From Luteimonas sp. 9C (GTDB lineage Bacteria; Pseudomonadota; Gammaproteobacteria; Xanthomonadales; Xanthomonadaceae): 64,000 bases of DNA. The notes below the pieces were generated by a model. It was not told the DNA's origin. It was given only the letters and a program-made list of their open reading frames with translations, and made no database searches. Positions within the stretch are counted from its first letter, which is position 1, and each line of letters starts with the position of its first letter. The DNA lies in NCBI RefSeq assembly GCF_902506295.1, contig NZ_LR733312.1:2452759-2516758 (forward strand). Direction: 5' to 3'. A program made the position numbers and the translations under genes. This document shows, one piece after another, positions 1 to 64,000 of this stretch.

Positions 1-1959
1 GTGATCTCTTCGGCGCTGCGCGCGCGCGCGCTGAAGGGATCGAGGGTGAAGAAGATCACACCGTTGTTGGGCGTGTTGGTGAACTGCAGCGGGTTGAGGC
101 CGGGGAACGCGATCTCGCTGGCGACGCCGTCCACTTCACTGGCGAGCGCCGCCATCTGCTTCAGCACCGCATCGGTGCGCTCGATCGATGCGCCCTCCGG
201 CATCTTCACGCCGGCGATCACGTACAGCTTGTCCTGCACCGGAATGAAGCCGGCCGGCACCACCTTGAACATCACGCCCGCGCCGACCAGCAGCACCGCG
301 TAGACCAGGAACACCGCGCCGCGGCGACCGAGCACACGCGACACCCCAGCTTCATAGCGCTGCGAGCTGCGGTTGAAGAAGCGGTTGAACGGCCGGAACG
401 CCCAGCCGAACGCCCGGTCGATCAACCGCGACGCGCGGTCCTTCGGCGCGTCGTGCGCGCGGAGCAGGATCGCCGCGAGCGCCGGGGACAGGGTCAGCGA
501 GTTGAGGCCGGAGATGGCCGTGGCGATCGCGATGGTGACCGCGAACTGCTTGTAGAACTGCCCGGTCACGCCGGTCAGGAACGCCATCGGCACGAACACC
601 GCGCACAGCACCAGGGTGATCGCGATGATCGGCCCCGACACTTCGCGCATGGCCCGATGCGCGGCCTCGAGCGGCGCCGCGCCGAGCTCGATGTGGCGCT
701 CGACGTTCTCGACCACGACGATCGCATCGTCGACCACGATGCCGATCGCCAGCACCAGGCCGAACAGGGTCAGGGTATTGATCGAGTAGCCCAGCAGGTA
801 CAGCACGGCGAACGTGCCGACGATGGACACCGGCACCGCGATCAGCGGAATGATCGACGCACGCCAGGTCTGCAGGAACAGGATCACCACCAGCACCACC
901 AGCAGCGTCGCTTCGAGCAGGGTGACGACGACCGACTTGATCGAATCGCGGACGAAGATCGTGGTGTCGTAGATCGACTGGATCTCAACGCCCGGCGGCA
1001 GCTGCGGGCGCAGCTCGTCCATCTTCGCGACGACGCCGTCGCGGATGTCGAGCGCGTTCGCGCCCGGCGCCTGGAAAATGCCGATCGCCGCTGCGTTCTT
1101 GCCGTCGAGTCGCGCGCGTAGCGTGTAGTCGCCGGCGGCGAGTTCGATGCGCGCGACATCGGCCAGGCGCACGAGCTCCCCGTCGGTGCCGGACTTCAAC
1201 ACGATGTCGCCGAATTCCTCGACGGTCTCGAGCCTGCCCTTGGCATTGATCGGCAACAGGAAATCGCTGCCATTGGGCATCGGCTCGGCGCCGAGCTGGC
1301 CGGCGGAGACCTGGACGTTCTGCTCGCGCACCGCGCGCACCACGTCGCTGGCGGTCATACCGCGGGCGGCGACCTTGTCGGGATCGAGCCACAGCCGCAT
1401 CGCGTAGTCGCCGCCGCCGAAGAGCTGCGCATCGCCGACGCCGGTGATCTTGGCCAGCTCGTCCTTGACGTGCAGGCGCATGTAGTTGCGCAGGTACAGC
1501 GAGTCGTAGCGGCCATCTTCCGACGTCAGATGCACGACCATCAGGAACACCGGCGACTGCTTCTGCGTGGTCACGCCCTGCCGTCGCACGTCCTCGGGCA
1601 GTCGCGCCAGCGCCTGGGCCACGCGGTTCTGCACGCGCACCGCCGCCTCGTCGGCATCGGTGCCCGGCTTGAAGGTTGCAGTGAGCTGCAGCACGCCGTC
1701 GGAGCCGGCGACGGACTTGATGTACATCATGTCCTCGACGCCGTTGATGGCTTCCTCGAGCGGCGTCGCCACGGTTTCGGCGATCACTTTCGGATTGGCA
1801 CCGGGATACACGGTGCGGACGACCACCGACGGCGGCACGACCTCCGGGTATTCGCCGATCGGCAGCAGCGGGATGGCGATCAGGCCACCGGCGAAGATCA
1901 GGATCGACAGCACCGCGGCGAAGATCGGCCGGTCGATGAAGAAGCGGGAGAAGTCCACG
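1..1959 (-). CDS. smeW: RND multidrug efflux pump subunit, SmeW/MexF-like (C-terminus off the window)
   Basis: Inner-membrane proton-driven drug exporter of the HAE-1 RND family, which works with the adaptor encoded upstream and an outer-membrane channel. 653 codons are present of about 1050 usual, so the 3' end lies beyond the left edge. The start is a GTG preceded by AAGGA at 8 nt spacing; the N-terminus reads MDFSRFFIDRPIFAAVL, very close to the MexF start. The first transmembrane helix, the porter region and the TM4 proton-relay motif with the paired aspartates (GIVVDDAIVVVEN) are visible. It is the third gene after an SDR and the adaptor gene, a layout that matches Stenotrophomonas smeU1-smeV-smeW, where smeU2 and smeX follow. 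The symbol rests on that context and on MexF-like sequence; the RND assignment is secure. Confidence 0.9.
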
Positions 1960-2013
1960 GGGAAATCCTTGTGGGCGGCGCGGGGGCCGTTTGGAGAAAA
2001 ATCGAAACAGCGA

Positions 2014-2126
2014 GCCCTTCTCCCTTGGGGAGAAGGTGGCCCGGAGGGCCGGATGAGGGCGGGGCACTCCCGGCGCGACCGGCAGCCCTCACCCCAACCC
2101 CTCTACCGAGGGGAGAGCGGCTCAAG
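2014..2126. repeat. REP-like inverted pair inside the efflux operon
   Basis: This holds two facing copies of a repeat family also seen near 16.6, 27.1 and 37.6 kb. The left copy has a C-rich hairpin (CCTTCTCCC/GGGAGAAGG, 2016-2036), a second hairpin (GGCCC-GGA-GGGCC, 2038-2050) and the tail GGATGAGGG. The right copy is a diverged inverse, beginning CCCTCACCCC and ending near GGGGAGAG. It fills most of the 176-nt gap between smeV and smeW, so it could affect mRNA stability or readthrough into the pump gene; that is inference. Confidence 0.7.
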
Positions 2127-2135
2127 CAGCGCGCG

Positions 2136-3320
2136 TCAGCGCTTCGCGATCGCCTCGACCGGCGCACCACCACGCATCGCGACCGCCTTCGGCGCGACCG
2201 GCATGCCCGGCATGAAGACCTTCTGCACGCCGTTGACGATCACGTGGTCACCGGCCGCGAGGCCCGACTCGACGACGCGCAGGCCTTCGACGATGCGGCC
2301 GGGCACGATGTCGCGGCGCTGCGCGGTGTTGTCCTCGCCGACGACGTAGACGAACTTGCGGTCCTGGTCGGTGATCACGGCCTTGTCGTCGATCAGGATC
2401 GCCGGCCGCGCGGCCGCGCCTTCCAGTTGCACGCGGGCGAACAGGCCCGGGGTGAAGCGACGGTCCGGATTCGGCAGCACGGCCCGGGCGCGTACGGTGC
2501 CGGTCGCGGGGTCGATCTGGTTGTCGAGGAAATCGACGGTGCCGGCATGCGGATAGCCGGTCTCGTCGGCCAGACCCACGCGCACCGCGTTGTCGGCGTT
2601 TTTGCGGGTCCCTTCGCGCGACATCGCCTGGTGACGCAGATAAGTGCGCTCGTCGGTCTCGAAATAGACGTGCACCGGATCCTGCGAGACCACGGTGGTC
2701 AGCAGCGACGCGTCGGCCTGGGCGAGGTTGCCGGTGGTGAGCATCGCGCGTCCGGCGCGGCCGGCGACCGGCGCACGCACCTCGGTGAAGGCGAGATCCA
2801 GTCGTGCGGTGTCGACCGCGGCCTGTGCACCGCGCACCGCGGCTTCGGCTTCGGCGCGACCGGCGCTGCGCGCTTCGAAATCGTCGCGCGAGATCGCGCT
2901 GGCATCGATCAGTTGCTGCGCGCGGGTGTGACGCGTGGTCGCCAGCTGCGCATCGGCGCGGGCGCGGGCCAGCTCGGCTTCCGCGCGCTGCAGCGCGGCG
3001 CGGTATGGCCGCGGGTCGATGACGAACAGCAGGTCGCCCTTCGCCACCTCGTCGCCTTCGGCATAGGCGACGCGCTGCACGTAGCCACTGACGCGCGGCC
3101 GCAATTCGACGCTTTCGACCGCGGCGATGCGGCCGGTCGCGTCGTTCCAGTCCTGCACCTGTTCCGACAGGACAGCCGCGACGCCGACCTCCGGCGGTGG
3201 CGGCTGGGTCTGGTCCTGGGCCTGGGTGTCGCAGCCGGCGACCGCGAGCGCGACGGCGACGGCGAGACCGGTGGCAGCGAAGGCGCGCCACGCGCGCGGC
3301 GAAATGTGGGAGCGGATCAT
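2136..3320 (-). CDS. smeV: RND efflux membrane-fusion lipoprotein, SmeV/MexE-like
   Basis: Periplasmic adaptor (HlyD/AcrA family) linking the pump to an outer-membrane channel. 394 aa. The N-terminal signal ends in a lipobox (AVAGC, Cys30), so it is probably lipid-anchored. The biotinyl-lipoyl half-motif RPRVSGYVQRV (about residues 73-83), an Ala/Arg-rich alpha-hairpin (about 107-160), the second lipoyl half (VRAPVAGRAGRA-like) and beta-barrel and membrane-proximal domains follow in the usual order. The start ATG overlaps the stop of the upstream SDR gene by 4 nt (ATGA), indicating translational coupling. The gap before smeW contains REP-like repeats. Confidence 0.92.
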   Translation of the reverse strand: MIRSHISPRAWRAFAATGLAVAVALAVAGCDTQAQDQTQPPPPEVGVAAVLSEQVQDWNDATGRIAAVESVELRPRVSGYVQRVAYAEGDEVAKGDLLFVIDPRPYRAALQRAEAELARARADAQLATTRHTRAQQLIDASAISRDDFEARSAGRAEAEAAVRGAQAAVDTARLDLAFTEVRAPVAGRAGRAMLTTGNLAQADASLLTTVVSQDPVHVYFETDERTYLRHQAMSREGTRKNADNAVRVGLADETGYPHAGTVDFLDNQIDPATGTVRARAVLPNPDRRFTPGLFARVQLEGAAARPAILIDDKAVITDQDRKFVYVVGEDNTAQRRDIVPGRIVEGLRVVESGLAAGDHVIVNGVQKVFMPGMPVAPKAVAMRGGAPVEAIAKR

Positions 3321-4147
3321 GAGCGGGATTCCTGGGGGGCAGCGGTGGCGGCCAGGCGACGCAGCAGCGCGCTGGCGTCGGCCTGGTGGGTGTGGGTGGG
3401 TGCGCAGGCGCCGACATCGAGGTCGTCGGACAGACCCGGCGGGCGCACGGCGGCGCCGATCGGAAAGCGCACCAGGGCGACGTCGGCATTCGCGGCGCCA
3501 TCGACCAGACGCAGGGCGTGCTCTGCGATCGCCTCGACATCCGGCCACTGCGCACGCGCATGGGCGGCGTTGGCATCGCAGCGCATCGGCGAGTCGACGG
3601 CCAGCATCTGCACGCGCACCGGCAGCGTGCGGGCTTCCTCGTGCAGCACCCGCGCGAGCATCCGCAGCGCGGATGCGCCGATCGAGTGATGGCCGTAGCC
3701 GGACCACGGATGGTCCGCGCCGGGGCCGCCGACCAGCACATAGCCGGCGCGCGGCTGCGTGGCGAGCATCGGCAGCAGATGGCGCGCGATGGACAGATGC
3801 GGCAGCAGGTCTTCGTCGAGGCGACGCCTCAGGAAGTCCGCGGGCGCATCGAGCACACGCCGGCTGCCGGCCGTGCCCCGGATCGCCGCGATCACCGCGC
3901 CCGGCGCCGGGCCGGGCAAGGCGCGCAGGCGTGCGGCGAGGTCGGCGGCGTCCCCGTCGCTGCGGATGTCGGCCACCAGCGTGGTCAGCGCGGCGCCGTG
4001 CTGGGCCTCCAGACGCGCCAGCGCATCGACGTCATGGGCGACCGCGATCGTGCGACGCCCGGCGGCCAGTGCCTGCGCGACCACGCGCGTTCCGATCATC
4101 CCGGTGGCGCCGACAATCACCAGCGGCGCCTTGATTGTCCCTTTCAT
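3317..4147 (-). CDS. smeU1: Degenerate SDR-fold protein, first gene of the efflux operon (SmeU1-like)
   Basis: 276 aa Rossmann-fold protein of the short-chain dehydrogenase type. The nucleotide-binding glycine motif GATGMIG is at residues 13-19. The usual SDR catalytic positions appear lost: the segment that should read YxxSK aligns with HSIGA (within YGHHSIGASALRML), replacing Tyr by His and Lys by Ala, and the catalytic Ser position reads VGGPGA. It starts 382 nt from the divergent LysR gene and ends in a 4-nt overlap with smeV. In Stenotrophomonas the smeVWX operon also opens with an SDR gene. Its role in efflux is unknown; it may bind NAD(P) without turnover or use an atypical mechanism. 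Confidence 0.8.
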   Translation of the reverse strand: MKGTIKAPLVIVGATGMIGTRVVAQALAAGRRTIAVAHDVDALARLEAQHGAALTTLVADIRSDGDAADLAARLRALPGPAPGAVIAAIRGTAGSRRVLDAPADFLRRRLDEDLLPHLSIARHLLPMLATQPRAGYVLVGGPGADHPWSGYGHHSIGASALRMLARVLHEEARTLPVRVQMLAVDSPMRCDANAAHARAQWPDVEAIAEHALRLVDGAANADVALVRFPIGAAVRPPGLSDDLDVGACAPTHTHQADASALLRRLAATAAPQESRS

Positions 4148-4427
4148 GGGATTTTGTCTCCCGAAAACCGGTCTTCGATCGACACCGGCGTGTCGCGGAG
4201 CGGGCGCGTGCCGGGCAGCCAGGACCACAACCAGCCCCAGCCGGCGCGACCGGCCTGGAGCCGCCTGGGGGGGGCGATCCGTGCGCTAGACGATTGATTC
4301 GGCGGGATTTCCATACGCTGCCCGCGGCGACGCGTGGGCGTGGTCGCAGGGCGTTGCGCGGGGGGCGCGGCGGGGCGATGGGCGGACATGGGCGGCGTCG
4401 ACTCGGGGGATGCCGCAGATGATCCGC

Positions 4428-4460
4428 CTCGAAAGGGGACTTGATTAGTCCCCTTTCGAG
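4428..4460. promoter_or_regulatory. Perfect 14-bp inverted repeat, candidate LysR operator
   Basis: CTCGAAAGGGGACT (4428-4441), a 5-nt spacer TGATT, then the exact reverse complement AGTCCCCTTTCGAG (4447-4460). There is no T-run after either arm, so a terminator is unlikely. It lies 70 nt upstream of the LysR start and about 280 nt upstream of smeU1. LysR-type regulators bind interrupted dyads in such divergent gaps. Confidence 0.7.
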
Positions 4461-4475
4461 GGAATAATTATCCCC
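4460..4475. promoter_or_regulatory. AT-rich dyad abutting the 14-bp inverted repeat
   Basis: GGGAATAATTATCCCC pairs at 7 of 8 positions about its centre and shares one base with the larger dyad. Its AT core is conspicuous in this GC-rich sequence. It could be a second regulator half-site or overlap a promoter -10 region on either strand. Confidence 0.5.
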
Positions 4476-4529
4476 GTCACGGTCCAATCGTCCGCGCACC
4501 GCACGCGCCCCCGCTTTTCCGGAGTTCCC

Positions 4530-5582
4530 ATGGCACACGATCTCAACGAGACCCTCATCTTCGTCAAGGTGGTCGAACAGGGCAGCTTCATCGCCGCCGC
4601 CCACGCGCTCGGCCTGCCCAAGACGACGGTCAGCCGCAAGGTGCAGGAACTGGAACAGCGACTGGGCGCGCGCCTGCTCAACCGCACCACGCGCCGGCTC
4701 GGCCTGACCGAAGCCGGCAGCATCTATCACGAGCATTGCCAGCGCATCGCACGCGGACTCGAAGACGCCGAGAGCGCCGTGGCGCAATTGCAGAGCGGGC
4801 CGCGCGGCTGGTTGCGCTTCACCGTGCCGTACTCGATTGGCATCACCTGGATCGCGCCGCTGCTCGGCGACTTCCAGGCGCAATACCCCGAGATCCAGCT
4901 CGACATGCACATGGGCAACGAGAAGCTCGATCTCATTGCCGGCGAAGCCGACCTCGCCCTGCGCATCGGCACGCTGCCCGATTCCAACCTCGTCGCGCGC
5001 AAGCTCGGCAGCCTGCGTACGCAGGTCTTCGCCAGCCAGTCCTACATCGAGCAGCACGGCGAACCGTTGCACCCCGACGACCTGCAGCACCACCGCACAC
5101 TGGTGATGCGCAAGAGCCACAACGCCAACAACCGCTTCGTCTGGTCATTGACCGACGGGCGCGCGCTGCGCGATTTTCCGGTCAATCCGCAACTCGTCGC
5201 CAACGATCCCGCCGCGCTCAACTGGGCGCTGATCAAGGGCGAAGGCCTGATGCTGACCGGCGACGTGATGGCCAAGGCCTTCGTCGAAGCCGGCATGGCG
5301 CAGCGCGTACTTGCCGGGTGGACCGGCCCGGAAGTCGATTTCAACGCCGTGTTTCCCGGCGGCCGACTTGTCTCGCCGAAGGTGCGCGCGTTCGTCGATT
5401 TCCTGATCGAGCGTCTGAACTTCGACGCCGACCACATGCAGACGCTGTGTCAGGTCCAGCAGCAGGCGATGGAGGCGAAGACCGCCGGCAGGGTCGCGCT
5501 CGCGCAGCTGGAGAAGGCGACGCGTCGGGTGGTGACGCCGGTGGTGGATGTCGAGGAAGAGGTGGCGCCGGTCGGCAGGTAA
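4530..5582 (+). CDS. LysR-family transcriptional regulator (SmeRv/MexT-like position)
   Basis: 350 aa. The N-terminal winged helix-turn-helix covers residues 1-60 (FIAAAHALGLPKTTVSRKVQ, then LGARLLNRTTR), followed by a LysR substrate-binding domain (about 90-295). A C-terminal tail of about 45 residues, rich in Ala, Glu and Val, goes beyond the usual 300-310 aa. It is divergent from the efflux operon, as smeRv is from smeU1VWU2X and as MexT lies beside mexEF, so it most likely senses a metabolite or oxidised electrophile and activates the pump genes. The ATG follows GGAG at 7 nt. A strong hairpin with a T9 run lies about 95 nt after the stop. Confidence 0.9.
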   Translation: MAHDLNETLIFVKVVEQGSFIAAAHALGLPKTTVSRKVQELEQRLGARLLNRTTRRLGLTEAGSIYHEHCQRIARGLEDAESAVAQLQSGPRGWLRFTVPYSIGITWIAPLLGDFQAQYPEIQLDMHMGNEKLDLIAGEADLALRIGTLPDSNLVARKLGSLRTQVFASQSYIEQHGEPLHPDDLQHHRTLVMRKSHNANNRFVWSLTDGRALRDFPVNPQLVANDPAALNWALIKGEGLMLTGDVMAKAFVEAGMAQRVLAGWTGPEVDFNAVFPGGRLVSPKVRAFVDFLIERLNFDADHMQTLCQVQQQAMEAKTAGRVALAQLEKATRRVVTPVVDVEEEVAPVGR

Positions 5583-5677
5583 GTGGTTGGCACGTGCCGT
5601 AGGCGGTGCCTGCTCTGCTCTTCGCTCTTCGCTGTTGATTGCCGGAACGCCATCGCGTCTGCATGCAGACCCGTAGG

Positions 5678-5710
5678 GCGCCGCACATGGATGTGCGGCG
5701 CTTTTTTTTT
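5678..5710 (+). terminator. Rho-independent terminator after the LysR gene
   Basis: Perfect 9-bp stem GCGCCGCAC/GTGCGGCGC with a 6-nt loop, followed by nine T (5702-5710). It is also the outer hairpin of the left copy of the long repeat that follows, so the repeat appears to supply the terminator. Confidence 0.85.
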
Positions 5711-6134
5711 CGAGCCAGGATGGCGAGTCGAAAAATCCCGGAATGAAATGACTGGCCGGATTTGCTCCCTCGGGGCTGGCCCTTTTCTTTGGTTCTGTTT
5801 CTTTGACTCGCATCTTTCGATGCTCGCCCCTCGGGGCCGGCTGCGCCGTTCGCACTGCGTGCGTGGGCCAGCAAAAGACATGAACCCGCTCGCCGCAAGA
5901 TGAGTGGAAGCGTTTGATATTGCTTTTCTTGCCGAAGGCAAACGTACAGGCACAGATCAAACGCTTTCGTCCGCTGACGCGGCCGAGTTCATTTCTTTTG
6001 GTTGACGCCAAAAGAAACGGAACCAAAGAAAAACGTCTCCCCGACACGTCCGAAGCCCGCGGCTTGTAGTGCACCGGAATTTTCCGACTCGGCATCCTGC
6101 CTCTGTCGGAAAACGCCGCACGTCCTGTGCGGCG
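5678..6134. repeat. Two inverted copies of a long xanthomonad-type intergenic repeat
   Basis: The left copy runs 5678 to about 5810; the right copy, reversed, runs about 6134 back to 6005. Both start with a GC hairpin (5678-5701; CGCCGCAC/GTGCGGCG at 6114-6134), continue with CAGGATGGCGAGTCG versus CAGGATGCCGAGTCG, and end with TTTCTTTGGTTCTGTTTC versus TTTCTTTGGTTCCGTTTC. The centre has its own inverted pair AAGCGTTTGAT (5908-5918) and ATCAAACGCTT (5956-5966) around TTGCC-GAA-GGCAA. No coding sequence is credible across 5583-6242; short frames in it only translate the repeat. Confidence 0.8.
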
Positions 6135-6242
6135 CCCTCCGGGTAAGTGCGAGTGCGGTTGCGTTACGGAGATCAAAAGCCAGGAGCGGGAAGCGAAAAG
6201 CAACGCACAGCGAAACTGCCGGTGCGCGCGAAGCGCGAAAAG

Positions 6243-7268
6243 TTACGGGCTCATGTTGACCAGCAACTTCCCGAAATTCTTCCCCGCCAACATCCCGATG
6301 AACGCCCCCGGCGCGTTCTCCAATCCTTCCACGACATCCTCCCGATACCGCACGCGCCCATCGCGCAACCACTGCCCCATCTCGCGCACGAACTCGGGAT
6401 AGAGCGCGATGAAATCGCGCTGGATGAAACCGCGCACGGTGAGATGACGGCTGAGGATCAGGCCCATCAGCTGCGGCACACGATCAGGCCCGGCGGGCGG
6501 CGCGGTCTCGTTGTAGTGGGCGACGAGGCCGCACACCGGGATGCGCGCGAAATCGTTGAGCAGGGGCAGCACGGCGTCGAACACCTTGCCGCCGACGTTC
6601 TCGAAGTAGACGTCGATGCCGTCCGGGCACGCGGCCGCGAGCTGCTCGGCGAAATCGTCGGCGCGGTGGTCGAGGGCGACGTCGAAGCCGAGCGCGTCGC
6701 GGACATGGGCGACCTTGTCCGGGCCACCCGCAATGCCGACGGCGCGCGCGCCGTGGAGTTTCGCGATCTGGCCGACTGTCGCACCGACCGGTCCGCTCGC
6801 CGCGGCCACCACGACGGTCTCGCCATGCTGCGGCTTGCCGATCTCGTGCAGACCGGCGTAGGCGGTGAAGCCGGGCATGCCGTGTACGCCGAGCGCGGTC
6901 TGCGCCGGCAGTCCGGCGGGATCGAGCTTGCGGCGCAGGGTCTCGCCGTCGACGACGGCGTGGGTCTGCCAGCCGGCATGCGCCAGCACCAGATCGCCGG
7001 GCGACCACGCCGGGTGCAGCGACTCGACGACTTCCGAAATCGTGCCGCCGTCCATGACCTCGCCGATCTCGACCGGCGCGGCGTACGAGCGCCCGGCGTT
7101 CATGCGGCCGCGCATGTAGGGGTCGAGCGACAGCCAGCGGTTGCGCAGCAGCACCTGGCCGTTGCGCGGCGTGGGGATCTGGAAGGTCTCGACGCGGAAA
7201 TCGTCGGGCGTCGGCGCGCCCGTCGGACGCGCGGCGAGAACGATACGGGTGGCGGTGGCGTCGCGCAT
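6243..7268 (-). CDS. NADP-dependent medium-chain oxidoreductase (CurA / leukotriene B4 dehydrogenase type)
   Basis: 341 aa zinc-independent MDR enzyme that reduces the alpha-beta double bond of enones. It shows the N-terminal catalytic fold with the family motif SLDPYMRGRM (about residues 42-51), the nucleotide-binding motif AAASGPVGATVGQIAKL (about 147-163), the YFENVGG motif and a C-terminus ending GKNFGKLLVNMSP. The ATG before RDATATR gives the family-typical N-terminus; an in-frame ATG 13 codons upstream is possible. It follows the aldo/keto reductase gene by 74 nt on the same strand, so co-transcription is likely. MexT-type loci also carry an enone or quinone reductase nearby, but a functional link here is inference. 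Confidence 0.9.
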   Translation of the reverse strand: MRDATATRIVLAARPTGAPTPDDFRVETFQIPTPRNGQVLLRNRWLSLDPYMRGRMNAGRSYAAPVEIGEVMDGGTISEVVESLHPAWSPGDLVLAHAGWQTHAVVDGETLRRKLDPAGLPAQTALGVHGMPGFTAYAGLHEIGKPQHGETVVVAAASGPVGATVGQIAKLHGARAVGIAGGPDKVAHVRDALGFDVALDHRADDFAEQLAAACPDGIDVYFENVGGKVFDAVLPLLNDFARIPVCGLVAHYNETAPPAGPDRVPQLMGLILSRHLTVRGFIQRDFIALYPEFVREMGQWLRDGRVRYREDVVEGLENAPGAFIGMLAGKNFGKLLVNMSP

Positions 7269-7342
7269 GGGAGCGGCCTGTTCGGTGGGGTGATCTGGAT
7301 AACGCATTCCGCGCTGCAACGGCGTCAACGCGCGTGCGGACG

Positions 7343-8293
7343 TCAGCTGGCGCTGGCGCCATCGAGCGCCGCGATGTCGGCCTTCGACAGCAGCAGGGTG
7401 CGCGCGGCGGCCAGTTCGCGCAGCTGGCCGATGCTGGTGGCGCTGACGATCGGCGCGGTCACGCCCGGCCGCGCGATCAGCCAGGCCAGCGCCACCTGGG
7501 CCACGGTGGCCGCATGCCGGCACGCGACGTCGTCGAGCGCGGCGAGCACGCGCTTGCCGCGCGCATTGAGATACCGCGTCACGACCTGCGCACCGCGTGC
7601 GCTGCTCCTGGCGGCGTCGGCCTCGGTGCGGTACTTGCCGCTGAGAAAACCGCTCGCCAGCGAGTAGTAGCCGATCACGCCCAGCCCGTGTGCACGCACC
7701 AGCGGTTCCAGCGCGGCTTCGTAACCGGCGCGGTCGACGAGGTTGTATTCGGGCTGCAGGGTCTCGTAGCGCGGCAGGTTGTGGCGCTCGGCCACCTCGA
7801 GCGCCTCGGCCAGACGCGGCGCGGTGTAGTTCGACGCGCCGATCGCGCGCACCTTGCCCTGCTCGATCAGCCGCGCGAACGCGCCCAGCGTGTCTTCCAG
7901 CGGCACCGACGGATCGTCCTCGTGCGCCTGGTAGAGATCGATGACGTCGGTGCGCAGTCGACGCAACGAGTCCTCGCACGCGGCCTGGATGTTGGCCGGC
8001 GACAGGCCCTTGCGCTGCGGCCACTTCGCGACCTTGGTGGCGATGACCACGCGCTGGCGCTTGCCGCTCTTCTTCAGCCACTGCCCGATCAGGGTTTCGG
8101 ATTCACCGCCCGCATTCCCGTCGACCCAGGCCGAATAGGCATCCGCGGTATCGACGAGATTGAGACCCAACGCGACGCATTCGTCGAGCAGCGCGTGCGT
8201 CGTCGCCGCGTCGACGCTCCAGCCGAACACGTTGCCGCCGAACGCCAATGGCGAGACCTTGAGGCCCGAGCGCCCGAGTTCGCGTTCCGACAT
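7343..8293 (-). CDS. Aldo/keto reductase family protein
   Basis: 316 aa NADPH-dependent (beta/alpha)8-barrel carbonyl reductase. The catalytic tetrad is visible: Asp and Tyr in NLVDTADAYSAW (about 48-59), Lys in VIATKVAKW (about 86-94) and His in YQAHEDDPSVP (about 123-133). The coenzyme-binding segment near APIVSATSIGQLREL is also present. It resembles the YajO/IolS-type AKRs that act on aldehydes and ketones; the true substrate cannot be read from the sequence. It heads a probable two-gene unit with the enone reductase, pointing to detoxification of reactive carbonyls. Confidence 0.9.
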   Translation of the reverse strand: MSERELGRSGLKVSPLAFGGNVFGWSVDAATTHALLDECVALGLNLVDTADAYSAWVDGNAGGESETLIGQWLKKSGKRQRVVIATKVAKWPQRKGLSPANIQAACEDSLRRLRTDVIDLYQAHEDDPSVPLEDTLGAFARLIEQGKVRAIGASNYTAPRLAEALEVAERHNLPRYETLQPEYNLVDRAGYEAALEPLVRAHGLGVIGYYSLASGFLSGKYRTEADAARSSARGAQVVTRYLNARGKRVLAALDDVACRHAATVAQVALAWLIARPGVTAPIVSATSIGQLRELAAARTLLLSKADIAALDGASAS

Positions 8294-8474
8294 GTGCCGC
8301 TCCTGTGTGCAAACCAATCGCCACAGCATAGGCAGGCCTGCCGCATGCACGACACCACGAAGCACGCAAAGCTGTGTTCCGGCATGCCGTCGCAGGCGCG
8401 GCGCGACGGACGGCGACCTTCGCCACACGGCTTGTGGCACCCTTTGCGCCACGTCCGCGTCCGGAGTCCCGCCC

Positions 8475-9329
8475 ATGCAACGCAGCTTGTCGTTCTGCGC
8501 CGTCGCCCTGATCGCCCTCGCCGGTTGCGCCAGTGCGCCGCAGGTGCCTGCCGATTCGGCCGCCGATCTCGATGCCACCAACGTCGCCCGCCTCGATGCC
8601 GCGCTGGCCGGTGACTGGCGCAGCGCGGAGAACCGCGCACGCGACATGTACCGTCATCCGCGCGAAACCCTGACGTTCTTCGGCGTGCGCCCGGAGCACA
8701 CCGTCGTGGAGATCACCCCCGGCAGTGGCGCGTGGTATGCGGACATCCTGGCGCCCTACCTGCGCGACAACGGTCGCTACATCGCCGCGATGGTCGACCC
8801 GGCCGCGGTGCCCGAGGGCCGCGGCCGCGATTACCAGACCAGCCAGCGCACCGGCCTGCAGGCCCGCTTCGACGCGGTGCCCATGCAGTTCGACCGCGCG
8901 CGCATGGTGGCGTTCGATCCCGCCGCGCCGCGCTTCGGCCCGTCGAACTCGGCCGACGTCGTGCTGACGTTCCGCAACGTCCACAACTGGCGTGCGTCCG
9001 GCCAGGCCGAGGCGATGTTCAAGGGCTTCTACGACGTGCTGCGTCCGGGCGGCGTGCTGGGCGTGGTCGAGCATCGCGCCAAGGCCGACGTGCCGGCCGA
9101 CGATCGCAGCGGCTACGTGGGCACCGCGCAGGTCATCGCACTCGCGCAGGCCGCGGGCTTCCGCGTCGATGGCAGCAGCGAGGCCAACGCGAACCCGAAG
9201 GACACCCGCGACCATCCCAATGGCGTGTGGATGCTGCCGCCGGCGAACCGCCACGATGCTGCGGACGCGGCGAAGTACACCGCGATCGGCGAAAGCGACC
9301 GGATGACGCTGCGGTTCGTGAAGCCCTGA
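8475..9329 (+). CDS. Predicted SAM-dependent methyltransferase with a lipoprotein signal
   Basis: 284 aa. A hydrophobic N-terminus ends in the lipobox IALAGCAS (Cys18), followed by a class I methyltransferase-like domain: motif I VVEITPGSGAWYADIL (about 75-90), a VVLTFRNVHNW segment (about 168-178) and a post-motif GGVLGVVEHRA. This matches the COG4798-type exported predicted methyltransferases. The ATG has CCGGAG 8 nt upstream. How SAM would be available outside the cytoplasm is unclear, so the enzyme may be vestigial or use another ligand. It is divergent from the aldo/keto reductase. Confidence 0.8.
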   Translation: MQRSLSFCAVALIALAGCASAPQVPADSAADLDATNVARLDAALAGDWRSAENRARDMYRHPRETLTFFGVRPEHTVVEITPGSGAWYADILAPYLRDNGRYIAAMVDPAAVPEGRGRDYQTSQRTGLQARFDAVPMQFDRARMVAFDPAAPRFGPSNSADVVLTFRNVHNWRASGQAEAMFKGFYDVLRPGGVLGVVEHRAKADVPADDRSGYVGTAQVIALAQAAGFRVDGSSEANANPKDTRDHPNGVWMLPPANRHDAADAAKYTAIGESDRMTLRFVKP

Positions 9330-9497
9330 GACGCGTTGACGGGTGATGCGCGCCGGGTGAGGCCTCGGCGCGGGTCGTCTGCGACGACTCGTGCCGTCGT
9401 CGCACATGGACCGGTGCCGGCCCGCGCCGCGGGACATGGGGCACTCGGCGCCGCCGCTGCCCCGCCCCGCGGCGCATCCGCCCAGAGTGCAGGTGCC

Positions 9498-10034
9498 ATG
9501 CTGATCGCCTTCAACAAGCCCTACGGCGTGCTCTGCCAGTTCACTGACCGCAGCACGCCGCCTCGGCCCACGCTGGCCGGCTTCGGCCTGCCGGCCGATG
9601 TCTACGCCGCTGGCCGCCTCGATCACGATAGCGAAGGCCTGCTGCTGCTGACCGACGACGGCCCACTGGCGCACCGCATCACGGACCCGCGCCACAAACT
9701 CTCCAAGACCTACCGGGTGCAGGTGGAAGGCGCACCATCGCCGGACCAGCTGCAGGCGCTGCGCGATGGCGTGACGCTCAACGATGGCCCGACCCGACCT
9801 GCGCACGCCACACTGCTCGCATCGCCACCCGCGTTGTGGCCACGCGATCCACCCGTGCGCTTCCGCAAGACCGTGCCCGATGCATGGCTGGAACTGACCA
9901 TTGCCGAGGGCCGCAACCGCCAGGTGCGCCGCATGACCGCAGCGGTGGGTCTGCCCACGCTGCGGCTGGTGCGCGTGGCGATCGGCGACTGGCGGCTGGA
10001 GGACCTCCAGCCCGGCGCCTGGCGGGCGTTATAG
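9498..10034 (+). CDS. rluE: Pseudouridine synthase, RluE type (23S rRNA)
   Basis: 178 aa member of the RsuA/RluB/RluE/RluF family without an S4 domain, which fits RluE (modifies the U2457 position of 23S rRNA in E. coli). The catalytic aspartate motif [18 protein letters not shown] is at about residues 37-54, and the C-terminal signature [21 protein letters not shown] is cut only by the usual spacing. It starts at ATG following GTGCAGGTGCC. It stands 168 nt after the methyltransferase gene, with no obvious operon partner. Confidence 0.92.
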
Positions 10035-10152
10035 CGGGACGGACGGGCTTGACCGGCCCCGCAGACGAGCGGCTTTCTGTTAACGTGCCGGGCGGACAGC
10101 GCGCGGCTGACGCGTGTCGCCCACTCCCCGTTCGGGGCCACCCCGGGACCCA

Positions 10153-11292
10153 ATGCCGAACTCTGCAAACGCCAGCGGTCGCATCCTCGTCGTCGATGAC
10201 CAGCCTGCGAACCTGCGTGTCGTCAGTTCGCTGCTGAGCCGTCACGGCTATGAAGTGCAGACGGCGCCCGACGGCGCCGAAGCGCTGGCGATGCTCGAAA
10301 CGCGCCAGCCCGACCTGCTGCTGCTCGACATGTTGATGCCGAACATGGACGGCTTCGCGCTGCTCGCCGAGATCAAGCAGAACCCGGACCTGCTGCGGCT
10401 GCCGGTGGTGTTCCTCACCGTCGCCCAGGACCGCGAGCTGCTGCTGCGCGCGTTCGACGCGGGCGCGGTCGATTACGTCACCAAGCCCTTCATGCCCGAG
10501 GAACTGCTCGCGCGCGTCAACGCGCACGTCGGCCTCAAGCAGACCCGCGACCGTCTCGAGCGCATCGCGCGCGAGCGCCAGGAACTGGTGAACCTGGTCG
10601 CGCACGATCTGAAGAATCCGCTGTCGAGCATCTGGTTCGCCAGCGACATGCTGGTCAAGAACGAGACCAAGCCCGAGCGCATTCCGCGCTACCACAAGAT
10701 GATCCACGAGAGCGCCGAAGACGCGCTCGGCTACATCCGGCGCTACCTGGAAACCCAGGACACCTCGCGCAAGGCGGCCGAGGCGCTGCAGACCACCGGC
10801 CTGCGCGACGTGCTGGACTGGATCATCGCGCGCTACGCCATCCAGTTCGAGGATCGCGGCGTGCAGCTGCAGGCACGTGCGCCCGACGCGGCGCCGGTCG
10901 TCGCGATCGACGGCCTCGTGCTGCGCCAGGTCGCCGAGAACCTGATCACCAACGCGATCAAGTACGCGCCGCAGAGCGACGTCGACATTTCCCTGCGCGG
11001 CGGCGGCGTGGGCTTCTGGCAGCTGCTGGTCGAAGACCGCGGCCCCGGAATCCCCCGCGACCAGCAGCACGCGCTGTTCCGGCCGTTCCAGCGGCTCGCG
11101 CATGCCGGCAAGGACGATGGCCGCTCCAGTGGTCTGGGGCTGTCGCTGGCCAAGCAGATCATCGTCGACCTCGGCGGCCAGCTCTGGTACGAGGACCGCG
11201 AAGGCGGTGGCGCGCGGTTCGTCATCGAGCTGCCGGAGATTCCGGCCGATGCCGAGCCGATCGCGCCGCGCGACGACACGTCCGCGACCTGA
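10153..11292 (+). CDS. Receiver domain-histidine kinase protein
   Basis: 379 aa cytoplasmic signalling protein with no membrane segment. Residues about 10-125 are a response-regulator receiver (acidic pair in VVDDQ, phospho-Asp in LLLLDMLMPNMDG, Lys in YVTKPF). A HisKA dimerisation domain follows with the phospho-acceptor His in NLVAHDLKNPLSSI (about 152-165), then a HATPase_c domain with N box NLITNAIKYAP, G1 VEDRGPGIP and G2 SSGLGLSLAKQI. With the receiver in front it probably takes phosphate from, or is tuned by, another kinase, and no cognate regulator is adjacent. The start ATG is 118 nt after rluE. Confidence 0.92.
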   Translation: MPNSANASGRILVVDDQPANLRVVSSLLSRHGYEVQTAPDGAEALAMLETRQPDLLLLDMLMPNMDGFALLAEIKQNPDLLRLPVVFLTVAQDRELLLRAFDAGAVDYVTKPFMPEELLARVNAHVGLKQTRDRLERIARERQELVNLVAHDLKNPLSSIWFASDMLVKNETKPERIPRYHKMIHESAEDALGYIRRYLETQDTSRKAAEALQTTGLRDVLDWIIARYAIQFEDRGVQLQARAPDAAPVVAIDGLVLRQVAENLITNAIKYAPQSDVDISLRGGGVGFWQLLVEDRGPGIPRDQQHALFRPFQRLAHAGKDDGRSSGLGLSLAKQIIVDLGGQLWYEDREGGGARFVIELPEIPADAEPIAPRDDTSAT

Positions 11293-11484
11293 CGTCGTCG
11301 CGCAGCGCGCGACACGCACGGCGACCCACCTCCGGATCGGACGGAGACGCCCGGCCAGCCGCCGGGCCGCCGCGGCGAGTGCGTCGTTCCATCCCTACGT
11401 CGCCTGGCCCACGATCAGCACCGCGGGTCTGGCATGACATGGCCGCGCCGCGCGGTCAGTGCATCACGTCGAAACGCCGCCCAT

Positions 11485-11508
11485 AAAAAACGCGGGCCTG
11501 GGCCCGCG
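11485..11508 (-). terminator. Rho-independent terminator of the small membrane-protein gene
   Basis: Read on the minus strand: stem CGCGGGCC/GGCCCGCG (11508-11491) followed by six T (complement of A 11485-11490). It lies 54 nt after the stop of the 118-aa gene. Confidence 0.8.
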
Positions 11509-11561
11509 TCCGGTCGACCTGCGCCCGGCCGCATGGCCAGCGCACGGGTGTCCTGTGGCAC

Positions 11562-11918
11562 TCAGTCGCTGCTGCGCGATGCCGCGGCGCCACGGCGCGC
11601 GGTCGTCCGCTTGCGGGCAGGCGCGCGGGTCGGTTCGATCCGACGCGAGCTGCCTTCGACCGCACCAGTCTCCTTGCGCTTCTTGTACTGGCGGGCCGCA
11701 ACCCAGACCAGGCCGGCGCCAATCGCGGTCGCCGCGAGGATCGCCGGATTACGACGCAGGAAGCCGCCGGCCAGCTTGGTGCCGGTACGCGCGGCGCCGA
11801 GCGCGACGCCCGTCTGCAGCCACTTCTCGGCGGAATCGGGAATCGCATGACGCAGGCTGTCGCCTGCCTGGCCGACCAGCGACAGTGCCTTGTCGGACAA
11901 CGCTTCGAACTTGCTCAT
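11562..11918 (-). CDS. Small single-pass membrane protein with basic tail
   Basis: 118 aa, not recognised. It has an amphipathic N-terminal half (SDKALSLVGQAGDSLRHAIP), one hydrophobic segment (about 67-86, PAILAATAIGAGLVWVAARQ) and a strongly basic tail with KKRK and RKRTTARRG. The overall plan resembles DUF883-like, ribosome- or membrane-tethering proteins, but I cannot assign a family. A clear RBS (GAGGT) precedes the ATG, and a terminator follows, so it looks like a real monocistronic gene. A perfect 17-nt palindrome lies 66 nt upstream. Confidence 0.75.
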   Translation of the reverse strand: MSKFEALSDKALSLVGQAGDSLRHAIPDSAEKWLQTGVALGAARTGTKLAGGFLRRNPAILAATAIGAGLVWVAARQYKKRKETGAVEGSSRRIEPTRAPARKRTTARRGAAASRSSD

Positions 11919-12207
11919 GGAATGACCTCGGATGTCCGATGTGGGACGCCGAGTCTTCGTTACCGGCTGTCGATCCGGCGTGAGCGCTGCAGTGCAGCGC
12001 GCCTGCCGTTGTGCTGGCGTTCGGTCTGCGTGCGCTTGCGGGACGCTATCCGTCCGCACGTCTCGGGCGGAACGCGGACAGGGCGCCGACGCCCGATCGA
12101 CGCGGGGCATGCGCTGCCTGGAGTCGCGCGACGGGTCGCCCGCGTGGGTCGTGGATCGCCCGGTCTCGCCATGCCTCGCGGTCGCCGCGGGTCGGGATCG
12201 TTGCGCC

Positions 12208-14760
12208 TCAGGTCCCGCGCGGCTTGGCGCGATGCGTGGCGGGTGCGTTCCAGGGATCGTCCGGCCAGGGGTGCTTCGGATACCGCCCCTTCATTTCCTT
12301 GCGCACTTCGGGATAGGTGCGCTCCCAGAAGCCGGCGAGATCACGCGTGACCTGCAGCGGGCGACCCGCCGGCGACAGCAGATGGATCGTCAGCGGCACA
12401 CGGCCATCGGCGACGGTCGGCGTCTTCGCCAGGCCGAACAGTTCCTGCAGCTTGACCGCGAGCACCGGTGGCGCGGGTGTGCCGTCGGCCTCGATCGCAT
12501 AGTCGATCGCGCGCGCCATGCCCGACGGCACGGTGATGCGCATCGGGGCGAGACGCTCGAGCTGCTGGCGCTGCGACCAGTCCAGCCGGTGCTGCAAGGC
12601 GTCGGCCAGTGCGTTCGCGCCAAGCGCATCGAGCCGGGTGATGCCGTCGAACGCAGGGCGCAACCACGTATCGCGCGTGGCCAGCAGCGCCGCGTCCGAG
12701 AGATCCGGCAATGCGAGTTCGGGCATCCACGCGCGTACCGCCCGCACACGCGCCTGCCATTGCCGCAGACCGTCGCGCCATGGCAGCACGTCGAGGCCGA
12801 GCGCACCGACCGCATCGCTCAGCGCCTGCGCGGCCTGCGCCGGATCCACGCGGCCATTCGCGCGCGCGTCGAGCACGATGCCGTCGAAGCGGCGCACCCG
12901 CTCGCCGACCAGTGCGCGTCGCTCGGCATCCCAGCGCGTTTCGTCGGCATCGGTGAAGCGTTCCGGCGATTGCCGTCGCAGCCGCGCCTCGTCGACCGGC
13001 GCGCCGCGCAGCAGCAGGGCGTCCTTGGACTCGTGACGCAGTTCGCTGGCGACGATCCACTGTTCGCCGCGCAGCGTGCTGTCGTCGAACAGCCGCGCCA
13101 TGCGGCCGTTGCTGAGCGTGTAGCGCGCGTCGTCGCGCGCGTGGCGATGGCCGATGCGATCGGGAAATGCATGGGCGAGCAGATCGCCGAGCACATGCGC
13201 CGGTGCCGACGATGGCGGCGCGGCATCGAGCTTCAGGCGCCGTCGCCATTGTTTCGCAGCCGCATCGATCGCGGCGAGCGCGCCGCGTTGTGCATCGGCC
13301 GGCGTGCGTCCACTGCGGAACGCCGCCAGCGCCTGCCAGCGCGCGGCGACGCCATCGGAACGCGGCGCACCCGGCAACGGCCGCAGCGGATCGCGCGCTT
13401 CCAGCAGCGCACACAGATCGCAGGCCAGTGCGCGTTCGCCGGCATCCGCGCCGGCCAGCAGCATCGCCGCGAGCCGGGGGTGCGTGCCGAGCGCGAGCAT
13501 GCGACGGCCGGTCTGCGTGAGTGCACCGCGCGCATCCAGCGCATCGAGGCGTTGCAGCAGATCGTGCGCGGCGCCCATCGCGCCCGCGGGTGGCGGGTCC
13601 GGAAACGCCAGCGAAGGATCGCCCCAGGCGGCGAGTTCGAGTGCGAGCGCGGCGAGATCGACCTGCGCGATCTCAGGGCGTCGCTGCGGTTCGAGCCGCT
13701 GCGATTCCGGCCACAGGCGCAGCGCCACGCCCGACGCGACGCGCCCGGCGCGACCCGCGCGCTGGTCCGCGGACGCCTGCGAGATGGACACGATCTCCAG
13801 CCGCGAGAAGCCGCTGTTGGGATCGAAGCGCGGCTCGCGCGCCTGGCCGCTGTCGACGACGATGCGCACGCCCGGCAGCGTGACGCTGCTCTCGGCGACG
13901 TTGGTCGCCAGCACCACGCGGCGACGGCCATCGGTCGACGGCTGCAGCACATGCGTCTGCGCGTCGACCGGCAGTTCGCCGTGCAGCACCAGCAACTCGA
14001 CGTCGCGCGGCAATGCGGCGTCGAGCTGCGCGCGACAGCGTGCGATCTCGCGTTGGCCGGGCAGGAACACCAGCGCGTCGCCGTGCTGCGTCGCCAGCGC
14101 GTCGACGAGCACGCGGCGCACCTGGTGTTCGAGCGCCTCGTCGCGTTTCGGCGGCGCATGCGAGACCTCGACCGGGAAGCTGCGGCCCGCGCTCGAGAGC
14201 CGCGGCGCATCGAGCCAGGTCGCGATGCGCGCGCCGTCGAGCGTCGCCGACATCACCACCAGCCGCAGGTCTTCGCGCAGGCCGCTCTGCACATCGCGCG
14301 CGAGGGCGAGGCCGAGATCGCCGGCGAGATGGCGCTCGTGGAATTCGTCGAACAGCAGCGCGCCGACATCGCCGAGTTCCGGGTCGTCCTGCAGCATCCG
14401 CGTCAGGATGCCTTCGGTGACGACCTCGATCCGCGTGCGCGCGCTGATGCGCTGCTCGAACCGGATGCGATAACCGACGAGGCCGCCGACGTCGTCGCCG
14501 AGTTGCCGCGCCATGAACGTCGCCGCCGAACGCGCGGCGACGCGTCGCGGTTCCAGCATCACGATCTTCCGGTCGCCCAGCCACGGCGCATCGCGCAGCG
14601 CCAGCGGCACCTGCGTGGTCTTGCCCGCGCCCGGCGGCGCTTCGAGCACCAGACGCGGATGCGCGGCGAGGCTGGAGACGATTTCCGGCAACAACGACGT
14701 GATGGGAAAGGCGGGAGCGGCGGCGTGCGTCACGGCGCACAGGCTAACGACGTCACGCAT
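12208..14760 (-). CDS. hrpB: ATP-dependent RNA helicase HrpB
   Basis: 850 aa DEAH-box helicase of the HrpA/HrpB group. The motifs appear in order: motif I APPGAGKTTQVP (about 49), Ia LEPRRVAARS, DEFHERHLAGD (DEFH box, about 147), SAT in VVMSATLDG, then helicase-C motifs VVLATNVAESSVTL and QRAGRAGRV. The long C-terminal HrpB-specific region ends in MKGRYPKHPWPDDPW, the family signature. The start is uncertain: ATG at 14760 or a GTG at 14733; neither has a strong RBS. Its role in RNA metabolism is poorly defined in the family. It converges on the small membrane-protein gene region with no visible partner. Confidence 0.95.
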   Translation of the reverse strand: MRDVVSLCAVTHAAAPAFPITSLLPEIVSSLAAHPRLVLEAPPGAGKTTQVPLALRDAPWLGDRKIVMLEPRRVAARSAATFMARQLGDDVGGLVGYRIRFEQRISARTRIEVVTEGILTRMLQDDPELGDVGALLFDEFHERHLAGDLGLALARDVQSGLREDLRLVVMSATLDGARIATWLDAPRLSSAGRSFPVEVSHAPPKRDEALEHQVRRVLVDALATQHGDALVFLPGQREIARCRAQLDAALPRDVELLVLHGELPVDAQTHVLQPSTDGRRRVVLATNVAESSVTLPGVRIVVDSGQAREPRFDPNSGFSRLEIVSISQASADQRAGRAGRVASGVALRLWPESQRLEPQRRPEIAQVDLAALALELAAWGDPSLAFPDPPPAGAMGAAHDLLQRLDALDARGALTQTGRRMLALGTHPRLAAMLLAGADAGERALACDLCALLEARDPLRPLPGAPRSDGVAARWQALAAFRSGRTPADAQRGALAAIDAAAKQWRRRLKLDAAPPSSAPAHVLGDLLAHAFPDRIGHRHARDDARYTLSNGRMARLFDDSTLRGEQWIVASELRHESKDALLLRGAPVDEARLRRQSPERFTDADETRWDAERRALVGERVRRFDGIVLDARANGRVDPAQAAQALSDAVGALGLDVLPWRDGLRQWQARVRAVRAWMPELALPDLSDAALLATRDTWLRPAFDGITRLDALGANALADALQHRLDWSQRQQLERLAPMRITVPSGMARAIDYAIEADGTPAPPVLAVKLQELFGLAKTPTVADGRVPLTIHLLSPAGRPLQVTRDLAGFWERTYPEVRKEMKGRYPKHPWPDDPWNAPATHRAKPRGT

Positions 14761-14851
14761 CGGCGTCGATGCGCGCGGGCAAGGGTTTGCCCCGGTAGCG
14801 ACCGTCATCAACGCCCGCCAGAATCGCCGGGTCCCCGTCATCGGATGTCCC

Positions 14852-16624
<1,773 letters not shown>

Positions 16625-16634
16625 GCACCGGCAT

Positions 16635-16680
16635 CTCTCCCTTCGGGAGAGGTCGACGCGCGAAGCGCGTTGGGTGAGGG
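16635..16680. repeat. REP-like two-hairpin unit
   Basis: Stem CTCTCCC/GGGAGAG (16635-16651), second stem ACGCGC-GAA-GCGCGT (16656-16670), tail TGGGTGAGGG. It is the same design as the unit at 2016-2059, with a different but self-complementary second stem. It lies just after the endonuclease gene and may terminate it. Confidence 0.7.
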
Positions 16681-16710
16681 CTCGGCTCTACAGTCGAATC
16701 GGGGGCATGC

Positions 16711-16734
16711 ACGGCGGGCTTCGAAGCCCGCCGT
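16711..16734. repeat. GTAG-type REP palindrome upstream of tatD
   Basis: A perfect 24-bp palindrome centred on TTCGAA with arms ACGGCGGGCTTC. On the minus strand it is preceded by GTAG, the head tetranucleotide of REP elements associated with RAYT transposases. A possible -10 (TACAAT, 16736-16741) for tatD overlaps its edge. Confidence 0.65.
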
Positions 16735-16770
16735 CTACAATGCACGCCCCACTTTTTCCCGCAGTCCGCC

Positions 16771-17559
16771 ATGCAGCTGATCGACATCGGCGCCAATCTC
16801 ACCCACGACAGCTTCGATCATGATCGCGAGGCGGTGCTGCAGCGCGCGCGGGACGCCGGCGTGACGCGCATGGTGATCACCGGCGCGAGCCGCGAGCATT
16901 CGCCGAAGGCGCTCGAACTCGCGCAGGCGCATCCGGGGTTCCTGTACGCGACGGCAGGCGTGCACCCGCATCACGCGGTGGAATACACGGCCGAGTGCGA
17001 TGCGGAGATGCGCGCGCTGCTGGCGCATCCGGAAGTCGTCGCGGTCGGCGAATGCGGACTGGACTACTTCCGTGATTTCTCGCCACGGCCGGCGCAGCGC
17101 AAGGCCTTCGAGCGGCAACTGCAGATCGCCGTCGACACCGGCAAGCCGCTGTTCCTGCACCAGCGCGATGCGCATGACGATTTCGTCGCGATCATGCGCG
17201 AGTTCGAGGGCCGGATCGGCCCGGCGGTCGTGCACTGCTTCACCGCCGGCCAGCGCGAGCTGTTCGAATGCCTCGACCATGACTGGCACATCGGCATCAC
17301 CGGCTGGCTGTGCGACGAGCGCCGCGGCCAGCATCTGCGCGAGCTGGTGCCCAACATCCCGGCCAACCGTCTGATGGTCGAAACGGATGCGCCGTACCTG
17401 CTGCCGCGCACGCTCAAGCCGCTGCCGAGGGACCGTCGCAACGAGCCGGCGTTCCTGCCGCACATCGCCGAAGAACTCGCACGTGATCGCGGCGAGGATG
17501 TCGCGGTCACCGCCGACGCGACGACGGCGACAGCCGCTGCGTTTTTCCGTTTGCCGTAA
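16771..17559 (+). CDS. tatD: TatD family metal-dependent DNase
   Basis: 262 aa TIM-barrel hydrolase, full length for the family (E. coli TatD 260 aa) and similar throughout. It begins MQLIDIGANLTHDSF as TatD proper does, rather than with the HxH seen in YcfH. Metal-binding segments include TAGVHPHHAVEY, GECGLDYFRDF, FLHQRDAHDDF, VVHCFTAG and ETDAPYLLP. It acts as a 3'-5' exonuclease linked to DNA quality control. The ATG is 37 nt after the REP palindrome. It is convergent with uppP, 9 nt apart. Confidence 0.95.
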   Translation: MQLIDIGANLTHDSFDHDREAVLQRARDAGVTRMVITGASREHSPKALELAQAHPGFLYATAGVHPHHAVEYTAECDAEMRALLAHPEVVAVGECGLDYFRDFSPRPAQRKAFERQLQIAVDTGKPLFLHQRDAHDDFVAIMREFEGRIGPAVVHCFTAGQRELFECLDHDWHIGITGWLCDERRGQHLRELVPNIPANRLMVETDAPYLLPRTLKPLPRDRRNEPAFLPHIAEELARDRGEDVAVTADATTATAAAFFRLP

Positions 17560-17568
17560 AGCGCCGGA

Positions 17569-18363
17569 TCAGAACCCGGACGGCATCAACAGCAGCAGTC
17601 CTGCACCCAGCGCGATGCGATAGATCGCGAAGCCCGTGAATCGGTGGCGCTTGATATAGCCGAGCAGCCACTTCACGACAATGAAGCCGGTGACCATCGC
17701 CGCGACGAACGCGATCGCGACATCGCCCCAGGCTTCCTCGCCCAGACCCTGGTCCATCCACAGTTCCAGGAACGCGTACGCGCTGGCGGCGAACATCGTC
17801 GGAATGCCGACCAGGAACGCGAACTCGGCCGCGGCCGAGCGTCGGCTCAGGCCCAGCAGCATCGCGAGGAAGATCGTCGTCGCCGAGCGCGAGGTGCCGG
17901 GGAACACGCCCGCGACCACCTGCGCCAGGCCGACCGCGACCGCGACCGTCCAGGTCACGTGGGCGTTGTCGCCGCGCTTCTCGGCAAAGTATTCGGCCAC
18001 CAGCATCCAGATGCCGCCGATGATCAGCGCCCAGGCGACCGGCGTGACGGTCTCGGGCAGCTCCCAGCCGGCCATGCGCACCGGCAGGCCGACCAGCGCG
18101 GTGACCAGGAACGCGACCGCGATCTTCATCGAGTAATCGCGGTGTTCGCGGTTGCCCAGTCCCGTCGTCAGTTGCCAGACGCGCTGGCGGAACACCAGCA
18201 GGGTCGCGACGATGGCGCCGGCCTGGATGACGATGTTGAAGAAGTCCGAGCGCGCGCCCAGCCAGTGCTGGGCGATCAGCAGGTGGCCGGTGCTGGAGAC
18301 GGGCAGGAATTCGGTGAGCCCCTCGATGATGCCGAGAAGCAGGGCGGAGATCGGATCGGACAC
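17569..18363 (-). CDS. uppP: Undecaprenyl-diphosphatase UppP
   Basis: 264 aa polytopic inner-membrane enzyme that dephosphorylates undecaprenyl pyrophosphate to recycle the cell-wall lipid carrier. The first signature GLTEFLPVSSTGHL (about 15-28, with catalytic Glu) and the second, PGTSRSATTI, are intact, with about eight hydrophobic segments. The start is set at GTG (18363), giving MSDPISALLLGIIEGL as in the E. coli protein; a TTG eight codons upstream is possible. It follows a coiled-coil secreted-protein gene by 78 nt in the pyrE strand run. Confidence 0.95.
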   Translation of the reverse strand: MSDPISALLLGIIEGLTEFLPVSSTGHLLIAQHWLGARSDFFNIVIQAGAIVATLLVFRQRVWQLTTGLGNREHRDYSMKIAVAFLVTALVGLPVRMAGWELPETVTPVAWALIIGGIWMLVAEYFAEKRGDNAHVTWTVAVAVGLAQVVAGVFPGTSRSATTIFLAMLLGLSRRSAAAEFAFLVGIPTMFAASAYAFLELWMDQGLGEEAWGDVAIAFVAAMVTGFIVVKWLLGYIKRHRFTGFAIYRIALGAGLLLLMPSGF

Positions 18364-18441
18364 GGCAAATACACGAAGCGGGGGCAAGCCCGCGAGGATA
18401 CCGGTCGGGGATGCCGGCGCGAACCCGCGCCGCCGCCGCGG

Positions 18442-19092
18442 TCAGTCGCGGGCGGTGGCCGCCGACTGCTTGAGTTCGCGGTAACGCGCCAGCGCGGCCT
18501 GCAGATCGCCGCCCAGCGCGGCCTGTTCGACCAGCTGCTGGTCGAGGATCGCCAGCTGCCGCTGCAGGTCGGTGTGCTGGCTGCGGATGCTGTCGACCAG
18601 CGGCGTGGCGACGGCCTGCCCCGCCAGTTCCCGCTCGCCGGCCTGGCGCAGCAGCGACAGCAGGCTGTTGCGCAGGTTGTCCACGCCCATGCGCGAGGTC
18701 TTGAGCGCTTCGTCCACCAGCACGATGCGCTCACCGTAGGCGCGGCGCAGGTCGGCTTCGGTGGCATAGGACTCGACCATCGCCAGTTCCTGCCGCTGCC
18801 GCAGGGCGGCCGCGTCGGCGTCGCGCTTGGCCTGCTGCGCGGCGGCTGCGGCCGCGCTGCGTTCGTCGGCGGTCAGCGCACGGCTCACGTGCGCGGTGGC
18901 CATGCCGCTGCGGGCGCTGATCTCGGTGCGCTCGGCATCGACCGCCGATGCCGGCAGGGCATCGCCGCAGACGCGGCGGCCGCCTTCGTTCCAGCAGTAG
19001 ACCTTGCGGTCGTCCGTGGGCTTCTGCGCCGGGGCGCCGGTTGCCAGGCAGGCCAGCAGCAGGCCGCCCATCAGTCGGTTGGAAAGGTGCAT
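18442..19092 (-). CDS. Exported coiled-coil protein with DUF4124-like N-terminus
   Basis: 216 aa. A signal peptide (1-22, cleavage after GAPAQ region) is followed by a short DUF4124-like segment with two cysteines (KVYCWNEGGRRVCGD), then a long Ala/Gln/Arg-rich helical region (about 75-216) that should form a coiled coil. No enzyme motif is visible. It sits 34 nt after pyrE and 78 nt before uppP on the same strand. A periplasmic structural or envelope role is likely but not shown. Confidence 0.8.
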   Translation of the reverse strand: MHLSNRLMGGLLLACLATGAPAQKPTDDRKVYCWNEGGRRVCGDALPASAVDAERTEISARSGMATAHVSRALTADERSAAAAAAQQAKRDADAAALRQRQELAMVESYATEADLRRAYGERIVLVDEALKTSRMGVDNLRNSLLSLLRQAGERELAGQAVATPLVDSIRSQHTDLQRQLAILDQQLVEQAALGGDLQAALARYRELKQSAATARD

Positions 19093-19126
19093 GTCGTCCG
19101 TCCCCCTGACGGCCCCAAGCGTTGAA

Positions 19127-19786
19127 TCAACGTGCGGTATCGCTGCCATGTCGAGCCCGGTAGGCGAGCAGGCGGTCGCGTTCCGCGGCCAGTGTCGCGC
19201 TCTGCCCGACAAATGCAAGCAGATCGGACAGTCCGGCGATCGCCACCACGGGCACGTTCTGCTCGCGCGCGACGCGCTGCGCGGCCGACTCCCCATTGTC
19301 CTCGGCCACGCGTTCCTGGCGGTCGAGGGCGATGACGATGCCCGCCACGGTGCCGCCGCCGTCGGCGATCTGGCCCAGGGCTTCACGGATCGCGGTACCG
19401 GCGGTGATCACGTCGTCGACGATCAGCACGCGGCGTCCGGCCAGCGGCGCGCCGATCAGCAGGCCGCCTTCGCCGTGCGCCTTGGCTTCCTTGCGGTTGA
19501 ACGCGACCGGCAGGTCGCGGCCGCGGCGCGCGTATTCGCAGGCCAGCGCGGTCGCCAGCGGAATGCCCTTGTAGGCCGGGCCGAACAGCAGGTCGAACTC
19601 GACCCCGGCCGCGTCCAGCGCATCGGCGTAACAGCCGGCCAGCGTGGCGATGGCGACGCCGGAATCGAAGCGCCCGGCGTTGAAGAAGTACGGACTGACG
19701 CGGCCGGACTTCAGCGTGAACTCGCCGAAGCGCAGCGCGTCGGCCTCGAGGGCGAGCTGCAGGAAACGGGTGCGATGGTCGGTCAT
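19127..19786 (-). CDS. pyrE: Orotate phosphoribosyltransferase
   Basis: 219 aa, usual length. It converts orotate and PRPP to OMP in pyrimidine synthesis. The PRPP-binding motif RRVLIVDDVITAGTA (about 118-132) and the flexible-loop segment RKEAKAHGEGG are present. Its ATG overlaps the stop of the upstream acetyltransferase gene by 4 nt (ATGA), so translation is probably coupled. pyrE lies beside an exonuclease III-type gene here, as crc and pyrE are neighbours in Pseudomonas. Confidence 0.97.
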   Translation of the reverse strand: MTDHRTRFLQLALEADALRFGEFTLKSGRVSPYFFNAGRFDSGVAIATLAGCYADALDAAGVEFDLLFGPAYKGIPLATALACEYARRGRDLPVAFNRKEAKAHGEGGLLIGAPLAGRRVLIVDDVITAGTAIREALGQIADGGGTVAGIVIALDRQERVAEDNGESAAQRVAREQNVPVVAIAGLSDLLAFVGQSATLAAERDRLLAYRARHGSDTAR

Positions 19787-20295
19787 GGCGCCCATTGTCC
19801 CACGCCGAGTGCGCGCAGCATCAGGTGCTGCGGGCCGCCGCGACCGCCGCGCATGATCTCGCCGCTGTCGACGAAGCCGGCGCGCCGGTAGAGCTGCAGC
19901 GCGCTGGTGTTGGCCGCATGCACGTTCAGCGCCAGCAGCACGCGTTCGGGATGTCGCAAGGCCAGGTCCGCGCAGCACGCCGCGAGCGTCGGCAGCCCGA
20001 GGCCGCGGCCCTGCCAGGCCACGTCCAGCGCGAACGCCCGCAGCGTGGCGGTGCGCCGGTCGACGCTCTGCCTGCCGAAGGTCGCAGTCGGATAGTCGAG
20101 ACGGTAGAAACCGATGACGGTGTCGCCCAGCACCACCACCATCGCGTCGCTGTCGGGCGCCGCCATCGCGTTGTCGACGTTGAAGGCGATGTCGCCGGCG
20201 TAGACGGCCTGGGTCGCGGTGAGCACAAGACGGCGCGCGGCCTCGGCCTGTGCGGTCGACGCCAATACCACGCAAGGCAGCAGACCCGACGACAT
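19783..20295 (-). CDS. GNAT family N-acetyltransferase
   Basis: 170 aa. The GNAT acetyl-CoA site is seen as ALDVAWQGRGLGLPTLAACC (motif A, about 93-112), followed by ALNVHAANTSALQLYRRAGF (motif B, about 125-144). The fold starts near TAQAEAARRLVL. The substrate is unknown. It is translationally coupled to pyrE and divergent from xthA across 84 nt. The ATG is the only upstream start compatible with that short gap. Confidence 0.88.
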   Translation of the reverse strand: MSSGLLPCVVLASTAQAEAARRLVLTATQAVYAGDIAFNVDNAMAAPDSDAMVVVLGDTVIGFYRLDYPTATFGRQSVDRRTATLRAFALDVAWQGRGLGLPTLAACCADLALRHPERVLLALNVHAANTSALQLYRRAGFVDSGEIMRGGRGGPQHLMLRALGVGQWAP

Positions 20296-20379
20296 GCGCG
20301 GAGCATACGCCCTGCAGGGGGCCGGACACGCGGCACGAATCCGGTAGGCTTGGCGCCGGTCCACGTGCTCCGGGTCTGC

Positions 20380-21198
20380 ATGAAAATCGTCAGCTTCAAC
20401 GCCAATGGCGTGCGCTCCGCCGCGAAAAAGGGCTTCTTCGACTGGTTCGTCGCCCAGGACGCCGACGTGCTGTGCATGCAGGAAACCAAGGCGCAGGAAC
20501 ACCAGCTGGCCGGCGAATCGGGTCTGCACGCGGACTTCCTGCCCGAGGGCTACAAGGCCTGGTTCCGCGACGCGACGACCAAGAAGGGCTACAGCGGCGT
20601 GGCGATCTACGCGCGGCGCGAGCCCGACGAGATCCGCACGTCGCTCGGCTGGGCGCCGTTCGACGAGGAAGGCCGCTACATCGAGGCGCGCTTCGGCAAC
20701 CTCAGCGTGGTGTCGTTCTACATCCCGTCCGGCTCCTCGGGCGATCTGCGCCAGGGCTTCAAGTTCGAGGTCATGGACTGGCTCAAACCCATCCTCGACG
20801 ACTGGCTGGCCAGCGGCCGCGACTACGTGCTGTGCGGCGACTGGAACATCGTGCGCGCGCGTCACGACATCAAGAACTGGACCAGCAACCAGAAGAATTC
20901 CGGCTGCACGCCGCCCGAGCGCGCCTGGCTCAACGGCATGATCGGCGACGCCAGCGGCGACGGCCTGGTCGAGCCGCCCGCAACCGGCTGGCTCGATGCG
21001 CTGCGCGTGCTGCGGCCCGACGCGCCCGAATACACCTGGTGGAGCAACCGCGGCGCCGCGCGCGCCAACAACGTCGGGTGGCGGATCGACTACCAGTTCA
21101 TCACGCCGTCGCTGCGCGACCGCGTGCGCGCGGTCGATGTGCATCCCGAGCCGCGCTTCTCCGACCACGCGCCGCTCGTCGTGGATTACCGCGCGTGA
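20380..21198 (+). CDS. xthA: Exodeoxyribonuclease III family AP endonuclease
   Basis: 272 aa Mg-dependent 3'-5' exonuclease/AP endonuclease of base-excision repair. The catalytic residues are all present: Asn in SFNANGVR (7), Glu in MQETKAQ (about 34), the GYSGVAIYAR segment, Asp and Asn in CGDWNIV (about 148), WRIDYQ and the Asp-His pair in FSDHAPLVV. Around GDWNIVRARHDIKNW it resembles Pseudomonas Crc, which has lost these residues, and like crc it adjoins pyrE. So it is an active relative from the same locus. Its TGA overlaps the GTG start of ampG. Confidence 0.94.
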   Translation: MKIVSFNANGVRSAAKKGFFDWFVAQDADVLCMQETKAQEHQLAGESGLHADFLPEGYKAWFRDATTKKGYSGVAIYARREPDEIRTSLGWAPFDEEGRYIEARFGNLSVVSFYIPSGSSGDLRQGFKFEVMDWLKPILDDWLASGRDYVLCGDWNIVRARHDIKNWTSNQKNSGCTPPERAWLNGMIGDASGDGLVEPPATGWLDALRVLRPDAPEYTWWSNRGAARANNVGWRIDYQFITPSLRDRVRAVDVHPEPRFSDHAPLVVDYRA

Positions 21199-22532
21199 GC
21201 ACGCCGGCAGGCGACGGCGCCCAGGCGCCGGTGTCCTACAAGGGCTGGCGCGGCATCCGGCGCGCATTCGCCACGCCGTCGGCGATGACGATGCTGTTCC
21301 TCGGCCTCGGCAGCGGCCTGCCGTTCCTGCTGATCGCCTCGCAGACCCTGTCGACGCGCCTGCGCGACGTGGGGCTGGATCTGGGCAGCATCGGCCTGAT
21401 CAGTCTGGCGAGCTTCTTCTACCTGCTGAAGTTCCTGTGGGCGCCGCTGATCGACCGCTACGCGTTTCCGCTGACCGCGTTCCTCGGCCGCCGCCGCTCC
21501 TGGCTGCTGGCGTCGCAGCTCGTGGTGATGCTGGCACTCGTGGCGCTGGCCTTCACCCGGCCGGATCTCGGCGTCGGCCCGCTGGTCGGCTGGGTGCTGC
21601 TGGCCTCGTTCGCAGGCGCGACCCAGGATTCCGTCGTCGACGCCTACCGTATCGAAGTGGCACCGGCGAACGCGCAGGCGGCGCTCGCGGCGACCTACAC
21701 GCTGGGCTACCGCTTCGGCCTGATCCTGGCCGGCGCCGGGGCGCTGTACCTCGCCGAATACCGCGACTGGATCTGGGCCTATCTGGCGATGGCGTCGCTG
21801 ATGGTGCTGCCGATCGCGACGACGCTGCTGTGCCGGGAGCCTGTGGCGCCGGAATCGACGGTCGTGCGGCGGATCGATTTCATCGGCGCGTTCTGGCAGC
21901 CGTTCTCGAGTTTCTTCACCGGCAACGGTGTGGCGCTGGGCCTGGGACTGCTGCTGTTCGTCGGCCTGTTCAAGTTCCCCGACCAGGTGATCGGGGTGAT
22001 GTCGGGGCCGTTCTATCTCGACTCGGGCTACACCAAGGCCGACATCGCCACGGTGTCGAAACTCTTCGGTGTGTGGATGGGCATCGCCGGTGCGTTCGCC
22101 GGCGGTTTCGCGGTCGCGGCGTTCGGGTTCCGTCGCATGCTGCTGGTGGCGTCGATCGGCGTCGCGCTGTCGAATCTGGCCTTCCTGCTGATGGCGCAGC
22201 ACCCGGGCCAGATCTGGGCGTTCTATGCGGCGATCAGCGCCGACAACCTGTTCCAGGGCTTCGCCGGCGTGGTGCTGATCGCGTTCATGTCGTCGCTGAC
22301 CGACCGCAACTTCACCGCGACGCAGTTCGCGTTGCTGGTGTCGCTGGCCAACCTGCCCGGCAAATTCGCCGGCGGTGTCTCGGGTTATGTGGTGCAGGCC
22401 ACCTCCTACAGCACGTTCTTCATCTTCAGCGCCCTGACCGTGGTGCCGACCCTGCTCTTGCTCGCGTGGCTCTGGCGGTTTATCAAGGAGGCTTCGCCGC
22501 AGGACGCGGCTGCCGGGAATGTCGCGTCATGA
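21195..22532 (+). CDS. ampG: AmpG-like muropeptide permease (MFS)
   Basis: 445 aa inner-membrane protein with about 12 hydrophobic segments. The AmpG hallmarks are PSAMTMLFLGLGSGLPFLL, SLASFFYLLKFLWAPLIDRY, GRRRSWLLASQ, ATQDSVVDAYRIEVAP and FTATQFALLVSLANLPG, which align along the family. It imports GlcNAc-anhydroMurNAc peptides for cell-wall recycling. The start is GTG overlapping the xthA stop (GTGA). With anmK 375 nt downstream on the other strand and uppP nearby, this is a peptidoglycan-recycling neighbourhood. Its own stop overlaps the next ATG. Confidence 0.88.
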   Translation: MSTPAGDGAQAPVSYKGWRGIRRAFATPSAMTMLFLGLGSGLPFLLIASQTLSTRLRDVGLDLGSIGLISLASFFYLLKFLWAPLIDRYAFPLTAFLGRRRSWLLASQLVVMLALVALAFTRPDLGVGPLVGWVLLASFAGATQDSVVDAYRIEVAPANAQAALAATYTLGYRFGLILAGAGALYLAEYRDWIWAYLAMASLMVLPIATTLLCREPVAPESTVVRRIDFIGAFWQPFSSFFTGNGVALGLGLLLFVGLFKFPDQVIGVMSGPFYLDSGYTKADIATVSKLFGVWMGIAGAFAGGFAVAAFGFRRMLLVASIGVALSNLAFLLMAQHPGQIWAFYAAISADNLFQGFAGVVLIAFMSSLTDRNFTATQFALLVSLANLPGKFAGGVSGYVVQATSYSTFFIFSALTVVPTLLLLAWLWRFIKEASPQDAAAGNVAS

Positions 22533-22792
22533 CCGAAGTCGTACTCAGGGATCTCGACCCCGCGCTGCTCGAGCGCATCAACGCCTACGCCGACACGCAG
22601 GGCTGGGGCCAGGCGCGCACGCTGCGGTTCCTGCTCGAGCAGGGGTTGCGCGCGAGCATCGGCGACGAGCGCTCGACCTTCGATCCGGCCGAAGACGGCG
22701 TGCTGGCCGCGGCGATCGGCGCGCTGGAACAGATTCCCGACGACACCTTCGCGCTGATCGGGCGTGGCGCCGGTCAGCCCAGCGCCAGCTGA
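22529..22792 (+). CDS. Small ribbon-helix-helix-like protein coupled to ampG
   Basis: 87 aa, no named family. The first 40 residues follow a CopG/RHH-like pattern: a strand (EVVLRDL), a helix (DPALLERINAYADTQ), a turn and a second helix (GQARTLRFLLEQGL). The C-terminal half is acidic (TFDPAEDGVLAAAIGALEQIPDD). The ATG overlaps the ampG stop by 4 nt, so it is made with the permease. It may be a small DNA-binding regulator or an antitoxin-like remnant with no toxin next to it. Confidence 0.7.
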   Translation: MTEVVLRDLDPALLERINAYADTQGWGQARTLRFLLEQGLRASIGDERSTFDPAEDGVLAAAIGALEQIPDDTFALIGRGAGQPSAS

Positions 22793-22906
22793 CGCGCCAG
22801 CCGCCCTGCAGGCGCGCGCGTGCGCGCGGTGCCGTCATTGCGGGAAAGCGCCTGGCGCGCAATCGCGCTCCTGCAGAATCATCGGCGCGATGTCCCGCCG
22901 GACGGC

Positions 22907-24040
22907 TCAGGCCGGATGCACGACCCCGAGCACGCGCGGTCCCGCCGCGCCGGTGACCGATGGCAGATTGCCGGGGCGCCCGAGCACGGCCTGCCGCGCC
23001 AGCCACGCGAAGCCCATCGCCTCGACGTGATCCGGATCGAGCCCGTGCGCGGCGCTCGATTCCACGACTACACCCGGCAGCGCCGCGCCCAGCGCGCGCA
23101 TCAGGGCGCCGTTGTGCACACCCCCGCCGCAGGCGATGACCCGCGCGGTACCCGGCTGGGTCGCCTGCAGGGCGTCGACGATGGTCGCCACGCTGAGCGC
23201 GAGCAGCGTCGCCTGGATATCGGCGACCGACTCGCCGCCAGTCAGCGCGGCCTCGACCCAGTCGAGATGGAACTGGTCGCGCCCGGTGGATTTGGGCGGC
23301 GGCGCGGCGAACCACGGGTCCGCCCGCAGCCGCGCGAGCAGCGCACGATCGACGCGGCCACGCGCTGCCATCGCGCCATCGCGGTCGAAGGCCTCGCCGG
23401 TGTGGCGCAGACACCACGCATCCATCAGTCCGTTGGCCGGGCCCGTGTCGAAACCGCGGACCGGGCCGCCGTCGCCGGGCAGCAGGGTCAGGTTGGCGAT
23501 CCCGCCGAGGTTGAGCACCGCGCGAGGCTCGCCGGCCCGCGACAGCAGCGCCGCGTGCAGCGCCGGCAACAAGGGCGCGCCGTGTCCGCCGGCGGCGACG
23601 TCGCGGCGACGGAAGTCGGCGACCGTGGCCACGCCGGTGCGTTCGGCGATGCGCGCGCCGTCGCCGAGCTGCAGGGTGAACGGCGCACGGCCGTCGCCAT
23701 CGCGTCCGTAGGGGCGATGCCGCAGCGTCTGGCCATGCGACCCGAGCGCGGTGATCTCCGCGGCGGTGAGTCCGGCATCGGCGATCGCCGCCAGCGCGGC
23801 ATCGGCGAACGCATCGGCGATCAGCACATCGAGTTCGCCGACATCGTCGAGGGTCAGCGTCGCCGCCTGCTGGCCGAGCGCGACGAGCCGCGCGCGCAGT
23901 GCGGGATCCCAAGGATAGGTCGCCCCGAAGCGCAGCGCGGCATCGAGCGTGCCGTCGGGGCGGTCGTCGAAGCGGACGATGGCGGCATCGATGCCGTCGG
24001 CGCTGGTGCCCGAGATCAGGCCGAGGAACAGGTCGGACAT
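22907..24040 (-). CDS. anmK: Anhydro-N-acetylmuramic acid kinase
   Basis: 377 aa, usual length. It phosphorylates and opens 1,6-anhydroMurNAc to MurNAc-6-P during peptidoglycan recycling. The signature [16 protein letters not shown] (about 7-22), [28 protein letters not shown] and [12 protein letters not shown] are all visible. It lies after the MepM-like gene on the same strand, separated by a hairpin (24077-24100), the arrangement seen next to tyrS in other gammaproteobacteria. Confidence 0.97.
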
Positions 24041-24076
24041 GGCGTCAGCGTCGGACGGGAAAGGGAGGCCAAACGA

Positions 24077-24100
24077 AACGCCCGGCCGGAGCCGGGCGTT
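24077..24100 (-). terminator. Hairpin between the mepM-like gene and anmK
   Basis: Stem AACGCCCGGC/GCCGGGCGTT with a 4-nt loop. On the minus strand it is followed by TCGTTT. It sits 8 nt after the peptidase stop and 36 nt before anmK, so it may end or attenuate the first transcript. Confidence 0.6.
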
Positions 24101-24108
24101 GTCGGGGA

Positions 24109-25575
24109 TCAGCCGCGGCCGTGACCGGGCCGTGCGGCGTTGGCGACCTGCCGGTCGGGATCCGGCTTGGCAGGCACCTGTGCGTAGATCACGTCTTCGA
24201 CCTCGCGGATGCGTGCGAGCGCCGGACCGGTCTGCTGGCGGAACTGCGCCAGCGCGGTGCCGCGCAGCGGATCCGGCTCGGGCATGGTGTGCTGCAGCGG
24301 GTTGCGATGCGCACCGTTGACGCGGAATTCGTAATGCAGATGCGGGCCGGTCGACAGGCCGGTGGTGCCGACGTAGCCGATCACGGTGCCCTGGGCGACG
24401 CGCTGGCCTTGGCGGATGTTGCCGAAGCGCGACATGTGCGCGTACAGCGTGGTGTGGCCGCGGCCGTGGTCGAGCACCACGGTATTGCCGTAACCGCCCT
24501 GCACGCCGCGGAACTGCACGCGCGCATCGCCGGCGGCCATGATCGGCGTGCCGGTCGGCGCGGCATAGTCGACGCCCTTGTGCATACGCGAGGTGCCGAG
24601 CACCGGATGGCGCCGGCTGCCGAACCGCGAGCTCAGGCGCGCGTACTGGATCGGCATGCGGATGAAGCTCTTCTTCAGCGGACGGCCTTCGGCGTTGTAG
24701 TACTCGGCCTTGCCGTCCTGCTCGTAGCGGAACGCGCTGAAGGGCTTGCCCTTGGCGGTGAAGACGGCCGCCTGCACCGGGCCGCTGCGGATCAGCTCGC
24801 CTTCGCGCCAGACCTGCTCGACGACGACGCTGAAGCGGTCGTTCTGGGTGACGTCGGTGTTGAAGTCGATGTCGTACTTGAAGACTTCGTCGGTCAGCGT
24901 GTTGATGTTGGCGCCCGACAGGCCCAGCTTGCGCGCCGAGTGGAACAGCGAGCGGCCCACTTCGCCGCTGATGACCACGTTGCGGATCTCGACCGGGCGT
25001 TCGACGACCTCTTCGCGGACGGTGTCGCCGGCCAGGCTCAGTTCGACGCGTTCGGTATCGCTGCGGTCGTAGCGCAGCTTGTTGAGCGTGCCGTCGGCGC
25101 CGAGGTCGAAGCCCAGCTCGGTGCCCGGACGCATGCGCGTCAGCTTGGCCTTGGCATCGGGCAGTTCGAGGATGCGGTGCATCGTCGAGGCCGGCAGGTC
25201 GAGGTCGGAGAAGATCGAGCCCAGCGTCTGGCCGCGTTCGACGGTGACCAGCTGCCAGTTGTCGTGGGTCTGCTGCGCGGTGCGCTGGGCGGCGGTGAGC
25301 GGCGGCAGCGCCAGCGACATCGTCACCAGGTCATGCTGCGGCTCGGCATCGCCGCGCATCGCCTGGGAGACGCCGGGCACCAGCGCCACCACCAGCACAC
25401 CGAGCGTGGCGAAGAGGCTGGCATGGCCCCAGTCGCGGCGCGTCCAGCGCCCGGGATACAGCCGCAGGCGCGAGGCCTGTTCCTGTTGCCGGTTCCGGGC
25501 CGCAGCCTGCAGGTTGTCGTGGAGCACCTGCTGGTGGTGCGCGTCGGCCTGGGGCGGCGGGACGGAAGTCGTCAT
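24109..25575 (-). CDS. mepM: M23 family peptidoglycan DD-endopeptidase, MepM-like
   Basis: 488 aa. An N-terminal cytoplasmic stretch is followed by one membrane anchor (about 51-71, [20 protein letters not shown]), an OapA/LysM-like region ([19 protein letters not shown], about 105-123) and a C-terminal M23 domain. The zinc ligands are seen in [12 protein letters not shown] (HxxxD, about 328-336) and HLHYEF (HxH, about 410), with YAHMS. It cleaves cross-links to allow wall growth. It has a good minus-strand promoter (25618-25646) and is divergent from tyrS. Confidence 0.93.
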
Positions 25576-25617
25576 CGTAGGCGGGTCCGGATGGCGTGAA
25601 CGGCGTGTCAGCGGGGT

Positions 25618-25646
25618 AACATAGAGACGTGAGGTCCATGCGTCAA
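25618..25646 (-). promoter_or_regulatory. Sigma-70 promoter of the mepM-like gene
   Basis: On the minus strand, TTGACG (25646-25641), a 17-nt spacer and TATGTT (25623-25618). The expected start of transcription is about 36 nt upstream of the ATG. Confidence 0.65.
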
Positions 25647-25748
25647 ATGCCTGACCGGACTCGGATTTTTGCCTGACCGCCCGGATAACGAAGCCTTAAC
25701 CGGGCGTGTCCGCATTCACTTTCCAGCTTCCAGGAGATTCCCGCGCCG

Positions 25749-26966
25749 ATGTCCCTGCAGCCCGCCACCGCCCCCCTCGACCTGATCGCCCGCGGCACGG
25801 ACGAGATCCTCAAGCGCGACGACCTCGAAGCGCGCCTGAAACTGGGCCGCCCGCTGCGGATCAAGGCCGGCTTCGATCCCACGGCGCCGGACCTGCACCT
25901 GGGCCACACGGTGCTGCTGAACAAGCTGCGCCAGTTCCAGGACCTCGGCCACCAAGTGATCTTCCTGATCGGCGACTTCACCGGGATGATCGGCGACCCC
26001 TCCGGCAAGAGCGCGACCCGCAAGTCGCTGTCGCGCGAGGACGTGCTGGCCAACGCCGAGACCTACAAGGCGCAGGTGTTCAAGGTGCTGGACGAGGCGA
26101 AGACCGAGGTCCGCTTCAATTCCGAGTGGTTCGGCGCGATGGGCGCGGCCGACATGATCCGTCTGGCGTCCTCGCACACCGTGGCGCGGATGCTCGAGCG
26201 CGACGATTTCGCCAAGCGCTACGCCGGCCAGCAGCCGATCGCGATCCACGAGTTCCTCTACCCGCTGGTCCAGGGTTACGACTCGGTGGCGCTGCAGGCC
26301 GACGTCGAATGCGGCGGCACCGACCAGAAGTTCAACCTGCTGATGGGCCGCGGCCTGCAGGAAAGCCATGGCCAGGCGCCGCAGATCGTGCTGACGATGC
26401 CGCTGCTGGTCGGGCTCGACGGCGTCAACAAGATGGGCAAGTCGCTCGGCAACTACATCGGCGTGACCGAGCCGGCGATCGACATGGTCAACAAGACCAT
26501 GAAGATCGGCGATGCGCTGATGTGGGACTGGATCGAGCTGCTGAGTTTCGAGATCGGCATCGACGAGGCGAAAGCGCTGAAGGCCGAGGTCGAGGCCGGC
26601 ACGCTGAATCCGCGCGATGTGAAACTGCGCCTGGCGCGCGAACTCGCCACGCGCTTCCACGACGCCGACGCGGCCGAGCTCGCGATCCGCGGCTGGCAGG
26701 TTGCGATCTCCGGCGAAGGCGATGTGTCGCTGCTGCCGCTGCAGGACGTGACCGTGCCGGCCGAGGGCCTGCGTATCGGCGCGCTGTTGACGGCCGCCGG
26801 AATCACGCCGAGCAATTCGGAAGCGAGCCGCAAGCTGAAAGAGCGCGCGGTCAAGGTCGACGGCGCGGTGATCGAGGACGCCGCTCTGGAATTCAAGCCG
26901 GGCTTCGAAGGCGTGCTGCAGGTCGGCAAGCGCAATTTCGCGCGCGTCAGACTCGTCGCAGGCTGA
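25749..26966 (+). CDS. tyrS: Tyrosyl-tRNA synthetase
   Basis: 405 aa class I synthetase. The HIGH-type motif is HLGHT (about 53), the KMSKS-type motif is KMGKS (about 230), and an S4 RNA-binding domain closes the protein (about 340-400, [21 protein letters not shown] region). It has the compact TyrRZ-like organisation of many Gram-negatives. AGGAG lies 13 nt before the ATG. It is monocistronic, followed by a REP-like repeat region. Confidence 0.97.
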
Positions 26967-27038
26967 GCTCTGCTCCTCCGCGCATGCGGCGCGATTAGTG
27001 TCGTGTCTCAGCTGATTCTGGACACGCCGCAATCCACT

Positions 27039-27195
27039 CCTTCCCCCGCGTGCGGGGGAAGGTTGGGATGGGGGCAAGCTCGACGTACCAAGGTAATTGA
27101 CGGAGCGCGGACGACCTGCCGCATCTGCGCGCCCTGTCTCGCCGCAACCTGACGCCTTGCCCCCACCCAACCCTCCCCCGTAAACGGGGGAGGGC
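27039..27195. repeat. Inverted pair of C-rich hairpin repeats between tyrS and the M28 gene
   Basis: The left unit is CCTTCCCCCGC/GCGGGGGAAGG (27039-27062) with tail TTGGGATGGGGGCAAG. The right unit is its inverse: CTTGCCCCCACCCAACC then CTCCCCCG/CGGGGGAG. The two are about 85% alike when one is reversed. This resembles a BIME, and it separates two convergent genes, where it may act as a bidirectional transcription stop. Confidence 0.75.
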
Positions 27196-27203
27196 TTCAA
27201 GCG

Positions 27204-28910
27204 TCACTTCGCCGGCGTCGCCCGCGCCGCATCACTCGTCACCCGACGCGCGCTGAACTCGCTGTCCGAATCCCATGCCGGCCAATCCTCGCCATTGGCC
27301 AGCGTGTACGCGAGGCGATAGACCGTGCGGGTGTCGGCGGTCGGGCCGGCCATGTCCCAGCTGTCGTCGAACGCGTCGCCGGGCTGGTGGTAGCGCTCGG
27401 CGAAATAGTCGGCGCGTGCGGCGGTGCCGCCGGCGACGCCGCCGTCGAGCTGGTCCATGCCGGGGCCGATCGTGATCGCCGGCACGCCGGCCTGGGCGAA
27501 TGCGAAATGGTCGGCGCGGTAGAACAGGCCGGCTTCGAGATTCGGATCCGGCGACCAGCCGCGGCCATCGACCGCAGCGGCCGTGGCGAGATCGCCTTCC
27601 AGCGACACGCGGCCCTTGCCCCAGGACGAGATGTCGCGCGTCTCGCCGTCCGGACTCCACATTTCCATGTTGAGCACCGCCGCCGTGGTCTCCAGCGGGC
27701 GCAGCGGGTTGGCGGCGTAATAGGTGGCGCCGAGCAGGCCGTTCTCCTCCGCAGTCAGCGCGATGAACTGCAGCGTGCGCGCGGGGCGCGGACCGGCGGC
27801 GAAGACGCGGGCGAGTTCGATCATCGAGGCGATCGCGGTGGCGTTGTCGACCGCGCCGTTGATGATCGCGTCGCCGCTGTCGTCGGGTGCGCCGACGCCG
27901 AAGCTGTCCCAGTGTCCGGACAGGATCACCGTCTCGTCGGGCCGCGACGCGCCGGGCAGCACGCCGACGACGTTGTGGCTGGTCACGCGGTCGCGCTTGA
28001 CCTTGAACGCGATGTCGAGCGTGGCATCGCCGAGAGCGCCGCCCTTGAAGCCCTGGATCTGCGCACGACGCTTCTCGGCATCGAAGTCGAGGCCGGCATC
28101 GGTGAACAGCTGCTGCGCGACCTCACGCGTCATCCAGCCGCGCATCGGCAGGTGATGCGTCTCGGCGTTGTCGCGAACGATGTCGTACTGCGGGCCGGCG
28201 CGGCCGTTGCGCACCGTCGCCCACGGATACGAGGCCGGTTCGGTCTCGTGCACGATCAGCACGCCGGCGGCGCCGCGCTTCGCCGCTTCCTCGTACTTGT
28301 AGGTCCAGCGGCCGTACCAGGTCAGCGCGCGACCGCCGAACTTGCCGGGCGTGTCGCGTTCGAAATCCGGATCGTTGATCAGCACCACGACCACCTTGCC
28401 GGCGACGTCGAGACCCGCGTAGTCGTCCCAGTCGAGTTCCGGCGCGGTGATGCCGTAGCCGGCGAACACCAGCGGCGTGCCCGACAGATCGACGCCCGTG
28501 CCCGGACGCAGGGTTTCGACCGCGATGTCGTCGCCATTGGCCAGCGCGCGCGTGGCACCGCCGACGTGCAGCTGCGCGGTCACCGGACCCTCGATGACGC
28601 TGCGCTCCAGCGTGACCGCCTGGGTCCAGCCGCCGGCGTCGCCGCCCGGTTCCAGGCCGGCTTCCACGAACTGCGCGCTGATGTAGTCGACCGTCTTGCG
28701 CTCGCCTTCGGTGGTCGGCGCTCGGCCCTCGAATGCATCCGAGGCCAGCACCGACAGGTGCCGGGCGAGGTGGTCGGCCTGGATACCGCCGCCGGGGATG
28801 CCGGTGCCCACGGGCGCCGTGTCGGACGCGGCGGCAGCGGGCGGCGCCGAGGTGCACGCGGCGAGCAGCAGGGCGCAGGCGAGGGCAGTCAGGCGAGGCG
28901 ATCGGGACAT
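27204..28910 (-). CDS. M28 family metallopeptidase lipoprotein
   Basis: 568 aa. The lipobox is LLAACTS (Cys19). A PA domain is inserted around residues 150-290, and the M28 di-zinc peptidase core follows. The ligand motifs are in order: SGHWDSFG, GAVDNATAIA, LTAEENGLLG, an Asp in MEMWSPDGE and His in ERYHQPGD. It probably removes N-terminal residues from peptides at the cell envelope. A longer start (10 codons up) is possible, but the chosen ATG puts the signal peptide at the N-terminus. A second M28 protein is encoded at 42-43.7 kb; the two are distant paralogues. Confidence 0.92.
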   Translation of the reverse strand: MSRSPRLTALACALLLAACTSAPPAAAASDTAPVGTGIPGGGIQADHLARHLSVLASDAFEGRAPTTEGERKTVDYISAQFVEAGLEPGGDAGGWTQAVTLERSVIEGPVTAQLHVGGATRALANGDDIAVETLRPGTGVDLSGTPLVFAGYGITAPELDWDDYAGLDVAGKVVVVLINDPDFERDTPGKFGGRALTWYGRWTYKYEEAAKRGAAGVLIVHETEPASYPWATVRNGRAGPQYDIVRDNAETHHLPMRGWMTREVAQQLFTDAGLDFDAEKRRAQIQGFKGGALGDATLDIAFKVKRDRVTSHNVVGVLPGASRPDETVILSGHWDSFGVGAPDDSGDAIINGAVDNATAIASMIELARVFAAGPRPARTLQFIALTAEENGLLGATYYAANPLRPLETTAAVLNMEMWSPDGETRDISSWGKGRVSLEGDLATAAAVDGRGWSPDPNLEAGLFYRADHFAFAQAGVPAITIGPGMDQLDGGVAGGTAARADYFAERYHQPGDAFDDSWDMAGPTADTRTVYRLAYTLANGEDWPAWDSDSEFSARRVTSDAARATPAK

Positions 28911-29012
28911 CGGCGGATCCGTGAACGAGGTGTCGGCCATGATGCCGCAAGTGGCCGAGGGCGCCGCCGATTGGCTACAGTGACCGCCGGTTCCCCCCTC
29001 CAGGAGCACTCC

Positions 29013-29453
29013 ATGATCCGTCGTTTCCGCCATGCGCCGCCGTCTCTGCTGGGCGTCGCGCTCGTGCCGCTGCTGGCCCTGGCGGCCTGCTCGCCCGCGC
29101 CTGAAGAAGGCTTCGAAGAAGAAGCGCCCGCTGCGACCGCGGCCGATGCCGATACCGGTGCCGGCACTGCGATCGAAACCGAAACCGCGCAGGCCGAGAT
29201 CGGCGACACGCCCGATGCCGCCGCGCCGCCGGCCGACATGCCGGGCGAGACACCCTGCGACACCGAGGCGGTGCAGAGCCTGATCGGTACCCAGGGCAGC
29301 GAGACGGTCTATGCCAAGGCCGTGCAGGATTCCGGTGCGAAGTCGCACCGCGCGCTGGGCCCGAACGACATGGCGACGATGGATTTCCGTCCCGACCGGT
29401 TGAACATCGATCTCGACGCAAACGGCAAGATCACCGGCTTCCGCTGCGGCTGA
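29013..29453 (+). CDS. I78-type peptidase inhibitor lipoprotein
   Basis: 146 aa. The lipobox ALAACSP gives Cys26, then an acidic Ala/Glu/Asp-rich linker (30-78) and a C-terminal I78 domain (about 80-146) with the features C-D-x-EAVQSLIG, the conserved Cys pair (TPCDTE and FRCG) and NIDLDANGKI. I78 proteins inhibit serine peptidases. CAGGAG lies 8 nt before the ATG. It is divergent from the M28 gene. A strong hairpin (29478-29506) follows. Confidence 0.88.
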   Translation: MIRRFRHAPPSLLGVALVPLLALAACSPAPEEGFEEEAPAATAADADTGAGTAIETETAQAEIGDTPDAAAPPADMPGETPCDTEAVQSLIGTQGSETVYAKAVQDSGAKSHRALGPNDMATMDFRPDRLNIDLDANGKITGFRCG

Positions 29454-29477
29454 TCCGCGCCGTCCGCTGCGCACACC

Positions 29478-29506
29478 AGAACGCCCGGCTTCGCGCCGGG
29501 CGTTCT
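29478..29506 (+). terminator. Hairpin terminator after the I78 gene
   Basis: Perfect 12-bp stem AGAACGCCCGGC/GCCGGGCGTTCT with a 5-nt loop, 24 nt after the stop. The following TGTGTTCC is only weakly T-rich. It may also serve the convergent small lipoprotein gene. Confidence 0.7.
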
Positions 29507-29540
29507 GTGTTCCGGGCCATGCATCCGCGAAGGAGGTCGA

Positions 29541-29768
29541 TCAGCGATCGTCGCGCGTGCGCCTGAAATCCACCGGCTGGCCATCGCGTTCGCTGCTCCA
29601 GCGGCCGCTGGCCTCGCGCTCGCAATCGCGCGAGACCGGTTCGCCCGGTCGGTCCGGGCGGCTCATGCACAGCGGATTGGCGTCGACCGCGGCGGTGTTG
29701 TCGCGGTATGCGTAGGACCCGCAGCCGCCAAGCAGCAGCGCCGCGCCGGCGATGAGCGGAATACGCAT
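29541..29768 (-). CDS. Small lipoprotein of unknown function
   Basis: 75 aa. The lipobox LLLGGCGSYA gives Cys16. The mature part is hydrophilic and has a Cys pair (PLCMSRPD, SRDCEREA). No family is recognised. AGAGACAC precedes the ATG. It is oriented with the next two minus-strand genes but separated by 63 nt. Confidence 0.7.
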   Translation of the reverse strand: MRIPLIAGAALLLGGCGSYAYRDNTAAVDANPLCMSRPDRPGEPVSRDCEREASGRWSSERDGQPVDFRRTRDDR

Positions 29769-29831
29769 GTGTCTCTCCGTCCCGATGGAGCGTCGACCGT
29801 CGCAGATCACCGACCGCGTCGCAAACGCGCT

Positions 29832-30638
29832 TCAGCGGCGGCTGGCGACGAGGCGGGTGACGTCCATGGCGAGTTGCTCGACGGCGTTGCCGAAATCGCC
29901 ATGGCCGCCATCGGCGTAGGCGGCGCGACCGCTCGACAACGTGTCGGCGATGCCGCCGGCGATGTCGCGCGCCTGCCCGAGCTGGCCGCCGAGCGCACGG
30001 TCGATCGTCGACGCCGCCTCGGCAGCGCTCGAGAAGTCCCCGCGCGTGACGCCATCGAACAGCCCGCGCGCGGCCGACTGCACATCGGTCAGCGATCGCG
30101 CGATCGCGCCGATGTCGCCGACGTCCGGCGCGCGACCGTTGGTCAGTGCGCCGCTGGCGAGCCCGGCGAGCGCGTCCTGCACCGACACGTTCGCACCGGG
30201 AATGCGACCCGCGAACTGGTCGAGCGCCAGGTTCGCCAAGGGCTGCATGCCGGCCGGCAGGTTGGCGGCGATCGCGCCGCGCGCGGCTTCGGTCAGGCTG
30301 CCGCCGACGAGACCGTTGACCACGCCCATGACCGCGCCCGGCAGGCCGCCGGTGAGCATGCCGACGACCGCAGCACCGACGATGCCCTGCAGATCTTTCG
30401 CATCGATGCCCAGCGCGTTCGCCAGGCCGTCGAGCGCGTTGTCGAGTCCGAGCGCGTCGGTCGCAGTTCCGAGCGCGGTGCCGATTGCGGCACTCAGCGA
30501 ATCGACCGCGACATCGACCGCGCTGCCGAGTGCATCGGCGGCCGCGCCGAGTGCATCGCTGGCCGAAGCGGCTGTATCCGCGCCACTGCTGCGTCCACCA
30601 TTGCCGACGCCGCCTGCGCCGTCGCTGCCATCGCTCAT
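29832..30638 (-). CDS. Gly/Ala-rich helical protein of unknown function
   Basis: 268 aa, no recognised domain and no signal peptide. The N-terminus is Gly/Ser/Asp-rich. Residues 25-110 are a string of near-repeats of the type DALGxAxDALGxAxDxAxDxL followed by a hydrophobic Gly-zipper-like stretch (GAAVVGMLTGGLPGAVMGVVNGLVGG). The rest is amphipathic helices. It could insert in membranes, like some pore-forming or contact-delivered proteins, but no toxin or secretion gene is adjacent. The ATG follows GGAGCACCCC at an acceptable distance. Codon use is like its neighbours. Confidence 0.7.
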   Translation of the reverse strand: MSDGSDGAGGVGNGGRSSGADTAASASDALGAAADALGSAVDVAVDSLSAAIGTALGTATDALGLDNALDGLANALGIDAKDLQGIVGAAVVGMLTGGLPGAVMGVVNGLVGGSLTEAARGAIAANLPAGMQPLANLALDQFAGRIPGANVSVQDALAGLASGALTNGRAPDVGDIGAIARSLTDVQSAARGLFDGVTRGDFSSAAEAASTIDRALGGQLGQARDIAGGIADTLSSGRAAYADGGHGDFGNAVEQLAMDVTRLVASRR

Positions 30639-30769
30639 GGGGTGCTCCGTCGATCGGTTCGAGTCACCCCGACTCTAGGCGTGCACCGCCGCCGCGCCAG
30701 CTGGTGGGAACCCGAGGTCAGGAGATGGGACCGCGACGTGCATCACGGTTCGAGGCCGCTCCCAGGCGC

Positions 30770-32035
30770 TCAGCGCCCCGTCTTCAACGCATCGAGAATG
30801 CGCACGCCGGCGCGGCCGTCGTCGGGCGTCAGGCCGATGCGCCGCTGCTCGGCCTGGATCGCACGTCGCGTCGCCGTGCCGATCATGCCGTCGACCTCGC
30901 CGATCGCATGGCCACGCGCGAGCAGCAGCGTCTGCAGTTCACGACGCTGCGCACGCGACAGGCCCGGATCGTCGGTCGGCCATGGCGTCTGCAGGCCGCT
31001 GCCGCCACGTAGGCGATCGGCCAGCGTCGCGATCGCCAGCGCGTAGCTCTCGGCGGCGTTGTAGCTGTAGATCGCGTCGTAGTTGCTGAAGACCATGAAG
31101 GCCGGGCCTTTGACCCCGGTCGGCACGAGGATCGCGGCCGGCGTGCTGCCGGCCGGCAGTGCGCCGCCGTCGACACGCGTGATGCCGCGCGCGGTCCAGT
31201 CGGCGACGGTCCGGCGACTGGTGCGGCCGGCCTGCGCGGCGTCGAAGCCGGCCGGCAGTGTGACCTCGTACCCCCAGGGCTGGCCCGACTTCCAGCCCGC
31301 GCGCGAACGCTTGAGGTAGTTCGCCGTCGACGCCAGCGCATCGGGAATGCTGTCGACCAGATCGCGGCGGCCGTCGCCGTCGAAATCGACCGCGATGCGC
31401 GCATAGGTGCTGGGCATGAACTGCGTATGCCCGAACGCGCCGGCCCAGGAGCCGGTGGTGTCGCGGTTGCGCAGGTCGCCGTCGTGCATCAGCTTGAGCA
31501 GGGCGACGAACTCGCTGCGGAAGAACGGCTGGCGGCGCCCGTTGCAGGCCAATGTCGCCAGCGACACGCGCAGCGGCCGCTTGCCGGCGATGCGGCCGTA
31601 ATCGCTCTCCACGCCCCAGATCGCGACCACGGTTTCGGCATCGACCCCGTACTGCGCGGCGACGCGATCGAGCAGCGCGCGGTGCTCGACCAGGCGCGCG
31701 CGGCCATCTGCCACGCGTTCGTCGTCGACCAGGCCGGCGAGGTAATCCCACAGCGGCGTGGTGAATTCGGGCTGCGAATCGAGCAGCGGCAGCACGGTCA
31801 TGTCCGGCGTCACGTCGGCAAGCGCGTCGAACGCCGCCTGCGGAATACCGGCCTTGGCCGCGTCGCTGCGGATGCCGGTGATGCAGCGCGCGAACGCGGC
31901 GGCGTCGTAGGCCGGGGCCGCCGCAGGCGCGGGGGTCGTGGCGGTCTGCGCGGCCGCCGTGCCTGCGCAGAGCAGCAGACCGGTCAGCGCGAGACGCGCG
32001 GGCTTGGAAACACGGTGCGTCGGGAGACGGGACAT
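30770..32035 (-). CDS. Membrane or periplasmic lytic transglycosylase, MltB-like, with peptidoglycan-binding domain
   Basis: 421 aa. Signal peptide 1-29; SLT_2 (MltB) domain about 45-340 with the catalytic Glu in WGVESDYGR (about 134-142) and the family segments FGHTQFMPSTY and DFDGDGRRDLVDS. A PG_binding_1 domain follows (about 355-421, LLARGHAIGEVDGMIG). There is no lipobox, so it is likely soluble in the periplasm. It cleaves the glycan strand to anhydroMurNAc ends, the products that AmpG and AnmK recycle. Confidence 0.93.
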   Translation of the reverse strand: MSRLPTHRVSKPARLALTGLLLCAGTAAAQTATTPAPAAAPAYDAAAFARCITGIRSDAAKAGIPQAAFDALADVTPDMTVLPLLDSQPEFTTPLWDYLAGLVDDERVADGRARLVEHRALLDRVAAQYGVDAETVVAIWGVESDYGRIAGKRPLRVSLATLACNGRRQPFFRSEFVALLKLMHDGDLRNRDTTGSWAGAFGHTQFMPSTYARIAVDFDGDGRRDLVDSIPDALASTANYLKRSRAGWKSGQPWGYEVTLPAGFDAAQAGRTSRRTVADWTARGITRVDGGALPAGSTPAAILVPTGVKGPAFMVFSNYDAIYSYNAAESYALAIATLADRLRGGSGLQTPWPTDDPGLSRAQRRELQTLLLARGHAIGEVDGMIGTATRRAIQAEQRRIGLTPDDGRAGVRILDALKTGR

Positions 32036-32123
32036 ACGGGCGGCCTGCACGTGCGGGGCGCCCACTGTGCACGAGCCGGTGTGGCCGGCGCATCTCCGAC
32101 GCGGCGCCGGTTTCACGGTGCGC

Positions 32124-32522
32124 TCAGCCGACGTCGCCGTCGACGTAGACCCAGCGTCCGGCCTCGCGCACGAAGCGGCTGCGCTCGCGCATGCGCACCA
32201 CGCTGCCGCCGCCCATGCGGTACTTCGCGACGAACGCGACTTCCGCGTGGTCGGCATCGAGGACGTCGTGCGCCTTGATATCGAGGCCGAGCCACACCGG
32301 TTGCGGATCGTCGAAGCCGAGATTGTCCGGACGTGTTGACGCGTGCCAGCTCGCGCGCAGGTAATCCGCGTCGCGCTGCACATAGGCGACGTAACGCGAA
32401 CGCATCAGCGCTTCGGCGTCCGGCGCGGCCGCGCCGTCGTGCAGCGGCTTGCAGCAGTCGGCGTAGGGGCGGGCGCGGCCGCAGGGACAGGGCGCGGTGG
32501 ATTCGATCGGGAGGGTCGACAT
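32124..32522 (-). CDS. ychJ: YchJ family SEC-C motif protein
   Basis: 132 aa. The N-terminal zinc-binding SEC-C motif [13 protein letters not shown] (12-24) is followed by an NTF2-like domain (about 35-130). The function of YchJ is unknown; the SEC-C zinc site suggests protein or ribosome contact. It stands alone between the transglycosylase and radC genes on the same strand with gaps of 88 and 110 nt. Confidence 0.9.
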
Positions 32523-32632
32523 GGCGCCAGTGTGCGGCGGCGACCGGATGCCGCCAAGCTGGAACGGCCGTGCAGCAGCGCGTGGTCGGAAGCGCGGCAG
32601 CGCGCGTGCGGGCCGCGTTGCGCCGTTCCCGG

Positions 32633-33307
32633 TCAGACCCAGCCGCGGGCCGCGAGCGACACCGCGGCGCCGTCGCCGACGACGAAATGATCGAGCAGTC
32701 GCACGTCCACCAGCGACAGCGCCTGCTTGAGCTGCGCGGTGACGGCGCGGTCGGCGGCGCTGGATTCGCGGCTGCCGCTGGGGTGGTTGTGGCCCACGAT
32801 CACCGCCGCCGCGTTGTGCGCCAGCGCGCGCCGCACGACTTCGCGCGGATGCACTTCGGCGCCGTCGATGGTGCCGCGGAACAGCTCCTCGAACGCGAGT
32901 GCGCGGTGGCGCGTGTCGAGGAACAGCACCGCGAACACCTCGTGGGCGAAACCGCGCAGACGCTGCGAGAAATAGCGACCCGCGGCCGCCGGGTCGGTCA
33001 TGGCCTCGCCGCGGGCGAGATCGGCGGCGAGCACGCGGTTGCCGAGTTCGAGCGCGGCCGTCAGCGCGCAGGCGCGTGCGGGGCCGAGGCCGGGCAAGGC
33101 GGCGAGTCCGGCCGCGCCGCGTTCGATCAGTGTGCGCAGCGGACCATGCGTGGTGAGCAAGTGCCGCGCGGTCGCCACCGCATCCTGCCCGCGCAGCCCC
33201 GACCCGAGGAAGATCGCCAGCAGTTCGGCATCCGACAGCGCCGTGGCGCCCTGGCCCAGCAGTTTCTCGCGCGGCCGTTCGCCGGCCGGCCATTCGCGGA
33301 TGTGCAT
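32633..33307 (-). CDS. radC: RadC family JAB-domain protein
   Basis: 224 aa, full length. An N-terminal UPF0758 helix-hairpin-helix ([11 protein letters not shown], about 70) is followed by the JAB/MPN domain with [14 protein letters not shown] (HxH...D zinc ligands, about 171-184) and the conserved Glu in FEELFRG. The true activity is unsettled in the family. It is divergent from coaC, as in Pseudomonas radC-coaBC-dut-algC. Confidence 0.95.
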
Positions 33308-33480
33308 GTGCGCTCCGGGCAGAACGCCGATGGGGCGCGTCGCGTCCCAGGGGAAGGATGCGCGCCGCGTCCGCATCGGCGAGGCGGCCATTGCAGCGCG
33401 TCCAGGGCCGCGCCGGCAGCGGCTGCGCACATGGCATCGGGTAAGCTGTCGGCCGGTTTTCCGGTAGGACTTCGCCGACG

Positions 33481-34032
33481 ATGGGCGCCGTATCGACCCC
33501 GCTGCACGGGCAGCGCATCCTGCTGTGCGTCTGCGGCGGCATCGCCGCCTACAAGGCCGCCGACCTCGTCCGCCGCCTGCGCGACGCCGGCGCGGAAGTC
33601 CGCGTGGCGATGACCGACAGCGCGCAGCAGTTCGTCTCCGCCACGACGTTCCAGGCCGTCTCGCACAACGCCGTGCGGACCACCTTGTGGGACCCGGGCG
33701 CGGAAGCGGCGATGGGGCACATCGAACTCGCGCGCTGGGCGACCCGCGTGGTCGTGGCACCGGCGACGGCGAACACGCTGGCCAAACTCGCGAATGGCTT
33801 TGCCGACAACCTCGTGACCACGTTGTGCCTGGCGACGACCGCGCCGCTGACCGTGTGCCCCGCGATGAACCACCGCATGTGGCTGCATCCGGCGACGCAG
33901 GCGAACATGGCGCTGCTGGGCGCGCGCGGCGTACAGGTGATCGGGCCCGTGGACGGACCACTGGCCGAAGGCGAATCCGGTCCCGGCCGTCTCGCCGAGC
34001 CGCAGGCGATCGTCGCCGCGTTGCCGGCATGA
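33481..34032 (+). CDS. coaC: Phosphopantothenoylcysteine decarboxylase, separate CoaC
   Basis: 183 aa FMN-dependent enzyme that makes 4'-phosphopantetheine for coenzyme A. It has the His in [10 protein letters not shown] (about 80), the PAMNHRMW signature (about 134-141) and the Cys in [14 protein letters not shown]. In most proteobacteria this is the N-terminal half of a fused CoaBC of about 400 aa; here it ends within the linker at residue 183 with an ATGA overlap to coaB. Both halves look intact, so function is likely kept. Confidence 0.9.
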
Positions 34033-34697
34033 GCGACGCGCTCGCCGGCTGCCGGGTGCTGGTCACCGCCGGTCCGACGTTCGAGGATCTCGATCCGGTG
34101 CGGTTTCTCGGCAACCGCAGCAGCGGCAAGATGGGCTTCGCGATCGCCGCGGCCGCGCAGCGCGCCGGCGCGGAGGTGGTGCTGATCGCCGGGCCGGTGC
34201 ATCTGCCAACCCCCGACGGCGTGCAGCGCATCGACGTGCGCTCGGCCGCGCAGCTGCATGCCGCGGTGTTCGAGGCCCTGCCGGCCGATGTCTACATCGG
34301 CGCCGCCGCGGTCGCGGACTTCACCCCGGCGCAGGTCGCGCCTTCGAAGATCAAGAAGCGGCCCGGCGAAGACGGCCTGGACCTGCATCTGGTGCGCACG
34401 CGCGACATCCTGGCCGACGTCGCCCGAGCCCACCCGCGCCCCCGGCTGGTCGTCGGCTTCGCGGCGGAGACCGACGACGTCGAGACCCACGCCCGCGCCA
34501 AGCTCGCCGCCAAGCGCGTCGACCTGATCGCCGCCAACCGCGTCGGCATCCCCGGCAGCGGTTTCGAGAGCGACGCGAACACGCTGCTGGTCCACGACGC
34601 TGCCGGCCACGTCCAGCTGGGACCCGCGCCCAAGACCGACGTCGCCGACCGTCTGGTCGCGCTGGTCGCCGCCCGCCTCCACCCGGATCCAAGATGA
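34029..34697 (+). CDS. coaB: Phosphopantothenate-cysteine ligase, separate CoaB
   Basis: 222 aa. It joins phosphopantothenate and cysteine. The start of the ligase domain, [21 protein letters not shown] (9-29), the Lys-rich loop in [10 protein letters not shown] (about 109-118) and the AAAVADFTP segment (about 95-103) are intact. Its ATG overlaps the coaC stop and its stop overlaps the dut start, both by ATGA, so three genes are read as a coupled unit. A frameshift in an ancestral fusion, or a sequence error, remains possible. Confidence 0.9.
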
Positions 34698-35167
34698 GTC
34701 ACGCCATGTCCCACCACATCCTCGACATCCGCATCCTCGACGCGCGCTTCGGCCAGCAATGGCCGCTGCCGGCCTACGCCACCGACGGCAGCGCGGGCCT
34801 CGATCTGCGCGCCGCGCTAGACGAACCGCTGACCTTGCTGCCCGGCGATGTGTCGCTGGTGCCGTCGGGGCTGTCGATCCACATCGGCGATCCCGGCCTG
34901 TGCGCCATGGTGTTGCCGCGCTCGGGCCTGGGCCACAAGCACGGCATCGTGCTCGGCAACGGCACCGGTCTGATCGATGCCGACTACCAGGGGCCGTTGA
35001 TGATCAGCGTCTGGCACCGGGGCAAGGACGCCTTCACGATCGAACCGGGCGACCGGATTGCGCAGCTGGTCATGCTTCCGGTCGTGCGGGCGACCCTGAA
35101 TGTGGTGGATACTTTCGTCGAGAGCACGCGCGGGGCCGGGGGGTTCGGCCATTCCGGCGTGCGCTGA
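34694..35167 (+). CDS. dut: dUTP diphosphatase
   Basis: 157 aa trimeric dUTPase that keeps uracil out of DNA and supplies dUMP. The five motifs are present: [40 protein letters not shown] and [10 protein letters not shown]. The first ATG overlaps the coaB stop; a second in-frame ATG four codons on (SHHILDIRI) is an equally good start by family comparison. Confidence 0.96.
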
Positions 35168-35179
35168 CGGGGAGTGCAG

Positions 35180-37516
35180 ATGAGCGAGAAGGAACCGCGA
35201 CAGGCGGGTGCAGTGCTGGCGCAGCTGCGCCAGGCCGCGCCATTGCTGGCCGTGCTGCTGGTGGTGCTGGCGCTGTGGTTCGCCTGGAGCGGCTGGCAAC
35301 AGCTGCGCGGCGGACAACGCACGACGGCCGCCGAACAGGGGCGCGATGCCGCGGTCGCGGCGACGCGGCAATCGCTCGGCGCCGAACTCGCGCGCATGGA
35401 CACGCGTCTCGCCGACGCCGCCGTGCAGCGCGCGCTGGGCGCAGGCGATCTCGATGCCGCCGGCCGGGCGCTCGCCGCCGACTGGCCGCAGCTCGAGGCC
35501 GCCGTGATCGTGCCGGCCGACCTCAAGGACGCCTACGCGGGCGTCGAGACCGGCGGCTTCGGCCGCCTGTCCGCGCTCGAAGCGGCGGTGGTCGAAGACC
35601 GGGCGGTGCTCACCATCGCCCAGATCGACGGCGCGCCGCGCGTGCTGATCGCCGCGCCCGCGCGTGCCGGTACGCGCCTGGCGGGTGTGGCGCTCGCCCA
35701 GCTGCCGCTGGCGCTGGCGACCGCCGGCCTCGAGGCCGCGCCGCTGGACGGCGCGACCTATCTCGCGCTGCGCCAGGGCAACCACACGTTGCTGGCACGC
35801 GGCGACGAAAGCCTGTCCAACGTGGCCGCGCGGATGGCCCAGCCGATTGCCGGCACGCCGCTGCGCATCGCCGCCGCGGTACCGCGCGTCGACGCGCCGC
35901 TGTTCGGCCTGGCCGCGATCCCGCTGCTCGCCGGTGCGGGCCTGTGCCTGCTGCTGGCGGTGGTCGTATTCCGCCTGCCGCGCGGCGCCGGGTCTGTGAT
36001 CCGGGCCGAGGACACCACGCCGACGTTCGCCGAGGCGCTGCGCGCGCCGGCAGAGGCCGCCGAAGGCGAAGACGGCGCCGCGCCGCCACCGGTGCCGGTG
36101 CGCAGCGACGCGCCGAAGAAGAAGGCCACGCCGTCTTCGGTGGTGCTGAATCCGTCGATCTTCCGCGCCTACGACATCCGCGGCGTGGTCGGCACGACGC
36201 TCGATGCGGGCGTCGCCGAACTGATCGGCCAGGCGGTCGGCTCACTGATGCGCGAGCAGGATCTGGCCGACATCGTCGTCGGCCGTGACGGCCGCCTGTC
36301 GGGTCCGGACCTCGTCGCCGGCCTGATCGCCGGTCTGCGCAAGGCCGGCCGCAACGTCATCGACATCGGCCTGGCGCCGACACCGCTGATCTACTTCGGC
36401 GCGTATCACCTGCGCACCGGCTGCTGCATCTCGGTGACCGGCAGCCACAACCCGCCCGACTACAACGGTTTCAAGATCGTCGTCGGCGGCGAGACGCTGT
36501 CGGGCGAGGCGATCACCGACCTGCACACGCGCGTCGCCGACGATCGCCTGCACACGGCGCCGCAGCCGGGCGCGGTGTCGGAGCGCGACATCAGCGAGGA
36601 CTACGTGCGGCGCATCGCCGACGACATCCAGATCGCGCGGCCGCTGAAGATCGTCGTCGACGCAGGCAACGGTGCGGCCGGTGAGCTCGGTCCGCGCGTG
36701 CTGGAAGCGATCGGCGCGGAAGTGGTGCCGCTGTACTGCGACATCGACGGCACGTTCCCCAACCACCATCCCGACCCGAGCGAGCCGGAGAATCTGCAGG
36801 ATCTGGTGCGCACGGTGCAGCGCTTCGACGCGGACCTGGGCATCGCGTTCGACGGCGACGGCGACCGCCTCGGCTTGGTCACCAAGGACGGCGAGCATAT
36901 CTTCGCCGACCGCCTGCTGATGCTGTTCGCCGCCGACGTGCTGGAACGCAACCCGGGCGCGATGATCGTCTTCGACGTGAAGTGCACCGGTCGCCTGCCC
37001 GGCCACGTGCTGCGCCACGGCGGCAGTCCGCTGATGTGGAAGACCGGGCATTCGCTGATCAAGGCCAAGATGCGCGAGACCGGCGCCGAACTGGCCGGCG
37101 AGATGAGCGGCCACTTCTTCTTCGCCGAGCGCTGGTACGGCTTCGACGACGGCATCTATGCCGCCGCGCGCCTGCTCGAGATCCTGGCGCTCGACGACGA
37201 CCCGTCGGCGGTGCTCACCGCGCTGCCCAACGGCATCTCCACGCCCGAGATCAAGGTGCCGGCGCCCAGCGACGATCCGCACAGCTTCGTCGCCCGTGTG
37301 CAGGCCGAGTCCGCATTCGACGGCGCGCGCCTGTCGACGATCGATGGCGTGCGCGCCGACTGGCCGGACGGCTGGGGGCTGGTGCGCGCGTCGAACACCA
37401 CGCCGGTGCTGGTGCTGCGCTTCGACGCCGACACCCGCGACGCACTGGTGCGCATCCAGCAGACCTTCCGCGCGCAGTTGCTGGTGATCGATCCCGATCT
37501 GGCGCTGCCCTTCTAA
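35180..37516 (+). CDS. algC: Phosphomannomutase/phosphoglucomutase with membrane-anchored sensor-like extension
   Basis: 778 aa. Residues 1-310 are an extension: TM1 at about 20-40, a periplasmic loop of about 200 aa, TM2 at about 247-270, then an acidic linker. The PMM/PGM enzyme follows from about 325: it begins SIFRAYDIRGVVG, and has the phospho-serine loop TGSHNPPDYNGFK (about 419), the metal loop DGDGDR (about 558) and the sugar-binding EMSGHFFF. It interconverts hexose 1- and 6-phosphates for exopolysaccharide and LPS. GGGGAG stands 5 nt before the ATG. Its place after coaBC-dut matches pseudomonad algC. The loop may sense the periplasm, which is inference. Confidence 0.93.
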   Translation: MSEKEPRQAGAVLAQLRQAAPLLAVLLVVLALWFAWSGWQQLRGGQRTTAAEQGRDAAVAATRQSLGAELARMDTRLADAAVQRALGAGDLDAAGRALAADWPQLEAAVIVPADLKDAYAGVETGGFGRLSALEAAVVEDRAVLTIAQIDGAPRVLIAAPARAGTRLAGVALAQLPLALATAGLEAAPLDGATYLALRQGNHTLLARGDESLSNVAARMAQPIAGTPLRIAAAVPRVDAPLFGLAAIPLLAGAGLCLLLAVVVFRLPRGAGSVIRAEDTTPTFAEALRAPAEAAEGEDGAAPPPVPVRSDAPKKKATPSSVVLNPSIFRAYDIRGVVGTTLDAGVAELIGQAVGSLMREQDLADIVVGRDGRLSGPDLVAGLIAGLRKAGRNVIDIGLAPTPLIYFGAYHLRTGCCISVTGSHNPPDYNGFKIVVGGETLSGEAITDLHTRVADDRLHTAPQPGAVSERDISEDYVRRIADDIQIARPLKIVVDAGNGAAGELGPRVLEAIGAEVVPLYCDIDGTFPNHHPDPSEPENLQDLVRTVQRFDADLGIAFDGDGDRLGLVTKDGEHIFADRLLMLFAADVLERNPGAMIVFDVKCTGRLPGHVLRHGGSPLMWKTGHSLIKAKMRETGAELAGEMSGHFFFAERWYGFDDGIYAAARLLEILALDDDPSAVLTALPNGISTPEIKVPAPSDDPHSFVARVQAESAFDGARLSTIDGVRADWPDGWGLVRASNTTPVLVLRFDADTRDALVRIQQTFRAQLLVIDPDLALPF

Positions 37517-37522
37517 AAGTCG

Positions 37523-37543
37523 TCTTCCGCCCACGGCGGAAGA
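37523..37543 (+). terminator. Hairpin just after algC
   Basis: Stem TCTTCCGCC/GGCGGAAGA with a 3-nt loop, 6 nt after the stop. No long T-run follows. Confidence 0.55.
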
Positions 37544-37551
37544 TTCCAATG

Positions 37552-37615
37552 CCCCTCTCCCCCAGCGGGAGAGGGGGGGACCATCGGCGGACGCCGATGG
37601 TGGGGTGCGGGTGGG
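37552..37615. repeat. REP-like two-hairpin unit downstream of algC
   Basis: The first stem is CCCCTCTCCC/GGGAGAGGGG (37552-37576) and the second ACCATCGGCG-GA-CGCCGATGGT (37580-37601), followed by the G-rich tail GGGGTGCGGG. It is the third example of the design at 2016 and 16635, again with its own second stem. Confidence 0.7.
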
Positions 37616-37912
37616 CCCCTCGCGGAACCACTGCGTTCGAGCACGTGTAGACAACGGCGTCCGTCGCTCAAGCGCACACCCTCGCCCGACGCGCTTCGCA
37701 CAACGCGCCCGGATCCGGTCCCCGGGGTAGGCGCGCTCGCAACGGGAGACGTGCTGGGTCGCGATGAGTCGCGCAGGCGCCGTCCCAGCAGCGACCTCCC
37801 CGCTTCCGACAGCCCATTGGCCGCCCCGCCGACGGCCCGTCGCGTGCTTCCGCAATCCTGCTGATGCCGGCTGCATCGCACGCTGGTCGCCCTCCCTGGC
37901 CGGAGTCCGGCG
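37616..37912. other. Non-coding stretch before the ligase gene
   Basis: With the repeat this makes a gap of 396 nt without a credible gene. I see no promoter hexamers or RNA signature. A minus-strand frame here lacks an RBS and has arginine/glycine-rich shadow composition. Confidence 0.5.
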
Positions 37913-38788
37913 ATGCCCATCCACGCCACACCCCGCAGCCCGGTCACCGCGCTGCTGTTCCTGCTGCTGTGCGCAGTGTCCGGCGCGCTGCAGGCCACCA
38001 CGCCGGCGCCGCCGGCGCTGATGCTCGCCCGCGATCTCGGCACCGCGCCGATCGACGTGCCGGCGTACTTCGTCAGCGAAAAACTCGATGGCGTGCGCGC
38101 ACGCTGGGATGGACGCGCGCTGTGGACGCGCGGCGGCCATCGCATCGCGACGCCGCCCGCGTTCGTGCAGGGTTGGCCGTCGACACCGATGGACGGCGAA
38201 CTGTGGATCGCGCGCGGCCGCTTCGATGTCGTCAGCGGTATCGCACGGAGCAGCCGGCCCGATCCGGCGGACTGGCGGGCCGTGCGTTTCATGGTCTTCG
38301 ACCTCCCCGCGCACACGGGCACGTTCGCCGCGCGCGTCGCCGCGATGCGGACGCTGGTGGACCGGGCCGCGCATCCGCGGCTGCGCATGGTCGAGCAGAC
38401 ACGCCTCGCGTCACGCGCCGCGCTCGATGCGCGCCTCGCGCAGGTGGTCGCGGCTGGCGGCGAAGGGCTGATGCTGCATCACGCCGACGCGCGCTACGGC
38501 ATCGGCCGCAGCAACGCCCTGCTCAAGCTGAAACCGCACGACGATGCCGAAGCACGCGTGCTCGCGCACGCGCCCGGCAAGGGCAAATACACCGGCATGC
38601 TCGGCGCCCTGGTGGTCGAACATCACGACGGTCGCCGGTTCCGCATCGGGACCGGCTTCACCGATGCGCAACGCGCCGATCCGCCGCCGCTCGGCAGCTG
38701 GGTCACCTATCGCTACAACGGCCTGACGTCGACGGGATTGCCGCGCTTCGCCCGGTTCCTGCGCATCCGCGACGACATGCCCCCTTGA
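37913..38788 (+). CDS. ligE: Minimal ATP-dependent DNA ligase with signal peptide (LigE type)
   Basis: 291 aa. An N-terminal export signal (1-28, hydrophobic LLFLLLCAVSGAL, ends near LQA-TTP) is followed by the nucleotidyltransferase domain with active-site Lys in motif I, SEKLDGVRARWDG (about 58-70), motif III FMVFDLPA, motif IV GGEGLMLH and motif V LLKLKPHDDAEA, then a short OB domain. Such ligases lack extra DNA-binding domains and are thought to act in the periplasm, perhaps sealing incoming DNA in competence. It is separate from the Ku-LigD system at 46.7 kb. Confidence 0.88.
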   Translation: MPIHATPRSPVTALLFLLLCAVSGALQATTPAPPALMLARDLGTAPIDVPAYFVSEKLDGVRARWDGRALWTRGGHRIATPPAFVQGWPSTPMDGELWIARGRFDVVSGIARSSRPDPADWRAVRFMVFDLPAHTGTFAARVAAMRTLVDRAAHPRLRMVEQTRLASRAALDARLAQVVAAGGEGLMLHHADARYGIGRSNALLKLKPHDDAEARVLAHAPGKGKYTGMLGALVVEHHDGRRFRIGTGFTDAQRADPPPLGSWVTYRYNGLTSTGLPRFARFLRIRDDMPP

Positions 38789-38882
38789 GACATCCTCATC
38801 CGCCGCGTCGGTGCAGTCGCGACACAGCGTGCGCCGGCGATCCCGTTACGCGCGCAGACGCGGCGCAGGCATCCCCACGTGG

Positions 38883-38911
38883 AAAAAAAAGGCCCGCCAT
38901 CAAGGCGGGCC
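38883..38911 (-). terminator. Rho-independent terminator of the mechanosensitive channel gene
   Basis: On the minus strand, stem GGCCCGCC/GGCGGGCC with a 5-nt loop, followed by eight T. It lies 29 nt after the stop. Confidence 0.85.
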
Positions 38912-38939
38912 TTCCGATTGCATCAGACCAGACGCCCCG

Positions 38940-40562
38940 TCAGGGCAGGCGTTCGTCGTCGCGACGACGCTCGAGATACCCCTTCGCCCAGCGATCCGCG
39001 ACCCGACCGGCCGCTTCGCGGCCACCGAGGCCGAAAGCCAGCGCCGTGGCCACAGCCACCGCCCCCAGCACCAGACCGAAGGCCAGGTTGACGATGTCGT
39101 CGGCAATACCCATCGCACGCAGACCCATCGCGATCACCAGGCCGAGGATCGCGACGCGCGCGATCCGCGACAGGCCGGCGCTGCGATCCGGATTCGCGCG
39201 TTCGATCGCACGCGCCGCCAGATCCGCCAGCCAGTAGCCGACGACCAGGATCACCGCACCCAGCAGGATGTCGCCGCCGAACGCGATGAAGGTGGCCAGC
39301 AGATCGCGCACACCGGTGAAGCCGAGTCGGTGCGCCGCTTCGACGGTGGCGAACAGCATGATGAAGAACAGCGCCACGCGGCCGACGAAGGCAGACAGAC
39401 CGGCGGGACGGCGCGTGTCGTCGATCGGCGGCGTATGCGTCGTGCCGATCGGCAGACCCGGCTCGGGCGTGCCGGCGGCAGCCACTGGATCGGCCGTCGC
39501 CAGCGCGGCATCGACCGGCGCCTGCGTCGTGGACGTCACCGGCGCAGGCGCAAAGAGATGGCCCAGACCCAGACGTGCCGGCAGGCCATCGAAGCCCAGG
39601 TTCTCCAGCAGTCGGGTCAGCAGCCCGGCCACGAAGCGACCCAGATACCAGGCGGCGATCAGGATCACCGCAGCGGCGAGGATGTTCGGAATCGCGACCA
39701 GGAACAGGCCGAGCATGTCGCTCGCCGGCTCGGAGATCGCCCGGATCGCCAGGGCATCGAGCGCAGCGATCAGCGTCGGCACGATGACCAGGATGAAGGC
39801 CAGCGTGCCGCCCAGCTGCGACAGCTTCACGCCTTCGGTCAGATGTTCGCGCTGGCTGAAGCGGTCGACACCCGACGCGGCGAGCAGGTTCGTCACCAGA
39901 CCGCGCAGCACCTTGGCGACCAGCCAGCCGACCAGGCCGATGACGACGGCGGCGAAGATGTTCGGCAGCATCAGCGTGACCTGCGCGGTCATGCCGGTCA
40001 GCGGTTCCATCAGGCCCTCGATGCGCAGCGCACCGACGATCGCCGGCAGGAACAGCAGCAGCACCAGCCAGTAGACGACATCGCCAAGCACGGCCGAGAT
40101 CGGCTTCACGCCCGCCGATTCGGACAGCTTCTCGTCCCAGCGCCCGGCCGCCATCACCCGGTTGATACCGGCGCGCAGCACCGTGGCCAGCACCCATGCC
40201 ACCAGCGCCAGCGCACCGGCCAGGATGATCCGCGGCAGATACAACATCACCTCGGTCACCAGCGCGGAGAACGGCCCGTAGAGCCCGTCGAAACGCAGCA
40301 CGCTGAACACGCCGACCAGGGTCACGATGATGATGAACCAGAAGCCGATGGACGCCGCGACCTTGACGATGTCGAGGTGGGACGCGGTCTGCGTATTGAC
40401 GCGCTCGTTGACGCGCAGGCGACCGAGACCGCTGCGGATCAGCCCGCGCACGAACAGCGCGACGATCAGGCCGACGATCAGGACGAGCACTGCGCCGAGG
40501 ACGGATGGCAGATAGGTACCCAGGCTCATTTCGAGTTGCCGGGCAAGGGAGTTTGGATGCAT
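38940..40562 (-). CDS. Mechanosensitive ion channel family protein with repeated conserved TM helices
   Basis: 540 aa inner-membrane protein with about ten hydrophobic segments. It contains repeated copies of the 'conserved TM helix' pattern (YLPRIILAGALALVAWVLA, LPNIFAAVVIGLVGWLVAKV, IPNILAAAVILIAAWYLG), each helix followed by Arg/Lys, and ends in a porin-like helix GAVAVATALAFGLGGREAAG. The beta-domain of MscS appears absent. This matches CmpX-like proteins, tied to membrane stress in Pseudomonas. AGGA precedes the ATG at 9 nt on the minus strand. Confidence 0.85.
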   Translation of the reverse strand: MHPNSLARQLEMSLGTYLPSVLGAVLVLIVGLIVALFVRGLIRSGLGRLRVNERVNTQTASHLDIVKVAASIGFWFIIIVTLVGVFSVLRFDGLYGPFSALVTEVMLYLPRIILAGALALVAWVLATVLRAGINRVMAAGRWDEKLSESAGVKPISAVLGDVVYWLVLLLFLPAIVGALRIEGLMEPLTGMTAQVTLMLPNIFAAVVIGLVGWLVAKVLRGLVTNLLAASGVDRFSQREHLTEGVKLSQLGGTLAFILVIVPTLIAALDALAIRAISEPASDMLGLFLVAIPNILAAAVILIAAWYLGRFVAGLLTRLLENLGFDGLPARLGLGHLFAPAPVTSTTQAPVDAALATADPVAAAGTPEPGLPIGTTHTPPIDDTRRPAGLSAFVGRVALFFIMLFATVEAAHRLGFTGVRDLLATFIAFGGDILLGAVILVVGYWLADLAARAIERANPDRSAGLSRIARVAILGLVIAMGLRAMGIADDIVNLAFGLVLGAVAVATALAFGLGGREAAGRVADRWAKGYLERRRDDERLP

Positions 40563-40870
40563 GGAGTCGTTCCTCGCAGGGATGCGGCCGGGCCGCACCG
40601 AGTCGATGGTTGGACGACGACGCGTAACGCGCGGCCGATGGCGGATCGGCACGGAACGAGCGTCGGGTCACCACACACTGCGTGGAAGTGGTCCGTCTGG
40701 TGCGAGGCATCGCCGGCGTGCGGCGGATGCAGGAGTCCGTGCCGCGCACAGTGTGGCCGCTGCGGGTGTGCGCTTACGGTGAATCCGAACGATCGATCTG
40801 CGCATTCATGCGCATCGATGCGACATGGCCTGCGATCGCGCGCGCATTCGTCAGTGCCGTCGCGGGTCGC
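40563..40870. other. Non-coding stretch between channel and patatin genes
   Basis: A gap of 308 nt. It should hold the promoter of the channel gene on the minus strand, but no hexamer pair stands out. There are small repeats of GCGCAT near 40800-40815. I see no gene or RNA. Confidence 0.5.
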
Positions 40871-41911
40871 TCAACAGGCACGTTCCTTGGCGAACGGATT
40901 GAGACGTCGCACCCAGTTGTCGCCGCAGTCGATGTCGACCGGCGCGGGTTCCACCGGCTTGACCGGCGTGCGCGCTGCGGCGCGTGCCCGCTCGAGCTCG
41001 GCGATCTTCGCGCGGATCTGCGGCATCGCCGCGAGCGCCGCACGTTCGCCCTGCAGGATCGCCGCATTGCGCTGTTCGAAGCTCGCCGGGCCGATGTCGT
41101 TGACCTGCGGCCGGATCACCACCTCCGCGCGTGCGAGTTCCTGGCGGCCGAGGTTCTGGCCCATGATCGCGATCGACTGGTTGACGATGCCGAGCATGCT
41201 GCCGGGCATCGTGCCGCTGGCCTTGCTGGAGATGTCGACCGCGATCACGAGATCGGCGCCGAGCTGCCTGGCCGCGTCCACCGGCACCGGACTCACCACG
41301 CCGCCATCGACGTAATGCCGGTCACCGATCTTCACAGGCTCGAACACACCCGGCACGCTGCTCGAGGCGCGCACCGCCTGTCCGGTGTTGCCACGCACGA
41401 AGACGATGCGATCGCCGGTTTCCAGGCGCGTCGCGACCGCGGCGAACGGAATGCGCATGTGGTCGAGCGTGCGGTTGCCGACTTCCTGGTTGACGTAGTT
41501 CTGCAGCGCGACGCCCTGCACCAGACCACCGGAGAACAGGCGCACGTCGCGGATGCTCGACTCGTCGAGCGCGACGGCGCGTTCCTGCATTTGGAAAGGA
41601 TCCATGCCGCTGGCGTACAGCGCGCCGACCACGCTGCCGGCGCTGGTGCCTGCGACGACGTCGGCCTTGATGCCGTTGGCTTCGAGCATCTTGATCACGC
41701 CGATGTGGGCGAAGCCTTTCGCCGCGCCCCCGCCGAGCGCGAGACCGATGCGCACCGGCTGCGGACGTGGCGCGACGGCTGCAGGGGACGTCGGCTGCAC
41801 GGCGGCCGGCGGCGCCGGCCGCACGTCGTCGCGACCACACGCCGCGAGCACGAGCAGGCCGCAGGCGAGCAGCGCGATACGCGCCTGGCGGAACGGGGTG
41901 CGGAGACGCAT
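40871..41911 (-). CDS. Patatin-like phospholipase lipoprotein (RssA/YchK type)
   Basis: 346 aa. The lipobox VLAACGRD gives Cys25. The patatin domain (about 52-255) has the oxyanion loop GGGAAKGFAHIG, the nucleophile in GTSAGS (about 89-94) and the catalytic Asp in DGGVVSPVPV (about 207). A charged helical C-terminus follows (AALAAMPQIRAKIAELERARA). It should act as a serine acyl hydrolase at the membrane. It follows the M28 gene by 76 nt on the same strand. Confidence 0.92.
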   Translation of the reverse strand: MRLRTPFRQARIALLACGLLVLAACGRDDVRPAPPAAVQPTSPAAVAPRPQPVRIGLALGGGAAKGFAHIGVIKMLEANGIKADVVAGTSAGSVVGALYASGMDPFQMQERAVALDESSIRDVRLFSGGLVQGVALQNYVNQEVGNRTLDHMRIPFAAVATRLETGDRIVFVRGNTGQAVRASSSVPGVFEPVKIGDRHYVDGGVVSPVPVDAARQLGADLVIAVDISSKASGTMPGSMLGIVNQSIAIMGQNLGRQELARAEVVIRPQVNDIGPASFEQRNAAILQGERAALAAMPQIRAKIAELERARAAARTPVKPVEPAPVDIDCGDNWVRRLNPFAKERAC

Positions 41912-41987
41912 GCGGAGGACGCCGGTTCTGGACTGGCGCCGAGGATACCCGCGCCTCGCCTGTCGGCGGCTGAAGCGTCGCGACGGC

Positions 41988-43682
41988 TCAGCGCGCGGCG
42001 CGTGTGCCGAAGCGCGTGCCGAAGAAATCACCGTCGTTCCAGCGGGGCGGCGCTTCGGCGTCGCCGACGATCCGCGTGAGCGCCGCCGCGACCTCCGCCA
42101 TCCGCGCGGCGTCGCCGTACTGGATCGGCAGATCCGCCTGGTCGCAGGGCTGGTGGTAGCAGTTGCGCAGGAACCAGGTCGCCGCGATCTTCGGCTTCTG
42201 GCTGTCGTTGGCAGGCGCGACGCCGGCATCGAGATACAGCGCGGGAATGCCGGCGCGCACGAAGGCGTACTGGTCGCTGCGCACGAACGCGACTTCTTCG
42301 GGGAACGGATCCGGCGACACCTCGACGCCGACTTCGCCGGCCGCCTGCGTGATCGCGGCCGAGAGCGTGGAGTGCTCGCTGCCGATCGCGACGATGTCGC
42401 GCGTGGGCGCGGTCAGGATCGGCATGTCGATGTTGAAGTTGGCGACGAGCCTGCCGGCCACGACCGGCGGATGCCGCGCCAGCCATTCGGCGCCGAGCAG
42501 GCCCTGTTCCTCGGCGGTGAGCGCGGCGAACAGCGTGCTGCGCGCCGGCGCAGCATCGCCGTCGGCCAGGGTGCGCGCGGTTTCGGTCAGGATCGCGACG
42601 CCCAGCGCGTTGTCGAGCGCGCCGTTGTAGATCGCGTCACCGTCGACCGGCGTGCCGGTGCCGATGTGGTCGAGATGCGCGGTGTGCACGAGCGCCTGCC
42701 CCGCGCGCGCCGCGTCGCGACCCGGCAGCACGCCGAGCACGTTGCGCGATTCCAGCGTGTCGATACGGGTGCGCGTCTGCAGCGTCAGTGTGCCCGGTAG
42801 CGGGAACGGTTTCAGTGTGCCGGCGCGCGCGGCGTCGAAAAGCTGCGAGGCCGTCTGCGGCCCATCGGCGAAGACGAGGTCGGCCGCGGTCGCGGCGACA
42901 CGTGCGCTCGCACGCAGCTGCGCGGGGGCATCGACGGGACGGTCGTCGGCATCGCGCAGACGCATGGCCGGCCTGCCCGCCTGCGCCACGCTGCGTGCCC
43001 ACGGCATGCCGGCCTCGTCGTCGACGGTATTGACCAGCACCAGGCCCACCGCGCCGCGCGCGACCACGGCCTCGATCTTGGTGCGCAGGCTGGCGTAATA
43101 CGCCTGCGGATTCGGCGCGAAGCTGCGCGGCGCGCCGCCGAACACGATCGCGATGCGGCCCTGCAGCTCGACACCGGCGAAATCGTCATGACGCAGTTCC
43201 GGCGCGTGGATCGCCTGGCCGACGAACACCGCCGGCGCGGTGATCTCGCCTTCGGTCGCATTGAAATCCGGCATCGGCAGGAACTGGTCGCCCGCCCGCA
43301 GCGCGATCGTGCGTCCGTTGCGCGTGACCGACAGCATCGCCGCGGCCGGGTCGGCCACGGCGCGGACCAGCGGTACGCGCTGGAACCAGCCGCCGTCGTC
43401 GCCCGCGGGCGCCAGCCCGCTCTCGGCGAAGCGGCGCGCGACGTGTTCGGCGGCGCTGTCGAATCCCGGCGTACCGGTCTCGCGTCCGGCCATCGCATCG
43501 TCCGCCAGTACGCGCACATCGGCCTCGATCCGTTGTCCGGCCGGCGTCTCGTTGACCACCTCGGCCGCAGGCGGCATCGGCGCCCCCGGCGCGGTCTGCG
43601 CCTGCACCGCGGCGTCGCTGTCGCGCCCACCGCAGGCGACCAGCAACACCGCGCAGGCAACGGTCAGGACGGGACGTGACAT
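41988..43682 (-). CDS. M28 family metallopeptidase lipoprotein (second copy)
   Basis: 564 aa. The lipobox LLVACGGRD gives Cys17. A PA-like insert lies at about 145-300, followed by the M28 core with HTAHLDHIG (zinc ligands His and Asp), GALDNALGVA, LTAEEQGLLG, NIDMPILT and NCYHQPCD. The same layout as the protein at 27.2-28.9 kb, but clearly diverged and with extra Cys near the last ligand. It is divergent from the ABC importer over 83 nt. Confidence 0.92.
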   Translation of the reverse strand: MSRPVLTVACAVLLVACGGRDSDAAVQAQTAPGAPMPPAAEVVNETPAGQRIEADVRVLADDAMAGRETGTPGFDSAAEHVARRFAESGLAPAGDDGGWFQRVPLVRAVADPAAAMLSVTRNGRTIALRAGDQFLPMPDFNATEGEITAPAVFVGQAIHAPELRHDDFAGVELQGRIAIVFGGAPRSFAPNPQAYYASLRTKIEAVVARGAVGLVLVNTVDDEAGMPWARSVAQAGRPAMRLRDADDRPVDAPAQLRASARVAATAADLVFADGPQTASQLFDAARAGTLKPFPLPGTLTLQTRTRIDTLESRNVLGVLPGRDAARAGQALVHTAHLDHIGTGTPVDGDAIYNGALDNALGVAILTETARTLADGDAAPARSTLFAALTAEEQGLLGAEWLARHPPVVAGRLVANFNIDMPILTAPTRDIVAIGSEHSTLSAAITQAAGEVGVEVSPDPFPEEVAFVRSDQYAFVRAGIPALYLDAGVAPANDSQKPKIAATWFLRNCYHQPCDQADLPIQYGDAARMAEVAAALTRIVGDAEAPPRWNDGDFFGTRFGTRAAR

Positions 43683-43765
43683 GGGCGGCTCCGGTGCGGG
43701 ATCGCGACGGTAGCATGCAGCTCGGCGCGCGATCGCGTCGACAGAGGCTGCGCTACTGTCGCCCC

Positions 43766-44503
43766 ATGTTCGAACTCCACCAGGTGCATCGCCGCTTCGG
43801 CGCAACCGTCGGTCTCGACGGCATCGATCTGCGCATCGCGCCCGGCGCGACGACCGCGCTGATCGGGCCGAGCGGGGCCGGCAAGTCGACGCTGCTGCGG
43901 CTGCTGATCGGTCTCGAATGGCCGGATGCCGGCAAGGTGTGCTTCGAGAACGTGCCGCTGCGCCGCGATGCGCTGCTCGCGCACCGGCGGCGCATTGGCT
44001 ACGTGATCCAGGAAGGCGGACTGTTTCCGCATCTCGATGCGATCGGCAACGTGGGGCTGCTGGCGCGTACGCTGGGCTGGTCGACGGCACGCATCGAAGC
44101 GCGCGCGTCCGAACTCGCGGGCCTGTGCCGGCTGCCCGCCGATGCGCTGCGACGGTATCCGGCCGAGCTGTCGGGTGGCCAGCGCCAGCGCGTGGGCCTG
44201 ATCCGTGCGTTGATGCTGGACCCGGACGTGCTGCTGCTCGACGAGCCGCTGGGCGCGCTGGATCCGATCGTGCGCTTCGAGCTGCAGGCCGAGATGCGCG
44301 CCCTGTTCGAACGGCTCGGCAAGACCGTCGTGCTGGTGACCCACGACGTCGCCGAGGCCGCGTGGTTCGCCGACACCATCGTGCTGCTGCGCGATGGGCA
44401 CATCGTCCAGCAGGGCGCGCCGCGCAGCCTGCTCGATGCGCCCGTCGAACCCTTCGTGCGCGCTTTCATGACCGCGCAGCGCAGCGTCGAGGACGCGGCA
44501 TGA
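43766..44503 (+). CDS. ABC importer ATPase, OpuC/quaternary-amine family
   Basis: 245 aa ATP-binding subunit. Walker A GPSGAGKST (34-42), Q-loop YVIQEGGLFPHL (an OpuC-family feature), signature LSGGQRQRVG, Walker B VLLLDEPLGALD and H-loop THD are intact. There is no CBS-domain tail as in full-length OpuA/OpuCA, so osmotic gating through CBS is absent. Its stop overlaps the start of the permease gene (ATGA). Confidence 0.93.
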   Translation: MFELHQVHRRFGATVGLDGIDLRIAPGATTALIGPSGAGKSTLLRLLIGLEWPDAGKVCFENVPLRRDALLAHRRRIGYVIQEGGLFPHLDAIGNVGLLARTLGWSTARIEARASELAGLCRLPADALRRYPAELSGGQRQRVGLIRALMLDPDVLLLDEPLGALDPIVRFELQAEMRALFERLGKTVVLVTHDVAEAAWFADTIVLLRDGHIVQQGAPRSLLDAPVEPFVRAFMTAQRSVEDAA

Positions 44504-45975
44504 GGCGTGGCCTGTGCGGCGCGCTCGCGTGCTGGCTGATGCTCGCGTGCGGGAGCATCTTCGCCGCGCCGGTCGTCGTCGGCTCGAAGAACTTCACCGA
44601 AGGCGTGCTGCTCGGTGAGATCGCGACACAGGCCGGCCGCGACGCCGGCGCCGACGTGCGCCACCAGCGCCAGCTCGGCGGCACCCGCATCCTGTGGCGC
44701 GCGCTGCAGGACGGCAGCATCGATGCCTACGCCGAGTACACCGGCACGCTGGCCGACGAGCTGCTGCAGATGCCGGGCGCCGATGTCGCGGCGATGCAGG
44801 CGGCGCTCGCGCGCGACGGCCTGGCGATGACCGCGCCGCTCGGTTTCGACAACAGTTACGCGCTGGGCATGCGCCGCGCACACGCGGCGGAACTCGGCAT
44901 CCGCACGCTGTCGGACCTGCGCGCGCACCCGGCGCTGCGGCTGGGCCTGAGCAACGAGTTCATGTCGCGTGCCGACGGCTGGCCCGGTCTGCGGAACGCC
45001 TATGGGCTGCCGCAGACGGCCACGGGCCTCGACCACGACCTGGCCTACCGCGCACTCGCCAACGGCGCGATCGACGCGACCGATCTCTACGGCACCGATG
45101 CCGAGATTCCGTATTACGACCTCGTCGTGCTGCGCGACGACCGCGCGTACTTCCCGTCCTACGCCGCGGTCTATCTCTACCGCCGCGACCTGGCGCAGCG
45201 CGCGCCGGTGTTGCGCGACGCACTGCACGGTCTCGAAGGGCGCATCGATGCGGCGACGATGCAGCGCCTCAACGCACGCGTGAAGCTCGACCGCGAAGCG
45301 GAATCCGCGGTTGCGGCCGACTGGCTGGGACTGGAGGCACCCGACAGCGACAGCCGCACCGCGCGCATCTGGCAGCGCACCCGCGAACACCTTGCGCTGG
45401 TCGGCATCTCGCTCGGCGCCGCGCTGCTGGTCGCGTTGCCGCTGGGCATCCTCGCTGCGCGTCGGCCGCGCCTCGGACAGGCCGTGCTCGCGCTCACGGG
45501 AGTGCTGCAGACGCTGCCGTCGCTGGCGGTCTTCGTCTTCATGATTCCGCTGTTCGGCATCGGCGCCGGCCCGGCGATCGCGGCGCTGTTCCTCTACAGC
45601 CTGCTGCCGATCGTCCGCAATACGTATGCGGGTCTGACCGGCATACCGCGCGAACTGCGCGAGACCGCCGCGGCGATCGGCCTGCCGGCTGCCACGCGGT
45701 TATGGCGCATCGAACTGCCGCTGGCGCTGCGCACGATCCTCGCCGGCATCAAGACCGCGGCGGTGATCAACGTCGGCACCGCGACGCTGGGCGCGCTGAT
45801 TGGCGCCGGCGGTTACGGCCAGCCGATCCTGACCGGCATCCGCCTCGACGACATCGGCCTGATCCTCGAAGGGGCGGTGCCGGCGGCGGTGCTCGCGCTG
45901 GCGGTGCAGGGCGTGTTCGAACTCGCCGAGCGGGTCCTCACGCCGCGCGGATTGCGCCTCGCGGCGCGGCGTTGA
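44500..45975 (+). CDS. Fused substrate-binding protein and ABC permease, osmoprotectant or EgtU-like
   Basis: 491 aa. A signal or anchor sequence (1-22) leads to an OpuAC-type binding domain (about 23-280, starting VVVGSKNFTEGVLLGEI, with the GGTRILWRAL and YAEYTGTL segments), then a five-helix permease (about 300-485) with an EAA-type loop (ELRETAAAIGLP) and GYGQPILTGI. In known one-chain versions such as EgtU the permease comes first and the binding domain last; here the order is reversed. It takes up a compatible solute or related small amine with the ATPase made upstream. Confidence 0.9.
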   Translation: MRRGLCGALACWLMLACGSIFAAPVVVGSKNFTEGVLLGEIATQAGRDAGADVRHQRQLGGTRILWRALQDGSIDAYAEYTGTLADELLQMPGADVAAMQAALARDGLAMTAPLGFDNSYALGMRRAHAAELGIRTLSDLRAHPALRLGLSNEFMSRADGWPGLRNAYGLPQTATGLDHDLAYRALANGAIDATDLYGTDAEIPYYDLVVLRDDRAYFPSYAAVYLYRRDLAQRAPVLRDALHGLEGRIDAATMQRLNARVKLDREAESAVAADWLGLEAPDSDSRTARIWQRTREHLALVGISLGAALLVALPLGILAARRPRLGQAVLALTGVLQTLPSLAVFVFMIPLFGIGAGPAIAALFLYSLLPIVRNTYAGLTGIPRELRETAAAIGLPAATRLWRIELPLALRTILAGIKTAAVINVGTATLGALIGAGGYGQPILTGIRLDDIGLILEGAVPAAVLALAVQGVFELAERVLTPRGLRLAARR

Positions 45976-45981
45976 GCCTGC

Positions 45982-46590
45982 TCACAACGTGCCGGTACGC
46001 AGTCCGTCCCAGACCGTCCATGCAGTCGCGCTGACACCCACCAGGATCCAGGCCGCGTTGTAGATCGTGAAGCGGCGATTGCCACGCCCATCCGGATCGC
46101 CGCACGCCGCGTTCGCCGCCTGCTGCATGCGCAGCAGGCACACGCAATTGACCGGCATCACGATCACGCCCAGCCATTCGAGCCAGAGCCACGCATCCGT
46201 GACATGGAAGACCAGCCAGGGCCACGCGATCGCACTGCCGTAGTTGAGCACTTCCATGACGACGAACACGGTGGCGAGGGTCATCGGCCACCAGCGGCGT
46301 GCGATGCCGCGTGCGCGCAGCGAGCCGTCGATGCGTCGCACTAGCGCATGCGCATAGAACAGGCCGAACAGCGCGCGCGGGATCGGCCAGATCGTCTCAC
46401 CCCGGCCCATCCGCCAGCGCGACCAGTGCATGTAGAACCAGAACAGCTGGTAGAGGCCAAGCGTCGCGATGTAGAGCACGACGAACTTCACCGGCGCGAC
46501 CACGTGGAACGGCGCGTCGCGGTCGGCCCCGGACGGCGTGTCACGCACGCGGGTCGTGGGCGGCGCGTACGGATCGTGCGGGGTGCTCAT
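45982..46590 (-). CDS. Membrane protein of unknown function (DUF4234-like)
   Basis: 202 aa with four hydrophobic segments. The first, VKFVVLYIATLGLYQLFWFYMHW (about 33-55, cut here as two parts: VKFVVLYIATLGLY and QLFWFYMHW), resembles the DUF4234 opening. An Arg-rich turn RIDGSLRARGIARRWW follows. It converges on the ABC permease gene, only 6 nt apart, and is in line with ligD but not obviously linked. Confidence 0.75.
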   Translation of the reverse strand: MSTPHDPYAPPTTRVRDTPSGADRDAPFHVVAPVKFVVLYIATLGLYQLFWFYMHWSRWRMGRGETIWPIPRALFGLFYAHALVRRIDGSLRARGIARRWWPMTLATVFVVMEVLNYGSAIAWPWLVFHVTDAWLWLEWLGVIVMPVNCVCLLRMQQAANAACGDPDGRGNRRFTIYNAAWILVGVSATAWTVWDGLRTGTL

Positions 46591-46655
46591 CGTGTGTCCA
46601 TCGGTGCGCGGTCCTCGCTGTGTCGCGTGGGCCATGGTACGGGCGGCCCGCAGGT

Positions 46656-49271
46656 TCAGTCGACGATGTCCGCCAGCGACTGCCGCAACGCCATGAAGTC
46701 GCCCCAGGGATGCGCCTTGAGCCGCTTGAGCCGGGCCGGTGCGTTGCGCAGCGTCCAGGCATCGCCGGATTTCAGCTTGCCCAGGTCCTCCCAGCGCAGC
46801 GGCATCGAGACCGGTGCGCCGGCGCGCGCGCGCAGCGAGAACGACGCGACCGCGGTCGCGCCGCGTCCGTTGCGCAGGTAATCCACGAAGATCTTCTGCT
46901 TGCGGAATTTCTTGGTCGCGGTCGCCACGTACTTGAGCGGATCGAGTTCCGTCATGCCCTGCGCGAACGCGTGCGCGAATGGCTTCACCACGTCCCAGCC
47001 GGTGCCCGGCTCCAGCGGTACCACGACGTGCAGGCCCTTGCCGCCGGTCGTGCGGACGAAGGATTCGAGGCCCACCTGCTTGAGCAGATCGCGCACCTGG
47101 CGCGCGGCGGCGACGACCTCCGGCCAGCGCACGCCGTCGCCCGGGTCGAGATCGAACACGATCCGGTCCGCGGTCTCCGGGTCGTCGGCGTGCGCGCCCC
47201 AGGGATGGAATTCCAGTGCATTGAACTGCACCAGCTCCATGACCGCCGCCGCGTCGCTCGCGACCAGATAATCGCTGGCGCCTGCTTCGTCCTCGAGCCG
47301 CACCGTCTCGACCAGCGACATGCCGGCGGTGTGGTGCTTCTGGAAGAAACAGGGGCCGTCGATACCGCCCGGGCATCGGATCACCGACAGCGGTCGCCGG
47401 GCAATTTCGGGCAGCAGCCACGGCATGGCGGCAGTGTAGTAGTCGGCGACGTCGCGCTTGGTCAGCGCGTCGCCGGGAAACAGCACCTTGTCCGGGCTCG
47501 ACAACGCGGGCGGTACGCGTTCGCTGTCGGCGCCGCGCTTCTGACGCGTCTTCGAACGCGCGTTTGCGGCGACCTTGGAAGCGGCCTGTTTGGCCTGCCT
47601 GGCGGCCTTCTTCTTCACCGGCGCCCCGGCGCTCGCCGAACGTCCGCTTCGCTTGGCTATGTCGTCCGCTCCGTCGCGATCGCTGTCGTGCAGGTCGTCC
47701 ACCGCCTTGTCGGGCCGCACAGCCTTGAGCGAGGGCTGCCGCAGCAGACCATGCCCGCCAGTGCCGCGCGAGAACACCTCGACGACGAAACGCGGCGCGA
47801 ACCACTTCGCCGCGCGCAGGTCGGTGTCGTTCGGCGGCACGTACACGGTGGGCTCGCTCCGTCCGGCGCGGCCGATGTGCGTCGTCAGTTCATCGAGCAG
47901 CGCATCGCTGAACCCCGAGCCCACTCGGCCGGCATAGCGCCAGCCGTGTTCGGCATCGGGCCGCGCGAGCAGCAGCGCGCCGAAGCCGCTGCGGCTGCCC
48001 TTGGGCGGGGTGTAGCCGACGACCGCGTATTCGTCGCTGGCCAGTTCCTTGGTCTTGCGCCAGTCATCGCCACGTCCGGGCCGATAGCCGCGATCGCTGC
48101 GCTTGGAAATGATGCCTTCGAAGCCGGACTCCGATGCCAGTTCGATCGCGGCGTCGGCGTGGCCTTCGATGTGGGTGCTGAAGGCCAGATGCGCCGGTGG
48201 CGCGTCGCCGAGGATGCGCTGCAGCAGCGCCTTGCGCGCGAGCAGCGGCGCCGCGCTGACGTCGACGCCATCGACGTGCAGCAGATCGAACAGCACCAGC
48301 GCGAGTGCGCCCTGGCGCTCGCCCGACAGCGTGCCCTGCAGCAGGTTGAAGTCCTCGCGGCTGCCGCGGCCCGCGATCAGTTCGCCGTCGAGCGCCGCCG
48401 ACTTCAAGCCGAGCCGCGAGACCGCCTCGGTGATCTCCGGCACCTTGCCGGTCCATTCCAGCGCATTGCGCGACCACAGCTGCACCTGGCCGCGCGCGAC
48501 CGTGGCCAGCAGCCGGTAGCCGTCCCACTTGAGTTCGTGCAGCCAGGCCTCGCCGCCCGGTGCGGCGTCGCCGAGCTTCGCGAGCTGCGGCGTGAACGCG
48601 TCCGTCGGCGCCGGTCCGCGCTGGGCCCCCGGCAGCTTGCGCGCCGCGGCCGCCCAGTCGTGGGCGCGCTGTGTCGGCGCTTCGACCTCGGTCTTCTTGC
48701 GTTTGCGTAGCTTGCCGGTACCTGCGCGCTTCGCATCCTCGGCCGGTGGCGCAGGCACGTCGGCGAGCAGGTCGTCGGCTTCCAGCGTGCCGGCGTAATC
48801 GTCGCGGTCCTTGAACAGCAGCCACTGCGGCTGCTTCGCGGGCTTGCCGGAGCGCACCAGATGCCAGCGCCCCTTGAGCTTGCGACCGAACAACTCGAAC
48901 CGCAGATGGCCCTTGGCCAGCGCGGCTTCAGGGTCGCCATCCGCGGCCCAGGCGCCGGTATCGAACTGCGCGACATGGCCACCGCCGTACTGGCCCTTGG
49001 GGATGTCGCCCTCGAAGTCGGCGTAGTCCAGCGGATGATCCTCGACCTCGACCGCCATGCGCTTCACATCGGGGTCGTAGCTCGGACCTTTCGGCACCGC
49101 CCAGCTCTTGAGCGCATCGCCGACCTGCAGGCGGAAGTCGTAGTGCCGACGACTCGCGTGATGCAACTGCACGACGAAAATCGCACGGCGGCCGCGCGGC
49201 GCCGGCTTGCCCGGTTCCGGTTCGCGGGTCGCATCGAACTTGCGCTTGCGCCGGTACTCGGTCAGCGACAC
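46656..49271 (-). CDS. ligD: Multifunctional DNA ligase D (NHEJ)
   Basis: 871 aa. The order is PE-LIG-POL. The 3'-phosphoesterase has HHASRRHYDFRLQ (about 36-48). The ligase domain has the active Lys in HELKWDGYR (about 244). A Lys/Ala-rich linker follows (about 520-580), and the primase-polymerase domain carries the catalytic FDLDPGDGVRW (about 705). This is the arrangement of Pseudomonas LigD. The start is GTG one nucleotide after the Ku stop, so translation is coupled. With Ku it repairs double-strand breaks, chiefly in stationary cells. Confidence 0.95.
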   Translation of the reverse strand: MSLTEYRRKRKFDATREPEPGKPAPRGRRAIFVVQLHHASRRHYDFRLQVGDALKSWAVPKGPSYDPDVKRMAVEVEDHPLDYADFEGDIPKGQYGGGHVAQFDTGAWAADGDPEAALAKGHLRFELFGRKLKGRWHLVRSGKPAKQPQWLLFKDRDDYAGTLEADDLLADVPAPPAEDAKRAGTGKLRKRKKTEVEAPTQRAHDWAAAARKLPGAQRGPAPTDAFTPQLAKLGDAAPGGEAWLHELKWDGYRLLATVARGQVQLWSRNALEWTGKVPEITEAVSRLGLKSAALDGELIAGRGSREDFNLLQGTLSGERQGALALVLFDLLHVDGVDVSAAPLLARKALLQRILGDAPPAHLAFSTHIEGHADAAIELASESGFEGIISKRSDRGYRPGRGDDWRKTKELASDEYAVVGYTPPKGSRSGFGALLLARPDAEHGWRYAGRVGSGFSDALLDELTTHIGRAGRSEPTVYVPPNDTDLRAAKWFAPRFVVEVFSRGTGGHGLLRQPSLKAVRPDKAVDDLHDSDRDGADDIAKRSGRSASAGAPVKKKAARQAKQAASKVAANARSKTRQKRGADSERVPPALSSPDKVLFPGDALTKRDVADYYTAAMPWLLPEIARRPLSVIRCPGGIDGPCFFQKHHTAGMSLVETVRLEDEAGASDYLVASDAAAVMELVQFNALEFHPWGAHADDPETADRIVFDLDPGDGVRWPEVVAAARQVRDLLKQVGLESFVRTTGGKGLHVVVPLEPGTGWDVVKPFAHAFAQGMTELDPLKYVATATKKFRKQKIFVDYLRNGRGATAVASFSLRARAGAPVSMPLRWEDLGKLKSGDAWTLRNAPARLKRLKAHPWGDFMALRQSLADIVD

Positions 49272-49272
49272 G

Positions 49273-50202
49273 TCACGAGGCCTTGCGCGTGGTCTTCTTC
49301 GTCGCCTTGCTCGACTTGGCGGTCTTCTTCGTCGCCTTCTTCGCGGTTTTCCGCGGCGCGGTTTTCTTCGCCGGCACCTTCTCGCCGCCGCCCGCGGGCG
49401 TGCGGGTGTTGTCCTTGAGGCTCTTCTGCAGCAGCGCGACGAAGTCGACCACATTGGTCGAAGCGTCCTCGCGGTGCGGAATCTCGTCGACGACCTTCGT
49501 CTTCGCACCCTTGGCCTTGATGCGCTTCTTGATGATGTCCGACAGGCGTTCGCGGAACTCGTCGTGATACGCGTCCGGCGCCCAGTCCGCCGACATCGAC
49601 TCGATCAGCTGGGTCGCCATCTGCAGTTCCTTGTCGGCGATGCGGTAGCTCGATGTCTTGCCGGTCGGCAGCTTGTAATCGGCCGGGTCCACCAGTTCCT
49701 GTGGATAGCGCAGCAGCATCAGCACCAGCGCATCGTCTTCGGGCATCACCGCGCACAGATACTCGCGGGTGCGGATCACCACGCGTGCGATGCCGATCTT
49801 GCCGGTCTTCTTCAGCGTCTCGCGCAGCAGCACATAGCCCTTCTCGGCCTTCTTGCCCGGCACGAGGATGTAGGGTTTTTCATAGAAGCGCGTGCCGATG
49901 GTGCCGGCGTCGACGAAGGCTTCCACGTCGACGGACTCGTGCGATTCCGGCGCGGCCGAGGCGATGTCTTCCTTCTCGATGACGACGTAGCTGCCCTTGT
50001 CGTACTCGAAGGCCTTGACGATGTCCTTCCACGGCACTTCTTCGCCGGTGTCGGCGTTGACGCGTTCGAAGCGGATGGGTTTCTTGTCGCGCGAATCGAG
50101 CATGCGGAAGCTGATGTCGGTCCGGCGCTCACCCGACATCAGCGACACCGGAATGTTGAGCAAGCCAAAGGACAACGAGCCGGACCAGATGGGACGTGCC
50201 AT
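49273..50202 (-). CDS. ku: Ku DNA end-binding protein
   Basis: 309 aa, full length. The Ku core starts MARPIWSGSLSFGLLNIPVSL in two parts (MARPIWSGSL; SFGLLNIPVSL) and runs to about 260, including YVLLRETLKKTGKIGIARVV-type sequence. A Lys/Thr-rich C-terminal tail (about 265-309, PAKKTAPRKTAKKATKK) should bind DNA and LigD. It forms a homodimeric ring on DNA ends. It heads a two-gene operon with ligD. Confidence 0.96.
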   Translation of the reverse strand: MARPIWSGSLSFGLLNIPVSLMSGERRTDISFRMLDSRDKKPIRFERVNADTGEEVPWKDIVKAFEYDKGSYVVIEKEDIASAAPESHESVDVEAFVDAGTIGTRFYEKPYILVPGKKAEKGYVLLRETLKKTGKIGIARVVIRTREYLCAVMPEDDALVLMLLRYPQELVDPADYKLPTGKTSSYRIADKELQMATQLIESMSADWAPDAYHDEFRERLSDIIKKRIKAKGAKTKVVDEIPHREDASTNVVDFVALLQKSLKDNTRTPAGGGEKVPAKKTAPRKTAKKATKKTAKSSKATKKTTRKAS

Positions 50203-50581
50203 GACGATCTCCGTTGGGCAGGCGCGGGGCGGCCGGCCGCATGAGAGCCGGAGGCTTGCACCGGCGCCGTGCAATACGCGTCAATCCGCGCGCTGTGCGC
50301 CGCGGCCGGATTCACGCGCGCGTGCGCCCCGTCGGACCACGGTCGGTGCATGCACGCGACGCCGGACAGCCCCGCCGGAGACCCACGCCGATCGCTCGTT
50401 CGCCGGAATACGCCGCACGCGGCATCGGGCGATTTCTGCTTGCCCATGCTCCGGTCGCATCCTGCAGGGCGGCGCGGCGGCGCTCGCGAAGATCTGACCT
50501 GGATGCATCCGGTCCGGCGCGCCGCGGCTGTTCCTGCGCGCCGCGGGCGGCGATACTGGACCTGCCTCCCGGCGTGCGCCC
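50203..50581. other. Divergent intergenic stretch, ku and bglX
   Basis: About 380 nt with no gene. Short frames here are Arg-rich shadows. The right edge runs into the bglX promoter. No tRNA or repeat is seen. Confidence 0.5.
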
Positions 50582-50587
50582 TATAAT
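50582..50587 (+). promoter_or_regulatory. -10 element of bglX
   Basis: An exact TATAAT, 33 nt before the ATG. Upstream, TGGACC (50557-50562) is a poor -35 at a 19-nt spacer. The start of transcription would fall at about 50594. Confidence 0.6.
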
Positions 50588-50594
50588 CGCCGGC

Positions 50595-50608
50595 TGTAAT
50601 CGTTTTCA
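50595..50608. promoter_or_regulatory. Candidate LacI-family operator at the bglX start site
   Basis: TGTAATCGTTTTCA fits the TGNAANCGNTTNCA pattern with a central CG recognised by LacI/GalR regulators. It lies over the expected transcription start, where binding would block expression until an inducing sugar is present. Confidence 0.6.
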
Positions 50609-50619
50609 CGGGACCACAA

Positions 50620-52797
50620 ATGCGCCTGGATGACCGGCTCGAAGCGCTGCTCGCACGGATGACCCTCGAGGAAAAGATCGGCCAGCTCGGCATTTTCGCC
50701 GACATGCTGCGGCCGTTCGCGGCCGACGTGAATCCCGAGATGAACGAGTTGAACGCCGGCGAATTGCGCGAGCAGATCCGCGCCGGCCGCGTGGGCGCGG
50801 TGTTCAACGGCGTGGGCGCGGTGCAGGGCCGCGAATCGCAGCGCATCGCGGTCGAGGAAAGCCGGCTCGGCATCCCGCTGCTGATGGGCGCCGACGTGAT
50901 CCACGGCATGCGCACCGTGTTCCCGATCCCGCTGGGCGAGGCGGCAAGCTTCGAGCCCGAGCTGGCGCAGCGCACCGCGCGCGCCGCGGCGATCGAAGCG
51001 ACCGCCTGCGGTCTGCACTGGACCTTCGCCCCGACACTCGACATCGCCCGCGACCAGCGCTGGGGCCGTGTGGCCGAGGCGGCCGGCGAGGACGTGGTGC
51101 TCGGTAATGCCTTTTCCGCGGCGCGCGTGCGTGGGTTCCAGGGCGATGACCTGACCGCGAACGATTCGATGCTGGCGACGCCCAAGCACTTCGTCGGCTA
51201 CGGCGCGGTCATGGGCGGGCTGGACTACAACAGTGTCGAAATTTCCGAAGGCACCTTGCGCGACGTGCATCTGCCGCCGTTCAAGGCGGCGCTCGATGCC
51301 GGCGCATTGACGGTCATGAGCGCCTTCAACGACATCAACGGCGTGCCGGCGTCCGCCCATGACGGCCTGCTGACCGATCTGCTGCGTGGCGAGTGGGGCT
51401 TCAAGGGTTTCGTGGTGTCCGACTACACCGCCGATTTCGAACTCGTCGCGCACGGCTTCGCCGGCGACGACCGCGAGGCGACGAAGCTCTCGTTCACCGC
51501 GGGTGTCGACATGAGCATGCAGAGCGGCCTGTACGCCGCGCATCTGCCCGAGCTCGTCGCCAGCGGCGAGGTGTCGATGGACGTGATCGACCAGGGCGTG
51601 CGCCGCGTGTTCGCGGTCAAGCAGGCGATCGGTTTGTTCGACAATCCCTACCGCTCGCTCGATCCCGAGGTCGAGGCCGCGCTGGATCCACAGGCACTCC
51701 ACGGTGAACTCGCGCTGGATGCCGCGCGCCGTTCGATCGTGCTGCTGAAGAACGACGACGATCTGCTGCCGCTGCGCAAGGCCGGCCAGAAGCTCGCGCT
51801 GATCGGCCCGTATGCGCGCGACCGCGACAACATCGAAGGCTGCTGGACGCTGTTCGGCGACAAGCGCCTGCACGTCAATCTCGAAGACGGGCTGCGCGCT
51901 GCGCTGGAGGACGGCGACGCGCTCGACGTCGTCGACGGCAGCGGCATGGAAGACGCCCTCGACGGTGGCCTCGAGGCTGCGGTCGAGGCCGCACGCAACG
52001 CGGATGTCGTGCTGCTGGCGATCGGTGAGCCGCAGGGCTTCAGCGGCGAAGCGCAGTCACGCACCCAGATCGTCATCCCCGCCGCGCAGCAGGCGCTGGC
52101 CGAGGCCGTCGCCGCGACCGGCACGCCAGTCGTCGTGCTGCTGCGTCATGGCCGCGCGCTCGCACTGCACGGCGCCGTGCACGACGCGCAGGCCATCCTC
52201 GCGACCTGGTTCCTCGGCACCGCGACCGGCCCCGCCGTGGCCGAGGTGCTGTTCGGCGACTACAACCCGTCGGCGCGTCTGCCGGTCAGCTTTCCGCGCG
52301 ACTCGGGCCAGCAGCCGCTGTACTACAACCGCCAGCGCACCGGCCGCCCCGAACTGCCGACGATGTCGGAATTCAAGAGCCGCTGGCGCGAGGTGCCGCA
52401 CAGCGCGCGGTATCCCTTCGGCCACGGTCTGTCGTACACGCGTTTCGTCTATGGCGACGTCGAACTGTCGGCGGACACGCTGGACTGGGACGGCACGCTG
52501 ACGGTCTCGATCACGCTGCGTAACGATGGCGAGCGTGCCGGCGAGGAGGTCGTGCAGCTCTACATCCACGACCGCGTGGCCAGCCGCGTCCGTCCGATCC
52601 GCGAACTCAAGGCGTTCCGCAAGGTCGCCCTGGCGCCAGGCGAACACACCACGGTGTCGTTCTCCCTGCAGCGCGACGCGCTCGCCTTCACTACACGCAG
52701 CGGCGCGTTCGCCGCCGAGCCGGGACTGTTCGACGTGTGGATCGCACCGGATTCCGAAGCCGGCACGGCGGCGCAGTTCACGCTGCTCCAGGCCTGA
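50620..52797 (+). CDS. bglX: Glycoside hydrolase family 3 beta-glucosidase
   Basis: 725 aa. The N-terminal GH3 barrel (about 10-315) has KHFVGYG and the nucleophile Asp in GFVVSDYTADFEL (about 263-275). The GH3 C-terminal domain follows (about 365-600) and a fibronectin type III-like domain closes it (about 640-720, GEEVVQLYIHD). Unlike E. coli BglX there is no signal peptide, so it should act on imported cello- or xylo-oligosaccharides in the cytoplasm. A LacI-type operator lies in its leader. A hydrolase gene follows by 19 nt. Confidence 0.93.
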   Translation: MRLDDRLEALLARMTLEEKIGQLGIFADMLRPFAADVNPEMNELNAGELREQIRAGRVGAVFNGVGAVQGRESQRIAVEESRLGIPLLMGADVIHGMRTVFPIPLGEAASFEPELAQRTARAAAIEATACGLHWTFAPTLDIARDQRWGRVAEAAGEDVVLGNAFSAARVRGFQGDDLTANDSMLATPKHFVGYGAVMGGLDYNSVEISEGTLRDVHLPPFKAALDAGALTVMSAFNDINGVPASAHDGLLTDLLRGEWGFKGFVVSDYTADFELVAHGFAGDDREATKLSFTAGVDMSMQSGLYAAHLPELVASGEVSMDVIDQGVRRVFAVKQAIGLFDNPYRSLDPEVEAALDPQALHGELALDAARRSIVLLKNDDDLLPLRKAGQKLALIGPYARDRDNIEGCWTLFGDKRLHVNLEDGLRAALEDGDALDVVDGSGMEDALDGGLEAAVEAARNADVVLLAIGEPQGFSGEAQSRTQIVIPAAQQALAEAVAATGTPVVVLLRHGRALALHGAVHDAQAILATWFLGTATGPAVAEVLFGDYNPSARLPVSFPRDSGQQPLYYNRQRTGRPELPTMSEFKSRWREVPHSARYPFGHGLSYTRFVYGDVELSADTLDWDGTLTVSITLRNDGERAGEEVVQLYIHDRVASRVRPIRELKAFRKVALAPGEHTTVSFSLQRDALAFTTRSGAFAAEPGLFDVWIAPDSEAGTAAQFTLLQA

Positions 52798-52816
52798 GGC
52801 GCGTCCGTCCGACGCC

Positions 52817-53518
52817 GTGAGCGACCGCACGCCGCTGCTGTTGCTCCCAGGCCTGCTGTGCACCGCCCGGCTGTGGCACGCGCAGATCGACGCACTGGAC
52901 GATGTCGCCGAGTCGCAGGTCGCCGACCTCACCCGCGACGACAGCATCGGGGCGATGGCCGCGCGTGCACTCGCTGATGCGCCACCGCGCTTTGCGCTCG
53001 CCGCCCTGTCGATGGGCGGCTACGTCGCCTTCGAGATCCTGCGACGCGCGCCCGAGCGCGTGACGCGTCTCGCATTGATCGCGACCAGCGCCCGCCCTGA
53101 TTCACCGGAGCGCGCCGCGCAACGACGTCGCGGCATCGACGCGATCGGCCGCGGCCGCTTCGTCGGCGTGACCCGGCAGCTGCTGCCGAGCCTGGTCCAT
53201 CCGTCGCATGTGGACGGCCCGACCGGCGGAATCGTGCAGGCGATGGCCCGCGAGATCGGTGCCGAGGGCTACCTGCGCCAGCAGGCCGCGATCCTGGGCC
53301 GCCCCGACTCGACGCCGCTGCTCGCGCGTATCGCGGTCCCGACCCTGATCGTAGTCGGCGCGGAGGACCGGCTCACGCCACCAGTCGAAGCCGAGGCGAT
53401 GCAGGCCGGAATCCCCGGCGCGACCCTGCATCGACTTGACGTCTGTGGACATCTGCCGCCGCTCGAGCAATCGACCGGCACCTCGCGCCTGCTGCGCGAC
53501 TGGCTGTCCGTGCCCTGA
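52817..53518 (+). CDS. Alpha/beta hydrolase
   Basis: 233 aa with the alpha/beta-hydrolase fold. The oxyanion LLLLPGLLCTARLW (about 6-19), the nucleophile Ser in LAALSMGGYVAF (about 62-73), Asp in VVGAEDRLTP (about 182) and His in CGHLPPLE (about 212) make a full triad. The start is GTG 19 nt after bglX, so the two are probably co-transcribed. Its substrate is unknown; an ester of a plant-derived sugar would fit the context but is speculative. Confidence 0.9.
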   Translation: MSDRTPLLLLPGLLCTARLWHAQIDALDDVAESQVADLTRDDSIGAMAARALADAPPRFALAALSMGGYVAFEILRRAPERVTRLALIATSARPDSPERAAQRRRGIDAIGRGRFVGVTRQLLPSLVHPSHVDGPTGGIVQAMAREIGAEGYLRQQAAILGRPDSTPLLARIAVPTLIVVGAEDRLTPPVEAEAMQAGIPGATLHRLDVCGHLPPLEQSTGTSRLLRDWLSVP

Positions 53519-53675
53519 GCACGGGGCCGGGCACCACGAGACTGCTCGACCCGCTGGGCGACCTGCCGCGACACCTGCCGCGCAACCGCTGCGCACGTCG
53601 CAGCCCTGTGCCGAAGCCGCCATGCCCTGCGCTGGCGCAGGGCGGCAGGCGGGCATGGCGCCCGCGAATGGCGGA

Positions 53676-54722
53676 TCAGTTGGCCGTCGGCGAGAACCCG
53701 ATCGTGCGCCGCGTGGTCACCGGCGCCGGGACGGGCTCGAAGCGCCAGCGGCGCACGGCGGCCAGGGCTTCGCGATCGAAGGTGCGCGGCGGATCGGCGC
53801 GGACGACGCGGGCATTGCTGACCGAGCCGTCGACGCCGACGGTGAACTCGACCATCACCTCGCCGCTGGTGCCGGCGCGCAGCGCGTCAGCGGGATAACG
53901 CGGCGCAGGTGTGCTCAGCGGACGCAGCTGCGCCGTCGCTGCGGCCGGCGCCGGTGTCGCGGGTGCCGGTGCCGGCGTGTTCTGCGCTGCAGGTTCGGGG
54001 CGGGGCGGCTGCGGCCGCGCGGCTTCTTCGCGCGCCGCTGCCTGACGCGCGGCTTCCTCGCGCGCGGCCTGCTCGCTGGCGGTCTGCTGCTGGGCCAGCT
54101 GCTGCGCCGCGGCGGCCTGCTGCTGCTGCTGTTGCGCGGCGCGTTCCCTCTCCAGGGTCTGCGCACGCTGGGCTTCCTGTTCGGCCGTCAGCGCCTGCTG
54201 TTCGACACGGGCGGCCGCCTGTTCCTCGGACGTCGCGATGCTCGCACGCAAGCGTTCGAGCGCAGGATGCGCGCTGTCGGCACGTTCGATCAGGCCGAGC
54301 AGGCGCCGCGCTTCGGCATAGTCGCCGCGGTCGCGGCTCTGCTCGGTGGCGATCACGCTCATCGGCAGCAGGTCGATCAGTGCGCTGGACGCGGCGGCAT
54401 CACCGGCCTGCTTCTCGCGCAGCGCGAGGTAGTACTCCATCGCGTTCTCGCCGGCGGGCGCGTACAGGCGGCTCTCCTGGTACGCGGCCGCGGCGGCGCT
54501 GCGCAACTCGTCGACCGAGAGACCGGCGATCGCATCGTCGGCGGCCTGCTGACGCGCAGCGGCCTGTTGGCTGGCCTGCGCAGTCACTGCGCCCGGCTCG
54601 GCGGCGACGGGCGCCTCCGCATCGTCGCTGCGCCCACAGGCGGCCAGTACACATGCAAGACCCACAGCGGCGGCCAGCCGCGCGCGCGACGCGCGACGGG
54701 TCGTCGGAATCTTCGAGACCAT
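53676..54722 (-). CDS. TonB C-terminal domain lipoprotein with Gln/Ala coiled region
   Basis: 348 aa. The N-terminal signal ends in a lipobox VLAACGRSD (Cys23 of this start), so the protein should be lipid-anchored rather than held by the uncleaved helix of classical TonB. A helical region follows with TPR-like segments (about 70-150), then a Gln/Ala/Glu-rich coiled coil (about 155-235) and a Pro-rich stretch. It ends with a TonB C-terminal domain (about 255-345, PRYPADALRAGTSGEVMVEF, RRWRFEPVP). GGGGA lies 6 nt before the second of two ATG codons. Its partner proteins are unknown. Confidence 0.85.
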   Translation of the reverse strand: MVSKIPTTRRASRARLAAAVGLACVLAACGRSDDAEAPVAAEPGAVTAQASQQAAARQQAADDAIAGLSVDELRSAAAAAYQESRLYAPAGENAMEYYLALREKQAGDAAASSALIDLLPMSVIATEQSRDRGDYAEARRLLGLIERADSAHPALERLRASIATSEEQAAARVEQQALTAEQEAQRAQTLERERAAQQQQQQAAAAQQLAQQQTASEQAAREEAARQAAAREEAARPQPPRPEPAAQNTPAPAPATPAPAAATAQLRPLSTPAPRYPADALRAGTSGEVMVEFTVGVDGSVSNARVVRADPPRTFDREALAAVRRWRFEPVPAPVTTRRTIGFSPTAN

Positions 54723-54887
54723 CATCTTTCCCCAAGGATGCATGTCCGCAAGAGTGCGTAGAACGCGTCAGCGGAGACGATTTGTCAATCCTTGTCGCAC
54801 GATCGCAATGACAGGGTGTCGACGCGATCACGAATCTTGACGGCCGGTTTGCCGTCGATCGAGCCTGTTCGGCGCTGCGATCGCGCG

Positions 54888-56225
54888 TTATTTGCCGATG
54901 CAGAAGCTCGAGAAGATGTGGCCGAGCAGGTCGTCGGGCAGGATCCGTCCGGTGATCGCGCCGACCGCGTCGTGCGCGACGCGCAGGGATTCGGCCGCGA
55001 GTTCGAGGTGCTGCGCGGCGAGCGTGCCGCGTGCGTCGTCGACCGCATCGACGGCGTCGCGCAAGGCGTCGACGTGGCGCTGACGCGCGGTGAACGCCCC
55101 CTCGCCCGCAAGCGTGTCACCGCCGAGCCGCGCCTGCAGGGCGCCGCGCAACGCTTCCAGCCCCTCGCCGGTGCGTGCGGACACCTGGAGGACGTCGCGG
55201 GCGTCGGACGCGGGCGCGGCGAGCAGGTCGGTCTTGTTGTGCACGACGATGCGATCGGCCACATCGACGATGGCGTCTGCCACCGAGGCCCAGCCCGCCT
55301 CCGGTTCGCGCGCATCGAGTACCACCAGCGCGAGATCCGCGCGCTGCAGTTCGGCGCGCGCGCGGCGCATGCCCTCGCGTTCGATCGCGTCGCCCGCATC
55401 GCGCAGGCCCGCGGTATCGACCAGGGTCAGTTCGACACCGCCGATGCGCAGCGTCTCGTGCAGCAGGTCGCGCGTGGTGCCGGCGATGTCGGTGACGATG
55501 GCGCGGTCCACGCCGGCCAGCGCATTGAGCAGCGAACTCTTGCCGGCGTTCGGCGGGCCGACGATCACCGCGTGCAGGCCGTCGCGCAGGCGTCGGCCCT
55601 GCTCGGCCTCGGCCAGCAGCCGCGACAGCGACGCGGCGAGCGCGTCGATCCGCCTGGCCACCTCGTCGCCGCCGAGGGTGTCGATCGGCTCGTCGGAGAA
55701 ATCGATCATCGCCTCGACGTAGACGCGCAGATGCAGCAGCTCGGCGGCGAGCGCGTCGCAGCGCTCGGAGAACACGCCGTCGAGTGCGCGGCGCGCGGCG
55801 CGTGCGGCGCGCTCGTCGCCTGCGGCGATCAGGTCGGCGACCGCTTCGGCCTGCGCGAGGTCAAGCCGGCCGTTGAGGAACGCGCGTTCGCTGAATTCAC
55901 CGGGCCGCGCGAGGCGGGCACCTAATGCGCGACACCGCGCGAGCAGCTGCTGCAGCACGACCGGGCTGCCGTGCGCCTGCAATTCGACGACATCCTCGCC
56001 GGTGTAGCTGGCCGGGCCGGGGAACGCGAGCGCGAGGCCGTCGTCGAGCACGGCGCCATCGGCATCGGAGAACCGGACGTGGTGGGCATGGCGCGGGCGC
56101 AAGGCCCGTCCGCACAGCGTGCGCGCGATCGACTGCGACGCCGGTCCCGACAGGCGCACGATGCCGACGCCGCCGGCGCCGGGCGCGGTGGCGATCGCGG
56201 CAATGGTGTCGGTCGATGTCGTCAT
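54888..56225 (-). CDS. mnmE: tRNA uridine-5-carboxymethylaminomethyl GTPase MnmE
   Basis: 445 aa, full length. An N-terminal formyl-THF domain (begins [21 protein letters not shown]), a helical domain and an inserted G domain are present: G1 [10 protein letters not shown] (about 220), G2 GTTRD, G3 DTAGLRD, G4 NKTD. The C-terminus is FCIGK with the essential Cys. With MnmG it modifies the wobble uridine of tRNA. GAGGAGC precedes the ATG. It follows yidC with a hairpin between. Confidence 0.97.
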
Positions 56226-56242
56226 GGCATTGCTCCTCAACG

Positions 56243-56270
56243 CACGAGCCCGCCATGCGGCGGGCTCGTG
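56243..56270 (-). terminator. Strong hairpin between yidC and mnmE
   Basis: Perfect 12-bp stem CACGAGCCCGCC/GGCGGGCTCGTG with a 4-nt loop in the 65-nt gap. It lacks a T-run, so it may be an attenuator or an mRNA-stabilising structure rather than a full terminator. Confidence 0.55.
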
Positions 56271-56290
56271 GCATTCCGTCGGTGCGGCCG

Positions 56291-57991
56291 TCAGGCCTTG
56301 GCCGGCGCCTCGCTGTAGCGGCGGATCATCCACCACTGCTGCAGCAGGCCGAGGCCGCCGTTGGTGACCCAGTACAGCACCAGACCCGACGGGAAGAAGA
56401 TCATGATCGCGCCGAACACCAGCGGCATGAACTGCATGATCTTGGCCTGCATCGGATCCATGCCGACCATCGGCGTGAGCTTCTGCGTCGCCCACATGAT
56501 CGCGATGTTGAGCACCGGCAGGATGAAGTACGGATCGCGCGCGGTCAGGTCCTGGATCCACAGCATCCACGGCGTGTGGCGCAGTTCCACCGATTCCAGC
56601 AACACCCAGTACAGGGCGAAGAACACCGGCATCTGCAGCAGCACCGGCAGGCAGCCGCCGATCGGATTGATCTTCTCCTTCTTGTAGAGCTCCATCATCG
56701 CCATCTGGAACTTCTGCTTGTCGTCGCCGTAGCGTTCTTTCAGCTGGGCGATGCGCGGCTGGAACTTGCGCATCTTCGCCATCGACTTGTACTGCGCGAC
56801 CGACAGCGGATACAGCGCCAGTTTCACCAGCAGCACCAGGCCGATGATCGACCAGCCCCAGTTGCCGATCAGGCCGTGCAGCTTGGCCAGCACCCAGAAC
56901 AGACCTTCGCCGAGCATCGCGAAGATCGAGAAGCGGCTGTAGTCGACGACGCGGTCGAGACCGCGCACGCCCTGCGCCTGGATCAGGTCGACCTGCTTGG
57001 GGCCGACCCACAGACGGGCGGTGGTCGAGGCCTGCTGGCCGGCGGGCACGGCGATCGGCGCCCCGAACTCGCGGATCAGGTACCGCGGCGCGCCGGTGCT
57101 GCGGTCGATCTGCATCGAGATCGTGCCGGTGTCGTCGGGACGCGGGATCCACGCACTGAAGAAGTGATGCTGGACCATCGCGATCCAGATGTTGCTGTCC
57201 TTGGCATTGAGCGGGCCGTCGCTCTCGAAGTCCCCGAGCTGGCGGCGGCTGTAGCCGATGTCGTTGCCGAACCAGGTCGCGCCGACCAGGCTGTAGGACT
57301 CGGGATTGGTCATGCCGCGCTTGACCGCCGGCGCGGTGCGGATCAGCTGGCGGTACGGGAAGCCCTGCCATGCCGCGCTGCCGGTGTTGACGATTTCGTC
57401 GCGGACTTCGATCGCGTAGTCGCCGCGGGTCAGCACGAAGCTGCGACGGATCGTCACGCCGTTGGCGCCGGTCCACACGAAAGGCACGATGACGGTGTTC
57501 TCGCCCTGCGCGAGGGTCGCCGACGTCGCGGTGCCTTCGGGCACGAACTGGCCCTCGTGGCTCGGCGCGGCATTGCTGCTGCTGACCCAGCCGGTCTGGG
57601 CGGCGTAGTAGTGCAGCGGGTCGGTGTCGAACATCCGCACCGGCGGCGCACCGTCGTCGCGGGTCTCCGGATACGCCAGCAGATCGGCTTCGATCACGTT
57701 GCCGGCGTCGAGCACCACGCGGAGCACGTCGGTCTGGGCGACGACCTGCCGCGCGGCCGGCGCAGGTGTCCCGGCGACCGGCGCGGGCGGCACCGGCGCG
57801 GCATCGGTGGGCGCGGTCGGCACGGCGGCGCTGCCGGCGGCAGCGCCCGGCACGGTGACCGACGGCGACGCTTGGGCGGCACTGGTCTGCGGCTGGGCCG
57901 CGGCTGCGGTCTTTTCCTTGCCCCACTCCATCCACAGCAACACGGCCACCATCAGCCAGGCGAGGACGAGGAAAGTACGGATCTGGTTCAT
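56291..57991 (-). CDS. yidC: Membrane protein insertase YidC
   Basis: 566 aa. It inserts and folds inner-membrane proteins with or without SecYEG. An N-terminal helix ([20 protein letters not shown]) is followed by an Ala/Thr/Pro-rich linker, the large periplasmic P1 beta domain (about 60-345), then five conserved helices with a Lys/Arg-rich cytoplasmic loop ([20 protein letters not shown]) and [14 protein letters not shown]. It follows rnpA with a gap of only 13 nt; the small yidD often found between them is missing. Confidence 0.97.
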
Positions 57992-58004
57992 CAGGCAGGC
58001 AGGC

Positions 58005-58421
58005 TCATGCGCCGGAAGACACCGGCGTGGATGGAATCGGGGAGGCGGGCATTGTGCCGGCCGCGGCTGACGGCGGCAACGCGCGGGCGCGCCGCAACAC
58101 ATTGAGAAAGGCGGCGCGCAAGGCGGGATTGTCGGCCTGCGCGGCGGCAGGACGGGCCACGACGACGTAGCTGCCGGGCGCCAGCTGGGGCTGCATCAGG
58201 CGGAACGCATCGCGCAGGACGCGCTTGATCCGGTTGCGGCCCACGGCCCGCTTGTCGACCTTGCGCGACACGGCAAGGCCCAACCGCGCCGGGCCTGCTT
58301 CGGACAACAGATGCACGGCCAGCATCGGCGACGCGGTCCGCGTCGCACTGGCGAAGATTCGATCGAAATCCGCACGCGCGCGCACACGCACGTGCCGCGG
58401 ATAGCGGACACCGGCGGTCAT
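58005..58421 (-). CDS. rnpA: Ribonuclease P protein component
   Basis: 138 aa. The RNase P protein helps the catalytic RNA to process the 5' ends of tRNA. The RNR signature AVGRNRIKRVLRDAFR (about 64-79) is intact, after an N-terminal FDRIFASATR helix. A Pro/Ala-rich tail of about 20 aa extends the usual length. It lies 61 nt after rpmH. Confidence 0.95.
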   Translation of the reverse strand: MTAGVRYPRHVRVRARADFDRIFASATRTASPMLAVHLLSEAGPARLGLAVSRKVDKRAVGRNRIKRVLRDAFRLMQPQLAPGSYVVVARPAAAQADNPALRAAFLNVLRRARALPPSAAAGTMPASPIPSTPVSSGA

Positions 58422-58482
58422 GGAAGCTGCGCTGCAGAACGGGTCGGGAGTGCGGAGACGCGACTCACCGACCCGGAGGGCT

Positions 58483-58623
58483 TCAGGCCGAGAGGACCTT
58501 GCGGCCCTTCGCGCGACGACGCGCGAGGATCTTGCGGCCGTCGGCCGTCGCCATGCGGGCACGGAAACCGTGATCGCGCTTGCGCTTGAGGTTGCTGGGC
58601 TGATAGGTGCGCTTGGTAGCCAT
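58483..58623 (-). CDS. rpmH: 50S ribosomal protein L34
   Basis: 46 aa, the usual length. The sequence runs [19 protein letters not shown] through [20 protein letters not shown] to KVLSA, the full L34 pattern. Its promoter is at 58663-58692. It is the first gene of the rpmH-rnpA-yidC-mnmE run away from dnaA. Confidence 0.97.
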
Positions 58624-58662
58624 GGTCGAGCCCTTCGGGCAACGTGACGAATAGAACCGGAA

Positions 58663-58692
58663 ATTCTAGCGGCCTGTGACCTGACCGGTCAA
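58663..58692 (-). promoter_or_regulatory. Promoter of the rpmH operon
   Basis: On the minus strand TTGACC (58692-58687), an 18-nt spacer, TAGAAT (58668-58663), with the ATG 40 nt downstream. This is one of the better sigma-70 matches in the window. Confidence 0.7.
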
Positions 58693-58830
58693 GCCGGGTC
58701 TGTCATGCGCGCCGCGCCAGCCGCACGGCGCCGGGCCGCGGGTGGCGACATGATAGTCTGCGTGCCCTTCCCCGGCGACCTGGCCGCGCACCTGCGTGGC
58801 GGCGCCCGCTTTGTCGAATTCCGCCGCATG

Positions 58831-60168
58831 ATGGATGCCTGGCCCCGCTGCCTTCAACGCCTCGAAGCCGAGTTTCCGGCCGAGGATGTCCACACCTGGC
58901 TCAAGCCGCTCCAGGCCCAGGCCGACGACCGCTCGACCGTGCTGTACGCCCCGAATGCCTTCGTCCGCGACGAAGTGCAGGCGCGCTACATGCCGCGGAT
59001 CCGCGAGTTGCTGGCGCACTTCGCCGGCGTCGAGGATGTGAGCCTGCAGGTCGGGTCGCTGCCCCGTGCAGCCGCGCCGCCGCCGGCGAGCCTGCTGTCG
59101 GGAAGCGATGCCCGGTCCCAGCCCGCCGCGCCGATCGAAGCCTTCGCCGGCAACATGGACAGCCACTACACCTTCGACAACTTCGTCGAGGGCCGCAGCA
59201 ACCAGATGGGCCGCGCCGCCGCCTGGCAGGCGGCGCTCAAGCCGGGCGACCGCGCCCACAACCCGCTGCTGCTCTACGGCGGCACGGGCCTGGGCAAGAC
59301 CCATCTGATGTTCGCCGCCGGCAACGCGATGCGCCAGGCCAATCCCCGTGCGCGCGTGCTGTATCTGCGTTCGGAGGAGTTCTACAGCGCGTTCTTCCGC
59401 TCGATCCAGGAAAAGACCTCGGACCAGTTCAAGCGGCAGTTCCGCCAGATCGACGCGCTGCTGATCGACGACATCCAGTTCTTCGCCGGCAAGGACCGCA
59501 CCCAGGAAGAGTTCTTCCACACCTTCAATACGCTGTTCGACAGCAAGCAGCAGATCATCATGACCTGCGACCGCTATCCGCGTGAGGTGGATGGCCTCGA
59601 GCCACGGCTCAAGTCGCGCCTGGCCTGGGGCCTGTCGGTGGCGATCGATCCGCCCGATTTCGAGACCCGCGCCGCGATCGTGCTGGCCAAGGCCGCAGAG
59701 CGCGGGACCCAGGTGCCCGACGACGTGGCGTTCCTGCTGGCCAAGAAGATGCATTCCAACGTGCGCGACCTCGAGGGCGCGCTCAACACCTTGGCCGCGC
59801 GCGCGAACTTCATGGGCCGGGCGATCACGGTCGAGTTCGCCCAGGAGACGCTGCGCGACCTGCTGCGTGCCCAGCAGCAGGCGATCAGCATGTCCAACAT
59901 CCAGAAGGTCGTGGCCGACTATTACGGCCTGCAGATCAAGGACCTGCTCTCCAAGCGCCGGACACGCTCGCTGGCGCGTCCGCGTCAGGTGGCGATGGCA
60001 CTGTCCAAGGAACTCACGGAACACAGCCTGCCAGAGATCGGCGAGGCCTTCGCGGGTCGCGACCACACCACCGTGCTGCACGCCTGCCGGCAGATCCGCA
60101 CACTGATCGAAAGCGACGGCAAACTGCGCGAGGACTGGGACAAGCTGATCCGTAAACTCAGCGAGTAA
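58831..60168 (+). CDS. dnaA: Chromosomal replication initiator DnaA
   Basis: 445 aa. Domain I starts [16 protein letters not shown] as in other Xanthomonadaceae, and this decided the start; an ATG one codon earlier is possible. Domain III has Walker [10 protein letters not shown] (about 150) and Walker [10 protein letters not shown] (about 210). The domain IV DNA-binding signature is [14 protein letters not shown] (about 408). It opens the origin by binding the boxes in the adjacent gap. Confidence 0.97.
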
Positions 60169-60421
60169 GCTGTGCGTCCCGGCTGCTGCACAACACGGGG
60201 GCCGGACGTGGACAGCCTGTGGACAATTTGAGGGGTCGAAAGTTGTCCACAGCTTGATCCACCACTCCACACCGCACTGTCCACCGGGTTTGGAAGCTCC
60301 AAAAAGTCAATCGATTCAGTGGTTTGCAGTAGATACCAACCGATTTCGGCTCTACCCAGCACCACCATTTTTAGATTTATATCCTTTTTATAAAAGCACG
60401 GGACAAGGGGATAACACCGAC
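60169..60421. other. Probable chromosomal origin oriC
   Basis: The gap between dnaA and dnaN has DnaA-box-like sites TGTGGACAA (60218-60226), TTGTCCACA (60243-60251) and a weaker CTGTCCACC (60277-60285), facing one another. Then comes a strongly AT-rich tract (60364-60395, ATTTTTAGATTTATATCC and TTTTTATAAAA) suitable as the unwinding element. The dnaN promoter (TATAAA at 60389-60394) probably overlaps it. Genes on both sides run outward. Confidence 0.8.
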
Positions 60422-61522
60422 ATGCGTTTCAGTCTCCAACGCGAAACACTGCTCAAGCCGCTGGCCCAGGTCGTCAACGTCGTCGAGCGCCGCCAGACCC
60501 TGCCCGTGCTGGCCAACCTGCTGGTCCAGGTCCAGGACGGCCAACTGTCGTTGACCGGTACCGACCTTGAAGTCGAGATGGTCTCGCGCCGTGCGGTCGA
60601 CGATGCCCAGGATGGCGAAACCACGATTCCGGCGCGCAAGCTGTTCGACATCGTTCGCGCACTGCCCGACGGCAGCAAGGTCGTGATCTCGCAGTCCGGT
60701 GAGAAAATCACCGTGCAGGCCGGTCGCAGCCGCTTCACGCTGTCGAGCCTGCCGGCGGGCGATTTCCCGTCCGTGGACGAGGTCGAGGCGACCGATCGCA
60801 TCGCGGTGCCGGAGGCGGCCCTCAAGGAACTCATCGAGCGCACCGCGTTCGCGATGGCGCAGCAGGATGTCCGCTATTACCTCAACGGCCTGCTGTTCGA
60901 TCTGGGCGACACGCGTCTGCGCTGCGTGGCGACCGACGGCCATCGGCTGGCGCTGTGCGAAACCACGCTGGAGACGGCGGTCCAGACCAAGCGCCAGATC
61001 ATCCTGCCGCGCAAGGGCGTGACCGAGCTGCAGCGCCTGCTCGAAGGCGGCGACAAGACGCTGGAACTGGAGCTAGGCCGCAACCACCTCCGGGTCAAGC
61101 GCGACGATGTGACCTTTACTAGCAAGCTGATCGACGGCCGGTTCCCGGATTACGAGGCGGTGATTCCGATCGGCGCCGACCGCGAAGTGACGATCGACCG
61201 CGAACTGCTGCGCGCCGCGTTGCAGCGTGTGGCGATCCTGTCGAACGAGAAGTACCGCGGCGTGCGTCTGGAAGTCTCGCCGGGCACGGTGCGCATCAAT
61301 GCGCACAATCCCGAGCAGGAAGAGGCGCACGAGGAAGTCGAGGCCGATACCAAGGTCGACGACCTGGCGGTGGGTTTCAACGTCAACTACCTGCTGGATG
61401 CGCTGACCGCACTGCGGGGCGAACAGGTGATCCTGAAGCTGCGCGATGCGAACTCGTCCGCCCTGGTGCGTGAAGCGACGGACGAACGCAGCCGTCACGT
61501 GGTGATGCCGCTGCGTCTCTGA
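60422..61522 (+). CDS. dnaN: DNA polymerase III sliding clamp (beta subunit)
   Basis: 366 aa, the usual length, with three clamp domains. Typical segments are MRFSLQRETLLKPLAQVVNVV, split here only by the family pattern, ATDGHRLAL and the C-terminal RHVVMPLRL (clamp ends PMRL in many). AAGGGG precedes the ATG. It is followed by a parS-like site and a hairpin. Confidence 0.98.
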   Translation: MRFSLQRETLLKPLAQVVNVVERRQTLPVLANLLVQVQDGQLSLTGTDLEVEMVSRRAVDDAQDGETTIPARKLFDIVRALPDGSKVVISQSGEKITVQAGRSRFTLSSLPAGDFPSVDEVEATDRIAVPEAALKELIERTAFAMAQQDVRYYLNGLLFDLGDTRLRCVATDGHRLALCETTLETAVQTKRQIILPRKGVTELQRLLEGGDKTLELELGRNHLRVKRDDVTFTSKLIDGRFPDYEAVIPIGADREVTIDRELLRAALQRVAILSNEKYRGVRLEVSPGTVRINAHNPEQEEAHEEVEADTKVDDLAVGFNVNYLLDALTALRGEQVILKLRDANSSALVREATDERSRHVVMPLRL

Positions 61523-61555
61523 CGTCATCGGTAGACTGGGCGCCCGTCGCCCACA

Positions 61556-61571
61556 TGTTTCACGTGGAACA
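61556..61571. other. parS-like palindrome 1
   Basis: TGTTTCACGTGGAACA, one base from each of the two classic parS forms. It lies in the dnaN-recF gap. It is the binding sequence expected for ParB/Spo0J. Confidence 0.8.
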
Positions 61572-61572
61572 C

Positions 61573-61594
61573 GACGCCCGGCTTGCCGGGCGTC
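61573..61594 (+). terminator. Hairpin between dnaN and recF
   Basis: Stem GACGCCCGGC/GCCGGGCGTC with a 2-nt centre, then TTCCGTTCC. It starts 50 nt after dnaN and sits next to the first parS-like site. Confidence 0.6.
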
Positions 61595-61627
61595 TTCCGT
61601 TCCGGCCTGGTTGCCTCTTGGATATCC

Positions 61628-62725
61628 GTGCAGATCACCCGCTTCGACCTCCACAACGTGCGCAATCTGCAGCCGACTTCGCTGCGGCCCGGACCCGGCT
61701 TGAATTTGTTGCTGGGTGACAACGGCGCCGGCAAGACCAGCGTGCTGGAGGGACTGCACCTGATGGCGTATGGGCGCAGTTTCCGGGGCCGCGTGCGCGA
61801 CGGACTCGTCCAGCGCGGGCGCGAGGCGATCGAACTGTATGTCGAGTGGCAGGACGACCCGGCACAACCGGATCGGTACCGTCGGGCCGGTCTGCGCCAC
61901 ACCGGGCAGGACTGGACCGGCCGACTGGATGGGCAGGACGTCGCCCAGCTGGGCGATCTGTGTGCAGCGCTGATGGTCGTGACCTTCGAGCCAGGGAGTC
62001 ATGCGCTGATATCGGGGAGCAGCGAGGTGCGCCGCCGGTTCCTGGACTGGGGGCTGTTCCACGTGGAACAGGACTTCCTGCAACAGTGGCGGCGGTACGC
62101 ACGGGCGCTGCGTCAGCGGAACGCGTTGCTGAAGTCCGGCGCGGGTGGTTCCCAGCTCGATGCGTGGGACCTGGAGCTTGTCGATGCTGCTCTACCGTTG
62201 GATGTCAGGCGGGAGGGCTATCTCCAGCGGCTGCAGACTGCGGTGCAGGCGGTGGCCGCCCAGGTCGCGCCGGCGCTGGGCATCCCGGAACTCGTGTTTC
62301 TTCCGGGCTGGCGGCGCCAGGATCTGTCGCTGGCCGACGCGCTGGTCGTGGCACGCGACCGGGACCGGGCGATGGGGCACACCAGCGTTGGTCCCCACCG
62401 TGCCGACTGGCGGATCCGGTTCGATGATCGGCCGGAGCAGTCCCTGCTCTCGCGGGGGCAGGCTAAGCAATCGGCGTTGTGCTGCCTGCTGGCGCAGGCG
62501 CGCGACTGTGCGGATCGATTTGCCGGCCGTTGGCCCGTGATCGCGCTCGACGATCTGGCGTCGGAGCTGGATCGGCACCATCAACGACACGTCCTGACCT
62601 ACCTGCAGCAGGCCGGTGCACAGGTGCTGATCACCGGCACCGAACGCCCTGACCACTGGCCCACCGGGGTGCTTGAAAGTGCCGTGACGTTCCACGTGGA
62701 ACATGGCGCAGTGCGCGCCGTCTAG
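61628..62725 (+). CDS. recF: DNA replication and repair protein RecF
   Basis: 365 aa SMC-like ATPase that loads RecA at gaps. Walker [13 protein letters not shown] (about 32-43) is followed by the family segment [18 protein letters not shown], the signature [12 protein letters not shown] and Walker [14 protein letters not shown]. The start is GTG ([13 protein letters not shown]). Two parS-like sites fall in its codons, both read as FHVE: at about residue 143-148 and at the extreme C-terminus (about 354-359). Confidence 0.95.
62055..62070. other. parS-like palindrome 2 (inside recF)
   Basis: TGTTCCACGTGGAACA, a perfect 16-bp palindrome identical to the pseudomonad parS consensus, within recF codons for LFHVEQ. 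Confidence 0.85.
62688..62703. other. parS-like palindrome 3 (3' end of recF)
   Basis: CGTTCCACGTGGAACA, one mismatch from the perfect palindrome, in the last recF codons. Confidence 0.8.
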
Positions 62726-62760
62726 ACGACGCACAGACCGACGGCGGCTCGACCCCTCAT

Positions 62761-62776
62761 TGTTCCACGTGGAACA
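62761..62776. other. parS-like palindrome 4
   Basis: TGTTCCACGTGGAACA, perfect, in the recF-gyrB gap. Confidence 0.85.
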
Positions 62777-62814
62777 CGATTCGCCCGCCGGCAGTAGGGT
62801 CTTTCCGGCGCGCG

Positions 62815-62830
62815 TGTTCCACGTGGAACG
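62815..62830. other. parS-like palindrome 5
   Basis: TGTTCCACGTGGAACG, one end mismatch, 54 bp after palindrome 4 and 25 bp before the gyrB promoter element. Confidence 0.8.
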
Positions 62831-62854
62831 CCCGCCGGAGGCCCTGCCTCGAAC

Positions 62855-62863
62855 TGCTATAAT
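62855..62863 (+). promoter_or_regulatory. Extended -10 promoter of gyrB
   Basis: TGCTATAAT, an extended -10, about 88 nt before the gyrB ATG. No good -35 is seen, as often with extended -10 promoters. A parS-like site ends 24 bp upstream, so ParB spreading could affect it. Confidence 0.65.
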
Positions 62864-62951
62864 TCCGCCCTTGCGGCCCATTCCTGCCGCGCCCGTCCGG
62901 TCCCCGGGTGGTGCGCCTGGATGCCGCGCTCCCGGCCAGACAGCGAACCGA

Positions 62952-64000
62952 ATGAGCGACGAGACGATCTCCGGCGGCGCCCCCGCCAATTCCGACTACG
63001 ATTCCAGCCGCATCACCGTCCTGCGTGGCCTCGAGGCCGTCCGCAAGCGTCCGGGCATGTACATCGGCGATGTGCACGACGGCACCGGCCTGCACCACAT
63101 GGTGTTCGAAGTCGTCGACAACTCGATCGACGAAGCGCTGGCCGGCCACGCCGACGACATCGTGGTGACCATCCACGAGGATGGTTCGGTGTCGGTCTCG
63201 GACAACGGCCGCGGTATTCCGGTCGACATCCACAAGGAAGAAGGGATCTCGGCCGCCGAGGTCATCATGACCCAGCTGCACGCGGGCGGTAAGTTCGACG
63301 ACAACAGCTACAAGGTCTCGGGCGGTCTGCATGGCGTCGGCGTGTCGGTGGTCAACGCGCTCAGCGAGAAGCTCACGCTCGACATCTGGCGCGATGGCTA
63401 TCACCACCATCAGGAATACGCGATGGGCGAGGCCGTGACGCCTGTCCAGCGCGGCGAGGCCTCGACCAAACGTGGCACGCTGCTGCGCTTCTGGCCGGCG
63501 GTGGCCACGTTCTCCGACGTGACCTTCCACTACGACATCTTGGCCCGCCGCCTGCGCGAGCTCTCGTTCCTCAACTCGGGTGTCCGGATCAATCTGGTCG
63601 ACCTGCGCGGCGATGGCCGTCGCGACCTGTTCGAGTACGAGGGCGGCATCCGGTCGTTCGTCGAGCATCTGGCGCAGCTCAAGACGCCGCTGCATCCGAA
63701 CGTGATCTCGGTGACCGGCGAGCAGAGCGGCATCACGGTCGATGTCGCCCTGCAGTGGACCGACGCCTACCAAGAAACGATGTTCTGCTTCACCAACAAC
63801 ATCCCGCAGAAGGATGGCGGCACCCACCTGATCGGGTTCCGCGCGGCGCTCACGCGGACGCTGACGAACTACATCGAGCGCAACGGTATCGCCAAGCAGG
63901 CCAAGGTGGCGCTGTCCGGCGACGACATGCGCGAGGGCATGATCGCCGTGCTGTCGGTGAAGGTGCCGGACCCGAGCTTCTCCTCGCAGACCAAGGAAAA
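62952..64000 (+). CDS. gyrB: DNA gyrase subunit B (3' end off the window)
   Basis: 349 codons of about 810 are present. The GHKL ATPase domain is intact: [12 protein letters not shown] (about 51-62), DNGRGIPVD (about 84-92), [15 protein letters not shown] (about 120-134) and the Lys loop [11 protein letters not shown] (about 290-300). It supplies the energy for negative supercoiling with GyrA. The ATG was chosen to give MSDETISGG before the conserved start [21 protein letters not shown]. Confidence 0.97.

What the first reader, a model, noticed from the sequence alone, without database searches (positions are those of the whole stretch)
61556..62830. Five parS-like centromere sites packed into 1.3 kb around recF, beside oriC
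Five 16-bp sites (61556, 62055, 62688, 62761, 62815) match TGTTCCACGTGGAACA with zero or one mismatch; two are perfect palindromes. This is the sequence known to bind ParB in Pseudomonas and, with one change, in Bacillus. Chance alone would give essentially none at this density. Their position from dnaN to gyrB implies that the partition complex loads almost on the origin. parA and parB are not in the window.
Basis: partly seen in the sequence, partly recalled or inferred. Interest (0 to 1): 0.75.

Follow-up and report, generated by a model that had tools for sequence, protein, structure and literature searches.

The report
Centromere sites written inside recF
Five copies of the short DNA tag that bacteria use to pull apart their copied chromosomes sit beside the replication start, and two of them are spelled inside the repair gene recF, an arrangement that recurs in most of the related bacteria sampled and is mostly worn away in those that lack the matching protein.

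Summary
Confirmed. Five parS-type 16-mers lie at 61556-62830, and no other site with at most 1 mismatch exists in the 3.35 Mb genome. They are best read as the ParB-loading centromere of the host's ParABS system; parAB lies about 244 kb away. In 124 recF genes from 150 genomes of the class, at least one of the two is within 2 mismatches in 112, and 138 of 161 genome-wide sites with at most 1 mismatch fall on these two positions. Wobble bases are frozen: GAA in 66 of 66 sites of genes that otherwise prefer GAG. In E. coli's order a recF site is kept in 53 of 57 loci with ParB and in 1 of 15 judged without chromosomal ParB. P. aeruginosa parS1/parS2 are published recF sites of this kind (PMC4368675, PMC5521831, passages). 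So: a new member of a known kind, with a class-wide pattern I did not find in print; Livny 2007 could not be opened. No binding was measured.

The parts
61556..61571 (.). parS-type site, 1 mismatch, dnaN-recF gap ('up' site)
   Evidence: a site upstream of recF occurs in 51 of 72 family recF loci, at varying distance
62055..62070 (.). parS-type site A, perfect palindrome, inside recF, reads LFHVEQ
   Evidence: within 2 mismatches in 71 of 72 family and 99 of 124 class recF genes
62688..62703 (.). parS-type site B, 1 mismatch, near the 3' end of recF, reads TFHVEH
   Evidence: within 2 mismatches in 68 of 72 family and 96 of 124 class recF genes
62761..62776 (.). parS-type site, perfect palindrome, recF-gyrB gap
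   Evidence: equivalents in L006-L010
62815..62830 (.). parS-type site, 1 mismatch, recF-gyrB gap
   Evidence: equivalents in L006-L008, not in L009-L010
61628..62725 (+). recF, carrier of sites A and B (GTG start assumed)
   Evidence: TIGR00611, 310 bits over cut-off 172
60169..60421 (.). dnaA-dnaN gap, probable oriC: AT 0.58 at 60290-60410 against 0.34 over 58000-64000; TTGTCCACA boxes at 60218 (-) and 60243 (+)
   Evidence: origin function inferred, GC skew inconclusive
58705..60168 (+). dnaA (longest open frame; the true start may be later)
   Evidence: TIGR00362
60422..61522 (+). dnaN
   Evidence: TIGR00663
62952..64000 (+). gyrB, cut by the window end
   Evidence: NF011501 and TIGR01059, below cut-off because truncated

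Best explanation
The five sites are the parS cluster (bacterial centromere) of the host's chromosomal ParABS system. Host ParB, encoded about 244 kb away, finds these palindromes, loads on them as a clamp and spreads over the oriC region, and ParA moves that complex so that newly copied origins separate first. Two of the sites (62055, 62688) are recF codons. That pair is the old, conserved core of the centromere in the class Gammaproteobacteria: selection for ParB binding fixes the wobble bases and thereby imposes the peptide FHVE twice on RecF. The three intergenic sites are additions of narrower range. Shown here: sequence, uniqueness, positional conservation, wobble constraint, co-occurrence with ParB. 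Shown by others in P. aeruginosa: recF sites of this kind bind ParB, and synonymous changes weaken or abolish that. Inferred: binding and segregation function in this organism; clamp loading and spreading (established for ParB generally).
For: Five sites with at most 1 mismatch in 1.3 kb and none elsewhere in the genome. One parB with parA next to it. Host ParB aligns to the Caulobacter ParB chain 6t1f over its residues 10-243 and keeps the parS-type residues R173 and G201 and 4 of 6 further contacts named in PMC7383237. Family: 98 of 99 genomes have at least one site with at most 1 mismatch; recF site A or B within 2 mismatches in 72 of 72 loci read. Class: A or B within 1 mismatch in 89 and within 2 in 112 of 124 recF genes; 138 of 161 genome-wide sites with at most 1 mismatch are at these two positions. 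Codon control: GAA 97% at both sites against 55% and 47% in the two other conserved E columns; CAC 96% and 94% against 51% in the one other H column; GTG 98% and 93% against 44% in the one other V column. ParB: recF site in 53 of 57 loci with it, 1 of 15 judged without. Published: P. aeruginosa parS1/parS2 lie in recF (PMC5521831 and PMC3909081 passages); intragenic sites mutated without changing the protein lost silencing by ParB, modified sites were bound 2- to 10-fold more weakly in almost all cases, and any one of parS1-4 suffices for segregation (PMC4368675 passages).
Against: No binding or segregation experiment in this organism. In host ParB two of the six contact residues that PMC7383237 calls conserved differ (Q162 is H, K171 is R). 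GC-skew samples do not mark an origin here: samples on either side are mixed in sign, and the clearest minus-to-plus change falls between C2 2.02 and 2.18 Mb. 12 of 124 class recF genes have neither site within 2 mismatches, and 4 of 57 ParB-bearing loci of E. coli's order have none, so the recF sites are common, not universal. In that order site A is kept in only 24 of 57. One genome without a detected ParB (G479) keeps a 1-mismatch site B, and one class genome without a ParB hit at E <= 1e-30 (G198) also has a 1-mismatch recF site B.
Confidence: 0.94

Rival explanations
1. FHVE is simply a RecF protein motif needed for recombination, and the DNA palindrome is a by-product of the amino acids.
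For: The F and H of site A persist in 15 of 15 loci judged without chromosomal ParB (FHNE, FHHH, FHQH and the like), so that part of the peptide may matter to RecF.
Against: Amino acids do not fix wobble bases: in genes whose own preference is another codon, GAA is used in 66 of 66, CAC in 93 of 96 and GTG in 74 of 76 sites. Without ParB the V of site A is lost in 15 of 15 and FHV at site B remains in 1 of 15. The positions matching site A in the solved RecF chains 5zwu and 5z67 are not FHVE. Where E is replaced by K, the 12-base core is TTTCACGTGAAA, again a perfect palindrome, in 15 of 16 cases at A and 13 of 22 at B. The three intergenic sites do not code for RecF.
Confidence: 0.03
2. The sites bind ParB, but mainly to regulate recF and gyrB expression rather than to segregate the chromosome.
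For: Two sites lie in the recF-gyrB gap. In P. aeruginosa excess ParB lowers gyrB and neighbouring genes (PMC5521831 passages).
Against: The same passages report that in parB-null and parS-null cells only genes by the intergenic parS3/parS4 changed, not those by the intragenic parS1/parS2. In Caulobacter, parS insertions near gyrB did not change gyrB transcription (PMC5815017 passage). Gap sites downstream of recF are uncommon (6 of 72 family loci), whereas the recF pair is class-wide. No sigma-70-type promoter match in 61400-63000, weak evidence in a 70% GC genome.
Confidence: 0.06
3. The sites are operators for another palindrome-binding regulator, or for a Noc-type system.
For: A perfect palindrome is a generic dimer target; NCBIfam's Noc model also matches host ParB, below its cut-off (216 against 315 bits).
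Against: Host ParB carries R173 and G201 (parS type), not Q and R (Noc type) (PMC7383237 passages). Only one parB-family gene in the genome at E <= 0.001. The recF site goes with ParB presence across an order.
Confidence: 0.01

Closest known systems
Pseudomonas aeruginosa parS1-parS4 cluster (PMC4368675, PMC5521831, PMC3909081; passages)
   Same: Same 16-bp consensus. parS1 (TGTTCCACGTGGAACC) and parS2 (TGTTCCACGTGGAACA) lie inside recF and were mutated without changing the protein. Cluster next to oriC.
   Different: There parAB is about 7 kb from oriC; here it is about 244 kb from the sites. There parS3 and parS4 are intergenic near PA0011-PA0013; here the three extra sites flank recF directly. 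There six weaker sites are scattered; here none with at most 1 mismatch.
Xanthomonas citri parS (PMC3937727, citing Livny 2007; passages)
   Same: Same family; TGTTCCACGTGGAACG at the 3' end of dnaN, 3 kb from the origin; ParB-GFP foci at nucleoid edges.
   Different: The paper speaks of at least one site; recF has 0 occurrences in its text, so the recF pair is not described there.
Caulobacter ParB-parS
   Same: ParB family member with a solved structure (6t1f) that host ParB aligns to. Inserted parS is well tolerated around recF-gyrB, one of two insertion hot spots (PMC5815017 passage).
   Different: By that passage the recF-gyrB hot spot is distinct from the native parS cluster; its native site placement was not compared here.

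Membership tests
Chromosomal ParABS centromere (parS) | 16-bp palindrome close to TGTTCCACGTGGAACA | tested here: met
   five sites at 0-1 mismatch
Chromosomal ParABS centromere (parS) | Sites concentrated near oriC and rare elsewhere | tested here: met
   all 5 genome-wide sites with at most 1 mismatch lie in 1.3 kb beside dnaA-dnaN; oriC itself inferred, GC skew inconclusive
Chromosomal ParABS centromere (parS) | Cognate chromosomal ParB with parS-type specificity residues | tested here: met
   R173 and G201 kept; of six further contacts four kept, Q162 and K171 differ
Chromosomal ParABS centromere (parS) | ParA encoded with ParB | tested here: met
   ORF with [27 protein letters not shown] overlapping the parB frame; NCBIfam ParA/MinD-type models match below their cut-offs
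Chromosomal ParABS centromere (parS) | ParB binds and spreads from the sites in vivo | not testable with these tools
   needs ChIP-seq or gel shift
Chromosomal ParABS centromere (parS) | Removing the sites impairs origin segregation | not testable with these tools
   genetics; done by others in P. aeruginosa (PMC4368675 passages)
recF-embedded parS pair (P. aeruginosa parS1/parS2 type) | Both sites in the recF reading frame at homologous codons | tested here: met
   RecF alignment columns; spacing 600-669 bp in the 83 class genes with both within 2 mismatches. Equivalence to parS1/parS2 rests on the published sequences and recF location; that genome was not aligned here by name
Noc / NBS nucleoid occlusion | Noc-type residues Q173 and R201 in the binding protein | tested here: not met
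   host has R and G

The most novel reading that the evidence does not exclude
recF is the ancestral seat of the gammaproteobacterial chromosome centromere. Two parS sites were fixed in its reading frame early in the class and have been held base by base in most sampled families since, dictating FHVE (or FHVK) twice in an otherwise unrelated repair protein. parAB moved away in some lineages (median about 149 kb from recF in the window's family), but the centromere stayed; it eroded where ParB was lost, releasing RecF to change.
Probability: 0.8. Interest if true: 0.65.

Novelty: new member of a known kind. Interest (0 to 1): 0.55.

Why it matters
It maps where the centromere sits across a large class of bacteria, down to two codon positions of recF, and is a clean case of a DNA-binding site shaping a protein sequence. 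It makes testable why the centromere stays in recF when parAB moves, whether RecF pays a price for FHVE, and how centromeres decay after ParB loss. It also warns that FHVE in gammaproteobacterial RecF should not be read as a protein-function motif.

Tried and rejected
GC skew of 20 sampled 20-kb stretches, one more near parAB and the window was used to try to confirm the origin. It was weak and mixed, so it neither confirms nor denies.

The two 2-mismatch sites elsewhere in the genome were set aside as noise because the reversed pattern also gives one.

A first RecF extraction used the wrong reading frame; nothing from it was used, and it was redone. A related-loci scan with RecF gave only 5 near relatives; it served only for the local layout. 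Promoter and terminator scans around recF-gyrB found nothing. Structure prediction was not run: the sequences allowed would have given a very shallow alignment.

Literature: searches; papers looked into by passages only. The statements of parS inside recF that I saw all concern P. aeruginosa; a review on chromosomal ParB has no occurrence of recF. Most listed papers were not opened. Livny 2007, the survey most likely to have noted the pattern, is not held, so I claim no priority.

Rows dropped or placed by hand: class set, 126 recF over cut-off, 2 (one split, one partial) not fetched, 124 read, 3 of them from the window's own family. E. coli order set: 76 recF, 5 not fetched, plus E. coli K-12, 72 read. 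'Without chromosomal ParB' means no TIGR00180 hit at E <= 1e-20 for 12 genomes. G539 (its only hit is on the second of two contigs), G489 (only a weaker hit, E 1.1e-34) and E. coli K-12 (not itself tested; PMC3909081 says Enterobacteriaceae and Pasteurellaceae lack par genes, but the named E. coli control genome does ring) were placed there by judgement. On the strict rule, with K-12 left out, the counts are 53 of 59 with a hit and 1 of 12 without. These genomes share ancestry, so the Fisher P of 1.4e-10 overstates the evidence. Sites A and B were read off alignment columns, so misaligned sites are missed: L133 has a perfect site near its recF stop that was not counted as B.

Full report
Observation. 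The window is C2:2452759-2516758 of a two-contig, 3.35 Mb genome. At up to 2 mismatches the genome holds seven places: these five and two isolated 2-mismatch sites, against one for the reversed control.

Surroundings. Genes by NCBIfam are dnaA, dnaN, recF and gyrB, in that order. The dnaA-dnaN gap is AT-rich and holds two TTGTCCACA boxes, so it is the probable oriC. GC-skew samples were weak and did not confirm it. The single parB lies at C2:2759654-2760172 with parA beside it, about 244 kb from the nearest site.

Host ParB. It aligns with solved ParB chains, including Caulobacter ParB 6t1f. At the positions that PMC7383237 (passages) gives as parS contacts it has R173 and G201 as in Caulobacter, and G170, S172, N178 and R204, but H for Q162 and R for K171. 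It is parS-type, not Noc-type.

What the sites are made of. Site 62055 reads LFHVEQ and site 62688 reads TFHVEH in the recF frame. In the window's family, 98 of 99 genomes have a site with at most 1 mismatch. In 72 recF loci of that family (of 99 with recF), A or B is within 1 mismatch in 71 and within 2 in 72; both are within 2 in 67, with A-B spacing 615-657 bp, 627 in 36 of the 67. A further site upstream occurs in 51 of 72 and a downstream one in 6 of 72. The five-site layout is shared by relatives L006-L008, while L009 and L010 have four sites within 2 mismatches (record titles name Lysobacteraceae and Luteimonas).

How far it goes. A draw of 150 genomes over the class (135 families in the listing) gave 126 recF genes over cut-off, of which 124 were read. 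A and B are within 1 mismatch in 68 and 70, either in 89; within 2, 99 and 96, both in 83, either in 112. Genome-wide these 124 genomes hold 161 sites with at most 1 mismatch, and the two recF positions account for 138. Twelve of 124 have neither site within 2 mismatches.

DNA-level selection. Where the peptide is FHV[EK], codons are nearly invariant although recF GC ranges from 27 to 79%: site A CAC 103 of 105 (46.7 expected from the rest of each gene), GTG 104 of 105 (33.2), GAA 89 of 89 (45.7); site B CAC 97 of 100 (44.5), GTG 98 of 100 (33.3), GAA 78 of 78 (39.5). The phenylalanine codon is free (TTC 56, TTT 49 at site A), at the position where the intergenic and published sites also vary between C and T. 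The two other conserved E columns of the same alignment show GAA in 55 and 47%, the one other H column CAC in 51%, the one other V column GTG in 44%. In genes whose own preference is the other codon, the parS codon is used in 66 of 66 (E), 93 of 96 (H) and 74 of 76 (V) cases. Where E is replaced by K the core is the palindrome TTTCACGTGAAA in 15 of 16 at A and 13 of 22 at B. A protein motif alone cannot explain this.

Loss of the partner. In E. coli's order (80 genomes; recF in 76; ParB in 64), 72 recF loci including E. coli K-12 were read. With ParB, 53 of 57 keep A or B within 2 mismatches (A 24, B 53); of 15 judged without chromosomal ParB, one does. On the strict rule, K-12 left out, the figures are 53 of 59 and 1 of 12. 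E. coli reads FHNE at A and FTVEK at B. Without ParB the F and H of site A stay in 15 of 15 and the V goes in 15 of 15. The losses share ancestry, so this is strong but not many independent events. In that order site B is the one kept; site A is often gone even with ParB.

Where parAB went. Family pairs on one contig (45 of 99 genomes) put parB 54-635 kb from recF, median 149 kb. For the class I tabulated by hand 59 same-contig pairs (perhaps not all; for a few genomes with several ParB hits the nearer was taken; circularity ignored): median 19 kb, 46 under 50 kb (some single-contig lengths in the family set are rounded). The centromere stayed in recF while parAB lies far off in this family.

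Mechanism. Shown here: presence, uniqueness, conservation, wobble constraint, link to ParB. Shown by others: in P. aeruginosa parS1 and parS2 lie within recF (PMC5521831, PMC3909081; passages); intragenic sites were mutated without changing the protein, the mutated sites tested lost silencing by ParB, affinity fell 2- to 10-fold for almost all sites, and any one of four near sites suffices for segregation (PMC4368675, passages). In Caulobacter, recF-gyrB is one of two hot spots where extra parS is tolerated (PMC5815017, passage), which fits the region being a favourable seat. Inferred: that ParB here loads on the five sites, spreads over oriC and is moved by ParA.

Known or new. parS clusters near oriC, a parS near dnaN in X. 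citri (PMC3937727, passages) and recF parS in P. aeruginosa are known. I did not find the class-wide recF pair, its wobble constraint, or its decay with ParB loss in the searches listed under Tried and rejected; Livny 2007 could not be opened and may note part of this. I rate the locus a new member of a known kind and the wider pattern as the interesting part.

Noticed in passing
L238 (G479), recF site B: A genome with no ParB hit at E <= 1e-20 keeps TGTTCCGCGTGGAACA at site B, one mismatch from parS: a possible fossil site or a missed ParB.
   Followed up: no
L271, L289, L296, L302: Four ParB-bearing genomes of E. coli's order have no site within 2 mismatches in their 4-kb recF locus; three of them (G495, G512, G473) belong to one family, where the centromere may have moved.
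   Followed up: no
Class recF loci with FHVK, e.g. L055, L062, L104: E-to-K replacements at sites A or B mostly restore a perfect palindrome (TTTCACGTGAAA), as if the protein change follows the DNA site.
   Followed up: partly
G021 and G089 (family survey): A second, weaker parB-family gene (E 6.7e-40 and 1.2e-38) is present on another contig than the best one.
   Followed up: no
L053 (G236) and L066 (G119): A 1.0 Mb single-contig genome without a ParB hit has both recF sites at 3 mismatches, while congener G119, with ParB, has a perfect site B.
   Followed up: partly
C2 2.02-2.18 Mb of the host genome: Sampled GC skew changes from minus to plus there rather than at dnaA: rearrangement, contig error or noise.
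   Followed up: no
G210 and G223: Two class genomes with no recF over cut-off have close pairs of parS sites (43 and 36 bp apart), suggesting another seat when recF is missing.
   Followed up: no
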